Notes under the pieces: generated by a model | What the model was told of the DNA's origin: nothing | The model's input: only the letters and a program-made list of their open reading frames with translations | The model's database searches: none | Position numbers and translations under genes: made by a program | Assembly: GCF_000153405.2 (NCBI RefSeq) | Contig: NC_020802.1 | Coordinates: 453,883-517,882, forward strand | From: Psychromonas sp. CNPT3 | GTDB lineage: Bacteria; Pseudomonadota; Gammaproteobacteria; Enterobacterales; Psychromonadaceae | Length of the DNA: 64,000 nt | Reading direction: 5' to 3' | Part shown: one piece after another, positions 1-64,000 of the stretch | Layout: the number at the start of each line of letters is the position of its first letter | Numbering within the stretch: position 1 is the first letter of the stretch

Positions 1-1
1 A

Positions 2-1315
2 TTGTTAGGTTTGCCTGGGTATGCCTATGCTGCTGGGATCGAGTCTTTTTGGCTTGCTGGTGGCTTATTAATTGGTACTTGGCTGAACTGGCTTATTTGT
101 GCCAAACGTTTAAGAACGTATAGCATCACGACGAATAATGCGCTGACTTTACCCGAATATTTATCACGACGTTTTAATGATAATTCCAAAGTGATCCAAA
201 GCATTGCAGCTTTTTTTATTCTTATGTTTTTTCTTTTTTATACCAGCTCCGGTCTTGTAGCAGGTGGCAAGTTATTTGAAACCGTTTTTGGTCTTGATTA
301 TCGTGTTGCTGTGTTTATCGGTGCTGCGTGTGTGGTTTCTTACACTTTGTTTGGAGGGTTCTTAGCTGTTTCATGGACGGATCTCGTTCAAGGATTATTG
401 ATGTCAGCGGCCTTAATGATTGTGCCGATAGCCGCCATGCAAGGTGGATTCACACAGTTAACATTCGATTTAAACGCACTTGATCCTAATTTATTAAGCT
501 TGTGGATTGGCATGGATGGTGAGCCTTTATCGGCGATTGCCATCATTTCGTTATCTGCATGGGGCCTAGGGTATTTTGGACAACCCCATATTCTTGCGCG
601 TTTTAAAGCGACACGCAGTAATGCAGATTTAGTCAAAGCGCGACGCATTGCCGTTATTTGGACTGCATTATCAATGGCAGGCGCCTTGTTAGTTGGCTTG
701 GTCGGTTTATTGTATGTACAGGGCCACCCAACGTTAGTACTGGCCGATGGTGAAAAAATCTTTATGCTGTTAGTAAATGCGATTTTCCATCCATTAATTG
801 CCGGCATTTTATTAGCTGCAATTTTGGCTGCTATTATGAGCACGGCTGATTCACAATTGTTGGTTTCATCCTCTGCATTAGCAGAAGATTTTTATAAAAA
901 CATCTTCAAACCAAGTGCAAGCTCGGAAGAGGTGGTGATGGTAGGGCGTATTGGCGTGGTTATTTTATCGTTAATTGCACTGTTCTTAGCGATGGATCCT
1001 GATAGCTCCGTATTAGGGCTCGTTTCTTATGCTTGGGCTGGATTTGGGGCCGCGTTTGGGCCGGTATTAATATTTAGCCTATACTGGAAACGTATGAACC
1101 GTCAGGGCGCAATTGCCGGTATCTTAGTCGGTGGCATCTCTATCGTCATCTGGAAACAACTAAGTGGGGGTATTTTTGAGTTATATGAAATTGTCCCTGG
1201 GATCATTTTTGCCTGTATCGCTATTGTGGCTGCAAGTCTACTGACTAAAAAGCCAGGAGACGAAGTGCTTGCGCAATATGAGCAATACAAAATAAACCTA
1301 AAAGAATTACCTTAG
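2..1315 (+). CDS. putP: Sodium/proline symporter PutP, 5' end outside window
   Basis: The inner-membrane protein imports L-proline with Na+ (solute:sodium symporter family). The visible 437 residues are a run of hydrophobic segments. The stretch LPEYLSRRF near residue 50 and the serine-rich STADSQLLVSSSA near residue 280 match the PutP core and its Na+-binding helix. PutP of enterics has about 500 residues, so roughly 65 N-terminal residues lie before the window; the apparent TTG start at the edge is not real. A long inverted repeat just after the stop probably ends transcription. The family is certain, and proline as substrate is very likely from the overall resemblance to PutP. Confidence 0.9.
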   Translation: MLGLPGYAYAAGIESFWLAGGLLIGTWLNWLICAKRLRTYSITTNNALTLPEYLSRRFNDNSKVIQSIAAFFILMFFLFYTSSGLVAGGKLFETVFGLDYRVAVFIGAACVVSYTLFGGFLAVSWTDLVQGLLMSAALMIVPIAAMQGGFTQLTFDLNALDPNLLSLWIGMDGEPLSAIAIISLSAWGLGYFGQPHILARFKATRSNADLVKARRIAVIWTALSMAGALLVGLVGLLYVQGHPTLVLADGEKIFMLLVNAIFHPLIAGILLAAILAAIMSTADSQLLVSSSALAEDFYKNIFKPSASSEEVVMVGRIGVVILSLIALFLAMDPDSSVLGLVSYAWAGFGAAFGPVLIFSLYWKRMNRQGAIAGILVGGISIVIWKQLSGGIFELYEIVPGIIFACIAIVAASLLTKKPGDEVLAQYEQYKINLKELP

Positions 1316-1321
1316 TGTTTA

Positions 1322-1371
1322 TTGGAAGCCCTCTTATTTAAGAATATCGTTGCTATAAGGTGGGCTTCCAA
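1322..1371 (+). terminator. Probable terminator after putP
   Basis: Perfect 10-bp inverted repeat TTGGAAGCCC / GGGCTTCCAA with a 30-base interior that contains a second pairing (CTTAT/ATAAG), seven bases after the putP stop and followed by an AT-rich stretch. The long arm spacing and lack of a strict T-run keep confidence moderate. Confidence 0.5.
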
Positions 1372-1402
1372 ATTAATTTTATATAAACCAAAAGAGAAAT
1401 GC

Positions 1403-1786
1403 ATGAAATTAGGGGCTTTTTCAATCAGTTTAAGCGTTAAAAATCTGCAGAAATCAAAATCATTTTACGAGCGATTAGATTTTAAAGTGATTGGTGGAGA
1501 TGCGGATAAACATTGGTTAATAATGCGTAATGGCAAGCATACGATTGGCTTGTTTAATGCGATGTTTGAAAAAAACGTGATGACGTTTAATCCCGGTTGG
1601 GATGAAGACTGTACGCCACTTGATGATTTTGTTGATATCCGTGAACTGCAAAAAACACTTAAATCACGCGCCATTAAATTTGAGACAGAAGTCGATGAAA
1701 ATTCTACGGGACCTGCCGATTTTATTATTATCGATCCCGATGGAAATCCTATTTTGATCGATCAACACGTCGATAAATTGCGCTAA
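1403..1786 (+). CDS. VOC-fold (glyoxalase/bleomycin-resistance-like) protein
   Basis: A 127-residue protein of the vicinal oxygen chelate superfamily. It opens with KLGAFSISLSVKNLQKSKSFYERLDF, typical of the first beta-alpha-beta unit of one-domain VOC proteins, and ends with GPADFIIIDPDGNPILIDQH, the usual second half with an Asp-Pro-Asp-Gly turn before the last strand. The ATG at 1403 is chosen because AAAGAGAA precedes it and the match to the fold begins there; the longer frame back to 1322 runs through the putP terminator. Substrate and metal are unknown. It is a single gene between putP and the convergent greB. Confidence 0.75.
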   Translation: MKLGAFSISLSVKNLQKSKSFYERLDFKVIGGDADKHWLIMRNGKHTIGLFNAMFEKNVMTFNPGWDEDCTPLDDFVDIRELQKTLKSRAIKFETEVDENSTGPADFIIIDPDGNPILIDQHVDKLR

Positions 1787-1804
1787 ATTGTTATTTATGT
1801 AAAT

Positions 1805-2296
1805 TTAAAAGTCATAATCTATTGTTAGGATATACCAAGTTTGTATGCCTGTTGGCGTCTTAACTTGCGCTTCATCATCCACTTCTAATTTTAATAACGC
1901 CCGCGCCATTGGGCTATCAATCGAAATATAATCTTTACGTGTTTGTAACGTGCCTCGTTGATAAATTTCATCGGGACCGACTATTTTAAAGTTTTTTATT
2001 TCACCTTCATCATTTTCGATACTGAGCTTCGCACCAAAAAACACTTTATTAGCTTGCTGTTTTGAGGGGCTAATAATGCTGACTTGTTGTAGGCGTTTTG
2101 TTAAAAAACGAATACGTGAATCTATTTGCCGTAAAATCCGTTTATTTTCTTTGTAGTCTGCATTGTCAGATCGGTCACCTAAACTGGCGGCCCAGGTAAC
2201 CTTACGAGTTATTTCTGGGCGATATTCGCGCCATAGGTGTTCTAACTCTGTTTGCAGCGTTTTAAAGCCTTCAGGAGTGATTAAATTAGTCCGCAA
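1805..2296 (-). CDS. greB: Transcription elongation factor GreB
   Basis: GreB rescues backtracked RNA polymerase by stimulating cleavage of the nascent RNA 3' end. At 163 residues it has the family length: an N-terminal coiled coil (about residues 1-75) whose tip has the acidic pair in SLGDRSDNADYKENKR, then an FKBP-like C-terminal domain with SPMARALLKLEVDDEAQV. The sequence resembles GreB more than GreA. The start is a TTG at 2296; MRTNLITPEGF then matches the known GreB N-terminus, and no ATG fits. The ribosome site is weak. It is transcribed alone, convergent with the VOC gene. Confidence 0.92.
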   Translation of the reverse strand: MRTNLITPEGFKTLQTELEHLWREYRPEITRKVTWAASLGDRSDNADYKENKRILRQIDSRIRFLTKRLQQVSIISPSKQQANKVFFGAKLSIENDEGEIKNFKIVGPDEIYQRGTLQTRKDYISIDSPMARALLKLEVDDEAQVKTPTGIQTWYILTIDYDF

Positions 2297-2438
2297 GATA
2301 TAACACCATTAATAAAAGATAAGAGAGCTTTCTTTATAACGATCCCATTTATATTTGCAAGTGTTTTACGCCAAAAGCAGGGTGATCAACAATTAATGCA
2401 TGAATAGAGTCGTTATTTATAAGTCATTAGACAATAAA

Positions 2439-2459
2439 AAGCCCGCATAAAGCGGGCTT
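2439..2459 (-). terminator. Intrinsic terminator of adhE
   Basis: Read on the minus strand, GCCCGC and GCGGGC pair around a short AT loop and are followed by TTTTTATTG. It sits 20 bp past the adhE stop. Confidence 0.85.
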
Positions 2460-2479
2460 CTTGGTGCATTTAAAAAAGA

Positions 2480-5137
2480 TTATTTCGCTTTTTTATCTGC
2501 TTTTTTTTCTTCTTTTACGCTTGCAACTGGTGCATCCATAACGTCAACGTATGGCGTACCGTAATAAGATGCAAGTAACACTTCTTTAAGCTCTGCAATT
2601 AATGGGTAACGAGGATTTGCGCCAGTACATTGGTCATCAAACGCTTGTTCTGCAAGATCATCAAGTGCGGCTAAGAAATCAGCTTCATTAACGCCAGCAT
2701 CACGAATTGAAAGTGGAATGTTTAATTCAACTTTAAGCTCTTCTAACCAAGTTAATAGACTGTTGATTTTATCTTCAGTATTACCTTCATAGAAGCCAAG
2801 GTGGATTGCGATTTCTGCATAACGCGCACGTGCTTTCGGACGGTCATACTGAGAGAACGTACCTTGCTTAGTTGGTTTGTTTGTTGCGTTGTAACGAATA
2901 GTGTTAGTCAATAACAATGCGTTTGCTAAGCCATGTGGAATATGGAATTGGTTACCCAATTTATGCGCCATAGAGTGACACACACCTAGGAATGATTGTG
3001 CAAAGGCCATTCCGGCAATTGTTGCTGCATTGTGCACTTTCTCACGTGCAACTGCATCGTTTTTACCGTTGTGGTAAGAGCTTGGTAAAAATTCTTTTAA
3101 TAATTTAAGGGCTTGTAATGCTTGGCCATCAGAATATTCATTTGCAAGAATTGAAACATAAGCTTCGATTGCATGAGTAACGGCATCATAACCACCAAAT
3201 GCACAAAGTGATTTAGGCATATCCATGACTAAGTTTGCATCAATAACAGCCATTGTTGGTGTTAGTTCATAATCTGCAAGAGGGTATTTTTTACCTGTTT
3301 CATCATCCGTTACTACGGCAAATGGCGTTACTTCTGAACCGGTACCTGACGTTGTTGTAATACAAACAAGATCCGCTTTAATACCCATTTTAGGGAATTT
3401 GTAAATACGTTTACGGATATCCATAAAGCGCATTGCTAAATCTTCAAAGTTTGTTTCAGGATGCTCATAAAGAACCCACATGATTTTCGCTGCATCCATT
3501 GGAGAGCCACCACCTACTGCAAGAATAACATCAGGATTAAATGCATTTAATGCGGCAGCACCTTTTTTGATGATAGAAAGCGTTGGATCAGCTTCTACTT
3601 GGTGGAATACTTCAACGTGTGTACCTTGCGCTTTTAAAATCTCAACAAGACTGTCAACATAACCATTAGCGAATAAGAAACCATCCGTTACGATCATTGC
3701 ACGTTTTTTGTCTGCTAAGTCAGTCATCGCAATCGGTAAACAGCCACGACGGAAGTAGATTGATTTAGGTAGTTTATGCCATAACATATTTTCAGCTCGC
3801 TTCGCAATGGTTTTAGTATTCAATAAATGTTGTGGGCCAACGTTTTCAGAGACAGCGTTACCACTGTGTGAGCCACAACCTAGCGTTAATGACGGAGCAA
3901 AACCGAAGTTATACAGGTCACCAATACCACCATGAGAAGTAGGAGAGTTAATAAGAATACGACATGCTTTCATTGCAACACCAAACGCATCAACACGTTT
4001 AGAGTTTGCATCTTGATCTGTGTAAAGCGCCGCTGTATGACCTACACCACCTATATCGAGTACAAGCTGTGCTTGGATCACTGCGTGATCATAGTCTCTT
4101 GCTTTAAATAGGCCTAAAGTTGGAGATAGTTTTTCATGTGCAAACATATTTTCAACGGTCACTTCATCGCCTTCGCCCACTAGAATTTTAGCGGAAGTAG
4201 GCACTTTAACACCAGCAAGTTTTGCAATCGTATAGGCTGTTTGGCCTACAATTTTCGCGTTAAGTGCACCATCAATAAACATGATGTTCGCGACTTTATC
4301 TGCATCTTTCTTATTAAGGATAACTGCGCCGTATTCTTCTAAGCGCGCTTTAAATGCATCGTATTGAGATTCAACAACAATGACAGCCTGCTCTGAAGCA
4401 CAGATCATACCGTTATCAAATGTTTTTGACATTAATATAGAAGAAACCGCACGTTTTAGATCTGCTGTTTCATCGATAACAACAGGTGTGTTACCTGCGC
4501 CTACACCGATAGCAGGGTTACCTGATGAGTAAGCTGCTTTAACCATACCAGGGCCACCCGTCGCAAGGATAACCGCTGTGTCTTTATGTTTCATGATAGT
4601 GTTAGTTAGTTCTAACGAGGGTACATCAATCCAACCAATAATATCTTTCGGCGCGCCGGCTTTAACCGCTGCTTCTAATACGATTTGAGCTGCGTAGTTA
4701 GTACATTTTTTAGCACGTGGATGCGGTGCAATAATACAAGCATTACGCGTTTTAAGTGCCATTAATGTTTTAAAGATAGCGGTTGAAGTTGGGTTTGTGG
4801 TCGGAATGATTGCACAAATAATTCCCATCGGCTCAGAAAGCGTTACCGTACCTAATTCATCATTACGAGAGACTTCGTCACATGTTTTTGTGGTTGCATA
4901 TTTGCTATAAATGAACTCAGAAGCAAAGTGGTTTTTAATTACTTTATCTTCCATGATGCCCATGCCCGTTTCTTCTACGGCCATTTTAGCAAGTTCGATA
5001 CGGTGTGTTGATACTTTAAGTGCTGCCATACGGAATATTTCATCTACTTTTTCTTGTGAAAAAGTAGAATATTCTTCCTGAGCAGCCTTTACTCGGCTGA
5101 TCAGAGCTTCTAGCTCTGCAACTGTGCTTACCGTCAT
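2480..5137 (-). CDS. adhE: Bifunctional acetaldehyde-CoA/alcohol dehydrogenase AdhE
   Basis: AdhE reduces acetyl-CoA to acetaldehyde and then ethanol, using two NADH, and assembles into cytoplasmic spirosomes. Residues 1-440 form the aldehyde dehydrogenase half, with the catalytic Cys in MICASEQA; residues 450-870 form the iron-dependent alcohol dehydrogenase half, with GGGSPMDAAK and metal-site histidines in AHKLGNQFHIPHG. The ATG at 5137 (885 aa, MTVSTVAEL) is preferred to a TTG at 5149, because GGAG lies correctly before 5137 and the TTG overlaps it; E. coli AdhE starts at the same place. The C-terminal tail is lysine-rich. It is monocistronic, with FNR-like and HexR-like sites upstream. 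Confidence 0.97.
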   Translation of the reverse strand: MTVSTVAELEALISRVKAAQEEYSTFSQEKVDEIFRMAALKVSTHRIELAKMAVEETGMGIMEDKVIKNHFASEFIYSKYATTKTCDEVSRNDELGTVTLSEPMGIICAIIPTTNPTSTAIFKTLMALKTRNACIIAPHPRAKKCTNYAAQIVLEAAVKAGAPKDIIGWIDVPSLELTNTIMKHKDTAVILATGGPGMVKAAYSSGNPAIGVGAGNTPVVIDETADLKRAVSSILMSKTFDNGMICASEQAVIVVESQYDAFKARLEEYGAVILNKKDADKVANIMFIDGALNAKIVGQTAYTIAKLAGVKVPTSAKILVGEGDEVTVENMFAHEKLSPTLGLFKARDYDHAVIQAQLVLDIGGVGHTAALYTDQDANSKRVDAFGVAMKACRILINSPTSHGGIGDLYNFGFAPSLTLGCGSHSGNAVSENVGPQHLLNTKTIAKRAENMLWHKLPKSIYFRRGCLPIAMTDLADKKRAMIVTDGFLFANGYVDSLVEILKAQGTHVEVFHQVEADPTLSIIKKGAAALNAFNPDVILAVGGGSPMDAAKIMWVLYEHPETNFEDLAMRFMDIRKRIYKFPKMGIKADLVCITTTSGTGSEVTPFAVVTDDETGKKYPLADYELTPTMAVIDANLVMDMPKSLCAFGGYDAVTHAIEAYVSILANEYSDGQALQALKLLKEFLPSSYHNGKNDAVAREKVHNAATIAGMAFAQSFLGVCHSMAHKLGNQFHIPHGLANALLLTNTIRYNATNKPTKQGTFSQYDRPKARARYAEIAIHLGFYEGNTEDKINSLLTWLEELKVELNIPLSIRDAGVNEADFLAALDDLAEQAFDDQCTGANPRYPLIAELKEVLLASYYGTPYVDVMDAPVASVKEEKKADKKAK

Positions 5138-5265
5138 ATATTTCTCCAAAAGTGTATAAAATTATAAAGTTTAAAAATGTTTTAATAAAATTTTGATGAT
5201 TTTTAATTCATCGACCTTAGTAAAAAACTTTCATACTTAGTATAGGAATTTGCATTTATGAGATC

Positions 5266-5279
5266 TTGATCGAGATCAT
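5266..5279. promoter_or_regulatory. FNR-like box upstream of adhE
   Basis: TTGAT-CGAG-ATCAT differs by one base from the FNR consensus TTGAT-N4-ATCAA. It lies 129 bp before the adhE start. FNR activates fermentation genes when oxygen is absent; the role here is inferred. Confidence 0.6.
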
Positions 5280-5281
5280 GT

Positions 5282-5296
5282 TGTAAGTAAGTTACA
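5282..5296. promoter_or_regulatory. HexR-like operator upstream of adhE
   Basis: TGTAAGTAAGTTACA is a TGTAA-N5-TTACA dyad. It differs at one position per half from the published HexR consensus TGTAAT-N3-ATTACA and lies two bases from the FNR-like box. The same dyad type occurs before ackA and pflB. Confidence 0.5.
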
Positions 5297-5668
5297 ACAT
5301 AATGCTTAAATCTTTATATCATGCTGATAAATTGCCATTTTGTTTATTTATCACGTATTTTTTATTCTATTTAAGATCTGCTTCCAATATACGCCCGCGT
5401 TGATTTTTTGTATACAAATTGAACAAGTTAATAATGCCAAAGGAACTAAAAAGGTTACCCGTCTTGCTTGTTGAAATTATCCCACCCTGCGTTGTGAGCT
5501 TTGAAGTGAGAACAACACTCTCCTACAACCCACGCCTTGCTAGTGTTAATTTTTCCTACGCAATACATGAAAACTTAATTAATTCCTTTGGTATAACGTA
5601 TTTATTAGTGCCGATTTGCCTGCTATATTAAGTTATCTTATTTGGTTAATTTTTATTAATGGGTTTTT

Positions 5669-6751
5669 ATGCAAAATGTATCTACATTGGCGCGCTCACT
5701 ATTGTGCTGCGCCTCTCTTGTTATTGCGCTTGCGGGTATTAAAATTGCAGCCCCTATTGTGGTGCCTTTTTTACTGGCGTTATTTATTGCCATTATTTGT
5801 AATCCGGCGGTTAACTTTTTAGAGCGATATCGCATTCCAAGAGGTTTTGCTATCACCTTAATTATTGGCTTTATCTTTTTTCTCTTTATTGGTTTAGGGG
5901 GGGTTATAGGTAGTTCGGTGAATGAATTTAGACAAGCATTGCCTTCGTATGAAGCGCAACTGTCGACGCAACTGAGTTGGGCAGTGCAGTGGATGGGGGA
6001 ACATCACATTGAAATAAATAAGTTTGAAATTCAATCTTATTTTAATCCGGCTAAAGTGATGACCCTAGTGACGGCAACTCTCAGTGGCTTTAGTAGTATG
6101 TTAGGTAATATCTTTTTATTGTTATTGACCGTTGTGTTTATGTTGGTTGAAGGAGAAGGCTTTAGTAAAAAATTGCATATCGCCTTTGATGATCCCATTG
6201 GTAAAGAAAAACGCATGCAACGCTTTTTAAATATGGTTAACCGCTATATGGCCATAAAAACATTAATTAGTCTGGCAACGGGGCTTATTATTGGCTTTGT
6301 TTTATGGATCATGAACGTTGATTTTTTTGTGCTCTGGGCTTTATTGGTTTTTTTATTAAATTACATTCCCAACATAGGCTCTATTTTGGCCGCAGTGCCT
6401 ACGGTGATATTAACCTTTTTACAATTAGGTATGGGCTCGGCATCGATTGTTATCGGTCTGTTTGTGGCGGTCAATATGATCATGGGTAACATGGTTGAGC
6501 CTAAATACATGGGGCGTAGCTTAGGGCTTTCTACATTGGTGGTGTTTTTATCTTTAATTTTTTGGGGGTGGTTATTAGGTATGGTGGGCATGTTATTGTC
6601 GGTGCCTTTAACCATGATCTGTAAAATTGCCTTAGAAAATAGTAAAGAGGGGGCTTGGTTTGCTATATTACTCAGCTCAGATGAAGAAATTGATGAATTA
6701 ATAAAAGAAGAAAAGAGTGCCTGTAACGATGAAATTATTAGAAAAGATTAA
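5669..6751 (+). CDS. tqsA: AI-2E family transporter (TqsA-like)
   Basis: A 360-residue inner-membrane protein of the AI-2 exporter (PerM/TqsA) family. It has two or three N-terminal hydrophobic segments (residues 10-85), a middle soluble stretch (about 90-140), then further segments with the family signature region LLNYIPNIGSILAAVPTVIL near residue 235 and the MVEPKYMGRSLGLS motif near residue 275. Members export autoinducer-2 or act as ion antiporters, and sequence alone cannot fix the substrate. The acidic-basic tail overlaps the start region of the next gene, so the two are probably co-transcribed. Confidence 0.8.
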   Translation: MQNVSTLARSLLCCASLVIALAGIKIAAPIVVPFLLALFIAIICNPAVNFLERYRIPRGFAITLIIGFIFFLFIGLGGVIGSSVNEFRQALPSYEAQLSTQLSWAVQWMGEHHIEINKFEIQSYFNPAKVMTLVTATLSGFSSMLGNIFLLLLTVVFMLVEGEGFSKKLHIAFDDPIGKEKRMQRFLNMVNRYMAIKTLISLATGLIIGFVLWIMNVDFFVLWALLVFLLNYIPNIGSILAAVPTVILTFLQLGMGSASIVIGLFVAVNMIMGNMVEPKYMGRSLGLSTLVVFLSLIFWGWLLGMVGMLLSVPLTMICKIALENSKEGAWFAILLSSDEEIDELIKEEKSACNDEIIRKD

Positions 6752-7643
6752 TTGGGAACGTATTGCTCAATTACCAGAAAATGAATTGCAACGCCTTTAC
6801 CATGGGCGAGGATTTCAACATTTAGAGACCAGCCATATCAATATTGAGTGGTTGTCTCCGGTGATCTTAATTATTCTTTATAAAGAAGAGAGCCTTGACG
6901 ATCTGACCTTACTGAGTACCCAGCTTTTACATAAAATGCAAAGTATTAACTTTGGGGTGAAAAGTATACAAGTGCAATATCGCTGCCGAGATCATGCACC
7001 GACCCAACTCTTGTGGGGCGAGGTAGTACAGGATCTTGTCGGTATTGAAAATGGCTTGAAATATACTTTAAACTTAGGCCGTAATCAAAATTATGGTTTA
7101 TTTTTAGATATGAAAAATGGGCGAAATTGGTTACGTGAAAATGCCCAAGATAAGTCGATATTAAATCTTTTCTCGTACACTTGTGGTTTTTCATCGGTGG
7201 CGATAGAAGGGGGCGCAAAACGCGTTATTAATTTAGACATGAGTAAAGCGGCTTTGGCGGTTGGTCGTGATAACCACCGTTTAAATGGCCATGATTTGAG
7301 TAAAGTAAAATATTTGGGTCATGATCTTTTTAAATCTTGGGGCAAACTAAAACGTCTTGGACCTTATGATATTGTCATTGCGGATCCGCCTTCGTTACAA
7401 AAGGGCTCAATCAATATAGAGCGTGATTACCCTAAAATAATGCGTCGTCTACCTGAATTATTAAATACAGGCGGGCTTGCCTTATTGTGTTTAAACTCTC
7501 CTGATTTAGATTTTGCTTTTTTAGAGCGCACGCTTGCGGAGCAATGCCCCGAGGCAAAAATCATCAAAAGAATAGAGCCTGAAGCGCATTTTATCAATAT
7601 TAACAGTGAGCGCAGTTTGAAGTGTTTATTGATTAGTTTGTAG
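6729..7643 (+). CDS. Class I SAM-dependent methyltransferase (RlmK/RlmI-type C-terminal domain)
   Basis: About 304 residues. The C-terminal two-thirds is a Rossmann methyltransferase of the Methyltrans_SAM family: LNLFSYTCGFSSVAIEGGAKRVINLDMSK is the SAM-binding motif I region with the acidic post-I residue, and IVIADPPS is the N/D-P-P-like motif IV found in rRNA base methyltransferases. It resembles RlmK/RlmI-related proteins without their PUA or THUMP domains, so an RNA target is likely but unproven. ATG 6729 gives MKLLEK; a GTG at 6717 with AAGAAG before it is an alternative. Both overlap the end of tqsA, which indicates translational coupling. Confidence 0.75.
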   Translation: MKLLEKINWERIAQLPENELQRLYHGRGFQHLETSHINIEWLSPVILIILYKEESLDDLTLLSTQLLHKMQSINFGVKSIQVQYRCRDHAPTQLLWGEVVQDLVGIENGLKYTLNLGRNQNYGLFLDMKNGRNWLRENAQDKSILNLFSYTCGFSSVAIEGGAKRVINLDMSKAALAVGRDNHRLNGHDLSKVKYLGHDLFKSWGKLKRLGPYDIVIADPPSLQKGSINIERDYPKIMRRLPELLNTGGLALLCLNSPDLDFAFLERTLAEQCPEAKIIKRIEPEAHFININSERSLKCLLISL

Positions 7644-7677
7644 TATTTAGTCTTTAGTCTTTTTAAAGTATAAAAAA

Positions 7678-7704
7678 GCCCGTTAATGCATCGCATTAAC
7701 GGGC
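7678..7704. terminator. Bidirectional terminator between methyltransferase gene and pta
   Basis: Perfect 12-bp stem GCCCGTTAATGC / GCATTAACGGGC with a three-base loop, flanked by an A-run before and a T-run after, so it can stop both converging transcripts. Confidence 0.92.
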
Positions 7705-7720
7705 TTTTTACTAAGTATTA

Positions 7721-9883
7721 CTATTTTTTAGCCGCATCACGTTGTTGTGATTGTGTTGCTTGAATAGCCGTTAACGCGACCGTATAAACGATATCATCGA
7801 CTAATGCGCCACGTGATAAATCATTCACAGGTTTACGCATACCTTGCAACATTGGACCGATACTTATTAAGTCAGCACTACGTTGTACTGCTTTATAAGT
7901 CGTGTTACCTGTATTTAGATCTGGGAAGATAAATACAGTTGCTTGGCCCGCAACTTTAGAGTTAGGCGCTTTGCTTTTTGCAACATTTTCCATCACAGCC
8001 GCATCGTATTGAAGTGGACCATCAATTAATAAGTCTGGACGACGTTGTTGTGCAATTTTAGTTGCTTCACGTACTTTTTCAACATCTGATCCCGCACCTG
8101 AGTCACCCGTAGAGTAACTGATCATCGCAACTTTAGGCTCAATACCAAAAGCAATGGCAGAATCTGCTGATTGGATAGCGATATCAGCAAGTTGATCGGC
8201 TGTTGGATCGGGATTAATAGCACAATCACCATAAACGAAAACTTGATCAGGTAGTAACATAAAGAAGACTGATGACACTAAGCTTGCGCCCGGTGCTGTT
8301 TTGATAAGCTGTAGTGCTGGGCGGATAGTATTTGCTGTTGTATGCACAGCGCCAGATACAAGACCTGCCACTTCATTTTCAGCTAACATCATGGTGCCTA
8401 ATACAACGGTATCTTGTAATTGTTCACGTGCAACGACGGCGGTTAAGCCTTTCGCTTTACGTAGTTCAACCATAGGTGCAACGTAGTTTTCGAACACATC
8501 AAGTGGGTTAATGATTTCAACATCATCTGTTAATTCAATACCCTGTAGTGAAGCAATGCGATGGATCTCTTTAGGATCGCCTAATAAAACCGGTGTTGCA
8601 ATGCCACGTTGTGCACAAATAAGTGCAGCTTGAATGGTGCGAGGCTCCGTACCTTCTGGCAATACAATACGTTGTCTAGTTTGACGTGCAAGCTCAGTTA
8701 AATGATAACGGAACGCAGGAGGAGACAAACGGCGTGACAAAGTAGAATCATTGGTCAATGTACTTAACCAATGATTATCAATATGGCTAGCAATATAATC
8801 TTGTACTTTTTCAATACGCTCTATATCGTCAACGGGTATTTCCATGTTGAAGTTTTGTAGGCGTTGCGCCGTTTTCCATGTGTTACTTTTGATAAGTAAT
8901 ACAGGTAAACCTGTTTCCATCGCGCGTTCACAAAGCTTCATCACTTCGTCTTCTGGCATGTAATCACCAGTAAGCAGTAAACAACCAATTTTCATACCAT
9001 TCATAACAGCAAGACACGCAGCAATGATCACATCACTACGATCGCCTGAAGTCACTAGCATTGAGCCCGCTTTAAAGTGCTCTAGCATATTTGGAATTGA
9101 GCGTGCGCAAAAAGTAACGGAATGTAAGCGTCGATGCGCAGCATCACCTTTATTTAGCACTTGTGCATCTAAGTATTGTATTAAATCTTGTACGCGTGGG
9201 GCAATAAGATCTGCGCTCCAAGGAATACAACCCAAAATAGGTAATGGGCTCTTGCTGAACATTTGTAATACTTCAAGATTTGTTTGCGCATTTACTTCTG
9301 GGATATCAAACATTTCACTAAGATCTGGACGACTTTTATCATGTTCATCAACCGGTGCGCCGACTTTATTGATAATACAGCCCGCAATACGTTTATTCTT
9401 TTTACCACCAAAAGCATCAACGGCAATTTCCATACGCTCTTTTAGCTGTTGTGAAGAATCATTACTTGGATGCGTCACAAAAACCATTTCAGCGTTTAAT
9501 GCTTTAGCAATGCTGTAGTTAATTTCATTGGCAAACTGATGTTTATCAGTCGGTACTAAACCTTCAACAATGATCACATCATTGTCTTTGGTGCCTTGAC
9601 GGAAACGCTCAACAATATTTTCAAGTAGATCTGATTTGCGTCCTGATGAAAGCATGTTTTCTGCATATTTCATTGCAAAAGGTTCAGGCGGGCAAAGAAC
9701 AGAGGCATTACGCAGCGTTGCGGTAGAGCGTTCAGGGCCTGTGTCACCAGGGCGAGGCTGTGCAATTGGCTTGAAAAAGTTAACTGCGATACCTTGACGT
9801 TCCATAGCGCGAACCATTCCAAGACTGACGGAGGTAACACCTACGCCTGAGCCAATAGGAATGAGCATAATAGTACGGGACAT
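7721..9883 (-). CDS. pta: Phosphate acetyltransferase (long form)
   Basis: Pta interconverts acetyl-CoA and acetyl phosphate; with AckA it yields ATP and acetate in fermentation. The 720 residues match the long enteric form: an N-terminal P-loop domain related to BioD ([20 protein letters not shown]), a central DRTGG domain (residues 215-330) and a C-terminal catalytic PTA domain (from about 390) with [12 protein letters not shown] and the [16 protein letters not shown] loop. ATG 9883 follows AAGGAA at good spacing. It lies 66 bp downstream of ackA on the same strand, in one operon. Both genes end at the shared terminator near 7690. Confidence 0.97.
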
Positions 9884-9916
9884 AATAATTCCTTAAAATT
9901 AAGATCTAGATAATAT

Positions 9917-9938
9917 AAGGGAGCTGTTTTACTCCCTT
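9917..9938 (-). other. Hairpin in the ackA-pta intercistronic gap
   Basis: AAGGGAG and CTCCCTT pair around an 8-base loop between the two genes. No T-run follows on the minus strand, so it looks more like an RNA-processing or stability hairpin than a full terminator. Confidence 0.45.
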
Positions 9939-9949
9939 AAAAAAATTAA

Positions 9950-11167
9950 TCAAGCACAAACAGGTGCTGATTGTTCAACAAGTGCTACAGCATCTTTTGC
10001 AATAACCCATTCTTCATTGGTTGGAATAACCATTGCGATAGGGCTGTCAGGCGTGCTGATAATACCTGACTTACCAAGTATTGTTGTTTCATTCTTTTGA
10101 ACATCAACGTGGTAGGAAAAAATAGACAGAAGCTCTAATACTTTTTGACGAACCAAAGCAGAGTTCTCACCGATACCACCGGTAAAGACAATCGCGTCAA
10201 TACGCCCTAAAGGCACTGCATAAGAGGCGATATATTTTGCTAAGCGATAAGTAAACATATCTAAAGCAAGTGTCGCTCTCGGGTTGTTTTTAAGATGCTC
10301 TTCAGTAATGGTTCTAAAATCACTCGAAATCCCAGAAATACCCAATAGACCACTTTCTTTTTGCAAAATATCCATGATTTGTTCGATAGTGTAGCCTTCA
10401 TGCGCAATTAAATGTTCAATAATGCTTGGATCAAGGTCGCCACAGCGCGTGCCCATTACGAGGCCTGCAAGCGGTGTCATGCCCATACTAGTATCAACAC
10501 ATTGGCCATTTTTAATCGCGGTAACCGAGGCGCCGTTACCTAAATGGGCAGAGATGATATTCAGCTCTGAGATTGGTTTATCAAGTGCAATGGCAGCTTC
10601 TTGGGTGATAAATAAGTGACTCGTACCATGCATGCCGTAGCGACGAATACCTTTGTCTTTATAAAGTGCATACGGTAGCGCGTACATAAAGGCTTTAGCT
10701 GGCATACTTTGATGGAACGCTGTATCAAATACAACAACTTGAGGAAGTTCAGGGAAGGCTGCTTGAGCCGCACGAATACCTAAAACATGAGCAGGATTGT
10801 GTAAAGGTGCAAGTGAAATACATTCTTCGATGTTATTGATGACATTTTCATCAACGAGTACAGAGTGCGTGAATTTTTCACCACCGTGAACAATACGGTG
10901 GCCGATAGCAACAAACTGACTCGCCAAGCTACCTTCTTTTTTAATGATATGTTCAACGATATAGGCAACGGCTTCAGAATGCGCGCTCATTGGTGGAAGA
11001 TTTGTTGAGTCTTTTTTTCCGTGTGTTGTCCATTTGATACGTGCATCGGCTAAGTTAAAACATTCAGCCAAGCCACTGATAAGGTTTTCACCATTGACGG
11101 CATTGACGACTGCAAATTTAAGAGAAGAGCTACCACAGTTAAGAACAAGAACGAGTTTACTGCTCAT
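9950..11167 (-). CDS. ackA: Acetate kinase
   Basis: AckA makes ATP and acetate from acetyl phosphate. The 405-residue protein has the ASKHA-fold motifs in order: NCGSSSLKF near residue 8 (phosphate 1), GHRIVHGGEKF near 90, VVFDTAFHQSMP near 145 with the catalytic Asp, GMHGTSH near 178, HLGNGASV near 208 and FTGGIGENSA near 330. ATG 11167 (MSSKLVLVLNCG) is chosen over the frame's opening at 11227 because it starts exactly where known AckA proteins do; TTGGAA precedes it. It is first gene of ackA-pta, divergent from yfbV as in enterics, with HexR-like sites in the promoter gap. Confidence 0.97.
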   Translation of the reverse strand: MSSKLVLVLNCGSSSLKFAVVNAVNGENLISGLAECFNLADARIKWTTHGKKDSTNLPPMSAHSEAVAYIVEHIIKKEGSLASQFVAIGHRIVHGGEKFTHSVLVDENVINNIEECISLAPLHNPAHVLGIRAAQAAFPELPQVVVFDTAFHQSMPAKAFMYALPYALYKDKGIRRYGMHGTSHLFITQEAAIALDKPISELNIISAHLGNGASVTAIKNGQCVDTSMGMTPLAGLVMGTRCGDLDPSIIEHLIAHEGYTIEQIMDILQKESGLLGISGISSDFRTITEEHLKNNPRATLALDMFTYRLAKYIASYAVPLGRIDAIVFTGGIGENSALVRQKVLELLSIFSYHVDVQKNETTILGKSGIISTPDSPIAMVIPTNEEWVIAKDAVALVEQSAPVCA

Positions 11168-11305
11168 AAAAAATTCCAATAAGTAATTAAATAGGGTAAA
11201 ATCAGTACATAAAAAGTGCTGATGCATGGCATATAAAAGAGATTATTTGCCGATGAAATCGAGATAAATAATCTTTTTTATATACTGCAAGAAATTTTAC
11301 GCTTT

Positions 11306-11320
11306 TGTAATAAAATTACA
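11306..11320. promoter_or_regulatory. HexR-type operator, perfect match, ackA/yfbV
   Basis: TGTAATAAAATTACA fits the HexR consensus TGTAAT-N3-ATTACA at all twelve fixed positions, and the flanking T/A extends the dyad. It lies 139 bp before the ackA start. Confidence 0.65.
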
Positions 11321-11417
11321 AAGGCAAATGAACAAATATTATTTTAAATCAATTTTCAGCGTAAATTACTTATAAAAACAGAAAAAAGCCCCAAAAAAAC
11401 CGCTGTAAATTATCTTT

Positions 11418-11432
11418 CGTAATAAAGTTACA
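11418..11432. promoter_or_regulatory. Second HexR-like dyad, ackA/yfbV
   Basis: CGTAATAAAGTTACA matches the same operator with one mismatch in each half. Its spacer is AAA, as in the perfect site 112 bp away. Confidence 0.45.
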
Positions 11433-11499
11433 GTGATTTCTGATTTGCTTGAAATAGATGCAAAGATCCATGTAATATTAATTTTGCAGTGTTTTTATT

Positions 11500-11517
11500 T
11501 TTTACAATATTGTAAAA
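11500..11517. promoter_or_regulatory. 18-bp perfect palindrome before yfbV
   Basis: TTTTACAATATTGTAAAA is a perfect palindrome 48 bp before the yfbV start. Its half-sites resemble TTACAA/TTGTAA but the arrangement is inverted relative to the HexR dyad. The binding protein is unknown. Confidence 0.4.
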
Positions 11518-11565
11518 TCTGCTAGTGTTGATAAATGGTATAAAAATAAATGACTGGAGGTACGC

Positions 11566-12015
11566 GTGAATATTTTCTTTGAAATATTAAAACAAGGACT
11601 GGGTTATTTAAAAATCTGGCCACAACAAAAAGTGTTGAACTGCCTTTTTATCGATAGTAAAGTTACTTTCTATACGCGTTTTGCGATGCAAATAACGCCT
11701 GTTTTCATATTGATAAGTATTGTTTTTAGTTCGTTTTTACCTATTACTATGCATCCTGAAACGACGGTTACGTTTATTTTGTTTTTACTGAGTATGCCAT
11801 TACAAGGTTTATATTGGTTGGGTAAGCGCTCACAAACGTTTTTACCCTCACAACTCTTAATGTGGTATGCCGAGATTGATAAAGCGTTAAATTCTCAGCA
11901 TAAAAAAGATCGGGTAATGACGCAACGTCCTCGTTATACGGATTTGGCGCTATTACTTAAAAACGCGTTTGAACAAGGTGGCGATAATTTTTTACAAAAT
12001 AATGAACTGCTTTAA
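11566..12015 (+). CDS. yfbV: UPF0208 membrane protein YfbV
   Basis: A 149-residue protein with two hydrophobic segments (about residues 40-60 and 68-90) between amphipathic ends. YLKIWP, the central SMPLQGLYWLGKRSQT and the C-terminal RPRYTDLALLLKNAF are characteristic of YfbV. In E. coli YfbV influences chromosome macrodomain organisation by limiting MatP action outside Ter; that function is transferred by homology only. GTG start at 11566 with GGAGG well placed before it. The divergent arrangement with ackA is the same as in enterics. Confidence 0.9.
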   Translation: MNIFFEILKQGLGYLKIWPQQKVLNCLFIDSKVTFYTRFAMQITPVFILISIVFSSFLPITMHPETTVTFILFLLSMPLQGLYWLGKRSQTFLPSQLLMWYAEIDKALNSQHKKDRVMTQRPRYTDLALLLKNAFEQGGDNFLQNNELL

Positions 12016-12040
12016 ATCACTTAAATCGCGTTCTTAAAAA

Positions 12041-12068
12041 AGGCAGAGTGTGTGAAGTGACTCTGCCT
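12041..12068. terminator. Bidirectional terminator between yfbV and rlmA
   Basis: AGGCAGAGT pairs with ACTCTGCCT around a 10-base loop, with an A-run on the left and a T-run on the right, so it can serve both convergent genes. Confidence 0.88.
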
Positions 12069-12074
12069 TTTTTA

Positions 12075-12896
12075 TTAAAACTCTTTTTGGTAAATTTCAA
12101 TATTAAAATCACACTCAATTTCCCATTTCTTTTCATCCAAAAGAGTCTGCATCTTTTGCTCATTAAATTTCCATGCAAACGGCGTCATTTGGATCAAGTC
12201 TTTTAACGTCTGCTCGGCTTCAATACTCAGCATATAATTTACATTAACGCTTTGTATTTTTTGGAACCCTGCTGGCGCATTATGACTGCTGACATGCTCA
12301 TTCACGTGAGTGTATATTTTCTCACGCAGCTGAAAAAGATGGCGTGGCGCGGGGGTGACGGTAAAAAGATAAGCCCCAGGTTTGATTAAACGTTGTAATT
12401 CACTGTCTAAAGAGGGCGCGTAAATCCGAATTAACGCATCGAGAGAATGATCGCTCAGTGGGACGTCATAAGCACTGGCCACACAAAAGTTGATGTTCTT
12501 ATAACGTTTAGCCGCATAGCGGATAGCGACTTTTGAGATATCTAAGGCGCTGATATAAGCTTGTGGGCTTAGGCCTTTTTCTAATAAGTGCGTGTAATAA
12601 CCTTCCCCACAGCCGAGATCTAAAATATGAGGTGCACTTTGTTCACTGAGTTTTTGTTGCACCAGTTCACATAACTTCTGCGCCATTGGCAGGTAACCAT
12701 CACTGTTTAAAAAAGCGCGCCTTGCTTGCATCATCTCTTTATTATCGCCGGGGTTTTTAGAGCTTTTAGCTTGCACGGGTAACAGGTTCAGATAGCCTTC
12801 TTTGGCAATATCAAAATGATGATTATTTTGACAAATTTGAGTGTTATTTTCAGTGCTAAAAGAGGTGCTACACAGCGGACAAATAAATGCGTTCAT
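12075..12896 (-). CDS. rlmA: 23S rRNA (guanine(745)-N(1))-methyltransferase RlmA
   Basis: RlmA methylates N1 of G745 in helix 35 of 23S rRNA. The 273-residue protein starts with a zinc-binding module (FICPLCSTSF, then CQNNHHF), as in RlmA, followed by the conserved GYLNLLPVQ segment and a Rossmann domain with ILDLGCGEGYYT (SAM motif I, about residue 90) and YAPS at the catalytic position. ATG 12896 (MNAFICPLC) is chosen because the zinc module begins there in the family; the upstream frame to 12938 adds residues with no counterpart. The ribosome site is poor. It probably stands alone, reading toward the shared terminator. Confidence 0.92.
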   Translation of the reverse strand: MNAFICPLCSTSFSTENNTQICQNNHHFDIAKEGYLNLLPVQAKSSKNPGDNKEMMQARRAFLNSDGYLPMAQKLCELVQQKLSEQSAPHILDLGCGEGYYTHLLEKGLSPQAYISALDISKVAIRYAAKRYKNINFCVASAYDVPLSDHSLDALIRIYAPSLDSELQRLIKPGAYLFTVTPAPRHLFQLREKIYTHVNEHVSSHNAPAGFQKIQSVNVNYMLSIEAEQTLKDLIQMTPFAWKFNEQKMQTLLDEKKWEIECDFNIEIYQKEF

Positions 12897-12971
12897 AAGG
12901 GATCTTATTTTGTAGGGCGGGAGTGGGTGAAGGAGCAAAGCTCCTTACTCTAAATAGATAACGTCAGGTGT

Positions 12972-13712
12972 TTAATAAATGACGCAATCGTTATATTCCA
13001 ATAAAATATTTTTTATGGTGTCCATGGTTTGTTTCGACGGGGAATCAACTCCCTCTAAAGGATACGACTCACCCATCGCAATCCATTTATGTCGGCCTAA
13101 ATCATGGTAAGGTAATAATTCTATTTTTTCGATGTTTTTCATCGGTGCAATAAATTTACCTAACGCATGTGCATCCTCAAGCGCATCGGTATAACCCGGT
13201 ACGATGACATAACGTAAATAAACGGGCTGGTTCATTTCGGCTAAATACTTAGCAAAAGTTAATGTGTATTTATTGCTCACATGGGTTAAATCAATATGCT
13301 TATGATCGTCTATCTGTTTGATATCAAGTAACACGAGATCGCTTAACTCCAGTACCGCTTTGGTCGTATCATCAATACGTCTTACAAAGCCATTCGTATC
13401 AAGACAAGTGTGGATCCCCTCAAGACGGCAAGCTTCAAACATCGCTTTAACAAATTCAGGTTGGAGCATCGCTTCGCCACCAGAGATAGTAATACCACCT
13501 CCTGATGCTTGCATATAATTACGATATTGTACGATTTCAGTCATTAATTCTTCAACACTCATCTCTTTGCCACCATCAAGCGCCCAAGTGTCGCGATTAT
13601 GACAATACTTACAGCGCATTAAACAGCCCTGTAAAAAAATGATAAAACGAATGCCGGGGCCATCGACGGCGCCACAGGTTTCAATTGAATGAACGTGTCC
13701 CATTACTGACAT
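12972..13712 (-). CDS. pflA: Pyruvate formate-lyase-activating enzyme
   Basis: PflA is a radical-SAM enzyme that generates the glycyl radical on PflB. It has 246 residues, the normal length. The CxxxCxxC iron-sulfur motif is in [15 protein letters not shown] near residue 30, followed by the SAM-binding GGEAML stretch (ISGGEAML) near residue 78. It lies about 235 bp downstream of pflB on the same strand, separated by a hairpin terminator, so it may be expressed both by read-through and on its own. The pflB-pflA order is the usual one. Confidence 0.96.
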
Positions 13713-13869
13713 GTTAGTCCTCTAATGCATGAGTATGATTGTTTTATATATGATCCATGTGCATCATTGTGCCAATCTGTGAATGTACTTACCTTTTGAT
13801 TTTATCGAAATAGCGTAATAAATGAAATATTTACGTCAATTAAAATGAAAGGTATTGGCACATAAAAAG

Positions 13870-13899
13870 AAAGGTTTCACCCGTGAAGATGAAACCTTT
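13870..13899 (-). terminator. Terminator between pflB and pflA
   Basis: AAAGGTTTCA and TGAAACCTTT form a perfect 10-bp stem with a 10-base loop. On the minus strand CTTTTT follows. It lies between the two pfl genes and probably reduces read-through into pflA. Confidence 0.75.
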
Positions 13900-13947
13900 T
13901 TTAGTATATCAGGCTACGTTAAAAGTTAACCTGTTTATCTATTGTAT

Positions 13948-16233
13948 TTACATATTAGATGTAAACGTACGGCTGATCACGTCGTTTTGTTGCTCTTTAG
14001 TTAAAGAGTTAAAACGCACAGCATAACCAGAAACACGAATAGTAAGTTGTGGGTACTTTTCAGGGTGATCCATTGCATCTAATAATGTTTCACGGTTCAT
14101 TACGTTAACATTCAGATGTTGGCCACCTTCGATTTCTGGCGTATGTTTAAAGTAACCATCCATTAGACCTGCAAGGTTTGCACGTTGTGAATCTTCTGTT
14201 TTACCCAGTGCGTTTGGTACGATAGAGAAAGTATATGAAATACCATCTTGTGCGTAAGCAAATGGGAGTTTAGAAACAGATGTTAAAGATGCAACAGCAC
14301 CTTTCTCATCACGTCCGTGCATAGGGTTTGCGCCTGGAGCAAAAGGTGCGCCTGCAGCACGGCCATCCGGTGTATTACCTGTTTTCTTACCGTATACCAC
14401 ATTAGATGTGATAGTAAGAATAGATTGAGTCGGACGCGCATTACGGTACATTTTGTGTGATTGGATTTTTTTCATGAAGACTTCAACAAGGTTACAAGCC
14501 ATATCATCAACACGTGGATCATTATTACCAAATTTAGGGTAATCACCGATAATTTCGAAATCAATCGCAATACCATTTTCATCACGAATTGGTTTAACGG
14601 TTGCATATTTAATTGCTGAAAGTGAATCAGCTGCAATTGATAAACCTGCGATACCACATGCCATTGTACGTTCAACGTCTCTGTCATGTAGTGCCATTAA
14701 TGATGCTTCATAGCTATATTTGTCATGCATATAGTGAATACAGTTTAGTGCAGTCACATAGGTATCTGCTAACCAATCCATGAAGTGATCTAAGTTGTCG
14801 TAGACTTCTTTGTAATCTAACACTTCAGAAGTAATAGCAGGTAGCGTAGTTGGACCTACTTGCATTTTAGTCTTCTCATCAACGCCGCCGTTAATTGCGT
14901 ACAGAAGCGTTTTTGCTAAGTTGGCACGAGCACCAAAGAATTGCATTTGTTTACCAACAATCATTGGTGAAACACAACATGCAATTGCATAGTCATCGTT
15001 GTCGAAGTCATTACGCATTAAATCATCATTTTCATACTGGATAGAAGAAGTATCGATAGATACTTTTGCACAGTATTTTTTGAAGTTAATTGGTAATTCT
15101 TCAGACCATAAAATAGTAATGTTTGGCTCTGGAGATGGGCCCATAGTGTATTGCGTATGTAGGAAACGGAAGCTGTTTTTAGTAACAAGCGTACGTCCAT
15201 CAACACCCATACCACCGACAGATTCTGTTGCCCAGATAGGGTCGCCAGAGAATAGGTCATCATACTCAGGCGTACGTAAGAAACGTACCATACGTAATTT
15301 CATTACCAAGTGATCGATAAGCTCTTGTGCTTCTTCTTCTGTAATTTTTCCATCTTGAATATCTTTTTCAATGTAGATATCAAGGAAAGTAGAAGTACGA
15401 CCAAATGACATTGCAGCGCCATTTTGAGATTTAATAGCAGCTAGGTAACCAAAGTAAGTCCATTGGATAGCTTCTTTAGCTGATGTTGCAGGACCTGAAA
15501 TATCAGAGCCGTATTTTGCAGCCATTTCTTTCATTTGGCCTAAAGCGCGGTATTGCTCGAAGATTTCTTCACGTAATTTAAGCGTATCTTCAATCGTTTC
15601 ACCTTTAACAAGCTCTGCTTCTAAACTTCTATGCTGTTTAGATTTGTCAGCCATTAAGTAATCGATTCCGTAAAGTGCAACACGGCGATAATCACCAATG
15701 ATACGACCACGGCCGTATGCATCAGGTAAACCAGTTAAGATACCTGATTTACGACATTTAAGAATGTCACCCGTGTAAACATCGAAAACACCTTGGTTAT
15801 GTGTTTTACGGAATTCAGAATAAGTTTTGCGAATGCCTGCATCTAATTCTTTGCCATAAACTTTACAAGATCCATCGATCATGCGGATGCCGCCATTAGG
15901 GATCAACGCACGTTTAAGAGGAGCTTCAGTTTGTAGGCCAACAATAGTTTCTAAATCTTTATTAATGTAGCCAGCATCATGAGATGTGATTGTTGAAACA
16001 ACATCAGTATCAAAATCAACAGGAGCATGGGTGCTATTTTCTTGTTTAATGCCAACCATGACTTTTTCCCAAAGCGTATCAGTTGCTTTAGTTGCGCCGG
16101 CTAAGAAGCTTTCATCACCATCAAAAGGAGAGTAGTTTTTTTGAATAAAATCACGAACATTTACGTCGGTTTTCCATTCATCACCAGCAAAACCATTCCA
16201 TGCTGATGCAAAGTCTTCATTTAATTTAATCAT
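13948..16233 (-). CDS. pflB: Formate acetyltransferase (pyruvate formate-lyase)
   Basis: PflB cleaves pyruvate with CoA to acetyl-CoA and formate under anaerobic conditions. The 761-residue protein has the adjacent catalytic cysteines in IACCVSPM and the glycyl-radical site in RVSGYAVRF, with the Gly at residue 736, 25 residues from the C-terminus. Length and sequence agree with the enteric enzyme. ATG 16233 follows AAAGGT at good spacing. No formate channel gene (focA) is upstream, unlike the enteric focA-pflB operon. The 670-bp upstream gap carries FNR-like and HexR-type sites. Confidence 0.98.
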
Positions 16234-16381
16234 AAAGATTTACCTTTGTTGTTAGAGTATTAAAAATTCTTATCAATTGGTTTTAGTGTCAGCATTAACG
16301 CTGATGGCTTAACCAATCATTGTTGCCACTGTTAATATGGTCTCAAATGACCAAGATGCAATAAATAACATCATTTCAAAT

Positions 16382-16395
16382 TTGAGTGCCATCAT
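16382..16395. promoter_or_regulatory. Weak FNR-like box near pflB
   Basis: TTGAG-TGCC-ATCAT matches the FNR consensus at 8 of 10 fixed positions, 149 bp before pflB. Confidence 0.3.
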
Positions 16396-16646
16396 GGCAA
16401 ATAAAACTGTTTTCATCATTTAGTTAAGCGCTAAGTGCTTATCAAATCATTTAACAGACTGTTCAAAATACTTAATAAACTCGTCTTTTAAAAGGCAGAG
16501 AAATAACATCTTTATTGACGTGGTATTGAACGTTTGTATCATGCAATAATAATGCCGATACATGGGCTGTTTTAGCTTACTTCGCGTCAGCTGTTATTTA
16601 TATATTGAGAACAAAATGAGTTTAACAAAGGACTTCTTGTGCAAAC

Positions 16647-16660
16647 TTGACGCAGGTCAA
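16647..16660. promoter_or_regulatory. FNR-like box upstream of pflB
   Basis: TTGAC-GCAG-GTCAA is a perfectly symmetrical variant of TTGAT-N4-ATCAA. It could serve a leftward pflB promoter (TAAACT at the -10 distance) or a rightward transcript (TATTAC at the -10 distance); both spacings fit a class II FNR promoter. Confidence 0.55.
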
Positions 16661-16675
16661 TATTTTAATAGAGGA

Positions 16676-16690
16676 TGTAATTTTATTACA
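16676..16690. promoter_or_regulatory. HexR-type operator, perfect match, upstream of pflB
   Basis: TGTAATTTTATTACA matches TGTAAT-N3-ATTACA at all fixed positions, 15 bp from the FNR-like box. Confidence 0.65.
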
Positions 16691-16832
16691 GATTATTGTT
16701 GTTTTAACTAATTTAGGCTGTTTTATGTACAAAAATGTGACATTCAACGGGAATAGTTGTTATTTTTTTTCTAAAATATTGGTTTTTTATCTGATTTCAT
16801 TTTTTTTAAAACACATTTACCTTGATTTTTTT

Positions 16833-16860
16833 ACGCATACTCGGGTATGCGTCTGTTTTT
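16833..16860 (+). terminator. Orphan rightward intrinsic terminator
   Basis: ACGCATAC and GTATGCGT close a TCGG loop, followed by CTGTTTTT on the plus strand; on the minus strand the stem is followed by A's, so it does not fit as the fldB terminator. No plus-strand gene precedes it. Confidence 0.6.
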
Positions 16861-16902
16861 ATTAGGGATACTGGGTGAATGTTGCTTGGTATTTTTAAAT
16901 AC

Positions 16903-17421
16903 TTATAGGTGCGATTGTATTTCGTCTAAAATTTGTAAACACCAGGTTTCAATTCGCTCATCAGTGAGTTCGTATTGAGAGTCTTCATCGATAGCCAGAC
17001 CTAAAAAATGTTGTTTATCTGCGCAGAGCGCTTTTGATGCACCAAACTCATAACCTTGAACTGGCCACTTCCCAACAAACGTAGGTGACTGTGCACATAA
17101 TTCATCATGTAACATGCCAACGGCATCTATAAACCAGTCTCCGTATCCTTGCTGATCGCCTAATCCAAAAATGGCGATTATTTTGCCGCTTACCTCTAAT
17201 GCGGAGACTTCACTCCATAAAGCGCCCCAATCTTCTTGTAATTCACCATAGTCCCAGGTAGATATTCCAAAAATAACAATATCATAGTCTTTTATTTGGC
17301 TCAGCCCAGTCTCTTTTATGTTATAAATATCAACGAGATCGTCACCGATAAAAGCTTGGATTTTTTCTGCCACAATTTCGGTGTAACATGTACTAGACGC
17401 ATAAAATAAGCCGATTTTCAT
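16903..17421 (-). CDS. fldB: Flavodoxin FldB
   Basis: A 172-residue long-chain flavodoxin that carries low-potential electrons on FMN. The FMN phosphate loop is YASSTCYTE at residues 7-15; GISTWDYGELQEDW near residue 52 and GLGDQQGYGDWFIDA near residue 85 form the isoalloxazine-binding loops. The TCYTE loop and the DLSDERI-like tail (YELTDERIETWC) point to FldB rather than FldA. ATG 17421 starts MKIGLFY as in the family, with AAAGG before it; the longer frame to 17526 would overlap xerD. It is divergent from xerD, as in E. coli, 37 bp apart. Confidence 0.93.
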   Translation of the reverse strand: MKIGLFYASSTCYTEIVAEKIQAFIGDDLVDIYNIKETGLSQIKDYDIVIFGISTWDYGELQEDWGALWSEVSALEVSGKIIAIFGLGDQQGYGDWFIDAVGMLHDELCAQSPTFVGKWPVQGYEFGASKALCADKQHFLGLAIDEDSQYELTDERIETWCLQILDEIQSHL

Positions 17422-17458
17422 TTTTATAACCTTTATACCCAAAGAGAGCGATAGTTTA

Positions 17459-18355
17459 ATGCAAGCGTTAACGATTGACCAATTTTTAGATTCACTGTGG
17501 CTAGAGCGAGGCTTATCACAAAACACATTAGCGTCTTATCGCTTTGATTTGTGTTTGGTGCAGAATTTTTTAGAAGCAAATAATAAAGTGTTAGCAGAAG
17601 CCAGTTATCAAGATCTCTGTGATTATTTTAGCTTCCGTTTATACTCGGACATCGCATATAAAAACAGTTCAACGGCACGCTTAATGAGTGCCTTACGTCG
17701 CTATTATCAATTTTTATGTCGCGAGAAATTACGAGATGACGATCCGAGTGCCAAACTACAAAGTCCCAAAACATTAAAGCCATTACCTAAATCGTTGTCT
17801 GAGTCAGAAGTTGACGGACTTTTATCCGCGCCAGATTTAAGTGATAGCGTACAGTTTAGGGATAAAGCGATGCTCGAATTGTTATATGCAACGGGTCTGC
17901 GTGTTTCAGAGCTCGTAGGTTTACAAATGCAAGAGTTAAACTTACAACAAGGCGTAGTGCGAGTGACGGGTAAAGGCGAAAAAACACGTCTCGTGCCACT
18001 GGGCGAAGAGGCCAATTATTGGGTGGATCGCTATATTGAAGAGGTTCGCCCTGAATTACTCAAGGGGCGAAGCTGTGATATTCTTTTTCCAAGTCGACGT
18101 GGTTCGCAAATGGTAAGGCAAACATTTTGGCATCGTATTAAATATTATGCGTTACGTTGCAATATCGATAAGACCTTAATATCTCCGCATGTGTTGCGCC
18201 ACGCCTTTGCAACGCATCTTTTAAATTATGGCGCCGATTTGCGCGTGGTACAAATGCTTCTGGGTCATAGCGACCTCTCTAGCACCCAAATATATACGCA
18301 TATTGCGCAAGATAGATTAAAAGAATTGCATAAAATGCATCATCCACGCGCTTAA
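17459..18355 (+). CDS. xerD: Tyrosine recombinase XerD
   Basis: XerD, with XerC, resolves chromosome dimers at dif under FtsK control. The 298-residue protein has an N-terminal SAM-like DNA-binding domain (residues 1-100) and a C-terminal catalytic domain with the full set: Arg in ATGLRVSEL near residue 147, HVLRH near 244, LGHSD near 269 and the nucleophile Tyr in TQIYTHI near 279. The length and QFLDSLWLERGLSQNTLASY opening favour XerD over XerC. It shares its promoter gap with fldB; no phage or integron context is present, which fits the housekeeping role. Confidence 0.95.
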   Translation: MQALTIDQFLDSLWLERGLSQNTLASYRFDLCLVQNFLEANNKVLAEASYQDLCDYFSFRLYSDIAYKNSSTARLMSALRRYYQFLCREKLRDDDPSAKLQSPKTLKPLPKSLSESEVDGLLSAPDLSDSVQFRDKAMLELLYATGLRVSELVGLQMQELNLQQGVVRVTGKGEKTRLVPLGEEANYWVDRYIEEVRPELLKGRSCDILFPSRRGSQMVRQTFWHRIKYYALRCNIDKTLISPHVLRHAFATHLLNYGADLRVVQMLLGHSDLSSTQIYTHIAQDRLKELHKMHHPRA

Positions 18356-18367
18356 AACTGAATTTCT

Positions 18368-18685
18368 TTAATCTTTTATCTGCGTTTTAAAGGCGTTTAA
18401 TGTTTTAAATAAAAGCTCTATTTTTACAATGATGCTAGGTAATAACCTTTTATACTGCGTGTCATCTTCTGTCTGTATGGCTTGTAAATCGGCTGCCAAT
18501 TCCTCTACATAAGGTAGAAAAGTAGAGGAATGATTTTTAAAGGCACTCTGCTCTTTAAAAATATGCGTAAAACTATTTTCTTTTTTATTATGTAAATGTG
18601 CGAGTACTTTATCTGCATCGACAGCTTGATGATAAATTATTTTCACATTTTCTTGCAGTAATTTCAGTACGCTTTCTTTACTCAT
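18368..18685 (-). CDS. Small protein, possibly PriC-related
   Basis: A 105-residue, mostly helical, soluble protein with AAAGGA well placed before ATG 18685. The middle part (IFKEQSAFKNHSSTFLPYVEELAADLQAIQ) resembles the helical N-terminal half of primosomal protein PriC in spacing of hydrophobic residues, but the protein is much shorter than PriC (about 175 residues) and I cannot confirm homology. It may be an unrelated or shortened member. It lies between xerD and epmB, convergent with xerD and 38 bp from epmB, which reads the same way. Confidence 0.55.
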   Translation of the reverse strand: MSKESVLKLLQENVKIIYHQAVDADKVLAHLHNKKENSFTHIFKEQSAFKNHSSTFLPYVEELAADLQAIQTEDDTQYKRLLPSIIVKIELLFKTLNAFKTQIKD

Positions 18686-18723
18686 TTCATTTCCTTTGGA
18701 GAGCCTGGCTATATTTGTTTTTA

Positions 18724-19740
18724 TTATAGCGGAGTTATTAATGTTTTACTTTTTTCTCCCGCGATTTCGCGGCTTAGTCGAGGCACTAAATAACCCGGTA
18801 GGGCAGCGCTTATCTCTAAAAGCAGTGCTTTGGCTTTTTGCTCTTCTAAGTCAAAATGTTGTGCGCCTTGTACTTTATCAAGTAGAAATAAGTAATAAGG
18901 GAGGATGTGTGCGTCAAACAGGGCCTCGCTAAGCGCGACGAGTGCCTCTGCGTTATCATTGACGCCTCGTAACAAGACACTTTGATTAAGAAGTTGAATG
19001 CCCGCATGGTGGAGTTTTAGCATCGCTATTTTAAAGGCCTTATCAATTTCATGCGCATGGTTAATATGTACGACGAAAACAACTTGTAAGCGCGTGGCTT
19101 TTAATATTTCACAAAGCCTATCGGTGACGCGTTGCGGGATAACAACAGGTAAACGCGTGTGGATACGTAAGCGTTTTAATTGTTTTAACTGTTGTAGTTC
19201 ATTGATCACATAATCTAAAAAATCATCTTTGCTCATCAATGGGTCGCCCCCACTTAAGATCACCTCATTGACATCTGGGTGCGCTTTTAGATAAAGGATC
19301 ACCTCTGCCAATTGTTTTTTATTTAAGTTATTGTCTTGATAGGGGAAGTGCCTACGGAAACAATAACGGCAGTTAACAGCGCATCCTGACTTTAAAACCA
19401 ATAAAATGCGACTTTTATACTTATGTAAGACACCTTGGATGCTATTATCGTGCTCTAGTAATGGATCGATGCTATAGCCTTCGACTTGTTTATCTTCATC
19501 CGTGATTGGCAACACTTGTCTTAAAAGCGGATCGTTAATGTCACCTTTTTTCATTTTTTTGATAAAAGGTAAAGGCACTAACATTGGAAAGTTTTTACGA
19601 GCAGGCTCGCTTAAAGCAAACATTTCGGGATTTAAGTCTAATAATTCCAATAGTTGCTGTGGATTTTTAATCGCATTGGCGAGTTCTTTTTGCCAAGAGG
19701 GCGCTGTATCGGTATTATTCACGTTAATTATTTTCATCAT
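18724..19740 (-). CDS. epmB: EF-P--(R)-beta-lysine pathway lysine 2,3-aminomutase EpmB
   Basis: EpmB is a radical-SAM, PLP-dependent enzyme that converts L-alpha-lysine to (R)-beta-lysine, which EpmA then attaches to EF-P. The 338-residue protein has the CxxxCxxC cluster in [18 protein letters not shown] near residue 120, the SAM-contacting ILSGGDPLM near residue 163 and a C-terminal [14 protein letters not shown] region with the PLP-binding Lys. It lacks the tetramerisation extension of catabolic lysine aminomutases, which marks EpmB. It is divergent from efp with a 29-bp gap, and epmA is 4.4 kb away. Confidence 0.95.
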
Positions 19741-19769
19741 TTTTAAAATTAATTTATAAAGAGGTTATT

Positions 19770-20339
19770 ATGGCTACATATAGTACCAGTGAATTCAAAG
19801 GTGGGCTAAAATTCATGCTCGATAAAGAGCCTTGCGCCATCATTGATAATGAATTGGTGAAACCGGGTAAAGGGCAAGCCTTTAACCGTGTTAAATTTCG
19901 TAAATTATTGTCTGGTAAAGTGGTTGAAAAAACATTTAAATCAGGTGAGACGGTCGAAGCTGCTGATGTTATGGATATTGAACTTGTGTATTTGTATAAT
20001 GATGGCGAGTTTTATCATTTTATGGATAACAATACATTTGAGCAAGTGGCTGCGGATGCAAAAGCCGTCGGTGATATGGAAAAGTGGTTAGTAGAACAAA
20101 ATATATGCACAATCACACTGTGGAATGATAATCCTATTGCAGTGACCCCTGCGAATTTTGTTGAAATTGAAGTGACAGACACCGATCCTGGCCTTAAAGG
20201 TGACACCGCAGGAACGGGCGGTAAGCCAGCAACACTTGCAACGGGCGCAACTATTCGCGTGCCTTTGTTTATTCAAATCGGTGAAGTGGTACGCGTGGAT
20301 ACGCGTAGTGCAGAATATGTAGGGCGTGTTAAAAAATAA
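19770..20339 (+). CDS. efp: Elongation factor P
   Basis: EF-P binds stalled ribosomes between the P and E sites and relieves arrest at polyproline stretches. The 189-residue protein has the three family domains: an N-terminal KOW-like domain and two OB folds, the last ending [11 protein letters not shown]. Lys34 in VKPGKGQ is the site beta-lysylated by EpmA after EpmB. GAGG lies before ATG 19770. It is divergent from epmB and convergent with frdD, with a shared bidirectional terminator. Confidence 0.97.
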
Positions 20340-20361
20340 CCTCGCTATTACCGATAAAAAA

Positions 20362-20380
20362 AACCAGCATTATGCTGGTT
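20362..20380. terminator. Bidirectional terminator between efp and frdD
   Basis: AACCAGCAT pairs with ATGCTGGTT around a tiny loop, with A-run and T-run flanks, suited to ending both efp and the frd operon. Confidence 0.88.
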
Positions 20381-20408
20381 TTTTTATGCGTTATATTGAT
20401 ATCTTTTA

Positions 20409-20786
20409 TTAAAACATTTGTATTAATAATGCAAATACAAAGACACTCACTGAAAAAGCAAAGCCATAACAAAGCACTTGTTGCAGGTCACGTCCACGTT
20501 TAACGCCTAAATCATGTAAACCATGAAAAATGCGGTGTAATGTATGCCAAAGCGGTAGGGCAACAAGCACCAAAATAATGATCGCACCATACCAAGTACC
20601 CGCAAAACTATGCAGGTTATTATAACTAAAATGACTTCTATCAATGTAACCCATCGGGATAAGTAAGCCGGTGATAAGTATCATGACGGGCGTAAGAAAA
20701 GCACAAAGCATGCCTCCTGCGCCAAATAAGCCCCAAAAAATAGGCTCATGTGAGCGTACATATACTTTTTCTGTTAATTTTGTCAT
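20409..20786 (-). CDS. frdD: Fumarate reductase membrane subunit D
   Basis: FrdD, with FrdC, anchors the FrdAB catalytic dimer in the inner membrane and binds menaquinol. About 125 residues with three hydrophobic segments; HEPIFWGLFGAGGM near the N-terminus and LPLWHTLHRIFHGLHDL near residue 80 are the family signatures. ATG 20786 is favoured over a GTG at 20789 because AGGAG sits at the better distance. It is the last gene of frdABCD, 9 bp after frdC. Confidence 0.94.
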   Translation of the reverse strand: MTKLTEKVYVRSHEPIFWGLFGAGGMLCAFLTPVMILITGLLIPMGYIDRSHFSYNNLHSFAGTWYGAIIILVLVALPLWHTLHRIFHGLHDLGVKRGRDLQQVLCYGFAFSVSVFVFALLIQMF

Positions 20787-20795
20787 CACATTCTC

Positions 20796-21185
20796 CTATA
20801 AAGTTATGAGCAATAAGCACAAAACGCTAATCACGACAAAAGCCGCATAATGCGTTGCTACAATCACGTTATCTTCAAGGCGTCTGCCTTTTATCCATAA
20901 AGCCATCGCTTTTGGCGCCAAAGCAAACCAAGTGATGCTGTGGTATAACGCAAAAATAAGAACGATTAGGTGTAATGCGATAAACAAAGGATTTTGTAAC
21001 GTGTCTAACCAGCTATTAAAAGCGGCTTCACTGCGACTTAAGCAGAGTAATCCCCAAGTTAGTACAAGGCTATAGAAGGTAATAAAAACACTGCTACCTT
21101 CACGGAGCATATACATTGTATAAAACCGCGATTTTAACCACCAATTGGTTTCTATTTGATACGTATAAGGCTTACGTTTACTCAT
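20796..21185 (-). CDS. frdC: Fumarate reductase membrane subunit C
   Basis: FrdC is the second membrane anchor and contributes to the quinol site. The 129-residue protein has the typical opening KRKPYTYQIETNWWLKSRFYTMYMLREG, where the Glu in REG lies near the quinol site in E. coli, and three hydrophobic segments. ATG 21185 is chosen because AGGAGA lies just before it and the sequence begins as FrdC does; the frame extends to 21209 without support. It is third in the operon. Confidence 0.95.
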   Translation of the reverse strand: MSKRKPYTYQIETNWWLKSRFYTMYMLREGSSVFITFYSLVLTWGLLCLSRSEAAFNSWLDTLQNPLFIALHLIVLIFALYHSITWFALAPKAMALWIKGRRLEDNVIVATHYAAFVVISVLCLLLITL

Positions 21186-21228
21186 CTGTTTCTCCTGCAT
21201 TGATAACAATGAAATGGAATTTAGGCAT

Positions 21229-21966
21229 TTAATCGGGGTTAAATAAACCGATTAGATAATCTTTACTACTTTCAACTTTAAGTAGTTGGATAGCCGCTGC
21301 TGGATCCACCCCTTTAGGGCAGACGACAGAGCAGTAACCGACAAACGTACAGCCCCAAACACCTTCTTCTTGGTTCACTATTTTCATTCTTTGCGCGCTA
21401 CCAGCATCACGGTCGTCGCGTTCATAACGGGCCAGCAGAGCAAGAGCCGCCGGACCAATGAAGTGCTTGTCTAGTCCATATTGTGGACATGCAGCATAAC
21501 AAAGACCACAATTAATACACATTGAAAATTGCTTGTATTTTTCCATTTGCAACGGCGTTTGTTTGTATTCTCCGCCCGCAGTACAAACATTATCCCCAGG
21601 GATAAGGTAAGGTTTTACCGATTCGAGTTTTTCCATGAAATCGTCCATTACGACAACAAGATCACGCTCGATAGGGAAGTTAGTTAACGGCGCTAAACTA
21701 ATGGTTTTAGGATAATAATCACGTAAAAAAACTTTGCACCCTAATTTTGGTACATTATTGACCATCAGGCCACAACTCCCACAGATGGCCATTTTACATG
21801 ACCAACGAAAACTGACAGTCGCATCTATATTATCTTTGATATATTGCAATGCATCTAAGATAGACATGTTTTCATCATAAGGAAGTTCAAAACTCTGCGT
21901 GTATGGCTTGTCATCCGTTTCCGGGTGATAGCGTAAAATATCGATAAGCATCATGTCTTTGCTCAT
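21229..21966 (-). CDS. frdB: Fumarate reductase iron-sulfur subunit
   Basis: FrdB passes electrons from menaquinol to FAD through three iron-sulfur clusters. The 245-residue protein shows the [2Fe-2S] ligands in [15 protein letters not shown] (about residues 57-71) and the later Cys in the same domain, then the [4Fe-4S] and [3Fe-4S] ligands in [12 protein letters not shown] near residue 150 and [14 protein letters not shown] near 205. Its ATG overlaps the frdA stop as ATGA, so translation is coupled. Confidence 0.96.
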
Positions 21967-23747
21967 TTTATACCCTCTAACGTTGCTTTTTTATCACCAG
22001 CTGCACCATAAACTCTTTGTGCTGGCTGACTACGAGTGATAGTGACATCACAATATTTTATTTGTGGCGCGCTATCTTCTTTAAAATACGCGAGACTATG
22101 TTTTAAGTATTTTTTATCATCGCGTGCTTCAAAGCCGTCGATACGTTGATGTGAACCACGTGATTCTTCTCGGTTGATAGCACTATATGCCATGGATAAT
22201 GCGATATCGAGGAGATGTCCAAGCTCAATGGCATATAAAAATTCAGTATTAAATACACTCGACTTATCTTCAATTTTTATATTCTTATAGCGCGCTTTAA
22301 GTGCATGTAATGTATCAATGGTTTTTTGCATAGAAACTGCGGTGCGGTAAATGCCAACGCCTTCTTCCATTGTATCGCCCATTTCATCACGAATATCTGA
22401 CATTTTTTCAGTGCCATTACTGTGTAAAAATGCTTCTGTTCGTTGCACTATTGCTTGTGCTTTTGTTTCTAATATTTGTCTATCAGAGTGCGTCTGCTGT
22501 GATGCATAAAGGCCCGCTTCTTGGCCTGCAAGTTTGCCGAAGACGACAATTTCTGACAGTGAGTTTGAGCCTAAACGGTTAGCTCCATGTAAGCCGACAG
22601 ATGCACATTCACCAACGGCATATAGGCCTTGGATAGATGTTTCTGTTTTGTTATTGGTTTCAATGCCTCCCATAGTATAATGTACGGTTGGGCGTACAGG
22701 GATAGGCTCATGGACTGGATCAACACCGACATAGGCTTTTGCGAGTTCTCGAATAAAAGGTAAGCGCTCATTAATGAGAGCTTCGCCAAGGTGGCGTAAA
22801 TCAAGGTGTATGTAATCACCGCGTTTACCTTTAAATACATTGCCTTTTTGTTGCTCTTGCCAGAAACTTTGACTGATCTTATCGCGCGGGCCAAGTTCCA
22901 TATATTTATTTTTAGTGGTGCCAAGAGGCACTTCAGGACCCATTCCATAGTCTTGTAAGTAACGATAGCCGTCTTTGTTGGTTAATATTCCACCCTCGCC
23001 ACGGCAACCTTCAGTCATTAAGATGCCACTGCCAGGTAGTCCTGTTGGGTGATATTGTACAAATTCCATATCGCGTAGCGCAACGCCATGACGATAAGCG
23101 AGAGCCATGCCATCACCGGTTACAATACCGCCGTTGGTATTATAACGATATACTCGCCCAGCACCTCCGGTCGCCATGATCACAGATTTTGCTTGTATTA
23201 ATTTAACTTCACCGGCTGCAATATCTAACAGTAAAACGCCTTGGATTTTGTTGTCTTCAATAATCAAATCTAAGCAAAAATGCTCATCGAAGCGGGTGAT
23301 ATTTGGGTATTGTAATGAGGTTTGAAAAAGAGTGTGTAACAGATGGAAGCCACTTTTATCGGCTGCAAACCAGGTGCGCTCTATTTTCATACCGCCAAAG
23401 GCACGTACATTGACAGAGCCATCTTCTTTACGGCTCCAAGGACATCCCCAATGCTCTAATTGGATCAATTCTTCGCGTGCATTTTCAACGAAGTATTGTA
23501 CGACATCTTGTTCACAGAGCCAGTCTCCACCCGAAACGGTATCATCAAAGTGATGATCCAACGTGTCGTGATCTTGAGTGACAGCGGCTGCCCCGCCTTC
23601 TGCCGCAACGGTATGGCTGCGCATAGGGTAAACTTTAGAGATCAACGCAATATTGAGCTCTGGTTGTTGTTTTGCGATTTCAAGTGCAGCACGTAGCCCT
23701 GCACCTCCTGCCCCTATGATCGCGACATCGGTAGTAATTATTTGCAC
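21963..23747 (-). CDS. frdA: Fumarate reductase flavoprotein subunit
   Basis: FrdA reduces fumarate to succinate in anaerobic respiration and carries covalent FAD. The 594-residue protein has the dinucleotide-binding [12 protein letters not shown], the FAD-linking His in [10 protein letters not shown] near residue 45, the active-site segment [25 protein letters not shown] and [10 protein letters not shown]. The start is probably a GTG at 23747: GGAG lies 6 bases before it and translation then begins MQIITTD, matching E. coli FrdA. ATGs at 23753 and 23759 overlap that ribosome site. Fumarate reductase is preferred to succinate dehydrogenase because frdC and frdD follow. Confidence 0.96.
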
Positions 23748-24187
23748 ATGCATCTCCATCAAAAAAATATGAACTTTTCATACGTAATTGTAACAATCAT
23801 AGTTTAAAAAGATGTGAGAGCGGTAGTGTTTTTAAAGGAGTTAACGAAGGATCCGCGTGAACTTTGTTTTAAATCAAAGATGCTTAACTCAATGTAAAAA
23901 TAAAGTGATTTTATCGATTTAAGGGGAACTCAATAGACCTGTTATATACCCCCGCTATCGAAGAAGCCTTGTACAGCCTTGCTTGTAGTGCTATTTAAGG
24001 CTCTGCGCGATCTGAGATTTATATTTATAGTGGTCATGTTTCATACAATCTGCCTGTGGGATATTACGCTTTAAATTTTATCGATGGGAAGCGAAGCCCA
24101 ATTTGGCTTGCTGACTTAGCATCTTTAAGTATCATGTCTATACAACAGTTTGTTAAGCTTAATAGTTATCAATTAAAAGGGAATAAT
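23748..24187. other. Divergent control region frdA / epmA
   Basis: About 440 bp without a gene. It holds the FNR-like box at 23864-23877 on the frd side. Nothing else specific is recognised; an open frame from 24056 into epmA has no ribosome site. Confidence 0.55.
23864..23877. promoter_or_regulatory. FNR-like box upstream of frdA
   Basis: TTGTT-TTAA-ATCAA has one half identical to the FNR consensus and the other with one mismatch, 117 bp before frdA. frd operons are classical FNR targets. Confidence 0.5.
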
Positions 24188-25168
24188 ATGAATTGGTTAC
24201 CGGATGCAAATATACTTTTATTGAAAAAACGTGCGCGTATCATACAAGGTATTCGTCAGTTTTTTATCGATCGTGATTTGTTAGAGGTGGAAACGCCAAG
24301 TTTAAGTCAATCGGGCGTTACGGATCAGCATCTCGCTTGTTTTAAAACCTATTTTATTGGGCCTGAAATTAGCATTGAAAAAGCAGAGCCGTTAGGTACG
24401 CCTTTATATTTACAGACATCTCCTGAATTTCATATGAAACGCTTACTGTCCGCCGGAAGTGGCTCTATTTTCCAAATTTCTAAAGCATTTCGTAATGAAG
24501 AATCTGGGCGTTATCATAATCCTGAATTTACATTGTTAGAATGGTATCGCATTGATTTTGACCACTTCCAATTAATGCAAGAAATGGATCAATTATTACA
24601 ACAAGTGCTGTCTTGTGAGCCCGCTAAAAAAATGACCTATCAGCACGCTTTTATGCAGATACTGCAAGTCGATCCCTTAAGCGCGAGTTTAGAGCAATTA
24701 AAAGAGGCGGGGCAGTCTTTGCATCTTGGTGAGGTGTTAGACAATGAAAAGGATTTTGATACCGTGCTGCAATTACTTTTTTGTTTTGCAATTGAGCCGG
24801 TTATTGCACAAGAGAAACCTTGTTTTATTTATGATTTTCCCGCATCACAAGCGGCCCTTGCACGTATTAGTCCTGTAGATAAGCGCGTTGCTGAGCGTTT
24901 TGAGGTCTATTACAAAGGTATTGAACTCGCTAATGGCTTTCATGAGCTAAATGACAGTGCAGAGCAGTTACGGCGCTTTGAGCATGATAATTGTTTACGT
25001 AGAGCGAATGCATTACCCGAAATGCCCATCGACTTTCGTTTTGTGGCCTCATTAAATAAATTGCCCAATTGCGCAGGCGTTGCATTGGGAATTGATCGTT
25101 TGATAATGCTTGCGACAGCGCAAAAACATATCGATAAAGTATTGAGCTTTAGCATAAAAGGTGCATAA
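24188..25168 (+). CDS. epmA: EF-P--(R)-beta-lysine ligase EpmA
   Basis: EpmA (GenX/PoxA) is a lysyl-tRNA synthetase paralogue that attaches beta-lysine to Lys34 of EF-P. The 326-residue protein is a class II synthetase catalytic domain without the anticodon-binding domain: VETPSLSQSGVTDQHL, the motif 2 region FRNEESGRYHNPEFTLLEWYR, and the C-terminal motif 3 GVALGIDRLIML. ATG 24188 (MNWLPDA) is chosen because AAAAGGG precedes it and the family starts there. It is divergent from frdABCD, as in E. coli. Confidence 0.95.
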   Translation: MNWLPDANILLLKKRARIIQGIRQFFIDRDLLEVETPSLSQSGVTDQHLACFKTYFIGPEISIEKAEPLGTPLYLQTSPEFHMKRLLSAGSGSIFQISKAFRNEESGRYHNPEFTLLEWYRIDFDHFQLMQEMDQLLQQVLSCEPAKKMTYQHAFMQILQVDPLSASLEQLKEAGQSLHLGEVLDNEKDFDTVLQLLFCFAIEPVIAQEKPCFIYDFPASQAALARISPVDKRVAERFEVYYKGIELANGFHELNDSAEQLRRFEHDNCLRRANALPEMPIDFRFVASLNKLPNCAGVALGIDRLIMLATAQKHIDKVLSFSIKGA

Positions 25169-25278
25169 AGGGATGTTTTTAGAGTGTTAGCTCACTGTTT
25201 TTAGTTTGTTATCTCTTTTATTAAATAATTTGATATATGCTTAATATGAGAGTGGAAATGATGATTTGTGAGGTGTTT

Positions 25279-25539
25279 ATGTCAATACAAAAAATACAAT
25301 CAGAGTTTGATAAACTATCTAATATTTTAAATAATAATATTATTGCGGATGAGTGTACTGCCGGTACGCTAAAAGAGGTACATGATCAATTACAAGAGGC
25401 TATTTTGTCGGGTGATCCTGCGCAGTATTTACGCAATAAAAAGATAACACAACAATTACTCTTGTTTGAAGAAACAAGTCCTGTCGTTGGGAAAGTGATC
25501 AAAGATATTATGAACACACTTGCGGGGATGGGAATTTAG
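25279..25539 (+). CDS. Small protein of unknown function
   Basis: An 86-residue, probably helical, soluble protein with GAGG correctly spaced before ATG 25279; the frame opens at 25237 but that start has no ribosome site. It has no signal peptide, membrane segment or motif I recognise. Charged and polar residues alternate with Leu/Ile in a pattern that could form a helical bundle. It is convergent with rpsT and shares its bidirectional terminator, so it is probably expressed as a single gene. Confidence 0.6.
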   Translation: MSIQKIQSEFDKLSNILNNNIIADECTAGTLKEVHDQLQEAILSGDPAQYLRNKKITQQLLLFEETSPVVGKVIKDIMNTLAGMGI

Positions 25540-25583
25540 TGTTTTTTTTATAAAACAGATGTATAAATTTTAGATACAAAAAA

Positions 25584-25600
25584 ACCGACATAAAGTCGGT
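25584..25600. terminator. Bidirectional terminator, small gene / rpsT
   Basis: ACCGAC and GTCGGT pair around a 5-base loop, with eight A's before and seven T's after. Confidence 0.88.
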
Positions 25601-25619
25601 TTTTTTATTCAGCTTAAAA

Positions 25620-25880
25620 TTAAAGTGCTTTAATTTTTGCTGATAAACGGCTTTTCTTACGAGCAACCATATTTTTATTTATTAAGCCTTTAGTCGCAAA
25701 TTTATCTAACATTGCTTGTAGCTTAACAAATTCAGTTGTAGCAACTTCTTTATTACCAGCTTCAATTGCAACAACAACTTTCTTAATAAATGTACGCATC
25801 ATTGTGCGACGGCTTGCATTATGTTTACGGCGTCTTTCAGATTGAATCGCACGTTTTTTAGCAGACTTGATATTAGCCAA
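25620..25880 (-). CDS. rpsT: 30S ribosomal protein S20
   Basis: S20 is a primary 16S rRNA-binding protein of the 30S subunit body. The 86-residue basic protein has the typical [19 protein letters not shown] opening, and the helices characteristic of S20 end with [14 protein letters not shown]. Its promoter is clear (annotated separately). Its location upstream of murJ-ribF-ileS is the common gammaproteobacterial order. Confidence 0.98.
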
Positions 25881-26293
25881 GATCCTAACTCCTAAATTCT
25901 GTATAACAAGGTATAATCAAAGATCGGGGAATATGCCTTGTAACACGTGTATTGTCAAATGGTTTTTATAATTAACCGCTGAAAAAAACTGTGAATGATC
26001 CTGACAGATGGTTAAACTGCGCGCATTTTATACTTTACACTAGAGAGAAGCAAATTAAGCGCGCTTTAATTTGTATGTATTTGTAATTTTCTTTGTGATC
26101 GAGCGCTAATTGGGCATTTATACTCATAAATACATAAAGAGGTGACCTTATTTATTTGTTTTTTAGATAGAAAAACAATATCTTGTTTGTTATTTTTATT
26201 TTTTTTATAAAAATATTCAATATCCGTTATATTTATGGGCATTAAAACCCAAGTCGATCAATAAATGAGCTAAATGAAGTTTAGGGAACGTTT
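25881..26293. other. Divergent region rpsT / murJ
   Basis: About 410 AT-rich bases. The rpsT promoter lies at 25930-25958. Between about 26030 and 26290 I see no further recognisable element apart from the GGGAA ribosome site of murJ. Confidence 0.5.
25930..25958 (-). promoter_or_regulatory. Sigma-70 promoter of rpsT
   Basis: On the minus strand TTGACA is followed after exactly 17 bp by CATATT. The transcript would have a leader of about 45 bases before rpsT. Confidence 0.75.
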
Positions 26294-27856
26294 GTGAGTA
26301 AAAAATTATTAAGATCCGGTTTGATTGTCAGTTCCATGACTTTTATTTCGCGTATATTAGGATTAGTTCGTGATGTTGTTATTGCACATTTAATGGGGGC
26401 AGGAGCTGCTGCTGATGTCTTTTTCTTTGCCAATAAAATCCCTAATTTTTTACGTCGTTTATTTGCAGAAGGTGCATTTTCTCAAGCCTTTGTACCGGTA
26501 CTGACTGAATATGAGAAGACGCAACCTAAAAGTGAAGTCAAAAAATTAGTGGCTGCGGTCTCGGGCACCTTAGGTTGTATTGTCACTCTCCTCACGATAG
26601 CGGGCGTATTAGGCTCCTCGGTGATCACTGCATTATTTGGATTCGGGTGGTTTCTAGACTGGTATAATGGCGGGCCTGATGCTTACAAATTTGAACTTGC
26701 ATCAAATATGCTTAAAATTACTTTTCCTTATTTATGGTTTATTACGTTCACCGCGCTCTCTGGGGCTATTTTAAATACGATGGGTAAATTTGCCGTCGCA
26801 GCCTTTACGCCTGTTTTTCTAAATGTCGCCATCATTGCGTGTGCATTACTTCTTTCTCCTCATTTAGCGCAACCTGAATTTGGTTTGGCTATCGGCGTTT
26901 TATTAGGAGGCATTATTCAGTTTTGTTTTCAAATCCCGTTTATGCGTAAAGAGGGTATGTTGGTAAGACCCCGTTGGGATTGGCATCATCCGGGGGTGGT
27001 AAAAATTAGAACCTTGATGATCCCTGCCTTGTTTGGTGTATCCGTCAGTCAAATTAATTTGTTATTAGATACTTTTATTGCCAGTTTTTTACAAACAGGC
27101 TCAATTAGTTGGCTTTATTATTCAGATAGATTATTAGAATTTCCACTTGGCTTGTTTGGGATAGCCATTGCGACCGTTATTTTACCGAGTTTATCTGCGT
27201 CACATTTGCAAAAATCTGGCGATGAGTTTAAAAAAACCATCGATTGGGGCATTCGCATGGTGTTCTTGTTAGGGGTTCCTGCTATGTTGGGACTGATTAT
27301 TTTGGCTGAGCCAATGTTACGTGTTTTATTTATGCGTGGTGAATTTTCACTGGGTGATATTAGCCACTCAGCGATGAGTTTATGGGCATATGGCTCAGGT
27401 TTACTTAGTTTTATGTTAGTAAAGGTATTAGCGCCTGCGTATTATGCCCGTCAAGATACTAAGACCCCGGTTAAATTTGGCATTATCGCCATGGTTAGTA
27501 ATATGATCCTTAATATTATTTTTGTGTTTCCTTTTGGGTATGTGGGCCTCGCCATCGCGACCGCGCTTTCTGCCTCTTTAAATGCCGGATTATTATGGTT
27601 TGGTTTATATCAACGCGGGGTTTATAAAAAACAAGCCGATACGGTATTTGTGTTGCTAAGAGTCGTGATTGCAGCCTTACTGATGGGGGGGACTATTTTT
27701 TACTTTAATCCGTTATTGCTAGAATGGAGCCAATACTCTCAATTTGAAGCGACTTATAAACTTGCCTTGTTTATTATATCCGGAGGCGCTGTTTATCTTT
27801 TTTGCGCGTTGTTATTAGGTTTACGTGTGCGTCATTTTAAAATATCTACGACGTAA
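26294..27856 (+). CDS. murJ: Lipid II flippase MurJ
   Basis: MurJ (MviN) flips lipid II across the inner membrane for peptidoglycan synthesis. The 520-residue protein has the family's 14 hydrophobic segments; the opening FISRILGLVRDVVIAHLMGAG and AFSQAFVPVL near residue 62 are diagnostic, and charged cavity residues (several Arg) are in the first half. GTG start at 26294 with GGGAA before it. It lies between rpsT and ribF, as in Vibrio and Shewanella. Confidence 0.96.
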   Translation: MSKKLLRSGLIVSSMTFISRILGLVRDVVIAHLMGAGAAADVFFFANKIPNFLRRLFAEGAFSQAFVPVLTEYEKTQPKSEVKKLVAAVSGTLGCIVTLLTIAGVLGSSVITALFGFGWFLDWYNGGPDAYKFELASNMLKITFPYLWFITFTALSGAILNTMGKFAVAAFTPVFLNVAIIACALLLSPHLAQPEFGLAIGVLLGGIIQFCFQIPFMRKEGMLVRPRWDWHHPGVVKIRTLMIPALFGVSVSQINLLLDTFIASFLQTGSISWLYYSDRLLEFPLGLFGIAIATVILPSLSASHLQKSGDEFKKTIDWGIRMVFLLGVPAMLGLIILAEPMLRVLFMRGEFSLGDISHSAMSLWAYGSGLLSFMLVKVLAPAYYARQDTKTPVKFGIIAMVSNMILNIIFVFPFGYVGLAIATALSASLNAGLLWFGLYQRGVYKKQADTVFVLLRVVIAALLMGGTIFYFNPLLLEWSQYSQFEATYKLALFIISGGAVYLFCALLLGLRVRHFKISTT

Positions 27857-27926
27857 ATTTAATGAATAAGTCGTCAACATTATGAAACGCACACAAAGGA
27901 CTTGTCTTTTTGATGCGTTTTGCACC

Positions 27927-27954
27927 TTGATTGGGGCTAGGTATGCTATATAAT
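27927..27954 (+). promoter_or_regulatory. Probable sigma-70 promoter of ribF-ileS
   Basis: TTGATT, 16 bp, then a perfect TATAAT, 36 bp before the ribF start. Confidence 0.55.
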
Positions 27955-27989
27955 CATTTTCTTTTCTTTAAAAAATTTAAGTCAAAATA

Positions 27990-28919
27990 ATGGAATTAGT
28001 GCGTGGTATTCATAATCTTAAAACAAGACACCAAGGCTGCGTCTTAAGCATTGGTAATTTTGATGGCATTCATTTAGGTCATCAAATTGTTTTATCTCGC
28101 CTATTGCAGGAAGCTAAGCGCTTACGCGTTCCTTCCATGTTAATGACATTCGAGCCACAACCAGCAGAATTATTTTTAGGTGCAAAAGCCCCTGCTCGCT
28201 TGAGCCGATTGCGCGATAAATTTGTGCAATTGCAAAAATTAAAATTAGATCGATTATTGTGTATTTCGTTTACGCGAGAATTTGCTAATATGGAGGCTCA
28301 CACCTTTATCAATGAATTATTGATAAAGAAATTAAATGTAAAGTTTTTAGTCGTGGGTGATGATTTCCATTTTGGGTATCAGCGCAAAGGTAACTTTGAG
28401 TTACTTAAAGAGGCGGGTAAAAAACAGGGTTTTGTGGTACTTGATACACAAAGCTTAATGCATCAAGATCTGCGAATAAGTAGTACCGCTATTCGACAAT
28501 TTTTAGCGTCTGGTGAATTACAACAAGCTCAAAAAATGTTGGGACGAAAATACAATATAGCGGGACGAGTAAGTCATGGTAAAAAATTAGGACGAACGAT
28601 TGGTGTCCCTACTGCTAATATCTTTTTAAAACGTCGTGTCGCACCTGTTTCAGGTGTTTTTGTGGTCAGTGTTCAAGGTATCGCTGGACGCATTTATCGT
28701 GGTGTGGCAAACATAGGCACAAGACCTACCGTCAATGGAACTGAGCAACAGTTAGAAGTACATATTCTAAATTTTGAGGGTGATCTTTATGGCTCTCAGC
28801 TACAAGTGATTTTAGAAAAGAAATTACGAGATGAAGTTAAGTTTTGCTCATTTGACGCTTTAAAAGAACAAATAAAAAAAGATATTACGCAAGCCCAACA
28901 GTGGCATCAAAACAATTAA
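27990..28919 (+). CDS. ribF: Bifunctional riboflavin kinase/FAD synthetase
   Basis: RibF phosphorylates riboflavin to FMN and adenylates FMN to FAD. The 309-residue protein has an N-terminal nucleotidyltransferase domain with SIGNFDGIHLGHQ near residue 22 (HxGH-type) and ISSTAIRQFLASG near 165, and a C-terminal flavokinase domain with GRTIGVPTANIFL near 205. It is first in the ribF-ileS-lspA-fkpB-ispH series and has its own likely promoter. The ribosome site is weak. Confidence 0.96.
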   Translation: MELVRGIHNLKTRHQGCVLSIGNFDGIHLGHQIVLSRLLQEAKRLRVPSMLMTFEPQPAELFLGAKAPARLSRLRDKFVQLQKLKLDRLLCISFTREFANMEAHTFINELLIKKLNVKFLVVGDDFHFGYQRKGNFELLKEAGKKQGFVVLDTQSLMHQDLRISSTAIRQFLASGELQQAQKMLGRKYNIAGRVSHGKKLGRTIGVPTANIFLKRRVAPVSGVFVVSVQGIAGRIYRGVANIGTRPTVNGTEQQLEVHILNFEGDLYGSQLQVILEKKLRDEVKFCSFDALKEQIKKDITQAQQWHQNN

Positions 28920-28948
28920 CAATTCAATCGTAACATGGAATAAAACCG

Positions 28949-31783
28949 ATGAGTGATTATAAAAGTACATTAAACCTCCCAAAAACAGGTTTCCCGATGC
29001 GTGCAAATCTTGCTAATCGCGAACCTAATATGTTAAAAAATTGGTATAGCAATGATCTTTACGGAAAGATCCGTGCTGCTAAAAAAGGTAAAAAAACATT
29101 TATTTTGCATGATGGACCTCCTTATGCAAATGGTGATATTCATATTGGTCATTCGGTTAATAAAATATTAAAAGACATTATTATAAAGTCTAAAACATTA
29201 TCTGATTTTGATGCACCTTATATTCCAGGTTGGGATTGTCATGGTTTACCGATTGAATTAAAAGTAGAACAAAAACACGGTAAGCCGGGTAAAAAATTAA
29301 CTGCCGCACAATTTCGTATTAAATGTCGTGAATATGCAGCCCGTCAAGTTGACGGCCAACGTAAAGATTTTAAACGTTTAGGCGTATTAGGTGATTGGGA
29401 TAATCCATACCTAACGATGGACTTTAAAACAGAAGCTAATATTGTGCGCTCTCTTGCGAAAGTCATTAGTAAAGGACACCTACTTAAAGGCTCAAAACCT
29501 GTTCATTGGTGTACTGACTGTGGCTCGGCGCTTGCCGAAGCTGAAGTTGAATATGAAGATAAAATGTCACCAGCTGTCGATGTCGCTTTTTGCGCTGTTG
29601 AGCCAGAAAAAGTACTCGCTTGTTTTAATGCACAAAGTGATGATCTTGGTAGTGGCGATATCTGCATGGTTATTTGGACGACAACACCGTGGACATTACC
29701 TGCTAACCGCGCGATCGCTTTAGCTGCAAAAGTAGAATATTCATTAATACAAGCCGGTCCCCGTCGTTTAATTTTAGCGACTGAGTTAGCTGAAAGTTGT
29801 CTACAACGTTATAAAATTGAAGGTGCTAAAACATTAGCAATTTGTAGTGGCCTCGATTTAGAAAAACAATTGTTTTCACATCCATTTTTAGACTTACAAG
29901 TACCGGCTATTGTTGCTGATCATGTCACCATAGAAGCGGGTACAGGCTGTGTACATACTGCGCCTGGACATGGACAAGACGATTATTCAGTGGGTCTAAA
30001 ATATGACTTAGAAGTCGCAAACCCGGTTGCTGATAACGGCGTTTTCCGTCCTGACACTGAATACTTTGCCGGTATGCATGTGTTTAAAGCCAATGATCGT
30101 GTGGTTGAAGTGTTAACTGAAAAAGACGCTTTACTTTGCTACCAAAAAATTAAGCATAGCTACCCACATTGCTGGCGCCATAAGACCCCTATTATTTTCC
30201 GTGCTACGCCACAATGGTTTATTTCGATGGATCAAAAAGGTTTACGTGATAGCGCATTACAAGAAATTAAGAATGTAAAATGGATCCCGACATGGGGTGA
30301 GCAGCGCATTGAAAAAATGATCGGAAATAGACCTGATTGGTGTATTTCACGACAACGTACTTGGGGCGTGCCTATCGCTTTATTTGTACACAAAGAAACC
30401 GATGAACTGCATCCTAATAGTGTCGAAATGATGGAGCTTATTGCGCTTAAAATCGAAAAAGAAGGGATCCAAGCATGGTGGGATCTTGACGTTGAATCAT
30501 TATTAGGTTTTGAAGCACAAGAATATCGTAAAGTAACCGATACGCTTGATGTTTGGTTTGACTCGGGTACAACACACACGGCTGTTGTGGGCATGCGTCC
30601 TGAATATATAAAAGAAGATGGATCGGTAGCTGATATTGATCTTTATCTTGAAGGCTCAGATCAACATCGTGGCTGGTTCCAATCATCATTAATGACCAGT
30701 ATGGCGATTAAAAATAAAGCGCCGTATAAAGAAGTATTAACACACGGTTTTGTGGTAGATGGCGACGGTAAAAAAATGTCTAAATCCATAGGCAATGTGA
30801 TGTCTCCGCAAGTCGTGATGAATAATTTAGGTGCTGATGTACTGCGTTTATGGGTTGCTTCAACAGATTATACGGGTGAGATCACCGTTTCTGATGAGAT
30901 ATTAAACCGTAGCGCTGACAGTTACCGCCGTATACGTAATACAGCGCGTTTCTTGTTATCTAACTTAAATGGTTTTGATCCTAAAACGGATATGGTTGCA
31001 AGCTCTGACATGATAGCGCTTGATCGCTGGATTGTGGCGCAAGCGGATAGCTTACAAAAAGAGTTAATTGCTGATTATGATGCTTATAATTTACATGCTG
31101 TGCATAAGAAACTAACGCATTTTTGTTCTATTGAACTAGGTAGTTTCTACTTAGATATCATTAAAGATCGTCAATACACAGCAAAATCTGAAGGTATTGC
31201 GCGTCGTAGTTGCCAAACTGCAATGTATCACCTTATTGAAGCAATGGTTCGTTGGATAGCGCCTATTTTAAGCTTCACTGCTGATGAAATCTGGGGTCGT
31301 ATGCCAGGTGAACGTGATGAATTTGTATTCACTGGCGTTTGGTATGAGGGTTTGTTTGCACTTAATGATAATGAAGCTCTTAGCAATCAAACTTGGGAAC
31401 AAGTGATCGCTGTGCGCGCTGAAGTCAATAAAGCATTAGAGCTTGCGCGTAAAGATGGCATTATTGGAGGAGGACTTGAAGCAGAAGTTACTCTCTATGT
31501 TGACGATAGCATCGCGACATTATTAAATACTTTTGCCGATGAATTGCGCTTTATATTGATCACATCAAAAGCAACTGTTAAAGCATTGTCTGATGCGCCT
31601 GAAAATGCACTTAAAACGGACATGAATGGCTTAGTAGTTAGCATTGAAAAAAGTATCTATGAAAAATGTGAGCGTTGTTGGCACCATACTGAAACAGTAG
31701 GGACGAATGCGTCACATGCTTCATTATGTATCCGTTGTATTAGCAATATTGAAGGTGAAGGTGAATCTAGACAATTTGCTTAA
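28949..31783 (+). CDS. ileS: Isoleucyl-tRNA synthetase
   Basis: IleS charges tRNA-Ile and edits valine. The 944-residue class I synthetase has HIGH as DIHIGHS near residue 65, an editing domain (about 190-400) with [18 protein letters not shown] near residue 608 and a C-terminal zinc finger CERC...CIRC near residues 905-930. Length and domain order match the bacterial eukaryote-unlike type of enterics. It is 29 bp after ribF and is followed by a hairpin terminator before lspA. Confidence 0.98.
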
Positions 31784-31810
31784 TACGCTGAAATTTGCGC
31801 TTTAAAAGAA

Positions 31811-31835
31811 AAACGTCTTAATATTTAAGGCGTTT
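31811..31835 (+). terminator. Terminator after ileS
   Basis: AAACGTCTTAA pairs with TTAAGGCGTTT (one T-G pair) and is followed by seven T's. It would separate ileS from lspA at least partly. Confidence 0.75.
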
Positions 31836-31917
31836 TTTTATATCAGCGATAAGATCCTTATTGTAATAGACTAACCGACGCTAGATAAGTATTTTTTTAA
31901 GTAAGAAGAGAGATAAA

Positions 31918-32439
31918 ATGACACAAAATGTTGAAAAATCGGGAATTCGCTGGTTATGGCTAACCATGCTTATCTTGTTGTTAGATCAAGCGTCTAAATA
32001 TTGGGTGGTCGAAGGATTTGAGTTGCATCAAAGTATCGAAGTATACTCCTTTTTTAATTTTACTTATGCACGAAACTATGGCGCCGCCTTTAGCTTTTTA
32101 GGCGATGCAGGTGGTTGGCAACGTTATTTGTTTACTGCAATTGCTGTGCTTGTTTCTGCTTTTCTAGTGCATTCTTTGTATAAAAACAGGGTAACCAAGA
32201 GCCGTGAAAATATCGCGTTTGCATTGATACTCGCAGGTGCCTTAGGTAACCTAGTAGACCGTTTAATGTTTGGTTATGTTGTCGACTTTTTAGATTTTGA
32301 TTTAGGTTTTTATCGTTGGCCGACCTTTAACGTGGCCGATATCTCTATTTTTATAGGTGCCGCTTTGTTAATCTTAGATGGCATCTTCAATGCGTCAGCC
32401 GCAAGTATTAAAGAGGAAAAAGAAAATGAGCATCATTAA
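31918..32439 (+). CDS. lspA: Lipoprotein signal peptidase
   Basis: LspA cleaves prolipoprotein signal peptides after lipidation, for example that of BamD in this window. The 173-residue protein has four hydrophobic segments and the two catalytic-Asp motifs, GNLVDRL near residue 115 and FNVADISIF near 142. AGAGAG precedes ATG 31918. Its 3' end overlaps the start of fkpB by 14 bases, so the pair is translationally linked. Confidence 0.97.
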   Translation: MTQNVEKSGIRWLWLTMLILLLDQASKYWVVEGFELHQSIEVYSFFNFTYARNYGAAFSFLGDAGGWQRYLFTAIAVLVSAFLVHSLYKNRVTKSRENIAFALILAGALGNLVDRLMFGYVVDFLDFDLGFYRWPTFNVADISIFIGAALLILDGIFNASAASIKEEKENEHH

Positions 32440-32860
32440 AGAAGACAGCGCCGTATTAATGCATTTTTCCATGCGCTTAGCAGATGGATCTGCCGTTGAC
32501 AGTAGTAAAGTTGACAATAAGCCACATAAATTTATTTTAGGTGATAATAGTTTGAGTGTTAACTTTGAAGCTGCATTATTGGGCCTTAAAGAAGGGCAGT
32601 CAAAAACATTTACATTAGCGCCTGAGGATGTTTTTGGAAACATAAATCCCGATAATATACATCATTTAGAGCTGAGCAAATTCAGTAAAGAGACCCCTGC
32701 TGAAGTGGGTACTATTGTGGCTTTTACGCAACCCGATGGTAGCGAGTTACCGGGTGTTATTCGTGAGATAGTGGCCGATAGTGTGACAGTGGATTTTAAC
32801 CACCCACTTGCAGGACAAACGTTAACTTTTGATGTTGATGTTGTAGAAGTATTAAATTAG
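32426..32860 (+). CDS. fkpB: FKBP-type peptidyl-prolyl isomerase FkpB (SlpA)
   Basis: A 144-residue cytoplasmic SlpA-type prolyl isomerase with an inserted-flap chaperone domain. It shows VLMHFSMRLADGSAVDSS at the start of the FKBP domain, GLKEGQSKTFTLAPEDVFG in the core, and DFNHPLAGQTLTFDV at the end, the usual SlpA layout. ATG 32426 with GAGG before it matches the family start. It lies inside the lspA-ispH operon as in E. coli. Confidence 0.95.
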   Translation: MSIIKEDSAVLMHFSMRLADGSAVDSSKVDNKPHKFILGDNSLSVNFEAALLGLKEGQSKTFTLAPEDVFGNINPDNIHHLELSKFSKETPAEVGTIVAFTQPDGSELPGVIREIVADSVTVDFNHPLAGQTLTFDVDVVEVLN

Positions 32861-32869
32861 GAAGTTCAT

Positions 32870-33814
32870 ATGCAAATAATACTGGCTAATCCGCGTGGTT
32901 TTTGTGCCGGCGTACATCGCGCAATCGCGATTGTAGAGCGCGCGTTAGATATTTTTCCTGCGCCTATTTATGTGCGTCACGAAGTCGTACATAACCAATA
33001 TGTTGTTGATGGTTTAAAAGCGCGTGGTGCGATTTTTGTCGAGGATCTTGATGAAGTGCCCGATGATAATATTGTTATTTTTAGTGCGCATGGGGTATCA
33101 CAAGCAGTACGCGCCGAAGCCAAACGTCGCGCTTTAAAAGTATTTGATGCCACCTGCCCATTGGTTACCAAAGTGCATATGGAAGTTACGCGCGCCAGTC
33201 GCCGTGGTCAAGAATGTATTTTAATTGGCCATCAAGGTCATCCCGAAGTAGAAGGGACGATGGGTCAGTATGATAATAGTGCTGGCGGGATATATTTAGT
33301 AGAGAACGTGAGTGATGTTGCACAGCTGAGCATCAAAGATCCGACTAATCTTTGTTATAGCTCGCAAACAACGCTGTCGATTGATGACACCGCCGATATT
33401 ATTGATGCTTTACGTAAACATTTCCCAGAAATAGAGGGGCCACGTAAAAATGATATTTGCTACGCAACACAAAACCGTCAAGATTCAGTGAAAGACTTAG
33501 CAAAACTTACCGATCTTGTCCTTGTCGTCGGCTCCCCTAATTCATCTAACTCTAATCGTCTGCGTGAAAAAGCGAATTATGCAGGCGTGAATGCCTATTT
33601 AATTAATAGCGCAGCCGATATTGAGGCGGTTTGGTTTGATAATGTCGATAAAGTGGGCGTAACGGCAGGCGCATCTGCCCCTGAAGTGTTAGTGCAAGCT
33701 GTGCTTGCAAAGTTAAAAGCGCTTGGTGGAGAATCAATAACAGAGAACCCTGGGGTACAAGAAAACATTGTTTTTGATGTCCCTGCGGAACTGCGTATTA
33801 AACAGGTCGACTAA
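32870..33814 (+). CDS. ispH: 4-hydroxy-3-methylbut-2-enyl diphosphate reductase IspH
   Basis: IspH performs the last step of the MEP isoprenoid pathway, giving IPP and DMAPP with a [4Fe-4S] cluster. The 314-residue protein has the three cluster cysteines: C12 in [13 protein letters not shown]96 region in [12 protein letters not shown] and C197 region in [19 protein letters not shown] and [11 protein letters not shown] are substrate-binding segments. AGGAAG precedes the start, 9 bp after fkpB. A strong hairpin follows. Confidence 0.98.
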
Positions 33815-33846
33815 ACGACTTGGCATTAGTATAAAAAAACTCCCCA

Positions 33847-33880
33847 AAAACATAAATATAAATAATTATATTTATGTTTT
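33847..33880 (+). terminator. Terminator after ispH
   Basis: Perfect 15-bp but AT-only-rich stem AAAACATAAATATAA / TTATATTTATGTTTT with a 4-base loop and a T-run. Confidence 0.75.
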
Positions 33881-33975
33881 TTTTTATAATATTTCCTTTC
33901 ATATATTCCGCATAAAAAACATTCAACATTTACAGCCACCTTAAGGTACTAAACCCACAGCATCTTTGGAGTAAA

Positions 33976-34086
33976 ATGGATTTATATTATTACAATCATA
34001 GTGTTTTTGATATTTACTTAACAATAATCAAGCTATATCTTTTTTTTTGTGATCAGTGTATGGTCACTTATTGTTCGTCTTGTTGA
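33976..34086 (+). CDS. Possible 36-residue cysteine-rich small protein
   Basis: ATG 33976 follows TTTGGAGTAAA, an acceptable ribosome site. The reading (MDLYYYNHSVF...) ends with CDQC and CSSC pairs spaced by four residues, a C-x2-C-x4-C-x2-C layout that could bind metal. It may equally be chance in AT-rich DNA; no homologue is known to me. Confidence 0.2.
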   Translation: MDLYYYNHSVFDIYLTIIKLYLFFCDQCMVTYCSSC

Positions 34087-34177
34087 TGTATGCTAGCTAA
34101 TGCTGTGCGTTTTTTCATATACACGAATTATAAATGTCACTTTGTTTTTGATGAAATAATGATGCTAGGTAGGGCAA

Positions 34178-34762
34178 ATGAAAGTAAAAGGATTTAGTCT
34201 GATTGAGGTAATGGTAAGTAGCTTTATTGTTGCTATTGCATTATTGGGGTTAGCCAGTATGCAGTCAGTTGCGCTCAAAACAGTGGGTACAACGCAGCAA
34301 ATAAGCTTAGCGAATTCATTATTGGTTGATATTACCGAGCGTATGCAACTCAACCATGTCTGGTTAATAAAAAATGCAAAGGGTTACGATACCTTAAGCC
34401 TGCAAAAAGAAACATTAAAAAAACCGGGTTGTGTTGATGACAAAGGTCAATATTCGCAGTGTAGTGGTGAAAACATACGTGATAATGATCTTCTTGAATG
34501 GCGCAGTAAAATGCTCCTTGCTGATTTAAACAAACAAAAAGATAAATCAATCAAACAAACCCAGCAAGGATTAGTCAACGCAGAAGGTTGTATTGAAACG
34601 GATGCAAAAGGTATTATCACCGTTGTATTATCATGGTCAGCTAATACGGAAGGTGTGGATGCTGCTAAAGGTTCTGCCAATGCGAGTTTGAATAAAAGAT
34701 GTGGGAACGCAGGTAAGCGTCGGCAACAAGTGAGTATTAAATACTTTGTAGGTATCAGATAA
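34178..34762 (+). CDS. pilV: Type IV pilus minor pilin PilV
   Basis: A minor pilin that helps prime pilus assembly with PilW, PilX and PilY1. The 194-residue protein has a short leader ending in Gly before FSLIEVMVSSFIVAIALLGLA, the class III prepilin cleavage site with Glu at +5, and a soluble C-terminal domain with four cysteines. The gene is first of pilV-pilW-pilX-pilY1; its stop overlaps the pilW ATG by one base. The name rests on prepilin signature plus gene order, since minor pilin bodies diverge strongly. Confidence 0.88.
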   Translation: MKVKGFSLIEVMVSSFIVAIALLGLASMQSVALKTVGTTQQISLANSLLVDITERMQLNHVWLIKNAKGYDTLSLQKETLKKPGCVDDKGQYSQCSGENIRDNDLLEWRSKMLLADLNKQKDKSIKQTQQGLVNAEGCIETDAKGIITVVLSWSANTEGVDAAKGSANASLNKRCGNAGKRRQQVSIKYFVGIR

Positions 34763-35724
34763 TGAATAAACGTTATTTACACGGTTTTACCATACTCGAA
34801 TTGATGATTGCGATGTTTTTAGGATTATTTTTGATGGGCGCTATCTTTAAGGTCTTTCAATTTAGCAATAATATCACCTCAGAAACGCTGCGTGCTAATG
34901 AGCAAGTAGAAAATGGCGACTTTGCTTTACAAATATTATCTCAAGATCTGCAACGTAGTTATTTTTTTGCCGAAGCGCCCGGTGGCGATAGTAAATTATG
35001 GGTAGATATCCCTAGCATAGACGCCGCAAAAGATTGTATCGATAATGATGGCTTAGGCTCTTTCCCCTCCGCCACTGGATTCCGCCCATTATGGGCATCA
35101 CGCGTACCTAATAATAATACTGATTTTATTATGTCATGCTTAGCGAATAATGATGCCAGTATCGCACTTGTTCCTGGTAATGATTATATTTCAATTAAAC
35201 GTGTACGTGGCTTACGCGAAAGCGATGATTATGATGAACTTCGTTACTATCTTAATATAGATATATCCCACCTTAAAGTCTCTCTAGGAAAAGTCACTCC
35301 GCCAGGTAGTGACCATTGGCAATATATTCACCATGTCTATTACATAGACAAACAAGCCGGTGTGTCTCGATTACGCCGAATATCATTACAAAAAGATGAA
35401 ATGAACCGAGATGCGATCATTGCTGAAGGTGTAGAGCACATGCGTATTATGTTTTTACTCGATGCGAGGCAAACGGTTGATCGAGACCGCTCTGTACATT
35501 CGATTGTAAGCAGTAAGGATGTGAGTGCATGGGACTGGGGAAGTGGACGGGTGATAGGTGTTAAAATTTTCTTATTAGTACGTGCTAGCGATGAAACACT
35601 CAATTATACCAATACAGATAGTTATCAATTGGGTGATACCAAGTTAGATGCGTTTAAAGATGCTTATAAAAGAAAAGTATTCTCACGTATTTTAATGTTT
35701 GTTAACCAAAGTAGGGGCTCATAA
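34762..35724 (+). CDS. pilW: Type IV pilus minor pilin PilW
   Basis: A 320-residue minor pilin with the prepilin motif HGFTILELMIAMFLGLFLMG at the N-terminus and a long globular part, as typical of PilW, which is the largest of the set. WGSGRVIGVKIFLLVRAS near residue 260 is a conserved PilW segment. It overlaps pilV by one base upstream and pilX by one base downstream (TAATG junctions), indicating a tightly coupled operon. Confidence 0.9.
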   Translation: MNKRYLHGFTILELMIAMFLGLFLMGAIFKVFQFSNNITSETLRANEQVENGDFALQILSQDLQRSYFFAEAPGGDSKLWVDIPSIDAAKDCIDNDGLGSFPSATGFRPLWASRVPNNNTDFIMSCLANNDASIALVPGNDYISIKRVRGLRESDDYDELRYYLNIDISHLKVSLGKVTPPGSDHWQYIHHVYYIDKQAGVSRLRRISLQKDEMNRDAIIAEGVEHMRIMFLLDARQTVDRDRSVHSIVSSKDVSAWDWGSGRVIGVKIFLLVRASDETLNYTNTDSYQLGDTKLDAFKDAYKRKVFSRILMFVNQSRGS

Positions 35725-36188
35725 TGCATAAGCAACGTGGCATTGTTCTTTTTATTGTCATCATGACATTGCCTTTATTAATGATTTTAGGTTTTATGGT
35801 GATGCAAAATACGTCTAGTGGACTGAAAATGGCAGATGCGAGAGGATCTTTAGATACGTCGAATATGACATTACTGGCTGCCAGTTCTGAAATTTTAGCC
35901 TATAAAGATTCAGGCACCACAACAGATGTAACCATATTACAACATTTAATTTTAAAAAAAGGATCCGATCCACAATCGTTGATATTATTTCCTGATGTCA
36001 AAGCTAAAATATTTAAAATAAGTGAGCCTATTCCTTGTAAGCGTAGTAAAAATGCGTTTGATAATGGCCGTTTTAAATGTCGTTATCTCAGTGTACAACT
36101 AACACATGATTTTGGACGCCAAATCAATGGAAAGAAATGGGGCAGCAATATGCTAGAAGTCGGCATTGAGCAAAAAATTAAACATTAA
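35724..36188 (+). CDS. pilX: Type IV pilus minor pilin PilX
   Basis: A 154-residue protein opening KQRGIVLFIVIMTLPLLMILGFMVMQNTSSGLKMADARG. As is normal for PilX, the prepilin site has Gly before a hydrophobic stretch without the usual Glu at +5, and the GLKMA.. helix matches PilX N-terminal helices. The rest is poorly conserved. Position between pilW and pilY1 supports the call. pilY1 starts 9 bp downstream. Confidence 0.87.
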   Translation: MHKQRGIVLFIVIMTLPLLMILGFMVMQNTSSGLKMADARGSLDTSNMTLLAASSEILAYKDSGTTTDVTILQHLILKKGSDPQSLILFPDVKAKIFKISEPIPCKRSKNAFDNGRFKCRYLSVQLTHDFGRQINGKKWGSNMLEVGIEQKIKH

Positions 36189-36197
36189 GGAGTTTTT

Positions 36198-39100
36198 ATG
36201 TCATCTATATTTAAGTATTTTAGTTTGTTCGTCATACTTTTCTCGCCCCTCATACAAGCTGATGATACAGAAATGTTTTTTTCTGATATGTCAGGCACCA
36301 ACAATATCCGTCCACAGGTCCTGATCATTTTTGATAATTCAGGAAGTATGTTAACAAGCGTTAAAGTACCCGAGGAAAAATTTTCCGCGGATAGAGAGTA
36401 CACTAAAGAAAAAAAGATATATTGGTCGACATCGGGAGATTCGAACTTAAATCCATATCGACATTTACAGGCAGGTAGTCAGAATCATTGCCAATCTTCA
36501 CTTACCCCTTTAAAAAAATTCGGGCAGTATACGGACAATGTGAGAGTTGCAATAGTAAGAGGAAATAAGTATTCGTGGGCACCATTAGCCTGGGTTTATC
36601 AAACCGAAATTTATGATTGCAAAGCGGATCAAGATGATAAAAACAATACGGAATACCCTATCAATAATAAAAAATCTCCGTATATGAAAAAAAACAAAAA
36701 AAACAAAAAAAACAAAAAAATATTTACTTCTCCTGACGCAGTAACATTATATACCGCTAATTATTATTATTGGTATATGAATAAAAGGGCATCTAATAAC
36801 ACGAGAAGCAGAGTCGATATAGCGAAAGAAGTGATAACTACATTGATCAGTAGTACGCCCTCAGTGGACTTTGGTCTGTCAATTTTTAATTCAAAAGGAT
36901 CTGGCGGGCGTATCATTCATCGCGTAAAAGAAAGGGATAAACCTGAAAAAGAACAATTGGTAGCATCGATAAATAATTTAAAAATAGAATCTAGTACTAA
37001 TACCCCATTATTAGAGACTGTGTTTGAAAGTTATCTATATTATGCAGGCCTAAATGTTAAATCAGGGAAAACGGCTAAAGGATCGGAACCTATACGAGAT
37101 ATGAAAGCAGAGGATGCTGGGGTTTACACTTCACCTTTTAAAACATGCCAAGAAAAATCTTACTTAGTATTAATGACTGATGGTGATCCTTCATCCCCTT
37201 ATGCCTTACAAAAAGAAATTGGCTCCTTAATAAAAAGGGATAACCCTAACTCTAATTTGAAGGGGATTGCAAATAGCTATATGCCAGTGTTGACACAATG
37301 GATGTTTAATAATGATATCAACCCCAAGTTAGCAGAAGAGCAAAATATTACCACTTACACAATTGGTTTTGGTGATATTACTTCTGATACAGACGCGACC
37401 GATTTACTCAAAAAAACAGCTGAATTAGGCGGAGGAAAATATTTCCCTGCCAGTAATGCCTCTGCATTACAAAAAGCCTTTAAAAAGATGATCATCTCTA
37501 TTTTAAATGAAACGGGCAGTTTATCGTCTCCTGCGATAGGCAGTGACAGTTTTGACTCTACGCGTAACTTAAATACACTTTATTATTCTTCTTTTTTACC
37601 GAGTAAAAATAGCCTTTGGATAGGTAATATAAAAAAATTAAAAATCAATTCTGAAGGGATGATCGTAGATCGTAACAAAAAGACAGCGATCAATAAAACC
37701 GGTAATATTAAAAACCATGCCTCTACTTTTTGGGGAGGTAACAAAGATGGTAATAATGTAGAAAAAGGCGGCATTGTGGCTATGTTTGAAGCCATGCAAG
37801 CGGATCAACGTCATATATACAGCAATATAGGGACTAACGGTACACTGCTTGCTCCCTCGATAGCAACATTGAAAACTTATTATGCTGCCAATACAGATAA
37901 AAAATTAGGACTACCCCAAGAGAGCGAGCTAATACCTACCTTAAAATGGTTATTAGGTGAGACGAAAGATGCCAATAATAAAGGCCTGCGAAAAAATATA
38001 TTTGCAGATCCTTTGCATTCAAAACCATTAGTGATCCCTTATGTAGAAAATGGTAAGCAAGTGGTGCGCTTTTTAGTGGGTAATAATTCTGGGTTTGTGC
38101 ATTTATTTACTGATGAAGGCAATACAGTAAAAGAGAATTGGGCTTTCATACCCGCTGAATTGTTATCGTATGCGATGCAATTAAAAACCAAAGGAAGTAG
38201 CGAAGAGCATAATTACGGTATGGATTTATCGCCAATGCTGATAAAAACATACGACTCTAAAAAGAAATTAGATAAAATGATCGCAGTATTAGGTATGCGC
38301 CGAGGCGGTAGTAGTTATTATGCCTTAGATGTAAGTAATGCGAATAATCCTAAATTCTTATGGAAAATAACCCCTCAAAGTCGAGGTTTTTCAGAGTTAG
38401 GGGAAACGTGGTCTATCCCGCAGTCGGGGGAAATTGCTTATAAAAAAGACGGTAAAACAACAATTATTCCGGCTCTCTTTTTTGGAGGCGGTTACGATCC
38501 ACAAAAAGATACTTGCCAACGCACCAAAGATAATAGCTGTGAAGATTCACAAGGGCGCGCTATTTATATTGTAAACGCGTTAACGGGTAAGTTAATCAAA
38601 TCTTTTGAAGAAGATCTTTGTGTCGCCGATCCGGCGAAGAACCAATCATGTATGGCGCATTCTTTTGCCTCGAAAGTGAGTATTTTAGACAGTGATGAAG
38701 ATGGTTATATTGATCGTATATATGCCGCCGATACCGGTGGTAATGTGTGGCGAATGGATCTTAAAGGTAGCCTACCAAATCTCTGGTCATCTTTTAAATT
38801 TGCACAATTAGCGGATAATAATGTACTTGATGATCGACGCTTTTTTAACGCGCCTGTTATTGTGCGTAGCTATAAAGATATGACGCACTCAACAATATCT
38901 CCGACACAGTTGGCTTACGATGGTCTGCTTATTGGCTCAGGGGACAGAACATCACCCTCGACCAAAGTAACGACGCAAGATAGATTTTATTTTTTGCAAG
39001 ATTTTAATGTGTTACCACTCATGTTTGAACCTAAGCAAAAACGACCGGCTCCCATAGAAAATAAAAATTTGTATGATTTAGACTTAAGCGTTACGAAGAA

Positions 39101-39548
39101 AAGTAACACTAACTTAAATCATCTTAATTTAGAAAATTCACCAGGCTGGAAATATAATTTTAATATTGTTGGCGAAAAAGCATTAGGGCGAGGTACTTTA
39201 TTAGACGGTAATGTGTACTTCACTAGCTATGTACCGAGTGCGTTATCAACCATCACTTGTGGTGTCAGTAACTTGGGTGAAGGTTGGCTATATTCTGTGA
39301 ATATTCATACGGGATTAAATCACTTTAAAACGCTTAAAAAAGGCATCGGTTCACGCATACCGGATGATTTAGTTATTTACTCGGGTATAAATGATAAAGG
39401 TGAGCGAGTGATCAATCTCTTAGGTGTAGGCAGTGGGGATAAGCTCATAAGTTCATCAGGTGGTGGAAAAACGTCTTATAGTGGTACATTACGTGCGTCT
39501 ACCTACAAGATGTACAACAAAATATATAGTTTTTTTGCTGAGCCGTAG
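36198..39548 (+). CDS. pilY1: Type IV pilus tip adhesin/assembly protein PilY1
   Basis: PilY1 (TapY1) sits at the pilus tip or outer membrane and acts in assembly, adhesion and surface sensing. The 1116-residue protein has a signal peptide (residues 1-21, ending IQA), an N-terminal von Willebrand A-like domain with the metal-site motif DNSGSM at residues 46-51, and a C-terminal beta-propeller with PilY1-type repeats (FADPLHSKPLVI; WSIPQSGEI; GRAIYIVNALTGKL). An EF-hand-like DSDEDGYIDRIYAAD near residue 831 corresponds to the calcium site that controls pilus extension in Pseudomonas. Residues 164-174 are a Lys-Lys-Asn repeat encoded by A-runs. AAGGAG precedes the ATG. Confidence 0.94.
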   Translation: MSSIFKYFSLFVILFSPLIQADDTEMFFSDMSGTNNIRPQVLIIFDNSGSMLTSVKVPEEKFSADREYTKEKKIYWSTSGDSNLNPYRHLQAGSQNHCQSSLTPLKKFGQYTDNVRVAIVRGNKYSWAPLAWVYQTEIYDCKADQDDKNNTEYPINNKKSPYMKKNKKNKKNKKIFTSPDAVTLYTANYYYWYMNKRASNNTRSRVDIAKEVITTLISSTPSVDFGLSIFNSKGSGGRIIHRVKERDKPEKEQLVASINNLKIESSTNTPLLETVFESYLYYAGLNVKSGKTAKGSEPIRDMKAEDAGVYTSPFKTCQEKSYLVLMTDGDPSSPYALQKEIGSLIKRDNPNSNLKGIANSYMPVLTQWMFNNDINPKLAEEQNITTYTIGFGDITSDTDATDLLKKTAELGGGKYFPASNASALQKAFKKMIISILNETGSLSSPAIGSDSFDSTRNLNTLYYSSFLPSKNSLWIGNIKKLKINSEGMIVDRNKKTAINKTGNIKNHASTFWGGNKDGNNVEKGGIVAMFEAMQADQRHIYSNIGTNGTLLAPSIATLKTYYAANTDKKLGLPQESELIPTLKWLLGETKDANNKGLRKNIFADPLHSKPLVIPYVENGKQVVRFLVGNNSGFVHLFTDEGNTVKENWAFIPAELLSYAMQLKTKGSSEEHNYGMDLSPMLIKTYDSKKKLDKMIAVLGMRRGGSSYYALDVSNANNPKFLWKITPQSRGFSELGETWSIPQSGEIAYKKDGKTTIIPALFFGGGYDPQKDTCQRTKDNSCEDSQGRAIYIVNALTGKLIKSFEEDLCVADPAKNQSCMAHSFASKVSILDSDEDGYIDRIYAADTGGNVWRMDLKGSLPNLWSSFKFAQLADNNVLDDRRFFNAPVIVRSYKDMTHSTISPTQLAYDGLLIGSGDRTSPSTKVTTQDRFYFLQDFNVLPLMFEPKQKRPAPIENKNLYDLDLSVTKKSNTNLNHLNLENSPGWKYNFNIVGEKALGRGTLLDGNVYFTSYVPSALSTITCGVSNLGEGWLYSVNIHTGLNHFKTLKKGIGSRIPDDLVIYSGINDKGERVINLLGVGSGDKLISSSGGGKTSYSGTLRASTYKMYNKIYSFFAEP
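36687..36720 (+). repeat. In-frame A8C repeat inside pilY1
   Basis: Three copies of a 9-base unit (eight A's and a C) plus a final A7, encoding Lys-Lys-Asn repeats. Each A8 run is a slippage-prone site: a single-base change would shift the frame after residue 164. Confidence 0.9.
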
Positions 39549-39737
39549 ACTAAAAACCTGTCAAATAGGGTTACTTATAAACGCTTCATTAATCATAAAT
39601 AGGCTCTGAAATATGCTTTAGCTGATTTATGCGTACGAGGGTATTACTTTTTAGTGATATCCTCGCTTTTGTTTTATTAAAAGATAGCTTATCAAATTTG
39701 TCTATTGTGACAAAAAAACAGATAAAAGAGCATTGTA

Positions 39738-39774
39738 TCGATGCCCGCTAACGCACGCTTATCGTTAGCATCGA
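39738..39774. other. Imperfect hairpin downstream of pilY1
   Basis: TCGAT plus GCTAACG pair with CGTTAGC plus ATCGA, with a 4-base bulge on the left arm and a 9-base loop. No T-run follows, so a terminator role is doubtful. Confidence 0.4.
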
Positions 39775-39849
39775 AGACATAATAGTATATTAACAAAGGG
39801 CTAAGCAGGACGCTTAAAGAGTTTCGATGCATATGCTTTGAGTATTTCC

Positions 39850-40127
39850 TGACGTTTAATGGATTTCTATACAGGAGTAGGGTCTGTCCAGTATTGTCTG
39901 ACGTTTAAGGGATTTCTATACAGGAGTAGGTCTGTCCGGTATCGTCTGACGTTTAAGGGATTTCTATACAGGAGTCGAGGTCTGTCCGGTATTGTCTGAC
40001 GTTTAAGGGGTTTCTATACAGGAGTAGAGGTCTGTCCGGTATTGTCTGACGTCTAAGGGGTTTCTATACAGGAGTCGAGGTCTGTCCGGTATTGTCTGAC
40101 GTCTAAGGAGTTTCTATACAGGAGTAG
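39850..40127. repeat. Tandem array of ~50-bp repeats, six copies
   Basis: Units begin with TGACGT at 39850, 39899, 39947, 39997, 40047 and 40097, so periods are 49, 48, 50, 50 and 50 bp; the last copy is partial. The conserved core is a TGACGTTTAAGGG half followed by TTTCTATACAGGAGTAG and GGTCTGTCCGGTATTGTC. Copies differ by a few substitutions and 1-2 base indels. A degenerate related copy starts near 39808. There are no spacers, so it is not CRISPR. Confidence 0.95.
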
Positions 40128-40169
40128 ATCAGGCCTATTTATAGGTTGCGATAAACAGGCCCATCCGTA

Positions 40170-40691
40170 TTACTTTGTGATGCATTTTGTCATGTCATCG
40201 ACGTGCTCAGTCTTACTTTTTCCATTGAAAGATAGTTTAATGCGCATATGCATGTCAGCGCTACAATAATGAAAAATGGGCGTACTAGGTAAGTTGGTGA
40301 CTGCGCCTTGAGGTGTAAAAGTGATACCGTCAGTGGGGAATATCAATGTATCTTTCGCGTGTATTTTTTGACCTTTTTTAAGGAGCATATCCTCAGTATC
40401 TAATATTTTATTTTTATTTTTATCAATAAAAATATCAATACCATTTCCCCATATTTTTGTACAGTTATTGGTTGCAGATAAAGGGCATATCGTAATATTT
40501 TGTAGGGTATTGATAGATTGGTTTCGTGCATAAGTCAGTAACATGGTCAGGTTGTTCGCCCCTGCCTTTACTCTACTTTTTTGTGTTAATGAGCTCATAC
40601 TTGGAACGGCGATCATAAAAAGAACCGCAATAATAGCGAATACGATCAAAGACTCTATTAGGGTAAAACCTTTTTGTAAGGACATGATCAA
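40170..40691 (-). CDS. fimT: FimT/GspH-like type IV pseudopilin, inverted
   Basis: A 173-residue prepilin-like protein: KGFTLIESLIVFAIIAVLFMIAVPSM carries the Gly-Phe cleavage site, Glu at +5 and the hydrophobic helix, and the body (LLTYARNQSINTLQNITICPL... GNGIDIFIDKNKNKILD) matches the FimT/FimU/GspH family. These minor pilins join pilV, pilW and pilX in the tip complex, and FimT-type proteins can bind DNA in transformation. TTG 40691 has AGG at good spacing; ATG 40685 is possible. It reads opposite to the other pilus genes, between the tandem repeats and pilE. Confidence 0.85.
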   Translation of the reverse strand: MIMSLQKGFTLIESLIVFAIIAVLFMIAVPSMSSLTQKSRVKAGANNLTMLLTYARNQSINTLQNITICPLSATNNCTKIWGNGIDIFIDKNKNKILDTEDMLLKKGQKIHAKDTLIFPTDGITFTPQGAVTNLPSTPIFHYCSADMHMRIKLSFNGKSKTEHVDDMTKCITK

Positions 40692-41013
40692 TAATACCTG
40701 AGGGAAAGGATAGATAGAATACCGTGCTTTTAAGCATATACAAGTACTTAGGCAAGGTAAATTGTATTAACAGTCTATTTTTTTCTAAATTGTGCGTGAT
40801 ATTTTTTTGGTTCTGCATTTATCTTTCCGTCTTTCTTTAGGGGGGGGGGGGGTTGGTTTGTATTGTTATTGATTATTTATTGTGATTTTAGGGCGGGGTG
40901 CTTTAAAGTAGTGGGCATCATTGTGATTGCTTTTGATAAATGACCTTGAGCGGTGCAGTTGTAGAACGATATATTTGTTAGAATTTATTTATTAATCGAG
41001 TAGATAAGGAAGT
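40692..41013. other. Divergent region fimT / pilE with G-run
   Basis: About 320 bp. It contains the 13-G homopolymer at 40840-40852, roughly midway between the two starts. I could not place a confident sigma-54 or sigma-70 promoter for pilE. Confidence 0.6.
40840..40852. repeat. Homopolymer of 13 G
   Basis: Thirteen consecutive G's in an otherwise AT-rich gap, 149 bp from the fimT start and 162 bp from the pilE start. Confidence 0.95.
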
Positions 41014-41421
41014 ATGATGAAAAAAAATGGATTTACACTGATTGAGTTATTGATCACGATGGCAATTATTGGCGTGTTAGCCTCTATCGCTTACCCTAGT
41101 TATAGTAGTTATATGCTTAGATCAAAACGTGTTGAGGCGCAAACAATGTTAATTAAACTGGTTAATATGCAAGAGTTACATTACATTTCTCAGCATGTTT
41201 ATGCGACAGATTTAAAGGACTTAAATTTTAAGACCAATCCGTTTACTGAAAATCGGTATTATTCGATTGAGAGCACCTCAACCACACCTGCAGAAGGTTT
41301 TACGTTAACGGCCACTGCCATTAACGCGCAAGCAAAAGATAAAGAATGTGCCACCTTAAGTATCAACCAATATCAGCTAAAGAGTGCAACGGGCACCGCG
41401 ACGGATAAATGTTGGAAATAA
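41014..41421 (+). CDS. pilE: Type IV pilin, PilE-type
   Basis: A 135-residue type IV pilin with a short leader (MMKKNG) and the canonical FTLIELLITMAIIGVLASIAYPSYSSYMLRSKRVEA helix (Glu at +5), followed by a small globular domain with a C-terminal disulphide loop (Cys in DKECATL and DKCWK). It belongs to the PilE group linked to pilV-pilW-pilX-pilY1, which act as minor pilins where a separate PilA major pilin exists. AGGA lies before the ATG pair at 41014/41017. It is followed by the TapY2-like gene. Confidence 0.9.
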   Translation: MMKKNGFTLIELLITMAIIGVLASIAYPSYSSYMLRSKRVEAQTMLIKLVNMQELHYISQHVYATDLKDLNFKTNPFTENRYYSIESTSTTPAEGFTLTATAINAQAKDKECATLSINQYQLKSATGTATDKCWK

Positions 41422-41458
41422 AAGCGTATTTAAGTTGCTATAAGGAAGGGGAAAAAGG

Positions 41459-41773
41459 ATGAGAATTAAAAAAATATTGTTCGGGTTATTTATTTTATTG
41501 CTAAGTACGTATTCTTTTGCAGAGCCGAAGCCGAGAGAGACGCTTAAGTATAAATGTTATGTACAATTAGAAGATCAAAGTAAAGTGATTCGTGAATTTA
41601 ATAGTGTTATAAGATCTTCTCCTGTGTTGGCAAAAAGCTTACTTGGAGAAAAAGTGTATTTTTCGGATGGTGTTAGCAGTTCAAACGTTATACATGTTAT
41701 GGAATGTGTGCTTCCGAAACATAACTTTATAGGTCAAGAGGCCTTCTCTGTTTCTAAAAAAACGAAATTCTAA
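41459..41773 (+). CDS. Small secreted protein, TapY2-like
   Basis: A 104-residue protein with a clear signal peptide (MRIKKILFGLF to SFA, about 21 residues) and a small mature domain with two cysteines (YKCYVQLED and VMECVLP). In Aeromonas and Shewanella a short secreted protein, TapY2, is encoded beside pilY1/pilE and has a similar KCYV-type start to the mature part; I infer the same here. Function of TapY2 is unclear. AAGGGGA precedes the ATG, 37 bp after pilE, so the two are probably co-transcribed. Confidence 0.65.
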   Translation: MRIKKILFGLFILLLSTYSFAEPKPRETLKYKCYVQLEDQSKVIREFNSVIRSSPVLAKSLLGEKVYFSDGVSSSNVIHVMECVLPKHNFIGQEAFSVSKKTKF

Positions 41774-41868
41774 GGTGATATATTGTATTGGGATAGGATG
41801 CTTATCGCATCAAAGTGTAAAATATCTTGCCCCGCTAACGTCTTAACGTATGATGCGAAAAGGCATAA

Positions 41869-42237
<369 letters not shown>

Positions 42238-42285
42238 TTAAAGGCTTTATTATTCTGAAACATGTGAAGTGTTAATGATTTAAAG

Positions 42286-42312
42286 AACCGGTGTTATGAG
42301 ATAACACCGGTT
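42286..42312. terminator. Terminator between glnB and bamD
   Basis: Perfect 12-bp stem AACCGGTGTTAT / ATAACACCGGTT with a three-base loop and seven T's after on the plus strand; it may also serve bamD on the minus strand. Confidence 0.9.
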
Positions 42313-42325
42313 TTTTTATCGCTAT

Positions 42326-43087
42326 TTATTTAAGTAGACGATTTTTTGGATAATTCATTTTTAAAATTGCCAACGCATTCGTTTTTGGGGTAACTAAATT
42401 TAGGCGTTCATAGCCTTTTATCATCAGTACTAAGGCATCTTCAATGCTGTCGCTATCTGGATAATTATTTAAAATTATTTTAGTCCGATTAATACTGGCG
42501 ATATAAGCTTCGCGCTTAAAGTACCATTTTGCAATACTGAGTTCGTAACGTGCTAAGCGCGATTTTATGTCTATAAGGTGCAACTGAGCATCGGCGGCAT
42601 ATTGACTCTTAGGATAAAACTTCACCAGTTGAGAGAAATCTTTGAATGCTTGTAGTGCATGGCTTGGATCGCGGTCAAAGCGTTCTATATTAAAGAGACT
42701 TTGGAAGAATTCTTGATCTGCTGCAATTTGAGTGAGGCCTCGCATATAGTATAAATAATCAAGATCGGGATGTGTCGGGTTTAAACGCATAAATCGGTCA
42801 ATATTGGCGAGTGCTAATGCACTTTCATCACGTTTATAATAGCTATAGATAAGATCTAATTGAACTTGATCTGAATGCGGACCAAAAGGGTATCGACTGT
42901 CTAATGCTTCGAGTATTTCACTGGCCTTTTCATAGTTAGCCGCTTGTAACTGTGCTTTGGCATCTTGGTATAAAACACTCGGTGGCTTATCTTCAACTTT
43001 AGGTTTTTCGGTTTTTGAGGACGAGCAACTACTGATAAATAAAACAATCAATACGGAAGTGCTTATTAGTCTGAGGATCTTTTTCAT
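42326..43087 (-). CDS. bamD: Outer membrane assembly lipoprotein BamD
   Basis: BamD is the essential lipoprotein of the BAM complex that inserts beta-barrel proteins in the outer membrane. The 253-residue protein has a lipoprotein signal peptide with the lipobox FISSC (Cys21), and five TPR-like helical hairpins: LYQDAKAQLQAANYEKASEILEALDSRYPFGPHSDQVQLDL is the typical first repeat. Processing would need LspA, encoded at 31.9 kb. It is divergent from rluD with a 172-bp gap, as in E. coli. Confidence 0.96.
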   Translation of the reverse strand: MKKILRLISTSVLIVLFISSCSSSKTEKPKVEDKPPSVLYQDAKAQLQAANYEKASEILEALDSRYPFGPHSDQVQLDLIYSYYKRDESALALANIDRFMRLNPTHPDLDYLYYMRGLTQIAADQEFFQSLFNIERFDRDPSHALQAFKDFSQLVKFYPKSQYAADAQLHLIDIKSRLARYELSIAKWYFKREAYIASINRTKIILNNYPDSDSIEDALVLMIKGYERLNLVTPKTNALAILKMNYPKNRLLK

Positions 43088-43259
43088 AAGTGTTATAATG
43101 CCTATAACTGAATAAATAATACTAAGTAAATCGCACAGTATCTTCTATCAACTTGCAAAAGAAAAGTTAAAAAAGAGAAAAGTGCCAAGATCTTTGATTA
43201 AATCGTATAAATAAATTTACTAGACGCAATATGCGCAGAGAAAGAGAAGAGAATAAAAT

Positions 43260-44228
43260 ATGAGTCAACCGTTACATTTAACTGCAGAAGTTACCATTTT
43301 GCAACTGGGATTTCGTTTAGATAAAGCACTGGCTGCATTATTTCCTGATTATTCTCGTACGCGCATTAAAGAATGGATCTTAGATGATCTTGTTAAAATT
43401 GATGATGTTACCGTCAATCGCCCTCGTGAAAAAGTATACACTGGCCAGCAAGTAGAAGTGAATGCAACGTTAGAAGACGAAGTGGTTTTCCATCCGCAAA
43501 ATATTCCTTTAGACATTATTTTTGAAGATGAGCATATTTTGGTTATCAATAAACCTGCAGGTTTAGTGGTACACCCTGGTGCGGGTAATCCAGACGGTAC
43601 GGTATTAAATGCATTGCTGCATCATTATCCTGAGATTGTCGAAGTGCCACGTGCCGGTATTGTGCATCGTCTCGATAAAGACACGACAGGACTCATGGTC
43701 ATTGCTAAAACAGTGCCAGCGCAAACGCATTTAGTGACGAGCTTACAAGCACGTGAAATTACGCGTGAATATGATGCGATAGCAATGGGTTGCTTTACGG
43801 CAGGCGGGCGCGTTGAAGCGCCGATTGGCCGTGATAAGGCTAACCGAGTTAAAATGGCCGTAGCGACAGTAGGTGGTAAACATGCGGTGACGCATTACCG
43901 AGTTGCTGAAAAGTATCGCGCGCACACACGTTTACGTTTACGTTTAGAGACGGGGCGTACGCACCAAATCCGTGTGCATATGTCACATATTGGTCATGTA
44001 TTAGCGGGAGATCCTGTCTATGGTGGTCGTCCTCGTCCACCTAAAGGTGCGAGTGAGTCGTTAACGACGACATTACGTGCATTTAAGCGTCAAGCGTTGC
44101 ATGCAATCATGCTACGTTTAGAGCATCCTATCACCGGTGAAATAATGGAATGGCATGCACCTGTACCAGACGATATGAAAGAACTGGCCGCTGTGTTACG
44201 TGCTGATGCTATCTTTTATGAGCAATAG
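43260..44228 (+). CDS. rluD: 23S rRNA pseudouridine(1911/1915/1917) synthase RluD
   Basis: RluD makes three pseudouridines in helix 69 of 23S rRNA, needed for normal ribosome assembly and termination. The 322-residue protein has an N-terminal S4 domain (residues 15-75, FRLDKALAALFPDYSRTRIKEWI) and the RluA-family catalytic domain with Asp in AGIVHRLDKDTTGLMV near residue 138. Context bamD/rluD/pgeF/clpB supports RluD over other RluA members. Confidence 0.96.
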   Translation: MSQPLHLTAEVTILQLGFRLDKALAALFPDYSRTRIKEWILDDLVKIDDVTVNRPREKVYTGQQVEVNATLEDEVVFHPQNIPLDIIFEDEHILVINKPAGLVVHPGAGNPDGTVLNALLHHYPEIVEVPRAGIVHRLDKDTTGLMVIAKTVPAQTHLVTSLQAREITREYDAIAMGCFTAGGRVEAPIGRDKANRVKMAVATVGGKHAVTHYRVAEKYRAHTRLRLRLETGRTHQIRVHMSHIGHVLAGDPVYGGRPRPPKGASESLTTTLRAFKRQALHAIMLRLEHPITGEIMEWHAPVPDDMKELAAVLRADAIFYEQ

Positions 44229-44270
44229 AATGTGCTAAGAACCCCTATTTAGTAAGGGTAAAGGAGTCTT

Positions 44271-45026
44271 ATGTTAAAGTTAATAGAGCCAAATTGGTCT
44301 GCTCCTAAGCATATTAAATGTTATTCTACGACCCGCCTTGGCGGGGTTAGTTCAGGTGTATATCAAGGTTTAAATTTAGGCTCTCATGTGAGCGATCACA
44401 TAAGCTTAGTGTTAAAAAACCGTCAAAATTTACAGGCGCATCTACAATTAGATGCGCCTTTTTGTTGGTTAAAACAAACGCACAGCACGATTTTATTAAA
44501 CCTGACAGCAGGCAACGCGCAAGAAGCAGAAACAGAAGCTGATGCCGTATGGACTCAGTTACAACAGCAAGTGTGTGTAGTTATGACGGCGGATTGTCTA
44601 CCCATAATGATCACAGATAAACAAGGCTCTTTTGTTTGTGCTATTCATGCAGGATGGCGTGGTTTATGCGACGCTATCATTGAAAAAACGATTGCTCATA
44701 TATGTTTACAACTCTGCATTCAAAGTCGCGATCTTTTAGTTTGGCTTGGTCCGTGTATTGGTCCGAGCACTTTTGAAGTCGGCTCTGATGTCCGCAACGC
44801 ATTTATGCGCCATGATCAACAGTCGGCAGTGGCTTTTACGGCGCAAGGCGATAAATATCTTGCTGATTTACATGCGTTAGCGCGTTTGCGAATACAAGAA
44901 TTTAATGTCGCAGAAATTACTAATAGCGATCATTGCACATATAGTGATCCCTCACTTTTTTATTCATATCGCCGAGATGGTGTCTGTGGACGTATGGCGA
45001 CACTGATTTATATTGATGAGGCTTGA
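44271..45026 (+). CDS. pgeF: Purine nucleoside phosphorylase/polyphenol oxidase YfiH (PgeF, LACC1 family)
   Basis: A 251-residue protein of the DUF152/LACC1 family. Homologues act on purine nucleosides, and in E. coli YfiH also corrects misplaced serine in peptidoglycan precursors. The metal-binding His/Cys set is visible: LKQTHS near residue 70, MTADCLPI near 105 and CAIHAGWRG near 123, with WLGPCIGPSTFEVG near 160. AAAGGAG precedes the ATG, 42 bp after rluD, in a likely operon. Confidence 0.93.
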   Translation: MLKLIEPNWSAPKHIKCYSTTRLGGVSSGVYQGLNLGSHVSDHISLVLKNRQNLQAHLQLDAPFCWLKQTHSTILLNLTAGNAQEAETEADAVWTQLQQQVCVVMTADCLPIMITDKQGSFVCAIHAGWRGLCDAIIEKTIAHICLQLCIQSRDLLVWLGPCIGPSTFEVGSDVRNAFMRHDQQSAVAFTAQGDKYLADLHALARLRIQEFNVAEITNSDHCTYSDPSLFYSYRRDGVCGRMATLIYIDEA

Positions 45027-45109
45027 AGCCCCTGACCTTTGATTATTCAATGCACTTATCCTTTTTTTAAAAACAAATGCGACTTAGCGCTAAATCTTTT
45101 TGTTTCAAC

Positions 45110-45138
45110 CTTGAAATAAACATGATCTGACCGCATCT
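45110..45138 (+). promoter_or_regulatory. Sigma-32 heat-shock promoter of clpB
   Basis: CTTGAAA, then 14 bp, then CCGCATCT, close to the sigma-32 consensus CTTGAAA-N11-16-CCCATNT, 23 bp before clpB. Confidence 0.8.
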
Positions 45139-45160
45139 TAGAACTATATAGGAGGCTATT

Positions 45161-47725
45161 ATGCGTTTAGATAAACTCACCAGTAAATTTCAATTAGCAA
45201 TCTCAGATGCTCAATCATTAGCATTAGGTCATGATCATCAATATATCGAAGGCATTCATTTAATGCGCGTATTATTGGATCAAGAAGGGGGTGCTATTCG
45301 TCAAATATTAGACGATTTAGAGGTGAATATTAATGTATTTCGCTCTCACCTTTCAAGTGCGCTAGATCGAATTCCACGAGTCTCCGGCATTGGGGGAGAT
45401 ATTGTACTCTCTGCTGAGCTGGGCATATTATTTAATCTTTGTGATAAATACACTCAAAAAAACAAAGAAAAGTTACTCTCCTCTGAATATTTCTTACTGG
45501 CAGCTTGTGAAGATAAAGGCGTGCTGGGTGAGATTTTAAAACAACTGACAATCAGCAAAGCTAAAGTGCTAAAGTCGATTAAAAGAATGCGCACTGAGCA
45601 GCAAGGTGATGATGCGCAGCAAGGCCAAGCGTTGGCTAAATTTACAATAGATCTCACTGAGCGCGCTGAGCTTGGAAAATTAGATCCTGTTATTGGACGC
45701 GATGATGAAGTGCGTCGTATGATCCAAGTCTTACAGCGCCGTACTAAAAATAATCCCGTTATCATAGGTGAGCCGGGCGTGGGTAAAACTGCGCTTGTAG
45801 AGGGGCTTGCGCAGCGAATTGTTAATGGTGAAGTGCCTGATGGACTTAAAAACAAACGCGTTTTATCGTTAGATATGGGCGCTTTGATTGCGGGCGCTAA
45901 ATATCGGGGTGAATTTGAAGAGCGTTTAAAAGATGTTCTTAACGAGCTGGCTAAAAAAGAAGGCCAAGTGATCCTCTTTATTGATGAATTACATACTATG
46001 GTCGGTGCTGGCAAAGGTGAAGGTGCTATGGATGCGGGCAATATGTTAAAACCTGCACTGGCGCGTGGTGAATTGCATTGTGTCGGGGCAACAACATTAG
46101 ATGAATATCGTAAATATATCGAAAAAGATGCGGCATTAGAGAGACGTTTTCAAAAAATACAAGTGGATGAGCCTAACGTTCAAGACAGTATTGCTATTTT
46201 ACGAGGCCTTAAAGAGCGCTATGAATTACACCATAAAGTAGAAATTACTGATCCTGCTATTGTGGCTGCTGTGACGTTATCACATCGTTATATTGCAGAT
46301 AGAAGGCTACCTGATAAAGCGATTGATTTAATTGATGAGGCAGCGTCGAGTATTCGTTTACAACTGGACTCAAAACCTGAATGTTTAGATAAATTGGGAC
46401 GTAAAATCATTCAATTAACAGTAGAGCAAAAATCACTTCAAGATGACACAGATCCTGCCAGCATTGAGCGTTTAAAAGATTTAGAAAAATCATTACGCCA
46501 AAAAGGTAAAGAATATAAAGTACTTGATGAAGTATGGAAAACAGAAAAAGCAGCCCTTTCCGGGACTCAAAACATAAAAAAAGAACTTGAGCAAAGGCGT
46601 TTAGATCTTGAGGTTGCAACGCGCGCGAGTGATCTTTCTCGTATGTCTGAATTGCAATATGGGAAAATACCGGCGCTTGAAAAGCAATTAGATCTCGCCA
46701 CTCAAGCTGAAATGACTGACATGACGCTACTCAAGCATTGTGTAACAGAGCATGAAATTGCTGAAATTTTGGCGCATTGGACAGGGATCCCCGTTGATAA
46801 AATGCTCCAAGGTGAGCGTGAAAAATTACTTAAAATGGAAAAACATCTACACACGCGTGTGGTGGGGCAAAATGAGGCGATTAACGCCATTGCTAATGCT
46901 ATTCGGCGTAGTCGAGCCGGGCTTAGCGACCCAGATAAACCTATCGGCTCCTTTTTATTCTTAGGCCCAACAGGCGTGGGTAAAACAGAATCCTGTAAAG
47001 CCTTAGCGCATTTTTTATTCGATAGTGAAGACAATATGGTCCGTATCGATATGTCTGAATTTATGGAAAAACACTCTGTTTCTCGATTAGTCGGAGCGCC
47101 TCCGGGTTATGTCGGTTATGAAGAAGGAGGGTATTTAACCGAAGCTGTGCGTCGTAAACCGTATTCAGTGATCTTACTCGATGAAATAGAAAAAGCGCAC
47201 CCAGATGTTTTTAATATCTTACTACAAGTTTTAGATGACGGACGTTTAACGGATGGCCAAGGTCGTACGGTTGATTTTCGCAATGCGGTGATCATTATGA
47301 CCTCTAATATTGGCTCTGATATTATTCAGGATTCTTTTGACGAGTCGAGTTATAAAGATATTAAACAACGTTTATTAGGTGTGTTACGTGAGAAATTTAA
47401 ACCTGAATTTTTAAATCGAATAGATGAAACGGTGGTCTTTCATCCGCTTGGGCGTCAGCACCTAAAATCGATAGCGATCATTCAATTACATAAACTCCAA
47501 GCTCGCCTTAAAGCGCGTCATTATTTTCTTACTTTCAGTGAAGGTAGTGTTGATTTTATGGTGGAAGCTGGATTTGATCCTGTTTATGGAGCACGTCCAT
47601 TAAAACGAGCGATCCAACAACTATTAGAAGATCCTTTGGCCCATAAAATACTCTCAGAAACATTAAAAGAGGGGCAAAATATAAAAGTAGATGTACGTAA
47701 TGGTGCTCTTATTTTTAAACAATAA
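45161..47725 (+). CDS. clpB: Disaggregase ClpB
   Basis: ClpB is the hexameric AAA+ chaperone that dissolves aggregates with DnaK. The 854-residue protein has an N-domain (1-145), NBD1 with Walker [10 protein letters not shown] near residue 203 and Walker B FIDELHT, a coiled-coil middle domain (about 405-525, which sets ClpB apart from ClpA), and NBD2 with GPTGVGKTE near residue 602 and [18 protein letters not shown] precedes ATG 45161, and a sigma-32 promoter lies just upstream. A shared terminator follows. Confidence 0.98.
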
Positions 47726-47754
47726 GAAGTGGCGTAAGAAAAAGACATAAAAAA

Positions 47755-47770
47755 AAGGGCGTAAGCCCTT
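47755..47770. terminator. Bidirectional terminator between clpB and ybiT
   Basis: AAGGGC and GCCCTT pair around GTAA with A-run and T-run flanks. Confidence 0.85.
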
Positions 47771-47791
47771 TTTTTATGAGAGAGGAAGAAT

Positions 47792-49384
47792 TTAAACTTC
47801 GACGCCCTGACTTGCTAAGTATTCTGCATAAGTACCATGGAAATCAATCACTTCTTTTTCTTTGATTTCAATAATACGTGTTGCAAGAGAGGATACGAAT
47901 TCACGATCGTGACTCACAAAAAGTAATGTGCCATCATAATTTTCAAGTGCTAAGTTAAGTGACTCAATAGATTCCATATCTAAGTGATTGGTCGGCTCAT
48001 CCATTAATAAAATATTGGCTTTATCCATCATCAGTTTACCAAAGAGCATACGTCCTTGTTCACCACCAGATATAATTTTAACGGATTTTCCAATATCATT
48101 TGAACCAAAGAGTAGGCGACCTAGCGTGCCACGTACCGATTGTTCATCATCACCAGGTTGCATCCATTGTGCCATCCATTCCATTAGCGTTTTATCTTCT
48201 GCAAAGGCATAAGAATGATCTTGCGCGTAGTAACCTAGATTCGCATTTTCAGACCACTTAAACGTACCTGAATCGGCTTCAATTTGGCCCATTAATGTGC
48301 GTAACAGAGTGGTTTTACCCACACCATTTTGACCAATAATGGCAATACGTTCGCCGACTTCAACCATTAGGTTCATGTTTTGGAATAAAGGTTTGTCAAA
48401 GTTTTTGCTGACGCCTATCATCTCTAAGGCATTACGGAATAATTTTTTCTCTTGCTTGAAAACGATATAAGGATTAACACGACTTGATGCTTTTACTTCT
48501 TCAAGTTGGATCTTATCCATTTGTTTAGCACGAGATGTTGCTTGTTTTGCTTTTGATGCATTTGCAGAGAAGCGACTTACAAAGTCTTGTAATTCTGAAA
48601 GTTGTGCTTTTTTCTTTGCATTTTGAGAAAGTAAGCGTTCACGTGTCGCGGTCGCAGCCGTCATATATTCATCATAATTACCAGAATATAAACGCAACTC
48701 ACCGTAATCTATATCCGCCATGTGTGTACATACTGAATTTAAGAAATGGCGATCATGCGAGATAATGACCATTGTACATTGGCGCGCATTTAATTCGGCT
48801 TCAAGCCAGCGAATGGTATCGATGTCCAAGTTATTGGTTGGCTCATCAAGTAACATGATATCTGGGTTTGAGAACAATACTTGTGCAAGTAGCACTCGAA
48901 GTTTCCAACCAGGGGCAACGCCTGACATTAAACCTTGATGTAGTTCAAGGGGAATGCCTACGCTTAATAGGATCTCTCCAGCGCGAGAATCGGCTGTATA
49001 ACCATCCATTTCAGCAAATTCATTTTCAAGATCGGCTACTTTCATGCCATCTTCTTCGCTCATTTCAGGTAGAGAATAAATACGGTTACGTTCGTTCATA
49101 ACAGTCCACATTTCTTTATGGCCCATTAGAACGGTATCAACAACGCTAAATTCTTCAAAAGCAAATTGATCTTGGTGTAATTTTGCAATGCGCTCATTCG
49201 GATCTTTATTTACATTACCTGCACTCGGCTCAAGATCACCGGTTAAGATCTTCATAAAGGTAGATTTACCACAGCCATTGGCGCCGATCAAACCGTAACG
49301 GTTACCTGTACCAAATTTAACTGAGATATTTTCAAAAAGTGGTTTTGCACCAAATTGCATGGTGATATTGTTTGTACTAAGCAA
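47792..49384 (-). CDS. ybiT: ABC-F ATPase YbiT
   Basis: A soluble ABC-F protein with two ATP-binding cassettes; ABC-F members bind the ribosomal E site and relieve stalls or give antibiotic tolerance. The 530 residues show Walker [10 protein letters not shown] near 38 and GQNGVGKTT near 355, signature regions VAPGWKLR (first cassette, the YbiT-type form) and ISGGEQGR (second), and Walker B MLLDEPTN in both. The inter-domain linker (about 240-300) is rich in Lys/Arg. The start is a TTG at 49384, with AGGAA well placed, and yields [12 protein letters not shown], as in YbiT. Confidence 0.93.
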
Positions 49385-49716
49385 GGCAATGTTCCTAAAG
49401 TAAACATGAATAAAAAAGTCGCGCTATTATACCCATGATACTCCAAGAAGCAAAAGCAGAGCGATAAAAATGCTCAATTTATCAGCGAAAAGTGAAAGGT
49501 ATCTCTACTATAAAGAGGCAAAATCTTCACGATATGCTATATCTGAACTATCAGTCAGGTTAATAAACCCTGAATGCAAGAACCCATAAAAGTGTATTTA
49601 GTCTATTAGAGTGCTTATTTATGTGGCCTAGGGATTTAAAGCAGATCTGCGCATGGCTTTGCTGTAAGCTACGCCCCTATTTTATGAAAACCTTTATTTA
49701 TATAAGAGATTAATTT
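49385..49716. other. Divergent region ybiT / rhlE
   Basis: About 330 bp. I recognise no operator, RNA or small gene in it; it presumably carries the promoters for both genes and a long rhlE leader. Confidence 0.4.
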
Positions 49717-50997
49717 ATGAGTTTTGACTCCCTTGGTTTACCTGAAGAGTTGTTACGTGCAGTAAAAGAGCAAGGCTACACTAAGCCTTCACCCATCCAA
49801 GAACAAGCAATACCGGTTATATTATCTGGTAAAGATGTGATGGCAGCCGCGCAAACGGGCACCGGTAAAACCGCTGGATTTACCTTGCCTTTATTGGCAA
49901 ACTTAATGAAGGGAGAGCGTGCTAAAGCAAACCAAGTGCGTGTGTTAATTTTAACGCCTACGCGCGAGCTCGCCGCACAAATTCATGAAAGTGTTTGTAA
50001 TTATGGTCAAAATTTACCACTGCGCTCTGCGGTTGTTTTTGGTGGCGTTAAAATAAACCCACAAATGCAATTATTACGCAGAGGGGTTGATGTATTAGTT
50101 GCAACGCCAGGGCGTCTATTAGATCTTTACCAACAAAATGCAGTACGTTTTAAGCAATTAGAAGTATTGGTACTTGATGAAGCCGATAGAATGTTAGATA
50201 TGGGCTTTATTCATGATATTAAACGTATCATTAAATTTTTACCTGAGAAACGCCAAAATTTACTTTTCTCTGCGACGTTTTCAAATGATATTCGTAAATT
50301 GGCAAAAGGGTTGGTAAATGATCCTGTTGAAATTTCAGTTAGCCCTCGTAATACAACGGCTGAAAGTGTAACGCAGTTTATTTATGAAGTAGATAAAACT
50401 AAAAAATCCCCATTACTAAGCACTTTAATCAAAGAAAATAAGTGGAAACAAGTGTTGGTATTTTCAAAGACAAAGCATGGTGCCAATCGCTTAGTTAAAC
50501 AACTTGAAGGACGTGGCATTCTTTCTGCTGCTATCCATGGTAATAAAAGCCAAGCGGCAAGAACGCGCGCATTAGCCTCTTTTAAAGAAGGTAAAATCAC
50601 GGTGTTAGTGGCAACCGATATTGCTGCTCGTGGTATTGATATTGACCAATTAGAGCAAGTGGTTAACTTTGATTTGCCTCATGTGAGCGAAGATTATGTG
50701 CATCGTATTGGGCGTACTGGCCGAGCAGGTAATAAAGGCGAAGCTATCTCTTTAGTTTGCGAAGATGAATTTAAACTATTAAAAGATATTGAAAAATTAA
50801 TTAAAAAAATCATTCCTCGTAAGGTTCAGCCGGGTTTTGAGCCAGGTACGCCTTTACCGCCATCGGTGTTAGATTCGCGCGAAGCGAAGCCTAAAAAGCC
50901 TAAAAAACCGAGAGTAGAGCATAAAGATGGGCAACGCACCGGAGCCAATAACGGTGCAAGACAAAGCCGAGTACGTAGTAATTTTGTCGGTAAATAA
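49717..50997 (+). CDS. rhlE: DEAD-box RNA helicase RhlE
   Basis: An ATP-dependent RNA helicase of the RhlE group, linked to ribosome assembly and cold adaptation. The 426-residue protein shows the Q motif ([13 protein letters not shown]), Walker [10 protein letters not shown] near residue 48, PTRELA, the DEAD box VLDEADRM near 154, SAT in LLFSATFS and [10 protein letters not shown] near 330. The tail after about residue 375 is Lys/Arg-rich and likely binds RNA non-specifically. A terminator follows immediately. Confidence 0.95.
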
Positions 50998-51002
50998 TAA
51001 AA

Positions 51003-51022
51003 AAACGCTCTAAGGAGCGTTT
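51003..51022 (+). terminator. Terminator after rhlE
   Basis: AAACGCTC and GAGCGTTT pair around TAAG, followed by a T-run, directly after the rhlE stop. Confidence 0.87.
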
Positions 51023-51117
51023 TTTTATGTCTGTATTTTGTGTCAGTTGTTATGGCTTGTTGATTGTAAATAAAGTGAGCTTGTGAGAGGCTTAATCAAT
51101 AATAAGGAGCGTCTACT

Positions 51118-51591
51118 ATGAAAAAAATTGCAATTTTTGCGGATGTGCAAAATATTTATTATACCTCTCGTGATGCGTATAAAAAATCATTTAACTATCG
51201 TAAGTTATGGCAACAGATTAAAGAGCAAGGGGATATTTGTTATGCCTTTGCTTATGCAATTGATAAAGGTGATAGGCAACAACAAAAATTTCAAGATGTA
51301 TTACGCCATCTCGGCTTTGAAATAAAATTAAAGCCTTATATTCAGCGTTGTGATGGCAGTGCAAAAGGAGATTGGGATGTTGGGATCACCATTGATATTA
51401 TGCAAATAGCGCCACGGGTTGATTGTATTATTTTACTTTCGGGGGATGGTGATTTTGCTATTTTATTAGAGACTGTCAATAAACGCGATAAGGTAGAAAC
51501 ACAAGTATATGGTGTGCCTAAGTACACTGCAAAAGCACTGATCGACAGTTGCAGTGTGTTTAATCCGATTGGAACTTCGCTTTTATTATAA
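51118..51591 (+). CDS. NYN-domain (LabA-like) protein
   Basis: A 157-residue protein made of a single NYN domain, a PIN-like metal-dependent fold found in predicted RNases and LabA proteins. The acidic set is visible: FADVQNIYY (Asp8 and Asn11), [16 protein letters not shown] near residue 85 and [13 protein letters not shown] near 108. RNA processing is likely but not shown for this group. AAGGAG precedes ATG 51118. Its 3' end overlaps the convergent udk by 6 bases, so the two transcripts must overlap. Confidence 0.88.
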
Positions 51592-52221
51592 AAGGTTCAA
51601 AATTCTCGCTTTAAGCATCTCAATCGCAATACGGTTTTTGCCTCCACGCGGGATGATCACATCTGCATGTTGTTTTGAAGGTTCAATAAATTGAACATAC
51701 ATTGGGCGCACGGTTCTTTGATATTGACTCAGTACTGATTCCATCGTGCGTCCGCGCTCTGCAACATCGCGACTTAAACGTCGTAACAAACAGATATCAA
51801 GTGGCGTATCCATAAAAATACTGGCATGAAATTGGTCACGTAAAGGCGGTGAGCTCAGCAGTAAAATACCTTCAAGAATGATCACTTTTTTCGGGTAGAT
51901 AGTGGTACAACTTGGTAATCGATTATGCGTATTGTAACAATACTGTGGAATATCAACGGATTTCCCTTGGATCAACTGTTGTAAGTGCGTATTAAGTAAT
52001 TCATGATCGAGTGAGTTTGGATGGTCATAGTTTGTTTTTAAGCGCTCATCCATTGTCATATGCGATTGATCTTTGTAATAGCAATCTTCAGAGATGATCG
52101 CAATTTTGGCTTCTCCAAGATCTGATTTTAACTCTTCAAAAATAGTATTTGCAATGAGGCTTTTCCCAGAGGCCGAAGCTCCGGCAATTGCAATAATTAA
52201 ACAATCAGATTTATTTGGCAT
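51586..52221 (-). CDS. udk: Uridine kinase
   Basis: Udk phosphorylates uridine and cytidine in pyrimidine salvage. The 211-residue protein has Walker [12 protein letters not shown] near residue 17, the substrate-binding stretch [11 protein letters not shown] near 48, NYDHPNSLD near 66 and the lid region [17 protein letters not shown] near 155. ATG 52221 ([10 protein letters not shown]) is preferred to the longer frame from 52266 since the P-loop then lies at the usual distance. It is single and convergent with the NYN gene. Confidence 0.95.
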
Positions 52222-52457
52222 AACGATAAAACCTTTATAGGTAAGTAATGAAAAGGAAGCGCACATTCATGTTAGATGATGGAGCAAATGTTGCGCCGTA
52301 TACTACAGGAATCCGCTTCGCTGTCAGCAAAAAGACGCTGGTTTAGTTAAAGTTGCTTTTTAATTGCTTTTAAAGGTAATCTAACAGCCTATTTATATGA
52401 TTTGGAACAACTCAGGTCATTCATCGTTTTGTTAAAGAAAATAAAAATAAGGGTAAT

Positions 52458-53615
52458 ATGATCAATTCAAAATTAATGGGTGGGACGTTATTAATTGCAG
52501 GAACAGCCGTCGGAGCTGGAATGTTAGCTATTCCAATGGTATTAGCGCAGTTTGGGCTACTTTGGGGTACATTGTTAATGTTGTTTATTTGGCTGGGTAC
52601 AACGTATGCAGCCCTATTATTACTGGAGGCAACCTTAAAATCAGGTGGTGGCCTGGGCATGAATAGTATTGCACGTAAAACCTTAGGAAAAGGTGGGCAA
52701 TTACTGACTAATGCATTGTTATATGCTTTGGTTGTCTGCTTGATGATAGCTTATATCGTCAGTGCAGGAGATATCTTACAACAACTATTAAATCGTTTTT
52801 CAATACAAATCAGTTTACTACAAAGCCAAATTATATTTACGGGCGTCAGTGCATTTTTTATTGCACAAGGAACTGCGATGATTGATAAATTAAATCGTCT
52901 TTTATTTTTCGTGATGATTTCAGCATTATTGCTTATTTTAATTTATTTATTACCGAATATGGCATTGGATAATATATTACAAGTCAGTAATCAGAATAAA
53001 ATAGAATTGATTAAAAATAGTGCGGTATTATTTACCAGTTTTGGTTTTATGGTCGTGATCCCCTCTGTCGTCAAATATAATCAAGAAGCCACCCATAAGC
53101 AGTTACGTAATATGGTCGTTATCGGCTCAACAATACCGCTTTTTTGTTATCTCTTATGGCTTTATGCAGTAGCGGGTAATTTACCTCTGCATCAATTAGT
53201 GCATTTTTCAAATGTCTCTGATTTAATTTCGATCTTAGGAAAAACACATAAAAACTTAGAAATGTTTTTAAGCTTATTCACCAGTCTAGCGATTTTAACC
53301 TCATTTATTGGCGTATCCATGTCACTCTTTGATCAAAATAGAGATCTATTTGAAAAAAATCGTTTTGTTACTGCTGTGATCACGTTCTCTTTACCTATGT
53401 TTGGCGCTATATGGGCACAAGATCAATTCATTGGTGTATTGGCCTATGCCGGTTTAATTTTAGTGTTTTTAGCTATTTTTATTCCCTTAGCAATGGTAAG
53501 ACAAATACGTATTAATAAAATCAACGTTACATATTATCAAGTGTGTGGCGGATCTCTCTCTTTAGCTGTTTGCTTTTTGTTTGGTCTGTTTTTATTAGTC
53601 TCACAACTTATATAA
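52458..53615 (+). CDS. Aromatic amino acid permease (TyrP/Mtr family)
   Basis: A 385-residue inner-membrane transporter of the hydroxy/aromatic amino acid permease family with about 11 hydrophobic segments. GTLLIAGTAVGAGMLAIPM in the first segment is the family signature (substrate and ion contact), and FTSFGFMVVIPSVVKYNQE near residue 200 is the conserved loop. Tyrosine or tryptophan uptake is likely; the members TyrP, Mtr and TnaB cannot be separated by eye. GGGTAA precedes the ATG. The FKBP gene follows after 17 bp. Confidence 0.88.
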   Translation: MINSKLMGGTLLIAGTAVGAGMLAIPMVLAQFGLLWGTLLMLFIWLGTTYAALLLLEATLKSGGGLGMNSIARKTLGKGGQLLTNALLYALVVCLMIAYIVSAGDILQQLLNRFSIQISLLQSQIIFTGVSAFFIAQGTAMIDKLNRLLFFVMISALLLILIYLLPNMALDNILQVSNQNKIELIKNSAVLFTSFGFMVVIPSVVKYNQEATHKQLRNMVVIGSTIPLFCYLLWLYAVAGNLPLHQLVHFSNVSDLISILGKTHKNLEMFLSLFTSLAILTSFIGVSMSLFDQNRDLFEKNRFVTAVITFSLPMFGAIWAQDQFIGVLAYAGLILVFLAIFIPLAMVRQIRINKINVTYYQVCGGSLSLAVCFLFGLFLLVSQLI

Positions 53616-53632
53616 ATTAAAAGGGATACATA

Positions 53633-54103
53633 GTGTCTAAAACTCTGATTATTATTATTGTGCTTGTTGGTTTGTTTTTTATATTTCAACATTTTACAAG
53701 TTCTAAAAATGCAGCCCAAAACATTAAAATTGGTGCTGATTTTTTAACAGAAAACAAATTAAAAGAGGGCGTTAAAAGTACTGCCTCTGGATTGCAATAT
53801 GAGATCCTAACTGCGGGTAGTGGCGAAACGCATCCTGATAAGAAAACCAAAGTGACGGTGCATTATCATGGCACGTTATTAGATGGTACTGTTTTTGATA
53901 GTTCGGTCGATCGAGGTGAGCCAATTTCGTTTAAATTAAATCAAGTGATCAAAGGTTGGACTGAAGGGGTACAACTAATGGTTGAAGGAGATAAATTTCG
54001 TTTTTATATCCCGAGTGATTTAGCGTATGGATCCCGCAGTACGGGTAAAATATCTGCAGGATCTTTGTTAATTTTTGAAGTTGAATTAATAAAAATCAAT
54101 TAA
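53633..54103 (+). CDS. Membrane-anchored FKBP-type peptidyl-prolyl isomerase
   Basis: A 156-residue protein with an N-terminal membrane anchor or uncleaved signal (residues 4-20, TLIIIIVLVGLFFIFQ) and a complete FKBP domain: ASGLQYEILTAGSGE, VTVHYHGTLLDGTVFDSSVDRGEP, VIKGWTEGVQLM and DLAYGSR hold the usual aromatic active-site residues. It is like FklB/FkpA without their dimerisation domain, placing an isomerase at the periplasmic face. GTG start at 53633 with AAGGG before it. It lies 17 bp after the permease gene and converges closely on sdaA. Confidence 0.88.
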   Translation: MSKTLIIIIVLVGLFFIFQHFTSSKNAAQNIKIGADFLTENKLKEGVKSTASGLQYEILTAGSGETHPDKKTKVTVHYHGTLLDGTVFDSSVDRGEPISFKLNQVIKGWTEGVQLMVEGDKFRFYIPSDLAYGSRSTGKISAGSLLIFEVELIKIN

Positions 54104-54123
54104 TCCAAGCATCAATATTAATG

Positions 54124-55494
54124 TTACTCGCAAGGTGGGGCTAAGTGGATCATTGCTAGCCCGCCTAGCGATGTTTCACGATATTTTCGGTTCATATCTT
54201 TACCCGTACGATACATAGTTTCAATCACTTTATCTAAAGAGATAAGGGACTTGCTATTACGTTTTAAAGCCATGCGTGAGGCATTAATTGCTTTCAGGGC
54301 GCCCATAGCATTACGCTCAATACAAGGGATTTGTACTAAACCACCGATAGGATCGCAGGTCATACCTAACGAATGTTCCATCGCAATTTCAGCTGCAATA
54401 CAAATTTGCTCATTCGTACCACCACGAATAGCCGTTAAACCAGCAGCCGCCATAGAGGCTGAAACACCGATTTCACCTTGGCAACCCACCTCTGCACCAG
54501 AAATAGAAGCATTCACCTTATAGAGCATCCCAATGGCTGCTGATACCGCTAAAAAGTCTCTGCGTTGCGCTTTGCTCAGTTCTTGGATAAATTGATTGTA
54601 ATACATCATTACGGCGGGAATAACACCTGCCGCGCCATTAGTCGGAGAGGTCACAACTTGTCCGCCGGCTGCATTTTCTTCACTAATAGCAAACGCATAA
54701 AGGTTGATCCAATCTAAAATTTCCATCGGATCATTGCTTATATTAGCATTGCTTTGTAAGTTTTTAAGTAGGGCTGGCGCGCGTCGAATAACATTAAGAC
54801 CCCCTTCTAAAACACCTTCTGTTTTTAGGCCTCGCTCTAAACATAAGGAAATAACTTTCCAAATTTTCTCTGTTTTTGCTTCTATTTCTTCAGCGCTACG
54901 GTAGCTAAGTTCGTTTCTTTGAATCAAAGTGCCGATGCTAAGGCCCGCTGTATCGGCAAGTGTTAACAAGCTGTCTGCGGATGTAAACGGGAAAGCAAGC
55001 TTAACACTTTGAGCGCTATTCTTATCGGTCATTTGCGCTTCAGTCTTGATAAAGCCGCCACCAATAGAATAGTAAACTTCTTTTTCTAATAGATTATCTT
55101 CTTTGTCAAATGCACTGATAGACATGCCATTTTCATGTAAAGGCAGACTTTCCGTGTGGAAAATAATACAGAGTTCAGGATCAAACGTGATCTCTTTTTT
55201 GCCTAATAATGAAAGTGTTTTTTCTGTTTTACAGTCATTAAAAATCTTATTTGCTGTGTTGCTTTTAATGTTCTCAGGTTGAAAACCCACTAAGCCTAAA
55301 ATAATCGCTTTATCGGTATGATGACCTTTTCCAGTGAGGGAAAGAGATCCATAAAGATCAACTTGTAGTCGTTCAATATGGGTCAGTTTATCGGTAATTA
55401 ATTGGGTGAATTGATAGCCTGCAATCATAGGGCCATTGGTATGAGAGCTAGATGGCCCGATACCAATTTTGTAAATATCAAAAATGGATAGCAT
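54124..55494 (-). CDS. sdaA: L-serine dehydratase (iron-sulfur type)
   Basis: The enzyme deaminates L-serine to pyruvate and ammonia. The 456-residue single-chain form has the N-terminal beta domain ([20 protein letters not shown] near residue 6) and the C-terminal alpha domain, whose [4Fe-4S] cysteines are in [32 protein letters not shown] and the tail. ATG 55494 ([11 protein letters not shown]) follows AGGAA and matches the family start. The assignment to SdaA rather than SdaB is not certain. A five-copy GTTGATT repeat lies 60 bp upstream. Confidence 0.93.
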
Positions 55495-55553
55495 AATGTT
55501 TCCTGATCTAATGTTATTCAATCACCACGTTGGAGGTGTTTAACTTTCAAATT

Positions 55554-55588
55554 GTTGATTGTTGATTGTTGATTGTTGATTGTTGATT
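55554..55588. repeat. Five tandem copies of a 7-bp repeat upstream of sdaA
   Basis: GTTGATT is repeated perfectly five times, 60-94 bp before the sdaA start, where promoter elements are expected. Confidence 0.95.
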
Positions 55589-55668
55589 GATAATTCAATG
55601 ACAACCAAGTGTGTTAGTACTTACTTAGTAGCCGTGAGTATACATTGTTTTTATGTTTCATTAATGAG

Positions 55669-56061
55669 CTAAGGTTGAATTTTGGCTTGTTTTTTTAACT
55701 CAGCATCAAAATCATAGACATATGAGATCAAGCCCTCACAATGTTGGGTTGGAAAGATAACTAAAAGTAATTCATCTTCTTCTAAACCAGGGGTCCAAAG
55801 CTTGTGCCATTGTTCTAACGAAATAGGGCTTGCCGTGCAGTGAGACCACTCTTCCGTTGCCCAAGCTAAGGCAAACTCTTCATTAGGCCAAACGGGTACA
55901 CAGTCTTCATCTTCACTATTAAGCATCACGCTACCGTACTCATCAATGAGTAACCAAATTTGTTGGTTTTTTAACACTTCTTCTAAAAAATATTGGTATC
56001 GATTTTTAGCGTTTTTTTGTTGTATAGATTCAACATCTTTTGGGGTTAATGTGCTATTCAT
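55669..56061 (-). CDS. DUF2750 protein
   Basis: A 130-residue soluble acidic protein of the DUF2750 family, recognised by WLLIDEYGSVMLNSEDEDCVPVWPNEEFALAWATEEW and the SLEQWHKLWTPGLEEDELLLVIFP stretch. Family members are small cytosolic proteins of unknown function; the conserved Trp/acidic pattern resembles immunity-like or SMI1-type folds only loosely. ATG 56061 follows AAAGGT; the frame opens at 56094 without support. It is on the same strand as sdaA but 175 bp before it. Confidence 0.8.
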   Translation of the reverse strand: MNSTLTPKDVESIQQKNAKNRYQYFLEEVLKNQQIWLLIDEYGSVMLNSEDEDCVPVWPNEEFALAWATEEWSHCTASPISLEQWHKLWTPGLEEDELLLVIFPTQHCEGLISYVYDFDAELKKQAKIQP

Positions 56062-56230
56062 ATGTTTACCTTTTTGCAATGCGATATGGTTCAAGCGTAG
56101 TTTGCATTATATAGCATGACAAGCGCTATTTTAGCGAGTTATAAAAGGTGAAATGAAGACGTTGTACCAAGCTTGATGAGTTTTTTCTCTTTTAAGAAGA
56201 TATCGGTTATATTTTTTTCATTTATCTTTT

Positions 56231-56255
56231 AAAATGCGGACAAAATCCGCATTTT
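56231..56255 (-). terminator. Terminator at the queG 3' end
   Basis: AAAATGCGGA and TCCGCATTTT form a perfect 10-bp stem with a 5-base loop; the T's of the right arm serve as the tail on the minus strand. The stem includes the queG stop codon. Confidence 0.6.
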
Positions 56256-57423
56256 AGGCATCACGCGGTAGGCCTTTTTCGATACTGCGTACTAATCGAT
56301 TAGTCAGGCGCTCGTTGTGAATGGGAATATTTTGTTGGTGTTGCTCTAACGCCCATTGTATGTGCTCATTAACCAATGCATCATCGCTATTTTTTAATTT
56401 TAATTGTAGGGCTTGCACCGTTTCAACATGACAAGGTGCGTTACCCAGAGCGACGGCGATATTACGCAGCCAACGTTGATAGCCAATACGGCGAATAGGA
56501 GAACCTTCGGTATTTGTTAAAAATTCTTTTTCAGTCCACGCAAACAAGTCTAATAAAGGTTGCTCTTTGAGCTGCGAACGCGCTTGAAAATCAGCTTCTT
56601 GCGTTGTATTAGAAAAACGGTTCCAAGGACAAATTAACTGGCAGTCATCACAACCGTATATCCGATTTCCTAATGCCTTACGAAATTCAACGGGAATAGC
56701 ACCTTGTAATTCAATCGTTAGATATGAGATGCAGCGCCGTGCATCGACAACATAAGGCGCAACAATAGCGCCCGTTGGGCATATTTTAATGCAGGCAACG
56801 CATTGTCCACATTTTTCTTCGACGGGTTTATCAATAGGCAGTGCGAGATCAATTAATAGCTCACCGATAAAGAACCATGATCCGGTCTTCCCGTCAATAA
56901 GTAACGAGTGTTTTCCGACCCAGCCAAGGCCTGCTTTTTCTGCGAGAGGGCGCTCTAAAATAGGCGCGCTGTCAACAAAGGGGCGATAACCCAGTTTACC
57001 CACTTGTAATTCTATCTTTTGACCCAGTTGTTTGAGGCGTTTTCGTAATACCTTATGGTAATCACGGCCCAAGGCATAACGACTGATATAGGCATTATTT
57101 TTATTGCGTAATGTCCGTGCAAATTGTGCATCTTCTGGTAAATAATCCATACGCACGGATATCACGCGTAATGTACCCTGAAGTAACTCGGCAGGGCGAG
57201 CGCGCATCATGCCATGTTTTTGCATATAGTCCATTTCGCCGTGGTAGCCGTTATCTAACCATTGCTGTAACTTTTCTTCATGTGCACTAAGGTCAGTATC
57301 GGTGATACCAACATGTTGGAATCCCAACTCTTTCCCCCACATTTTTATGTCTTGAGCAAGACCAATCAGGCCAATATTTTCTGTGCTAGTAGGATTTTCT
57401 AAGATAGGTTCTGATTGGGTCAT
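56254..57423 (-). CDS. queG: Epoxyqueuosine reductase QueG
   Basis: QueG performs the final step of queuosine synthesis, reducing epoxyqueuosine in tRNA with cobalamin and two [4Fe-4S] clusters. The 389-residue protein has WGKELGFQHVGITDTDL near the N-terminus, GYHGEMDYM, the first ferredoxin-like set CGQCVACIKICPTGAI near residue 200 and the second CDDCQLICPWN near 258. ATG 57423 is chosen near the family start; the frame to 57474 adds unmatched residues. It is divergent from the nnrE remnant and tsaE, as queG, nnrE and tsaE are arranged in E. coli. Confidence 0.95.
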   Translation of the reverse strand: MTQSEPILENPTSTENIGLIGLAQDIKMWGKELGFQHVGITDTDLSAHEEKLQQWLDNGYHGEMDYMQKHGMMRARPAELLQGTLRVISVRMDYLPEDAQFARTLRNKNNAYISRYALGRDYHKVLRKRLKQLGQKIELQVGKLGYRPFVDSAPILERPLAEKAGLGWVGKHSLLIDGKTGSWFFIGELLIDLALPIDKPVEEKCGQCVACIKICPTGAIVAPYVVDARRCISYLTIELQGAIPVEFRKALGNRIYGCDDCQLICPWNRFSNTTQEADFQARSQLKEQPLLDLFAWTEKEFLTNTEGSPIRRIGYQRWLRNIAVALGNAPCHVETVQALQLKLKNSDDALVNEHIQWALEQHQQNIPIHNERLTNRLVRSIEKGLPRDA

Positions 57424-58266
57424 TTCATTCTCATAGAGTCTAACTTTATGGGCTTTGTTGTGTTTAAAATTCAAAGCAGTCTAGCACATTTTTTATATAC
57501 TAGGCAGCAGTAAAAATAGAGAGGAAGTGAGATTAAATTAACGAGGATATGGCCCATGGTTCACATTATCTTTCGGCGGGAAAAGTTTGGAATTTTACGG
57601 ACTTTAGTCATGTATTTATGCAACTTTTTTACATTTAAGCAGTCCTTCTTAATAATCGTAAGCGTATGGCTGAACAAATCGTAACTCAAGGGGGTATAAA
57701 TATTGTTTCGCTATAGGCATTCCAAGGTATGAGGATATCTGTTTTTTGGCCTTTTAAATCTCATTAAGTAGCTATGCCATGGTAAAAGTATTTACACAAG
57801 TGATAAATAAAAGCATATTACACAGTGAGCGATCTAAAATCAGGCTTCATTCTTTGATTCTTTGAGTGTCATTGATGCAGATGCATTTATTTATTCGTAT
57901 GATATGGGTATAAGTATCCATAAAAGAGTGCTTGTGTATTGGGTCTCTCTATCGCAGAAGTTGAATAATATCGCTATACTGCATCGGAGCATGACAACCT
58001 AATAATGCTGGATTGGTTATTTTAAAGGCGATGGAAGTTTAGTTTTTGATGGAAAGCAGATTGAAGTCGCAGATACAGGATGAATGGATATGCCCTGTGG
58101 TGGTATATAAGATGTTGTTTCTGCTATCATTGACTTCGTCGAATAAAGCTTAAACGCACCAGCGGTATGTATCCATGCTTTAGTAGAGCGTTTACCGTAA
58201 AAAAGAGCCTAGAGATTTATTAGGCAGTGATCTCTTCCCTTATATTAGGAAATTAGTAAACCCATA
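57424..58266. other. Long gap queG / tsaE, site of a decayed nnrE
   Basis: About 840 bp with no intact frame. From about 57618 to 58190 it reads as fragments of nnrE (annotated as a pseudogene). The first 190 bp presumably holds the queG promoter. Confidence 0.75.
57618..58190 (+). pseudogene. nnrE: Decayed NAD(P)HX repair enzyme gene nnrE
   Basis: No open frame survives, but pieces of NnrE (epimerase plus ADP-dependent dehydratase) can be read in order. RMAEQIVTQGGINIVSL at 57663-57712 resembles the NnrE N-terminus. VIDADAF at 57862-57882 matches the conserved DADAL motif. NAGLVILK at about 58004-58027, then KGDGSLVFDG in the next frame (one A lost from the A-run at 58024), and G-stop-MDMPCGGI-stop-DVVSAII at 58078-58131 align residue for residue with the dehydratase motif GNAGMATGGMGDVLSGII. 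At about 570 bp it is far shorter than the usual 1.5 kb, so large internal deletions occurred. The place, between divergent queG and tsaE, is where intact nnrE lies in E. coli. Confidence 0.85.
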
Positions 58267-58725
58267 ATGTTTGATTTATATAAAGAAAATTTAGTAGATG
58301 CAGAGCAAACGGTACTGTTTGGTAAACGTTTGAGTGCCGCATGTGACACTGCCATTTGTATTTATTTACACGGTGATTTAGGTGCTGGTAAAACCACGTT
58401 AACACGAGGTTTCATTCAAGGTTTAGGTCATAAAGGTCATGTTAAAAGCCCTACTTATACATTGGTAGAGCCTTACGAACTTGAAACTTGGACTGTTTAT
58501 CATTTTGATTTATATCGATTAGGCTCTCCTGAAGAATTAGAATTTATGGGTATCCGCGACTATTTTACAGATCAAAGTCATTGTCTTGTCGAATGGCCAG
58601 AGCGTGGAGAAGGCGTGTTAGCGCAAGCAGATATTGATTTAACATTACGTTATGTCGGTGAGCAACGCTGTATCGAATTGCAAGCAAATACAGAAAATGG
58701 CCAAAGAGTATTAAAAAAACTATGA
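58267..58725 (+). CDS. tsaE: tRNA threonylcarbamoyladenosine biosynthesis ATPase TsaE
   Basis: TsaE is the ATPase that drives the TsaBCDE cycle making t6A37 in ANN-decoding tRNAs. The 152-residue protein has Walker A HGDLGAGKTTLTRG near residue 36, KSPTYTLVEPYE near 65, and the conserved FDLYRLGSPEELEFMGIRDY and LVEWPERG stretches. Its stop overlaps the amiB start as ATGA. It now follows the nnrE remnant, which in relatives would be the gene before it. Confidence 0.95.
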   Translation: MFDLYKENLVDAEQTVLFGKRLSAACDTAICIYLHGDLGAGKTTLTRGFIQGLGHKGHVKSPTYTLVEPYELETWTVYHFDLYRLGSPEELEFMGIRDYFTDQSHCLVEWPERGEGVLAQADIDLTLRYVGEQRCIELQANTENGQRVLKKL

Positions 58726-61466
58726 AAGAGCGAAAAAGACGACTGACCTTACCTTTATTTTTAATGAGTTGCCTCTTATTTGGTTTTTCGAGTGCTGTTT
58801 TTGCATCTACGCAAAACACATTAAATGGCGTGCGATCATGGCCATCTCCGGAAAATACGCGCGTTGTTTTGGATTTATCACAAAAAGCCAAATATGCCAT
58901 ACATTATTTAAAGAAGCCGGATCGTTTAGTGATTGATTTAAAGTCCACCACGAGTGTGCTTGATTTCACTAAAATTAAACATAAAGGGCCTTTGGTTAAA
59001 AATATTCGTCACAGTGCGACCTATCAAGAAGGCGTTTACCGCTTAGTTATCGATTTAAAACAAGCCAGTAAAGCAATTATTTTTGCACTTTCTCCTGCAC
59101 AACCTTATGGGCACCGATTGGTGATAGATTTACCGCATAAGGCCACAAGTATCCCGGTAAAAAAAGTGCCACCTCGCAAGATTGTTCGGGTTGGACGTGA
59201 CGTCATTATTGCGGTTGACGCAGGTCATGGCGGAGAAGATCCCGGTGCGTTAGGACGTTTCAGTCAAGAAAAAAAAATAACGTTACAAATAGCGAAGCGC
59301 CTTAAAAGACGCATTGATCAACAAAAAGGCATGACGGCGATTTTGATCCGTACGGGCGATTATTATATTAATTTGAATAAACGCTCTGAGATAGCACATC
59401 AAGGTAAAGCCGACTTTTTAGTTTCTATTCATGCCGATGGTTTTACTTCGAGTCAACCAAGTGGTGCTTCCGTTTGGATTTTATCGGATAAACGTGCGAA
59501 TTCTGAAATGGGTCGACGTATGGAAAATCATGAAGTACATTCAGAGTTACTCGGGGGTAAAGGTAAAATAAAAGAAGAATCGTCCAGTGTACCTTTTTTA
59601 AATAAAATGTTTTTCGATATGTCGAAATCTAATTCGATGTTAGTGGGCGCAGAAGTGGCGCGAGGCGTTGTTTCTGAATTAGGTAAAATTACGAAGCTAC
59701 ATAAAAAAAGACCGGAGCGAGCGAGCCTTGCTGTTTTAAAATCGCCTTATATCCCTTCTATTTTAGTGGAAGCTGGCTTTATTACCAACCATCGAGAAGA
59801 GCGCTTGTTAGGGCAGGCGTCTTATCAAAAGAAAGTCGCTAATGCTGTCTTTAAGGCAATTTACAAACACTTCATTGACTCGCCTCCCCATGACTCTTTA
59901 TTTGCCCAGCGTAAACGTGCTATCAAGCATACGGTGCGCAGTGGTGAATCATTAGCTAACTTAGCGACTCGCTACAGTATTTCTCTGAATCAGTTAAAAT
60001 CCTATAATAATCTGCATTCTAATACGCTGCGCATTGGCCAAGTATTAAAAATTCCTGCAGATTATGAGCTGGTGGTGAAACACGATGTACCCTCTGATAA
60101 TCGCGCTTATGCTAGCCTAGAAAATAAGTGGCAGATCCCGCGCGTGTATAAAGTAAAAAATGGTGAGTCATTGTCCATTATCGCGCAACGTTATAACACC
60201 TCAGTGAGTCAGTTAAAACAACAAAATAACTTACACTCTAGTACGTTACGTGTAGGTCAAAAAATTAAAATACCCGGAGTGGCGACGCAACGAGTGATGG
60301 CAGAAACGGATGCGGTGTTGTCAACGGCAAGTGTACATATCGTTAAACGTGGCGAGTCTTTATCTATTATTTCTGCCCAGTATAATATTAATATGACTCG
60401 CTTAAAAGCGTATAATAATATACATAAAAATTCGATTAATGTCGGTCAGAAAATTAAAATACCGGGGATCAGCTATACACAAATAGCACGACAGAAAAAA
60501 GAGAAAGCCTCTCGTTATTATAAAGTGAAAAAAGGCGATTCGTTATCGGAGATTGCCCGCGATCAGCAGATATCGTTAGCCGATCTTAAACGTTGGAATA
60601 AGTTACGTTCCAACTCGGTTAACATCGGCCAAAAATTATATGTGCGTGCACCAAGTAATGTCTTATCAAAGGCAGATAAGACGAAAAAAACAAGGCTACA
60701 TATCGTAAAACGTGGTGAGTCACTATCTGTGATTGCACACAGTTATGGTTTTATCAGTGCAGATCTTATGCGCTTTAATCATTTAAGCTCTAGCAAATTA
60801 GCCGTCGGTCAAAAATTAAAACTGTATGCGTCACAACCCCAAGCACGTCAATCGGTGCATCGCGTTAAAAGCGGGGAGTCGTTATCGGTGATTGCGAAAA
60901 AATATAATCTGAGTAGCCGTGATCTTATGCGCTTTAATCATTTAAACTCGAGCAGATTATCGGTCGGACAAAAATTAAAACTTTATGCTGTAAAAAATAA
61001 GGTAAGACAAACCCAGCATACCGTTAAAAGTGGCGAATCGTTATCTGTGATAGCGCAACAATATGGGCTCAGTAGCGCACGCTTGAAAAGTATTAATCAG
61101 CTGCGTAGTAGCGCATTAAGGATAGGACAAAAATTAAAGTTGTCAGGTATTAATGCGCCATTAAAAAAACCAATGCATAAAGTGAAGTCAGGTGAAAATC
61201 TGTCATTAATCGCCAATCAAAATGCGCTTAGTGTGTCCACGTTAATGCGCTATAATAATTTATCGTCCGCCACGCTACATGTGGGGCAACTGCTTAAAAT
61301 TCCTGAAAATAACGTAGCATCGACACATTATAAAGTGCGTAGTGGAGAATCTCTTTCTGTGATTGCTGCGCGTTATGGCGTGTCGATTAAAAGATTAAAA
61401 CAATTTAACCATTTAAACTCAACAGGACTTTCCGTAGGTCAACTTCTACGTATACCTGTGAGTTAA
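58722..61466 (+). CDS. amiB: N-acetylmuramoyl-L-alanine amidase AmiB with nine LysM domains
   Basis: AmiB cleaves the amide between MurNAc and L-Ala at the septum, activated by EnvC-like proteins. The protein has 914 residues, about twice the E. coli length. Residues 1-29 are a signal peptide; 30-135 are an AMIN domain (LNGVRSWPSPENTRVVLDLS); 160-395 are the Amidase_3 domain with zinc ligands in DAGHGGEDPGA (His169), SIHADGF and the catalytic Glu in LVEAGFITN. From residue 402 to the end are nine LysM repeats of 45-60 residues, each with V.SGESLSVIA..Y and LKIGQKLKI-type ends. Most family members have zero to two. It is translationally coupled to tsaE and followed by mutL. Confidence 0.95.
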   Translation: MKERKRRLTLPLFLMSCLLFGFSSAVFASTQNTLNGVRSWPSPENTRVVLDLSQKAKYAIHYLKKPDRLVIDLKSTTSVLDFTKIKHKGPLVKNIRHSATYQEGVYRLVIDLKQASKAIIFALSPAQPYGHRLVIDLPHKATSIPVKKVPPRKIVRVGRDVIIAVDAGHGGEDPGALGRFSQEKKITLQIAKRLKRRIDQQKGMTAILIRTGDYYINLNKRSEIAHQGKADFLVSIHADGFTSSQPSGASVWILSDKRANSEMGRRMENHEVHSELLGGKGKIKEESSSVPFLNKMFFDMSKSNSMLVGAEVARGVVSELGKITKLHKKRPERASLAVLKSPYIPSILVEAGFITNHREERLLGQASYQKKVANAVFKAIYKHFIDSPPHDSLFAQRKRAIKHTVRSGESLANLATRYSISLNQLKSYNNLHSNTLRIGQVLKIPADYELVVKHDVPSDNRAYASLENKWQIPRVYKVKNGESLSIIAQRYNTSVSQLKQQNNLHSSTLRVGQKIKIPGVATQRVMAETDAVLSTASVHIVKRGESLSIISAQYNINMTRLKAYNNIHKNSINVGQKIKIPGISYTQIARQKKEKASRYYKVKKGDSLSEIARDQQISLADLKRWNKLRSNSVNIGQKLYVRAPSNVLSKADKTKKTRLHIVKRGESLSVIAHSYGFISADLMRFNHLSSSKLAVGQKLKLYASQPQARQSVHRVKSGESLSVIAKKYNLSSRDLMRFNHLNSSRLSVGQKLKLYAVKNKVRQTQHTVKSGESLSVIAQQYGLSSARLKSINQLRSSALRIGQKLKLSGINAPLKKPMHKVKSGENLSLIANQNALSVSTLMRYNNLSSATLHVGQLLKIPENNVASTHYKVRSGESLSVIAARYGVSIKRLKQFNHLNSTGLSVGQLLRIPVS

Positions 61467-61484
61467 ATTTTCGGATCTGCCCTT

Positions 61485-63287
61485 ATGCCAATTCAAATTT
61501 TAGCGCCTCGTCTTGCCAATCAAATTGCTGCCGGCGAAGTGGTTGAACGTCCTGCTTCTGTGGTCAAAGAGTTATTAGAAAACAGCTTAGATGCAGGGGC
61601 TTCGCGTATTGAGATCGACATTGAAAAAGGGGGGGCAAAGTGCATACGTGTTAAAGATAATGGACAAGGCGTCGCCAAAGATGAATTGACCTTAGCGTTA
61701 AGCCGTCATGCAACGAGTAAAATTAGTCACCTTGATGATCTTGAAGCAATAATGAGCTTAGGTTTTCGAGGAGAAGCTCTGGCAAGTGTGAGCTCTGTTT
61801 CTAGGCTAACGTTTACGTCAAAACCGCAGGATCAAGAGCAGGCTTGGCAAGCGATTGCAGAAGGGCGAGACATGCAAGTGCATATTAAGCCCTGCGCACA
61901 CCCACAAGGGACCACTGTTGAAGTCTTAGATTTATTTTTTAATACACCCGCGCGTCGACGCTTTTTAAAAACCGAAAAAACTGAATTTCAGCATATTGAT
62001 GAATTAATTCGTCGTTTAGCGCTTAGTTATTTTGATATCTCATTTACGCTAAAACACAACGGTAAAATAATCCGTCAATATCGCCCTGCCTCAACGCCAA
62101 CGCAACAACTAAAACGTTTGGCGAGTATTTGCAGTGATAGCTTTGTCAAAAGTGCTTTACACTTTGAAAGCGCCGATCAGGGTTTAAAAATATCGGGCTG
62201 GATCTCAGATAGGCTCTCACCTCGGACTTTAGGCGATGTACAATATTGTTATATTAATGGTCGGATCATTCGTGACCGATTGGTTAATCATGCGATAAAG
62301 CAAGCCTATGCGCGTATATTACCCGCAGGTTTCTTCCCCGGTTTTGTTATTTATATTGATTGCCCCGCAGAGCAAGTGGATGTAAACGTACATCCGTCTA
62401 AGCATGAAGTGCGTTTTCATCAAGCGCGTTGGGTGCATGATTTTATTGTGAGTACACTGAGCGTGACGTTAAACGATCCTGAGATGTTAATGGCGACAAG
62501 TCAGAAGGGTGAAACCGTACCTAGTTATATACCGAGTCCGGTCACCAATGCGTCATCAAACGAGAGCATCCCAACGCCTACGTATACACCAAAACATCAT
62601 TATCAAGCCCCTATTGATGAGGCGCAAGTTAATGCTTATTGTGACTTTATTCGTCCACATGTTGTACCGGAATCGCAAATATCCACACTACCAAAAAGTC
62701 GATTAACATTACCCTTGGCCATAGTTTCTGAATACTATTTATTGCTGCAAGCCTCTGTAAATAAAACGGGAAGTAGCTCCCCTTTATACCTTTTATCTTT
62801 GCCAAAAGCGGATCAACTTTTACAACAAACACGATTATTTGAGGCTTGGAAAAACGGAGAAGTAATAGCACAACCTTTATTATTACCGGTGCGCTTATCT
62901 TTAGACTCACAATTGCCGTCTTTAAACGCTGCTGGTGAAATCCTTTTGCAGCGTTTAGGTTTTAGCGTAAAACAAAAAATGCAGAAATTAATTGTGAGTA
63001 AAGTACCTGCACTATTACGCCAAGGCCCTGTCGCTAAAATATTACCGGTGTTATTAACGTATTTAAAATCTTTTGAGGAGGCCTTAACGGAATCTGAAGT
63101 TAATGATTTTTGTGCCTTGATCGTGCGAACCCATGCGCAGTTACAAACTCAAGATAAGAAATGGCTCTTTAGTGATGGCTGTGAATTATTACAAAACATA
63201 GAGCAACATTGCTCATTAGAAACAACCAGTGGGCTCTTTTTTGAGCCAGATCTTTCTCTCTTACTCCAAGGCGTCTGTGATGCATAA
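61485..63287 (+). CDS. mutL: DNA mismatch repair protein MutL
   Basis: MutL links MutS mismatch recognition to downstream excision. The 600-residue protein has the GHKL ATPase motifs: [14 protein letters not shown] (motif I, catalytic Glu), DNGQGV (II), RHATSKI and [10 protein letters not shown] (III); [15 protein letters not shown] ends the N-terminal domain. The linker (about 330-390) is Pro/Ser/Thr-rich, and the C-terminal dimerisation domain has no DQHAxxE endonuclease motif visible, as in Dam-using enterics. Its end overlaps miaA by 8 bases. Confidence 0.97.
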
Positions 63288-64000
63288 ATACCCCTCTGCC
63301 ATTTTTTTAATGGGACCCACGGCCTCGGGAAAAACAGATCTTGCTATCCGTTTAGCGACACAAGAAAACTGTGAAATTATTAGTGTAGATTCTGCATTAA
63401 TTTATAAAGGCATGGATATCGGCACTGCAAAACCGACACTTGCTGAGCGCAAGCTTGCACCACATGCATTAGTGGATATTTTAGATCCCTTACAAGCGTA
63501 TTCAGTGGGTAATTTTAGAGAGGATGCTTTAGCGTTAATGGCGTCTATTTGTGCGCGAGGCAAAACCCCTTTATTAGTGGGGGGGACGATGCTTTATTAC
63601 AAATCTTTAATTGATGGACTATCACCGTTACCGCAGGCTTGTGCGGATACGCGCGCGCAAATAGAAAGTGAAGCTGCGCAGCTCGGCTGGCAAGTTATGC
63701 ATGATAAGTTGGCTCAAATAGATCCAGTGGCGGCGCTACGCATCCATGTTAACGATCCACAGCGCCTTTCAAGGGCGCTTGAAGTTTACCGAATATCAGG
63801 TAAAAGCATGACTGACTTAACGCAAATCAAAAGTGAGCCTATCCCTTTTAATGTTCGTCAATTTGCGATTGCGCCACAGGAAAAAACAACATTACATCAG
63901 CGCATAGAGCAACGTTTTATCAATATGTTAGAAACTGGTTTTGAAGACGAAGTGAGAAAATTAAAAGCGCGTAAGGATCTGCATTTAGATCTTCCTGCTA
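63280..64000 (+). CDS. miaA: tRNA dimethylallyltransferase MiaA, 3' end outside window
   Basis: MiaA transfers a dimethylallyl group to N6 of A37 in tRNAs reading UNN codons. The first 240 codons are open to the window edge. Walker [13 protein letters not shown] at residues 11-22, [17 protein letters not shown] near 39, LVDILDP and [18 protein letters not shown] near 100, and the [18 protein letters not shown] helix near 165 match the family. The ATG at 63280 overlaps the end of mutL. hfq would be expected downstream. Confidence 0.95.

Follow-up and report, generated by a model that had tools for sequence, protein, structure and literature searches.

We infer that in Psychromonas sp. CNPT3 the gene nnrE, whose product repairs damaged NAD(P)H in other bacteria and which here lies between queG and tsaE and is as good as certainly a pseudogene, carried control DNA of its two neighbours, and that this DNA has probably outlived the dead gene around it. 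The strain was isolated at a depth of 5,700 m, its source being a decaying amphipod (PMC3668011), and the window analysed here is the whole stretch of 64,000 nucleotides containing the locus. The new point is that the survival of nnrE pieces does not appear to be random: the same short groups of former codons are still legible after separate losses of the gene, and they coincide with candidate start signals of the genes on either side.

The nnrE remnant in CNPT3 and the losses within Psychromonas

Intact Psychromonas nnrE genes have about 500 codons, the first of which lies a few tens of bases away from where queG begins. CNPT3 has 843 bases between queG and tsaE (57424-58266), where the remnant shares with the bifunctional NAD(P)HX epimerase-dehydratase NnrE/YjeF (PF03853 plus PF01256) its place, its C-terminal sequence and the spacing of the core motif, but lacks the epimerase domain and an open frame (Table 1). 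For queG, the TTG at 57474 given by the mechanical ORF list was set aside in favour of the ATG at 57423 after comparison with the start regions of relatives. Elsewhere in the window, short tandem TTGATTG-like units occur at 55553-55590, between two minus-strand ORFs.

Table 1 Features of the queG-nnrE-tsaE region, in window positions
Feature	Position	Strand	Basis or remark
queG	56254-57423	-	TIGR00276, 514 bits; start by relatives' start regions
nnrE pseudogene, overall	57466-58264	+	between queG and tsaE
N-terminal nnrE scrap, profile 7-21, KIQSSLAHFLYTRQQ	57466-57510	+	profile test and nhmmer
Element 1, TGCTAGACT, extended -10 type, candidate queG promoter	57478-57486	-	inside former nnrE codons SLP
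Erased middle, without recognisable nnrE	57511-57867	+	shuffle test on 57511-57860
VIDADA scrap	57868-57885	+	marginal taken alone
C-terminal quarter of nnrE (dehydratase)	57915-58264	+	five stops, three frame breaks
Element 2, TTTCTGCTATCAT (extended -10 type TGNTATNAT), candidate tsaE promoter	58118-58130	+	inside former codons LSGII
Element 3, last nnrE codons, putative tsaE leader	58211-58266	+	sequence comparison with relatives
tsaE	58267-58725	+	TIGR00150, 163 bits
ORFs after tsaE, presumably amiB and mutL	58722-61466, 61485-63287	+	ORF list

A frame-shift-tolerant profile alignment of the C-terminal quarter scored 139 over positions 377-500 of the 500-position profile, compared with a mean of 26 (sd 2, maximum 32) for 40 dinucleotide shuffles, and the consensus is matched at 57 of the 115 aligned codons; nhmmer recovers the same region at E 1e-34. 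With tblastn, ten of 11 Psychromonas NnrE queries matched the remnant (best E 2e-13), the only query without a row (L007) being a cut fragment. The N-terminal scrap, a remainder of about 15 codons, scored 38.9 against shuffles with a mean of 16.1 and sd of 2.7 (0 of 200 as good) and matched nhmmer model positions 28-73 at E 8e-4, while no NnrE likeness was detected over 57511-57860, where 15 of 60 shuffles were equally good against the profile. The dehydratase core reads T-G-stop-M-D-M-P-C-G-G-I-stop-D-V where relatives have V-G-N-P-G-M-A-S-G-G-M-G-D-V. Neither the loop GGMGDVLSG in an open frame nor the YjeF_N epimerase domain is found, and CNPT3 nnrE, as read from this sequence, cannot yield a functional NAD(P)HX epimerase or dehydratase. 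Translated similarity at the ancestral place, together with intact copies in sister species, marks the gene as a pseudogene.

The initial annotation had described readable remains of nnrE at 57618-58190, and the dead gene is indeed at its ancestral place, with the dehydratase core at its spacing, two of its residues turned into stops, and one alignment frame break at 58190, near the A-run (about 58199) in which a frame shift had been noted. The proposed extent was too narrow: the N-terminal scrap and the best-kept C-terminal end (58211-58264) fall outside it. The DADA motif it pointed to is present as VIDADA, with a score that is by itself marginal (26.5, the top of 200 shuffles being 26.2). 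An intact copy does exist in sister species, the epimerase domain being kept by 11 of 24 Psychromonas genomes, or 10 of 21 among good assemblies.

In a QueG plus TsaE tree of 23 Psychromonas and four outgroups, the ten nnrE-less genomes of P. arctica and its kin form one group (support 99). CNPT3 and G009, the latter represented by TsaE alone, fall among the nnrE-bearing species and apart from the P. arctica group (support 93), the choice of their nearest neighbour being supported at only 50; on this tree nnrE was lost at least twice within Psychromonas. G009 is the closest genome found (TsaE 91% identical to CNPT3; about 1.7 Mb in three contigs). At this place in G009 (L090, 5865-8014) an ABC-F type gene, which we take to be ettA-like, now lies upstream of tsaE. 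G009 is a sister lineage of CNPT3 in which nnrE has likewise decayed, to the tail, and is probably the amphipod-gut Psychromonas CDP1, whose genome reduction to 1,688,241 bases in three contigs has been described (PMC5893861); it differs in having no recognised queG and no element 1, and element 2 is absent from it too. The accessible part of the main text of that report mentions neither CNPT3 nor pseudogenes.

Candidate start signals inside nnrE codons

An extended -10 sigma-70 motif consists of TGN followed by a TANNNT hexamer, and this promoter class does not require a -35 box. Element 1, which reads TGNTAAACT in relatives, has this composition at a fitting distance from queG, 55 bases before the ATG. 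Neither element 1 nor element 2 has a -35 box, and a scan for -35 plus -10 pairs lists neither of them (count 2, shuffles' mean 3.7). The pattern AGT[TC]TANCA stands beside queG in all 11 intact Psychromonas and in 10 of the 11 nnrE-less ones with queG, G020 deviating by one mismatch. Beyond the genus, A.T[TC]TA.CA was found near queG at 25 of 48 loci, taken from 71 non-Psychromonas loci, against 2.3 expected: at 10 of 18 with nnrE in place, at all four Photobacterium loci with a fossil tail, and at 11 of the 26 from which nnrE is absent at this place, among which are three Moritella, three Aliivibrio and Motilimonas. The 15 nnrE-less queG-tsaE gaps from which it is missing are mainly from Vibrio, most of which are without it.

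Within nnrE itself, the string AGT[TA]TACCA occurs in 18 of 26 genes lying at most 250 bases from queG and in one of 17 others (Fisher 4e-5, the Fisher tests ignoring relatedness and many rows being close kin), so that eight of the 26 are without the exact string. For these adjacency counts five of the 48 loci, having no nnrE frame with the loop motif, were dropped, E. coli was assigned manually to the genes next to queG, and one carrier (L131) was missed, its frame having been opened too far upstream; seven of the 17 others are Photobacterium with queG next door at more than 250 bases. Two Aeromonas spell S-L-P as AGT-TTA-CCA, for which local codon use gives a chance of 0.0004-0.0006. In E. 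coli K-12, the queG and nnr starts overlap by two bases, the codons AGT-ATA-CCA-CAC read TGTGGTATACT toward queG, and the counterpart of element 1 is AGTATACCACA. This pair, as yjeS-yjeF, is listed in the accessible part of a survey as a 5'-overlapping double-stranded RNA cluster (PMC7373196). As far as that source can be compared, the gene pair is the same and nnrE seems to contain the start signal of queG, but in CNPT3 one partner is dead and the survivors include the part that would serve the other. Judged by its conservation and its link with queG adjacency, element 1 is likely the start signal of queG.

On the tsaE side, CNPT3 and its four nearest intact relatives show 92% identity over the element 2 block, which shares the top place among 342 windows with one in the SDLFP codons. 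Where CNPT3 reads TTTCTGCTATCAT, all ten genomes of the P. arctica group and seven of 11 intact Psychromonas have TTTCTGNTANTAT, the other four having TATCAT. Among nnrE genes beside tsaE, 15 of 37 carry TGNTA[TC][ACT]AT at the LSGII codons, compared with none of six others (P 0.08, not significant); the carriers are families f9, f17 and f22, Aeromonas (with the rare ATA codon), two Photobacterium and E. coli, and the remaining 22 are without element 2. As a promoter candidate element 2 is weaker than element 1, and we lean only slightly towards its being the tsaE start signal. It may instead have been kept as a leader peptide, an RNA element or a regulator site, which we think improbable: in G003/G017 and G008/G016/G023 it opens, by eye, a 16-codon frame from ATG CTT TCT upstream of tsaE, possibly a leader peptide, but this frame is not kept (again by eye) in the group's five remaining genomes, those of P. 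arctica and its kin, and the window holds no RNA family over the Rfam cut-off and no tRNA.

The start region of tsaE (58236-58269) is 85% identical to the four nearest intact relatives, against 56% elsewhere. In the P. arctica group the element 3 tail is recognised by eye only, and in Photobacterium loci that lost nnrE at this place (L160, L164-L166) roughly the last 30 codons are kept up to tsaE. It is reasonably likely that the nnrE tail has become the leader of tsaE.

What outlives nnrE

In the 11 nnrE-less Psychromonas genomes read that keep queG, the old codons SLPHSLY and LSGII persist, and traces of the last nnrE codons before tsaE are visible by eye. When the last 600 bases before tsaE were searched with the profile and compared with 15 shuffles per genome, scraps stood out clearly in G003, G017 and G020 and weakly in G015; the six remaining members of the P. 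arctica group did not rise above their shuffles, and G009 had the tail only. A clean deletion of nnrE in the P. arctica group was considered and is rejected, scraps remaining in at least some of its genomes. When an nhmmer DNA model of intact nnrE (1515 positions) was run on 12 nnrE-less gaps, 17 matches at E<=10 were obtained: five at model positions 28-73 (SLPHSLY), eight at 1276-1360 (GGMGDVLSGII), the 3' ends of CNPT3 (1154-1515) and G009 (1411-1515), and two elsewhere. Seven of them have E<0.01 and ten are weak (E 0.5-6.3), eight of these ten lying within 28-73 or 1276-1360; the gaps of G013 and G021 gave no match at all, and the tail was not matched anywhere in the P. arctica group.

Across six lineages of the P. 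arctica group, pairwise identity at fourfold sites in queG and tsaE is 29-55%, with 4 of 42 sites invariant, and the greater part of the gap cannot be aligned. Over the same lineages 11 of 13 positions of element 2 are invariant (binomial 4e-10; 5e-6 at a rate of 0.23), as are 7 of 10 of element 1 (7e-6; 2e-3 at a rate of 0.23), these values taking the 42 fourfold sites as yardstick and being uncorrected for the choice of the best block. Between CNPT3 and its four nearest intact relatives, identity is 56% over the 308 positions that align beyond the two kept blocks, and the element 1 block reaches 71% compared with 43% on either side.

Silent positions were scanned in ten intact Psychromonas nnrE genes, with limits from 1000 permutations and G018 dropped for its broken frame. 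The top window, ASGGMGDVL, reached 0.95 (99% limit 0.89); the second, the stretch ending in SLP, reached 0.76, just under the 95% limit of 0.77; and the tail, at 0.41, was far under the limit. In tests of named windows, which were chosen after the scraps had been seen and run after the scan and are not fully independent, SLPHSLY and ASGGMGDVLSGII were each reached by 0 of 20000 simulations, with P 0.0065 for the VLSGII core and P 0.011 for the tail. In the same scan of queG and tsaE, neither intact nor nnrE-less genomes had a window exceeding the 95% limit, and a search of queG for a silent-site peak that might point to a promoter of nnrE found none.

An ordinary pseudogene, its core still visible through youth or because its motifs are easy to recognise and the promoter-like overlap a coincidence, would account for a CNPT3 alignment that spans 350 bases, well past the elements, and for the SDLFP window being kept as well as element 2. 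We nevertheless hold this to be unlikely, as the P. arctica group retains the same pieces after its separate loss, with silent sites and most of the gap diverged to the extent given above, and as intact nnrE genes conserve silent positions at the very pieces that are kept. The initial annotation had also considered the pseudogene recent enough to align by eye; this is doubtful because the epimerase domain is erased, G009 has decayed as well and the 308 positions outside the kept blocks are only 56% identical. The dehydratase core may have been preserved through constraint on the DNA, not through youth.

CNPT3 would tolerate NAD(P)H hydrates or make few of them. On the reading that we favour, nnrE would have sat between two genes with control DNA inside its coding sequence. 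The reverse strand of the SLPHSLY codons would form the extended -10 that starts queG, as conservation and adjacency suggest; the forward strand of the LSGII codons might, on weaker grounds, form one able to start tsaE, and the last nnrE codons would serve as the tsaE leader. After the death of nnrE, drift would have erased most of the remaining gene and the control pieces would have stayed because, we propose, their loss would cost the neighbours' expression. The separate loss in the P. arctica group would have taken the same course.

Loss of nnrE across the order and its meaning

The CNPT3 genome has no match to PF03853 and four to PF01256, of which two lie near the cut-off and are identified by NCBIfam as ThiD and ThiM, the other two being weaker (17.4 and 12.5 bits). 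A second nnrE copy, for which the initial annotation had wished to see the rest of the genome searched, is not recognised in these sequences. Errors in A-runs are typical of 454 sequencing. Although CNPT3 was sequenced by combining Sanger and 454 reads, with PCR used for finishing (PMC3668011), it is extremely improbable that nnrE works or that its function lies elsewhere, and sequencing errors restoring the frame, raised earlier as a possible refutation, are rejected together with recoding: the epimerase domain is missing from the remnant, PF03853 has no match in the genome, stops stand at 5 of 115 codons, and the sister G009 has decayed too.

Loss of nnrE had been called uncommon in fast-growing bacteria; that it is uncommon is not supported by the counts, which were made irrespective of growth rate. 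The epimerase domain is absent from 13 of 24 Psychromonas genomes (G009, G019 and G020 being weak by assembly figures, and G019 having neither queG nor tsaE, its nnrE place unread); from 135 and present in 262 of 397 genomes across the order (>=95% complete, evenly drawn, very small reduced genomes included); and absent from 8 and present in 33 of 41 named genomes reached through tsaE loci, for which completeness figures were not given and which come from 42 of the 71 non-Psychromonas loci. Those without it include Aliivibrio fischeri and Vibrio lentus; the cold-living Moritella and P. profundum keep it. That Vibrio, Moritella and others simply lost nnrE was rejected, since of 23 searched genomes whose queG-tsaE gap is without full nnrE, 15 carry the epimerase domain elsewhere and eight are without it. 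Vibrio loci such as L102 and L107-L112 have no nnrE between queG and tsaE, and many Vibrio genomes have it elsewhere; none was found in V. tapetis, V. chagasii, V. lentus, Aliivibrio fischeri or Aliivibrio sp. EL58. Photobacterium carnosum has a fossil of the nnrE tail before tsaE (L165, 2861-3307) and a 491-codon frame with the epimerase domain elsewhere (G438), as if nnrE had been moved or regained. In one draft Psychromonas (G018, C127 25857-26556; L072, L187) nnrE is broken in its dehydratase part, which could be a draft error or an early further loss.

According to the accessible part of one study (PMC5938422), both activities were found in 1,248 of more than 1,600 genomes of prokaryotes, and deleting yjeF in E. 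coli did not obviously impair growth on LB or M9-glucose. Judged from listings, a literature search turned up no report on bacterial nnrE loss or on elements 1 and 2. A wider reading, for and against which we see about equal weight, is that nnrE is dual-purpose across much of the order: its codons would carry the start signals of both neighbours, lineages that drop nnrE would keep the same skeleton of it for use as promoter DNA, and the surviving bits could be foretold from the silent-site signature seen in living genes.

A routine pseudogene thereby becomes a test of why some gene remnants persist. If the reading is true, silent-site conservation in living copies marks the pieces that survive separate gene deaths, and a clean deletion of nnrE (yjeF) may disturb queG and tsaE. 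The natural nnrE-less relatives, with at least two losses in Psychromonas, can be used to study under which conditions cells need NAD(P)HX repair.
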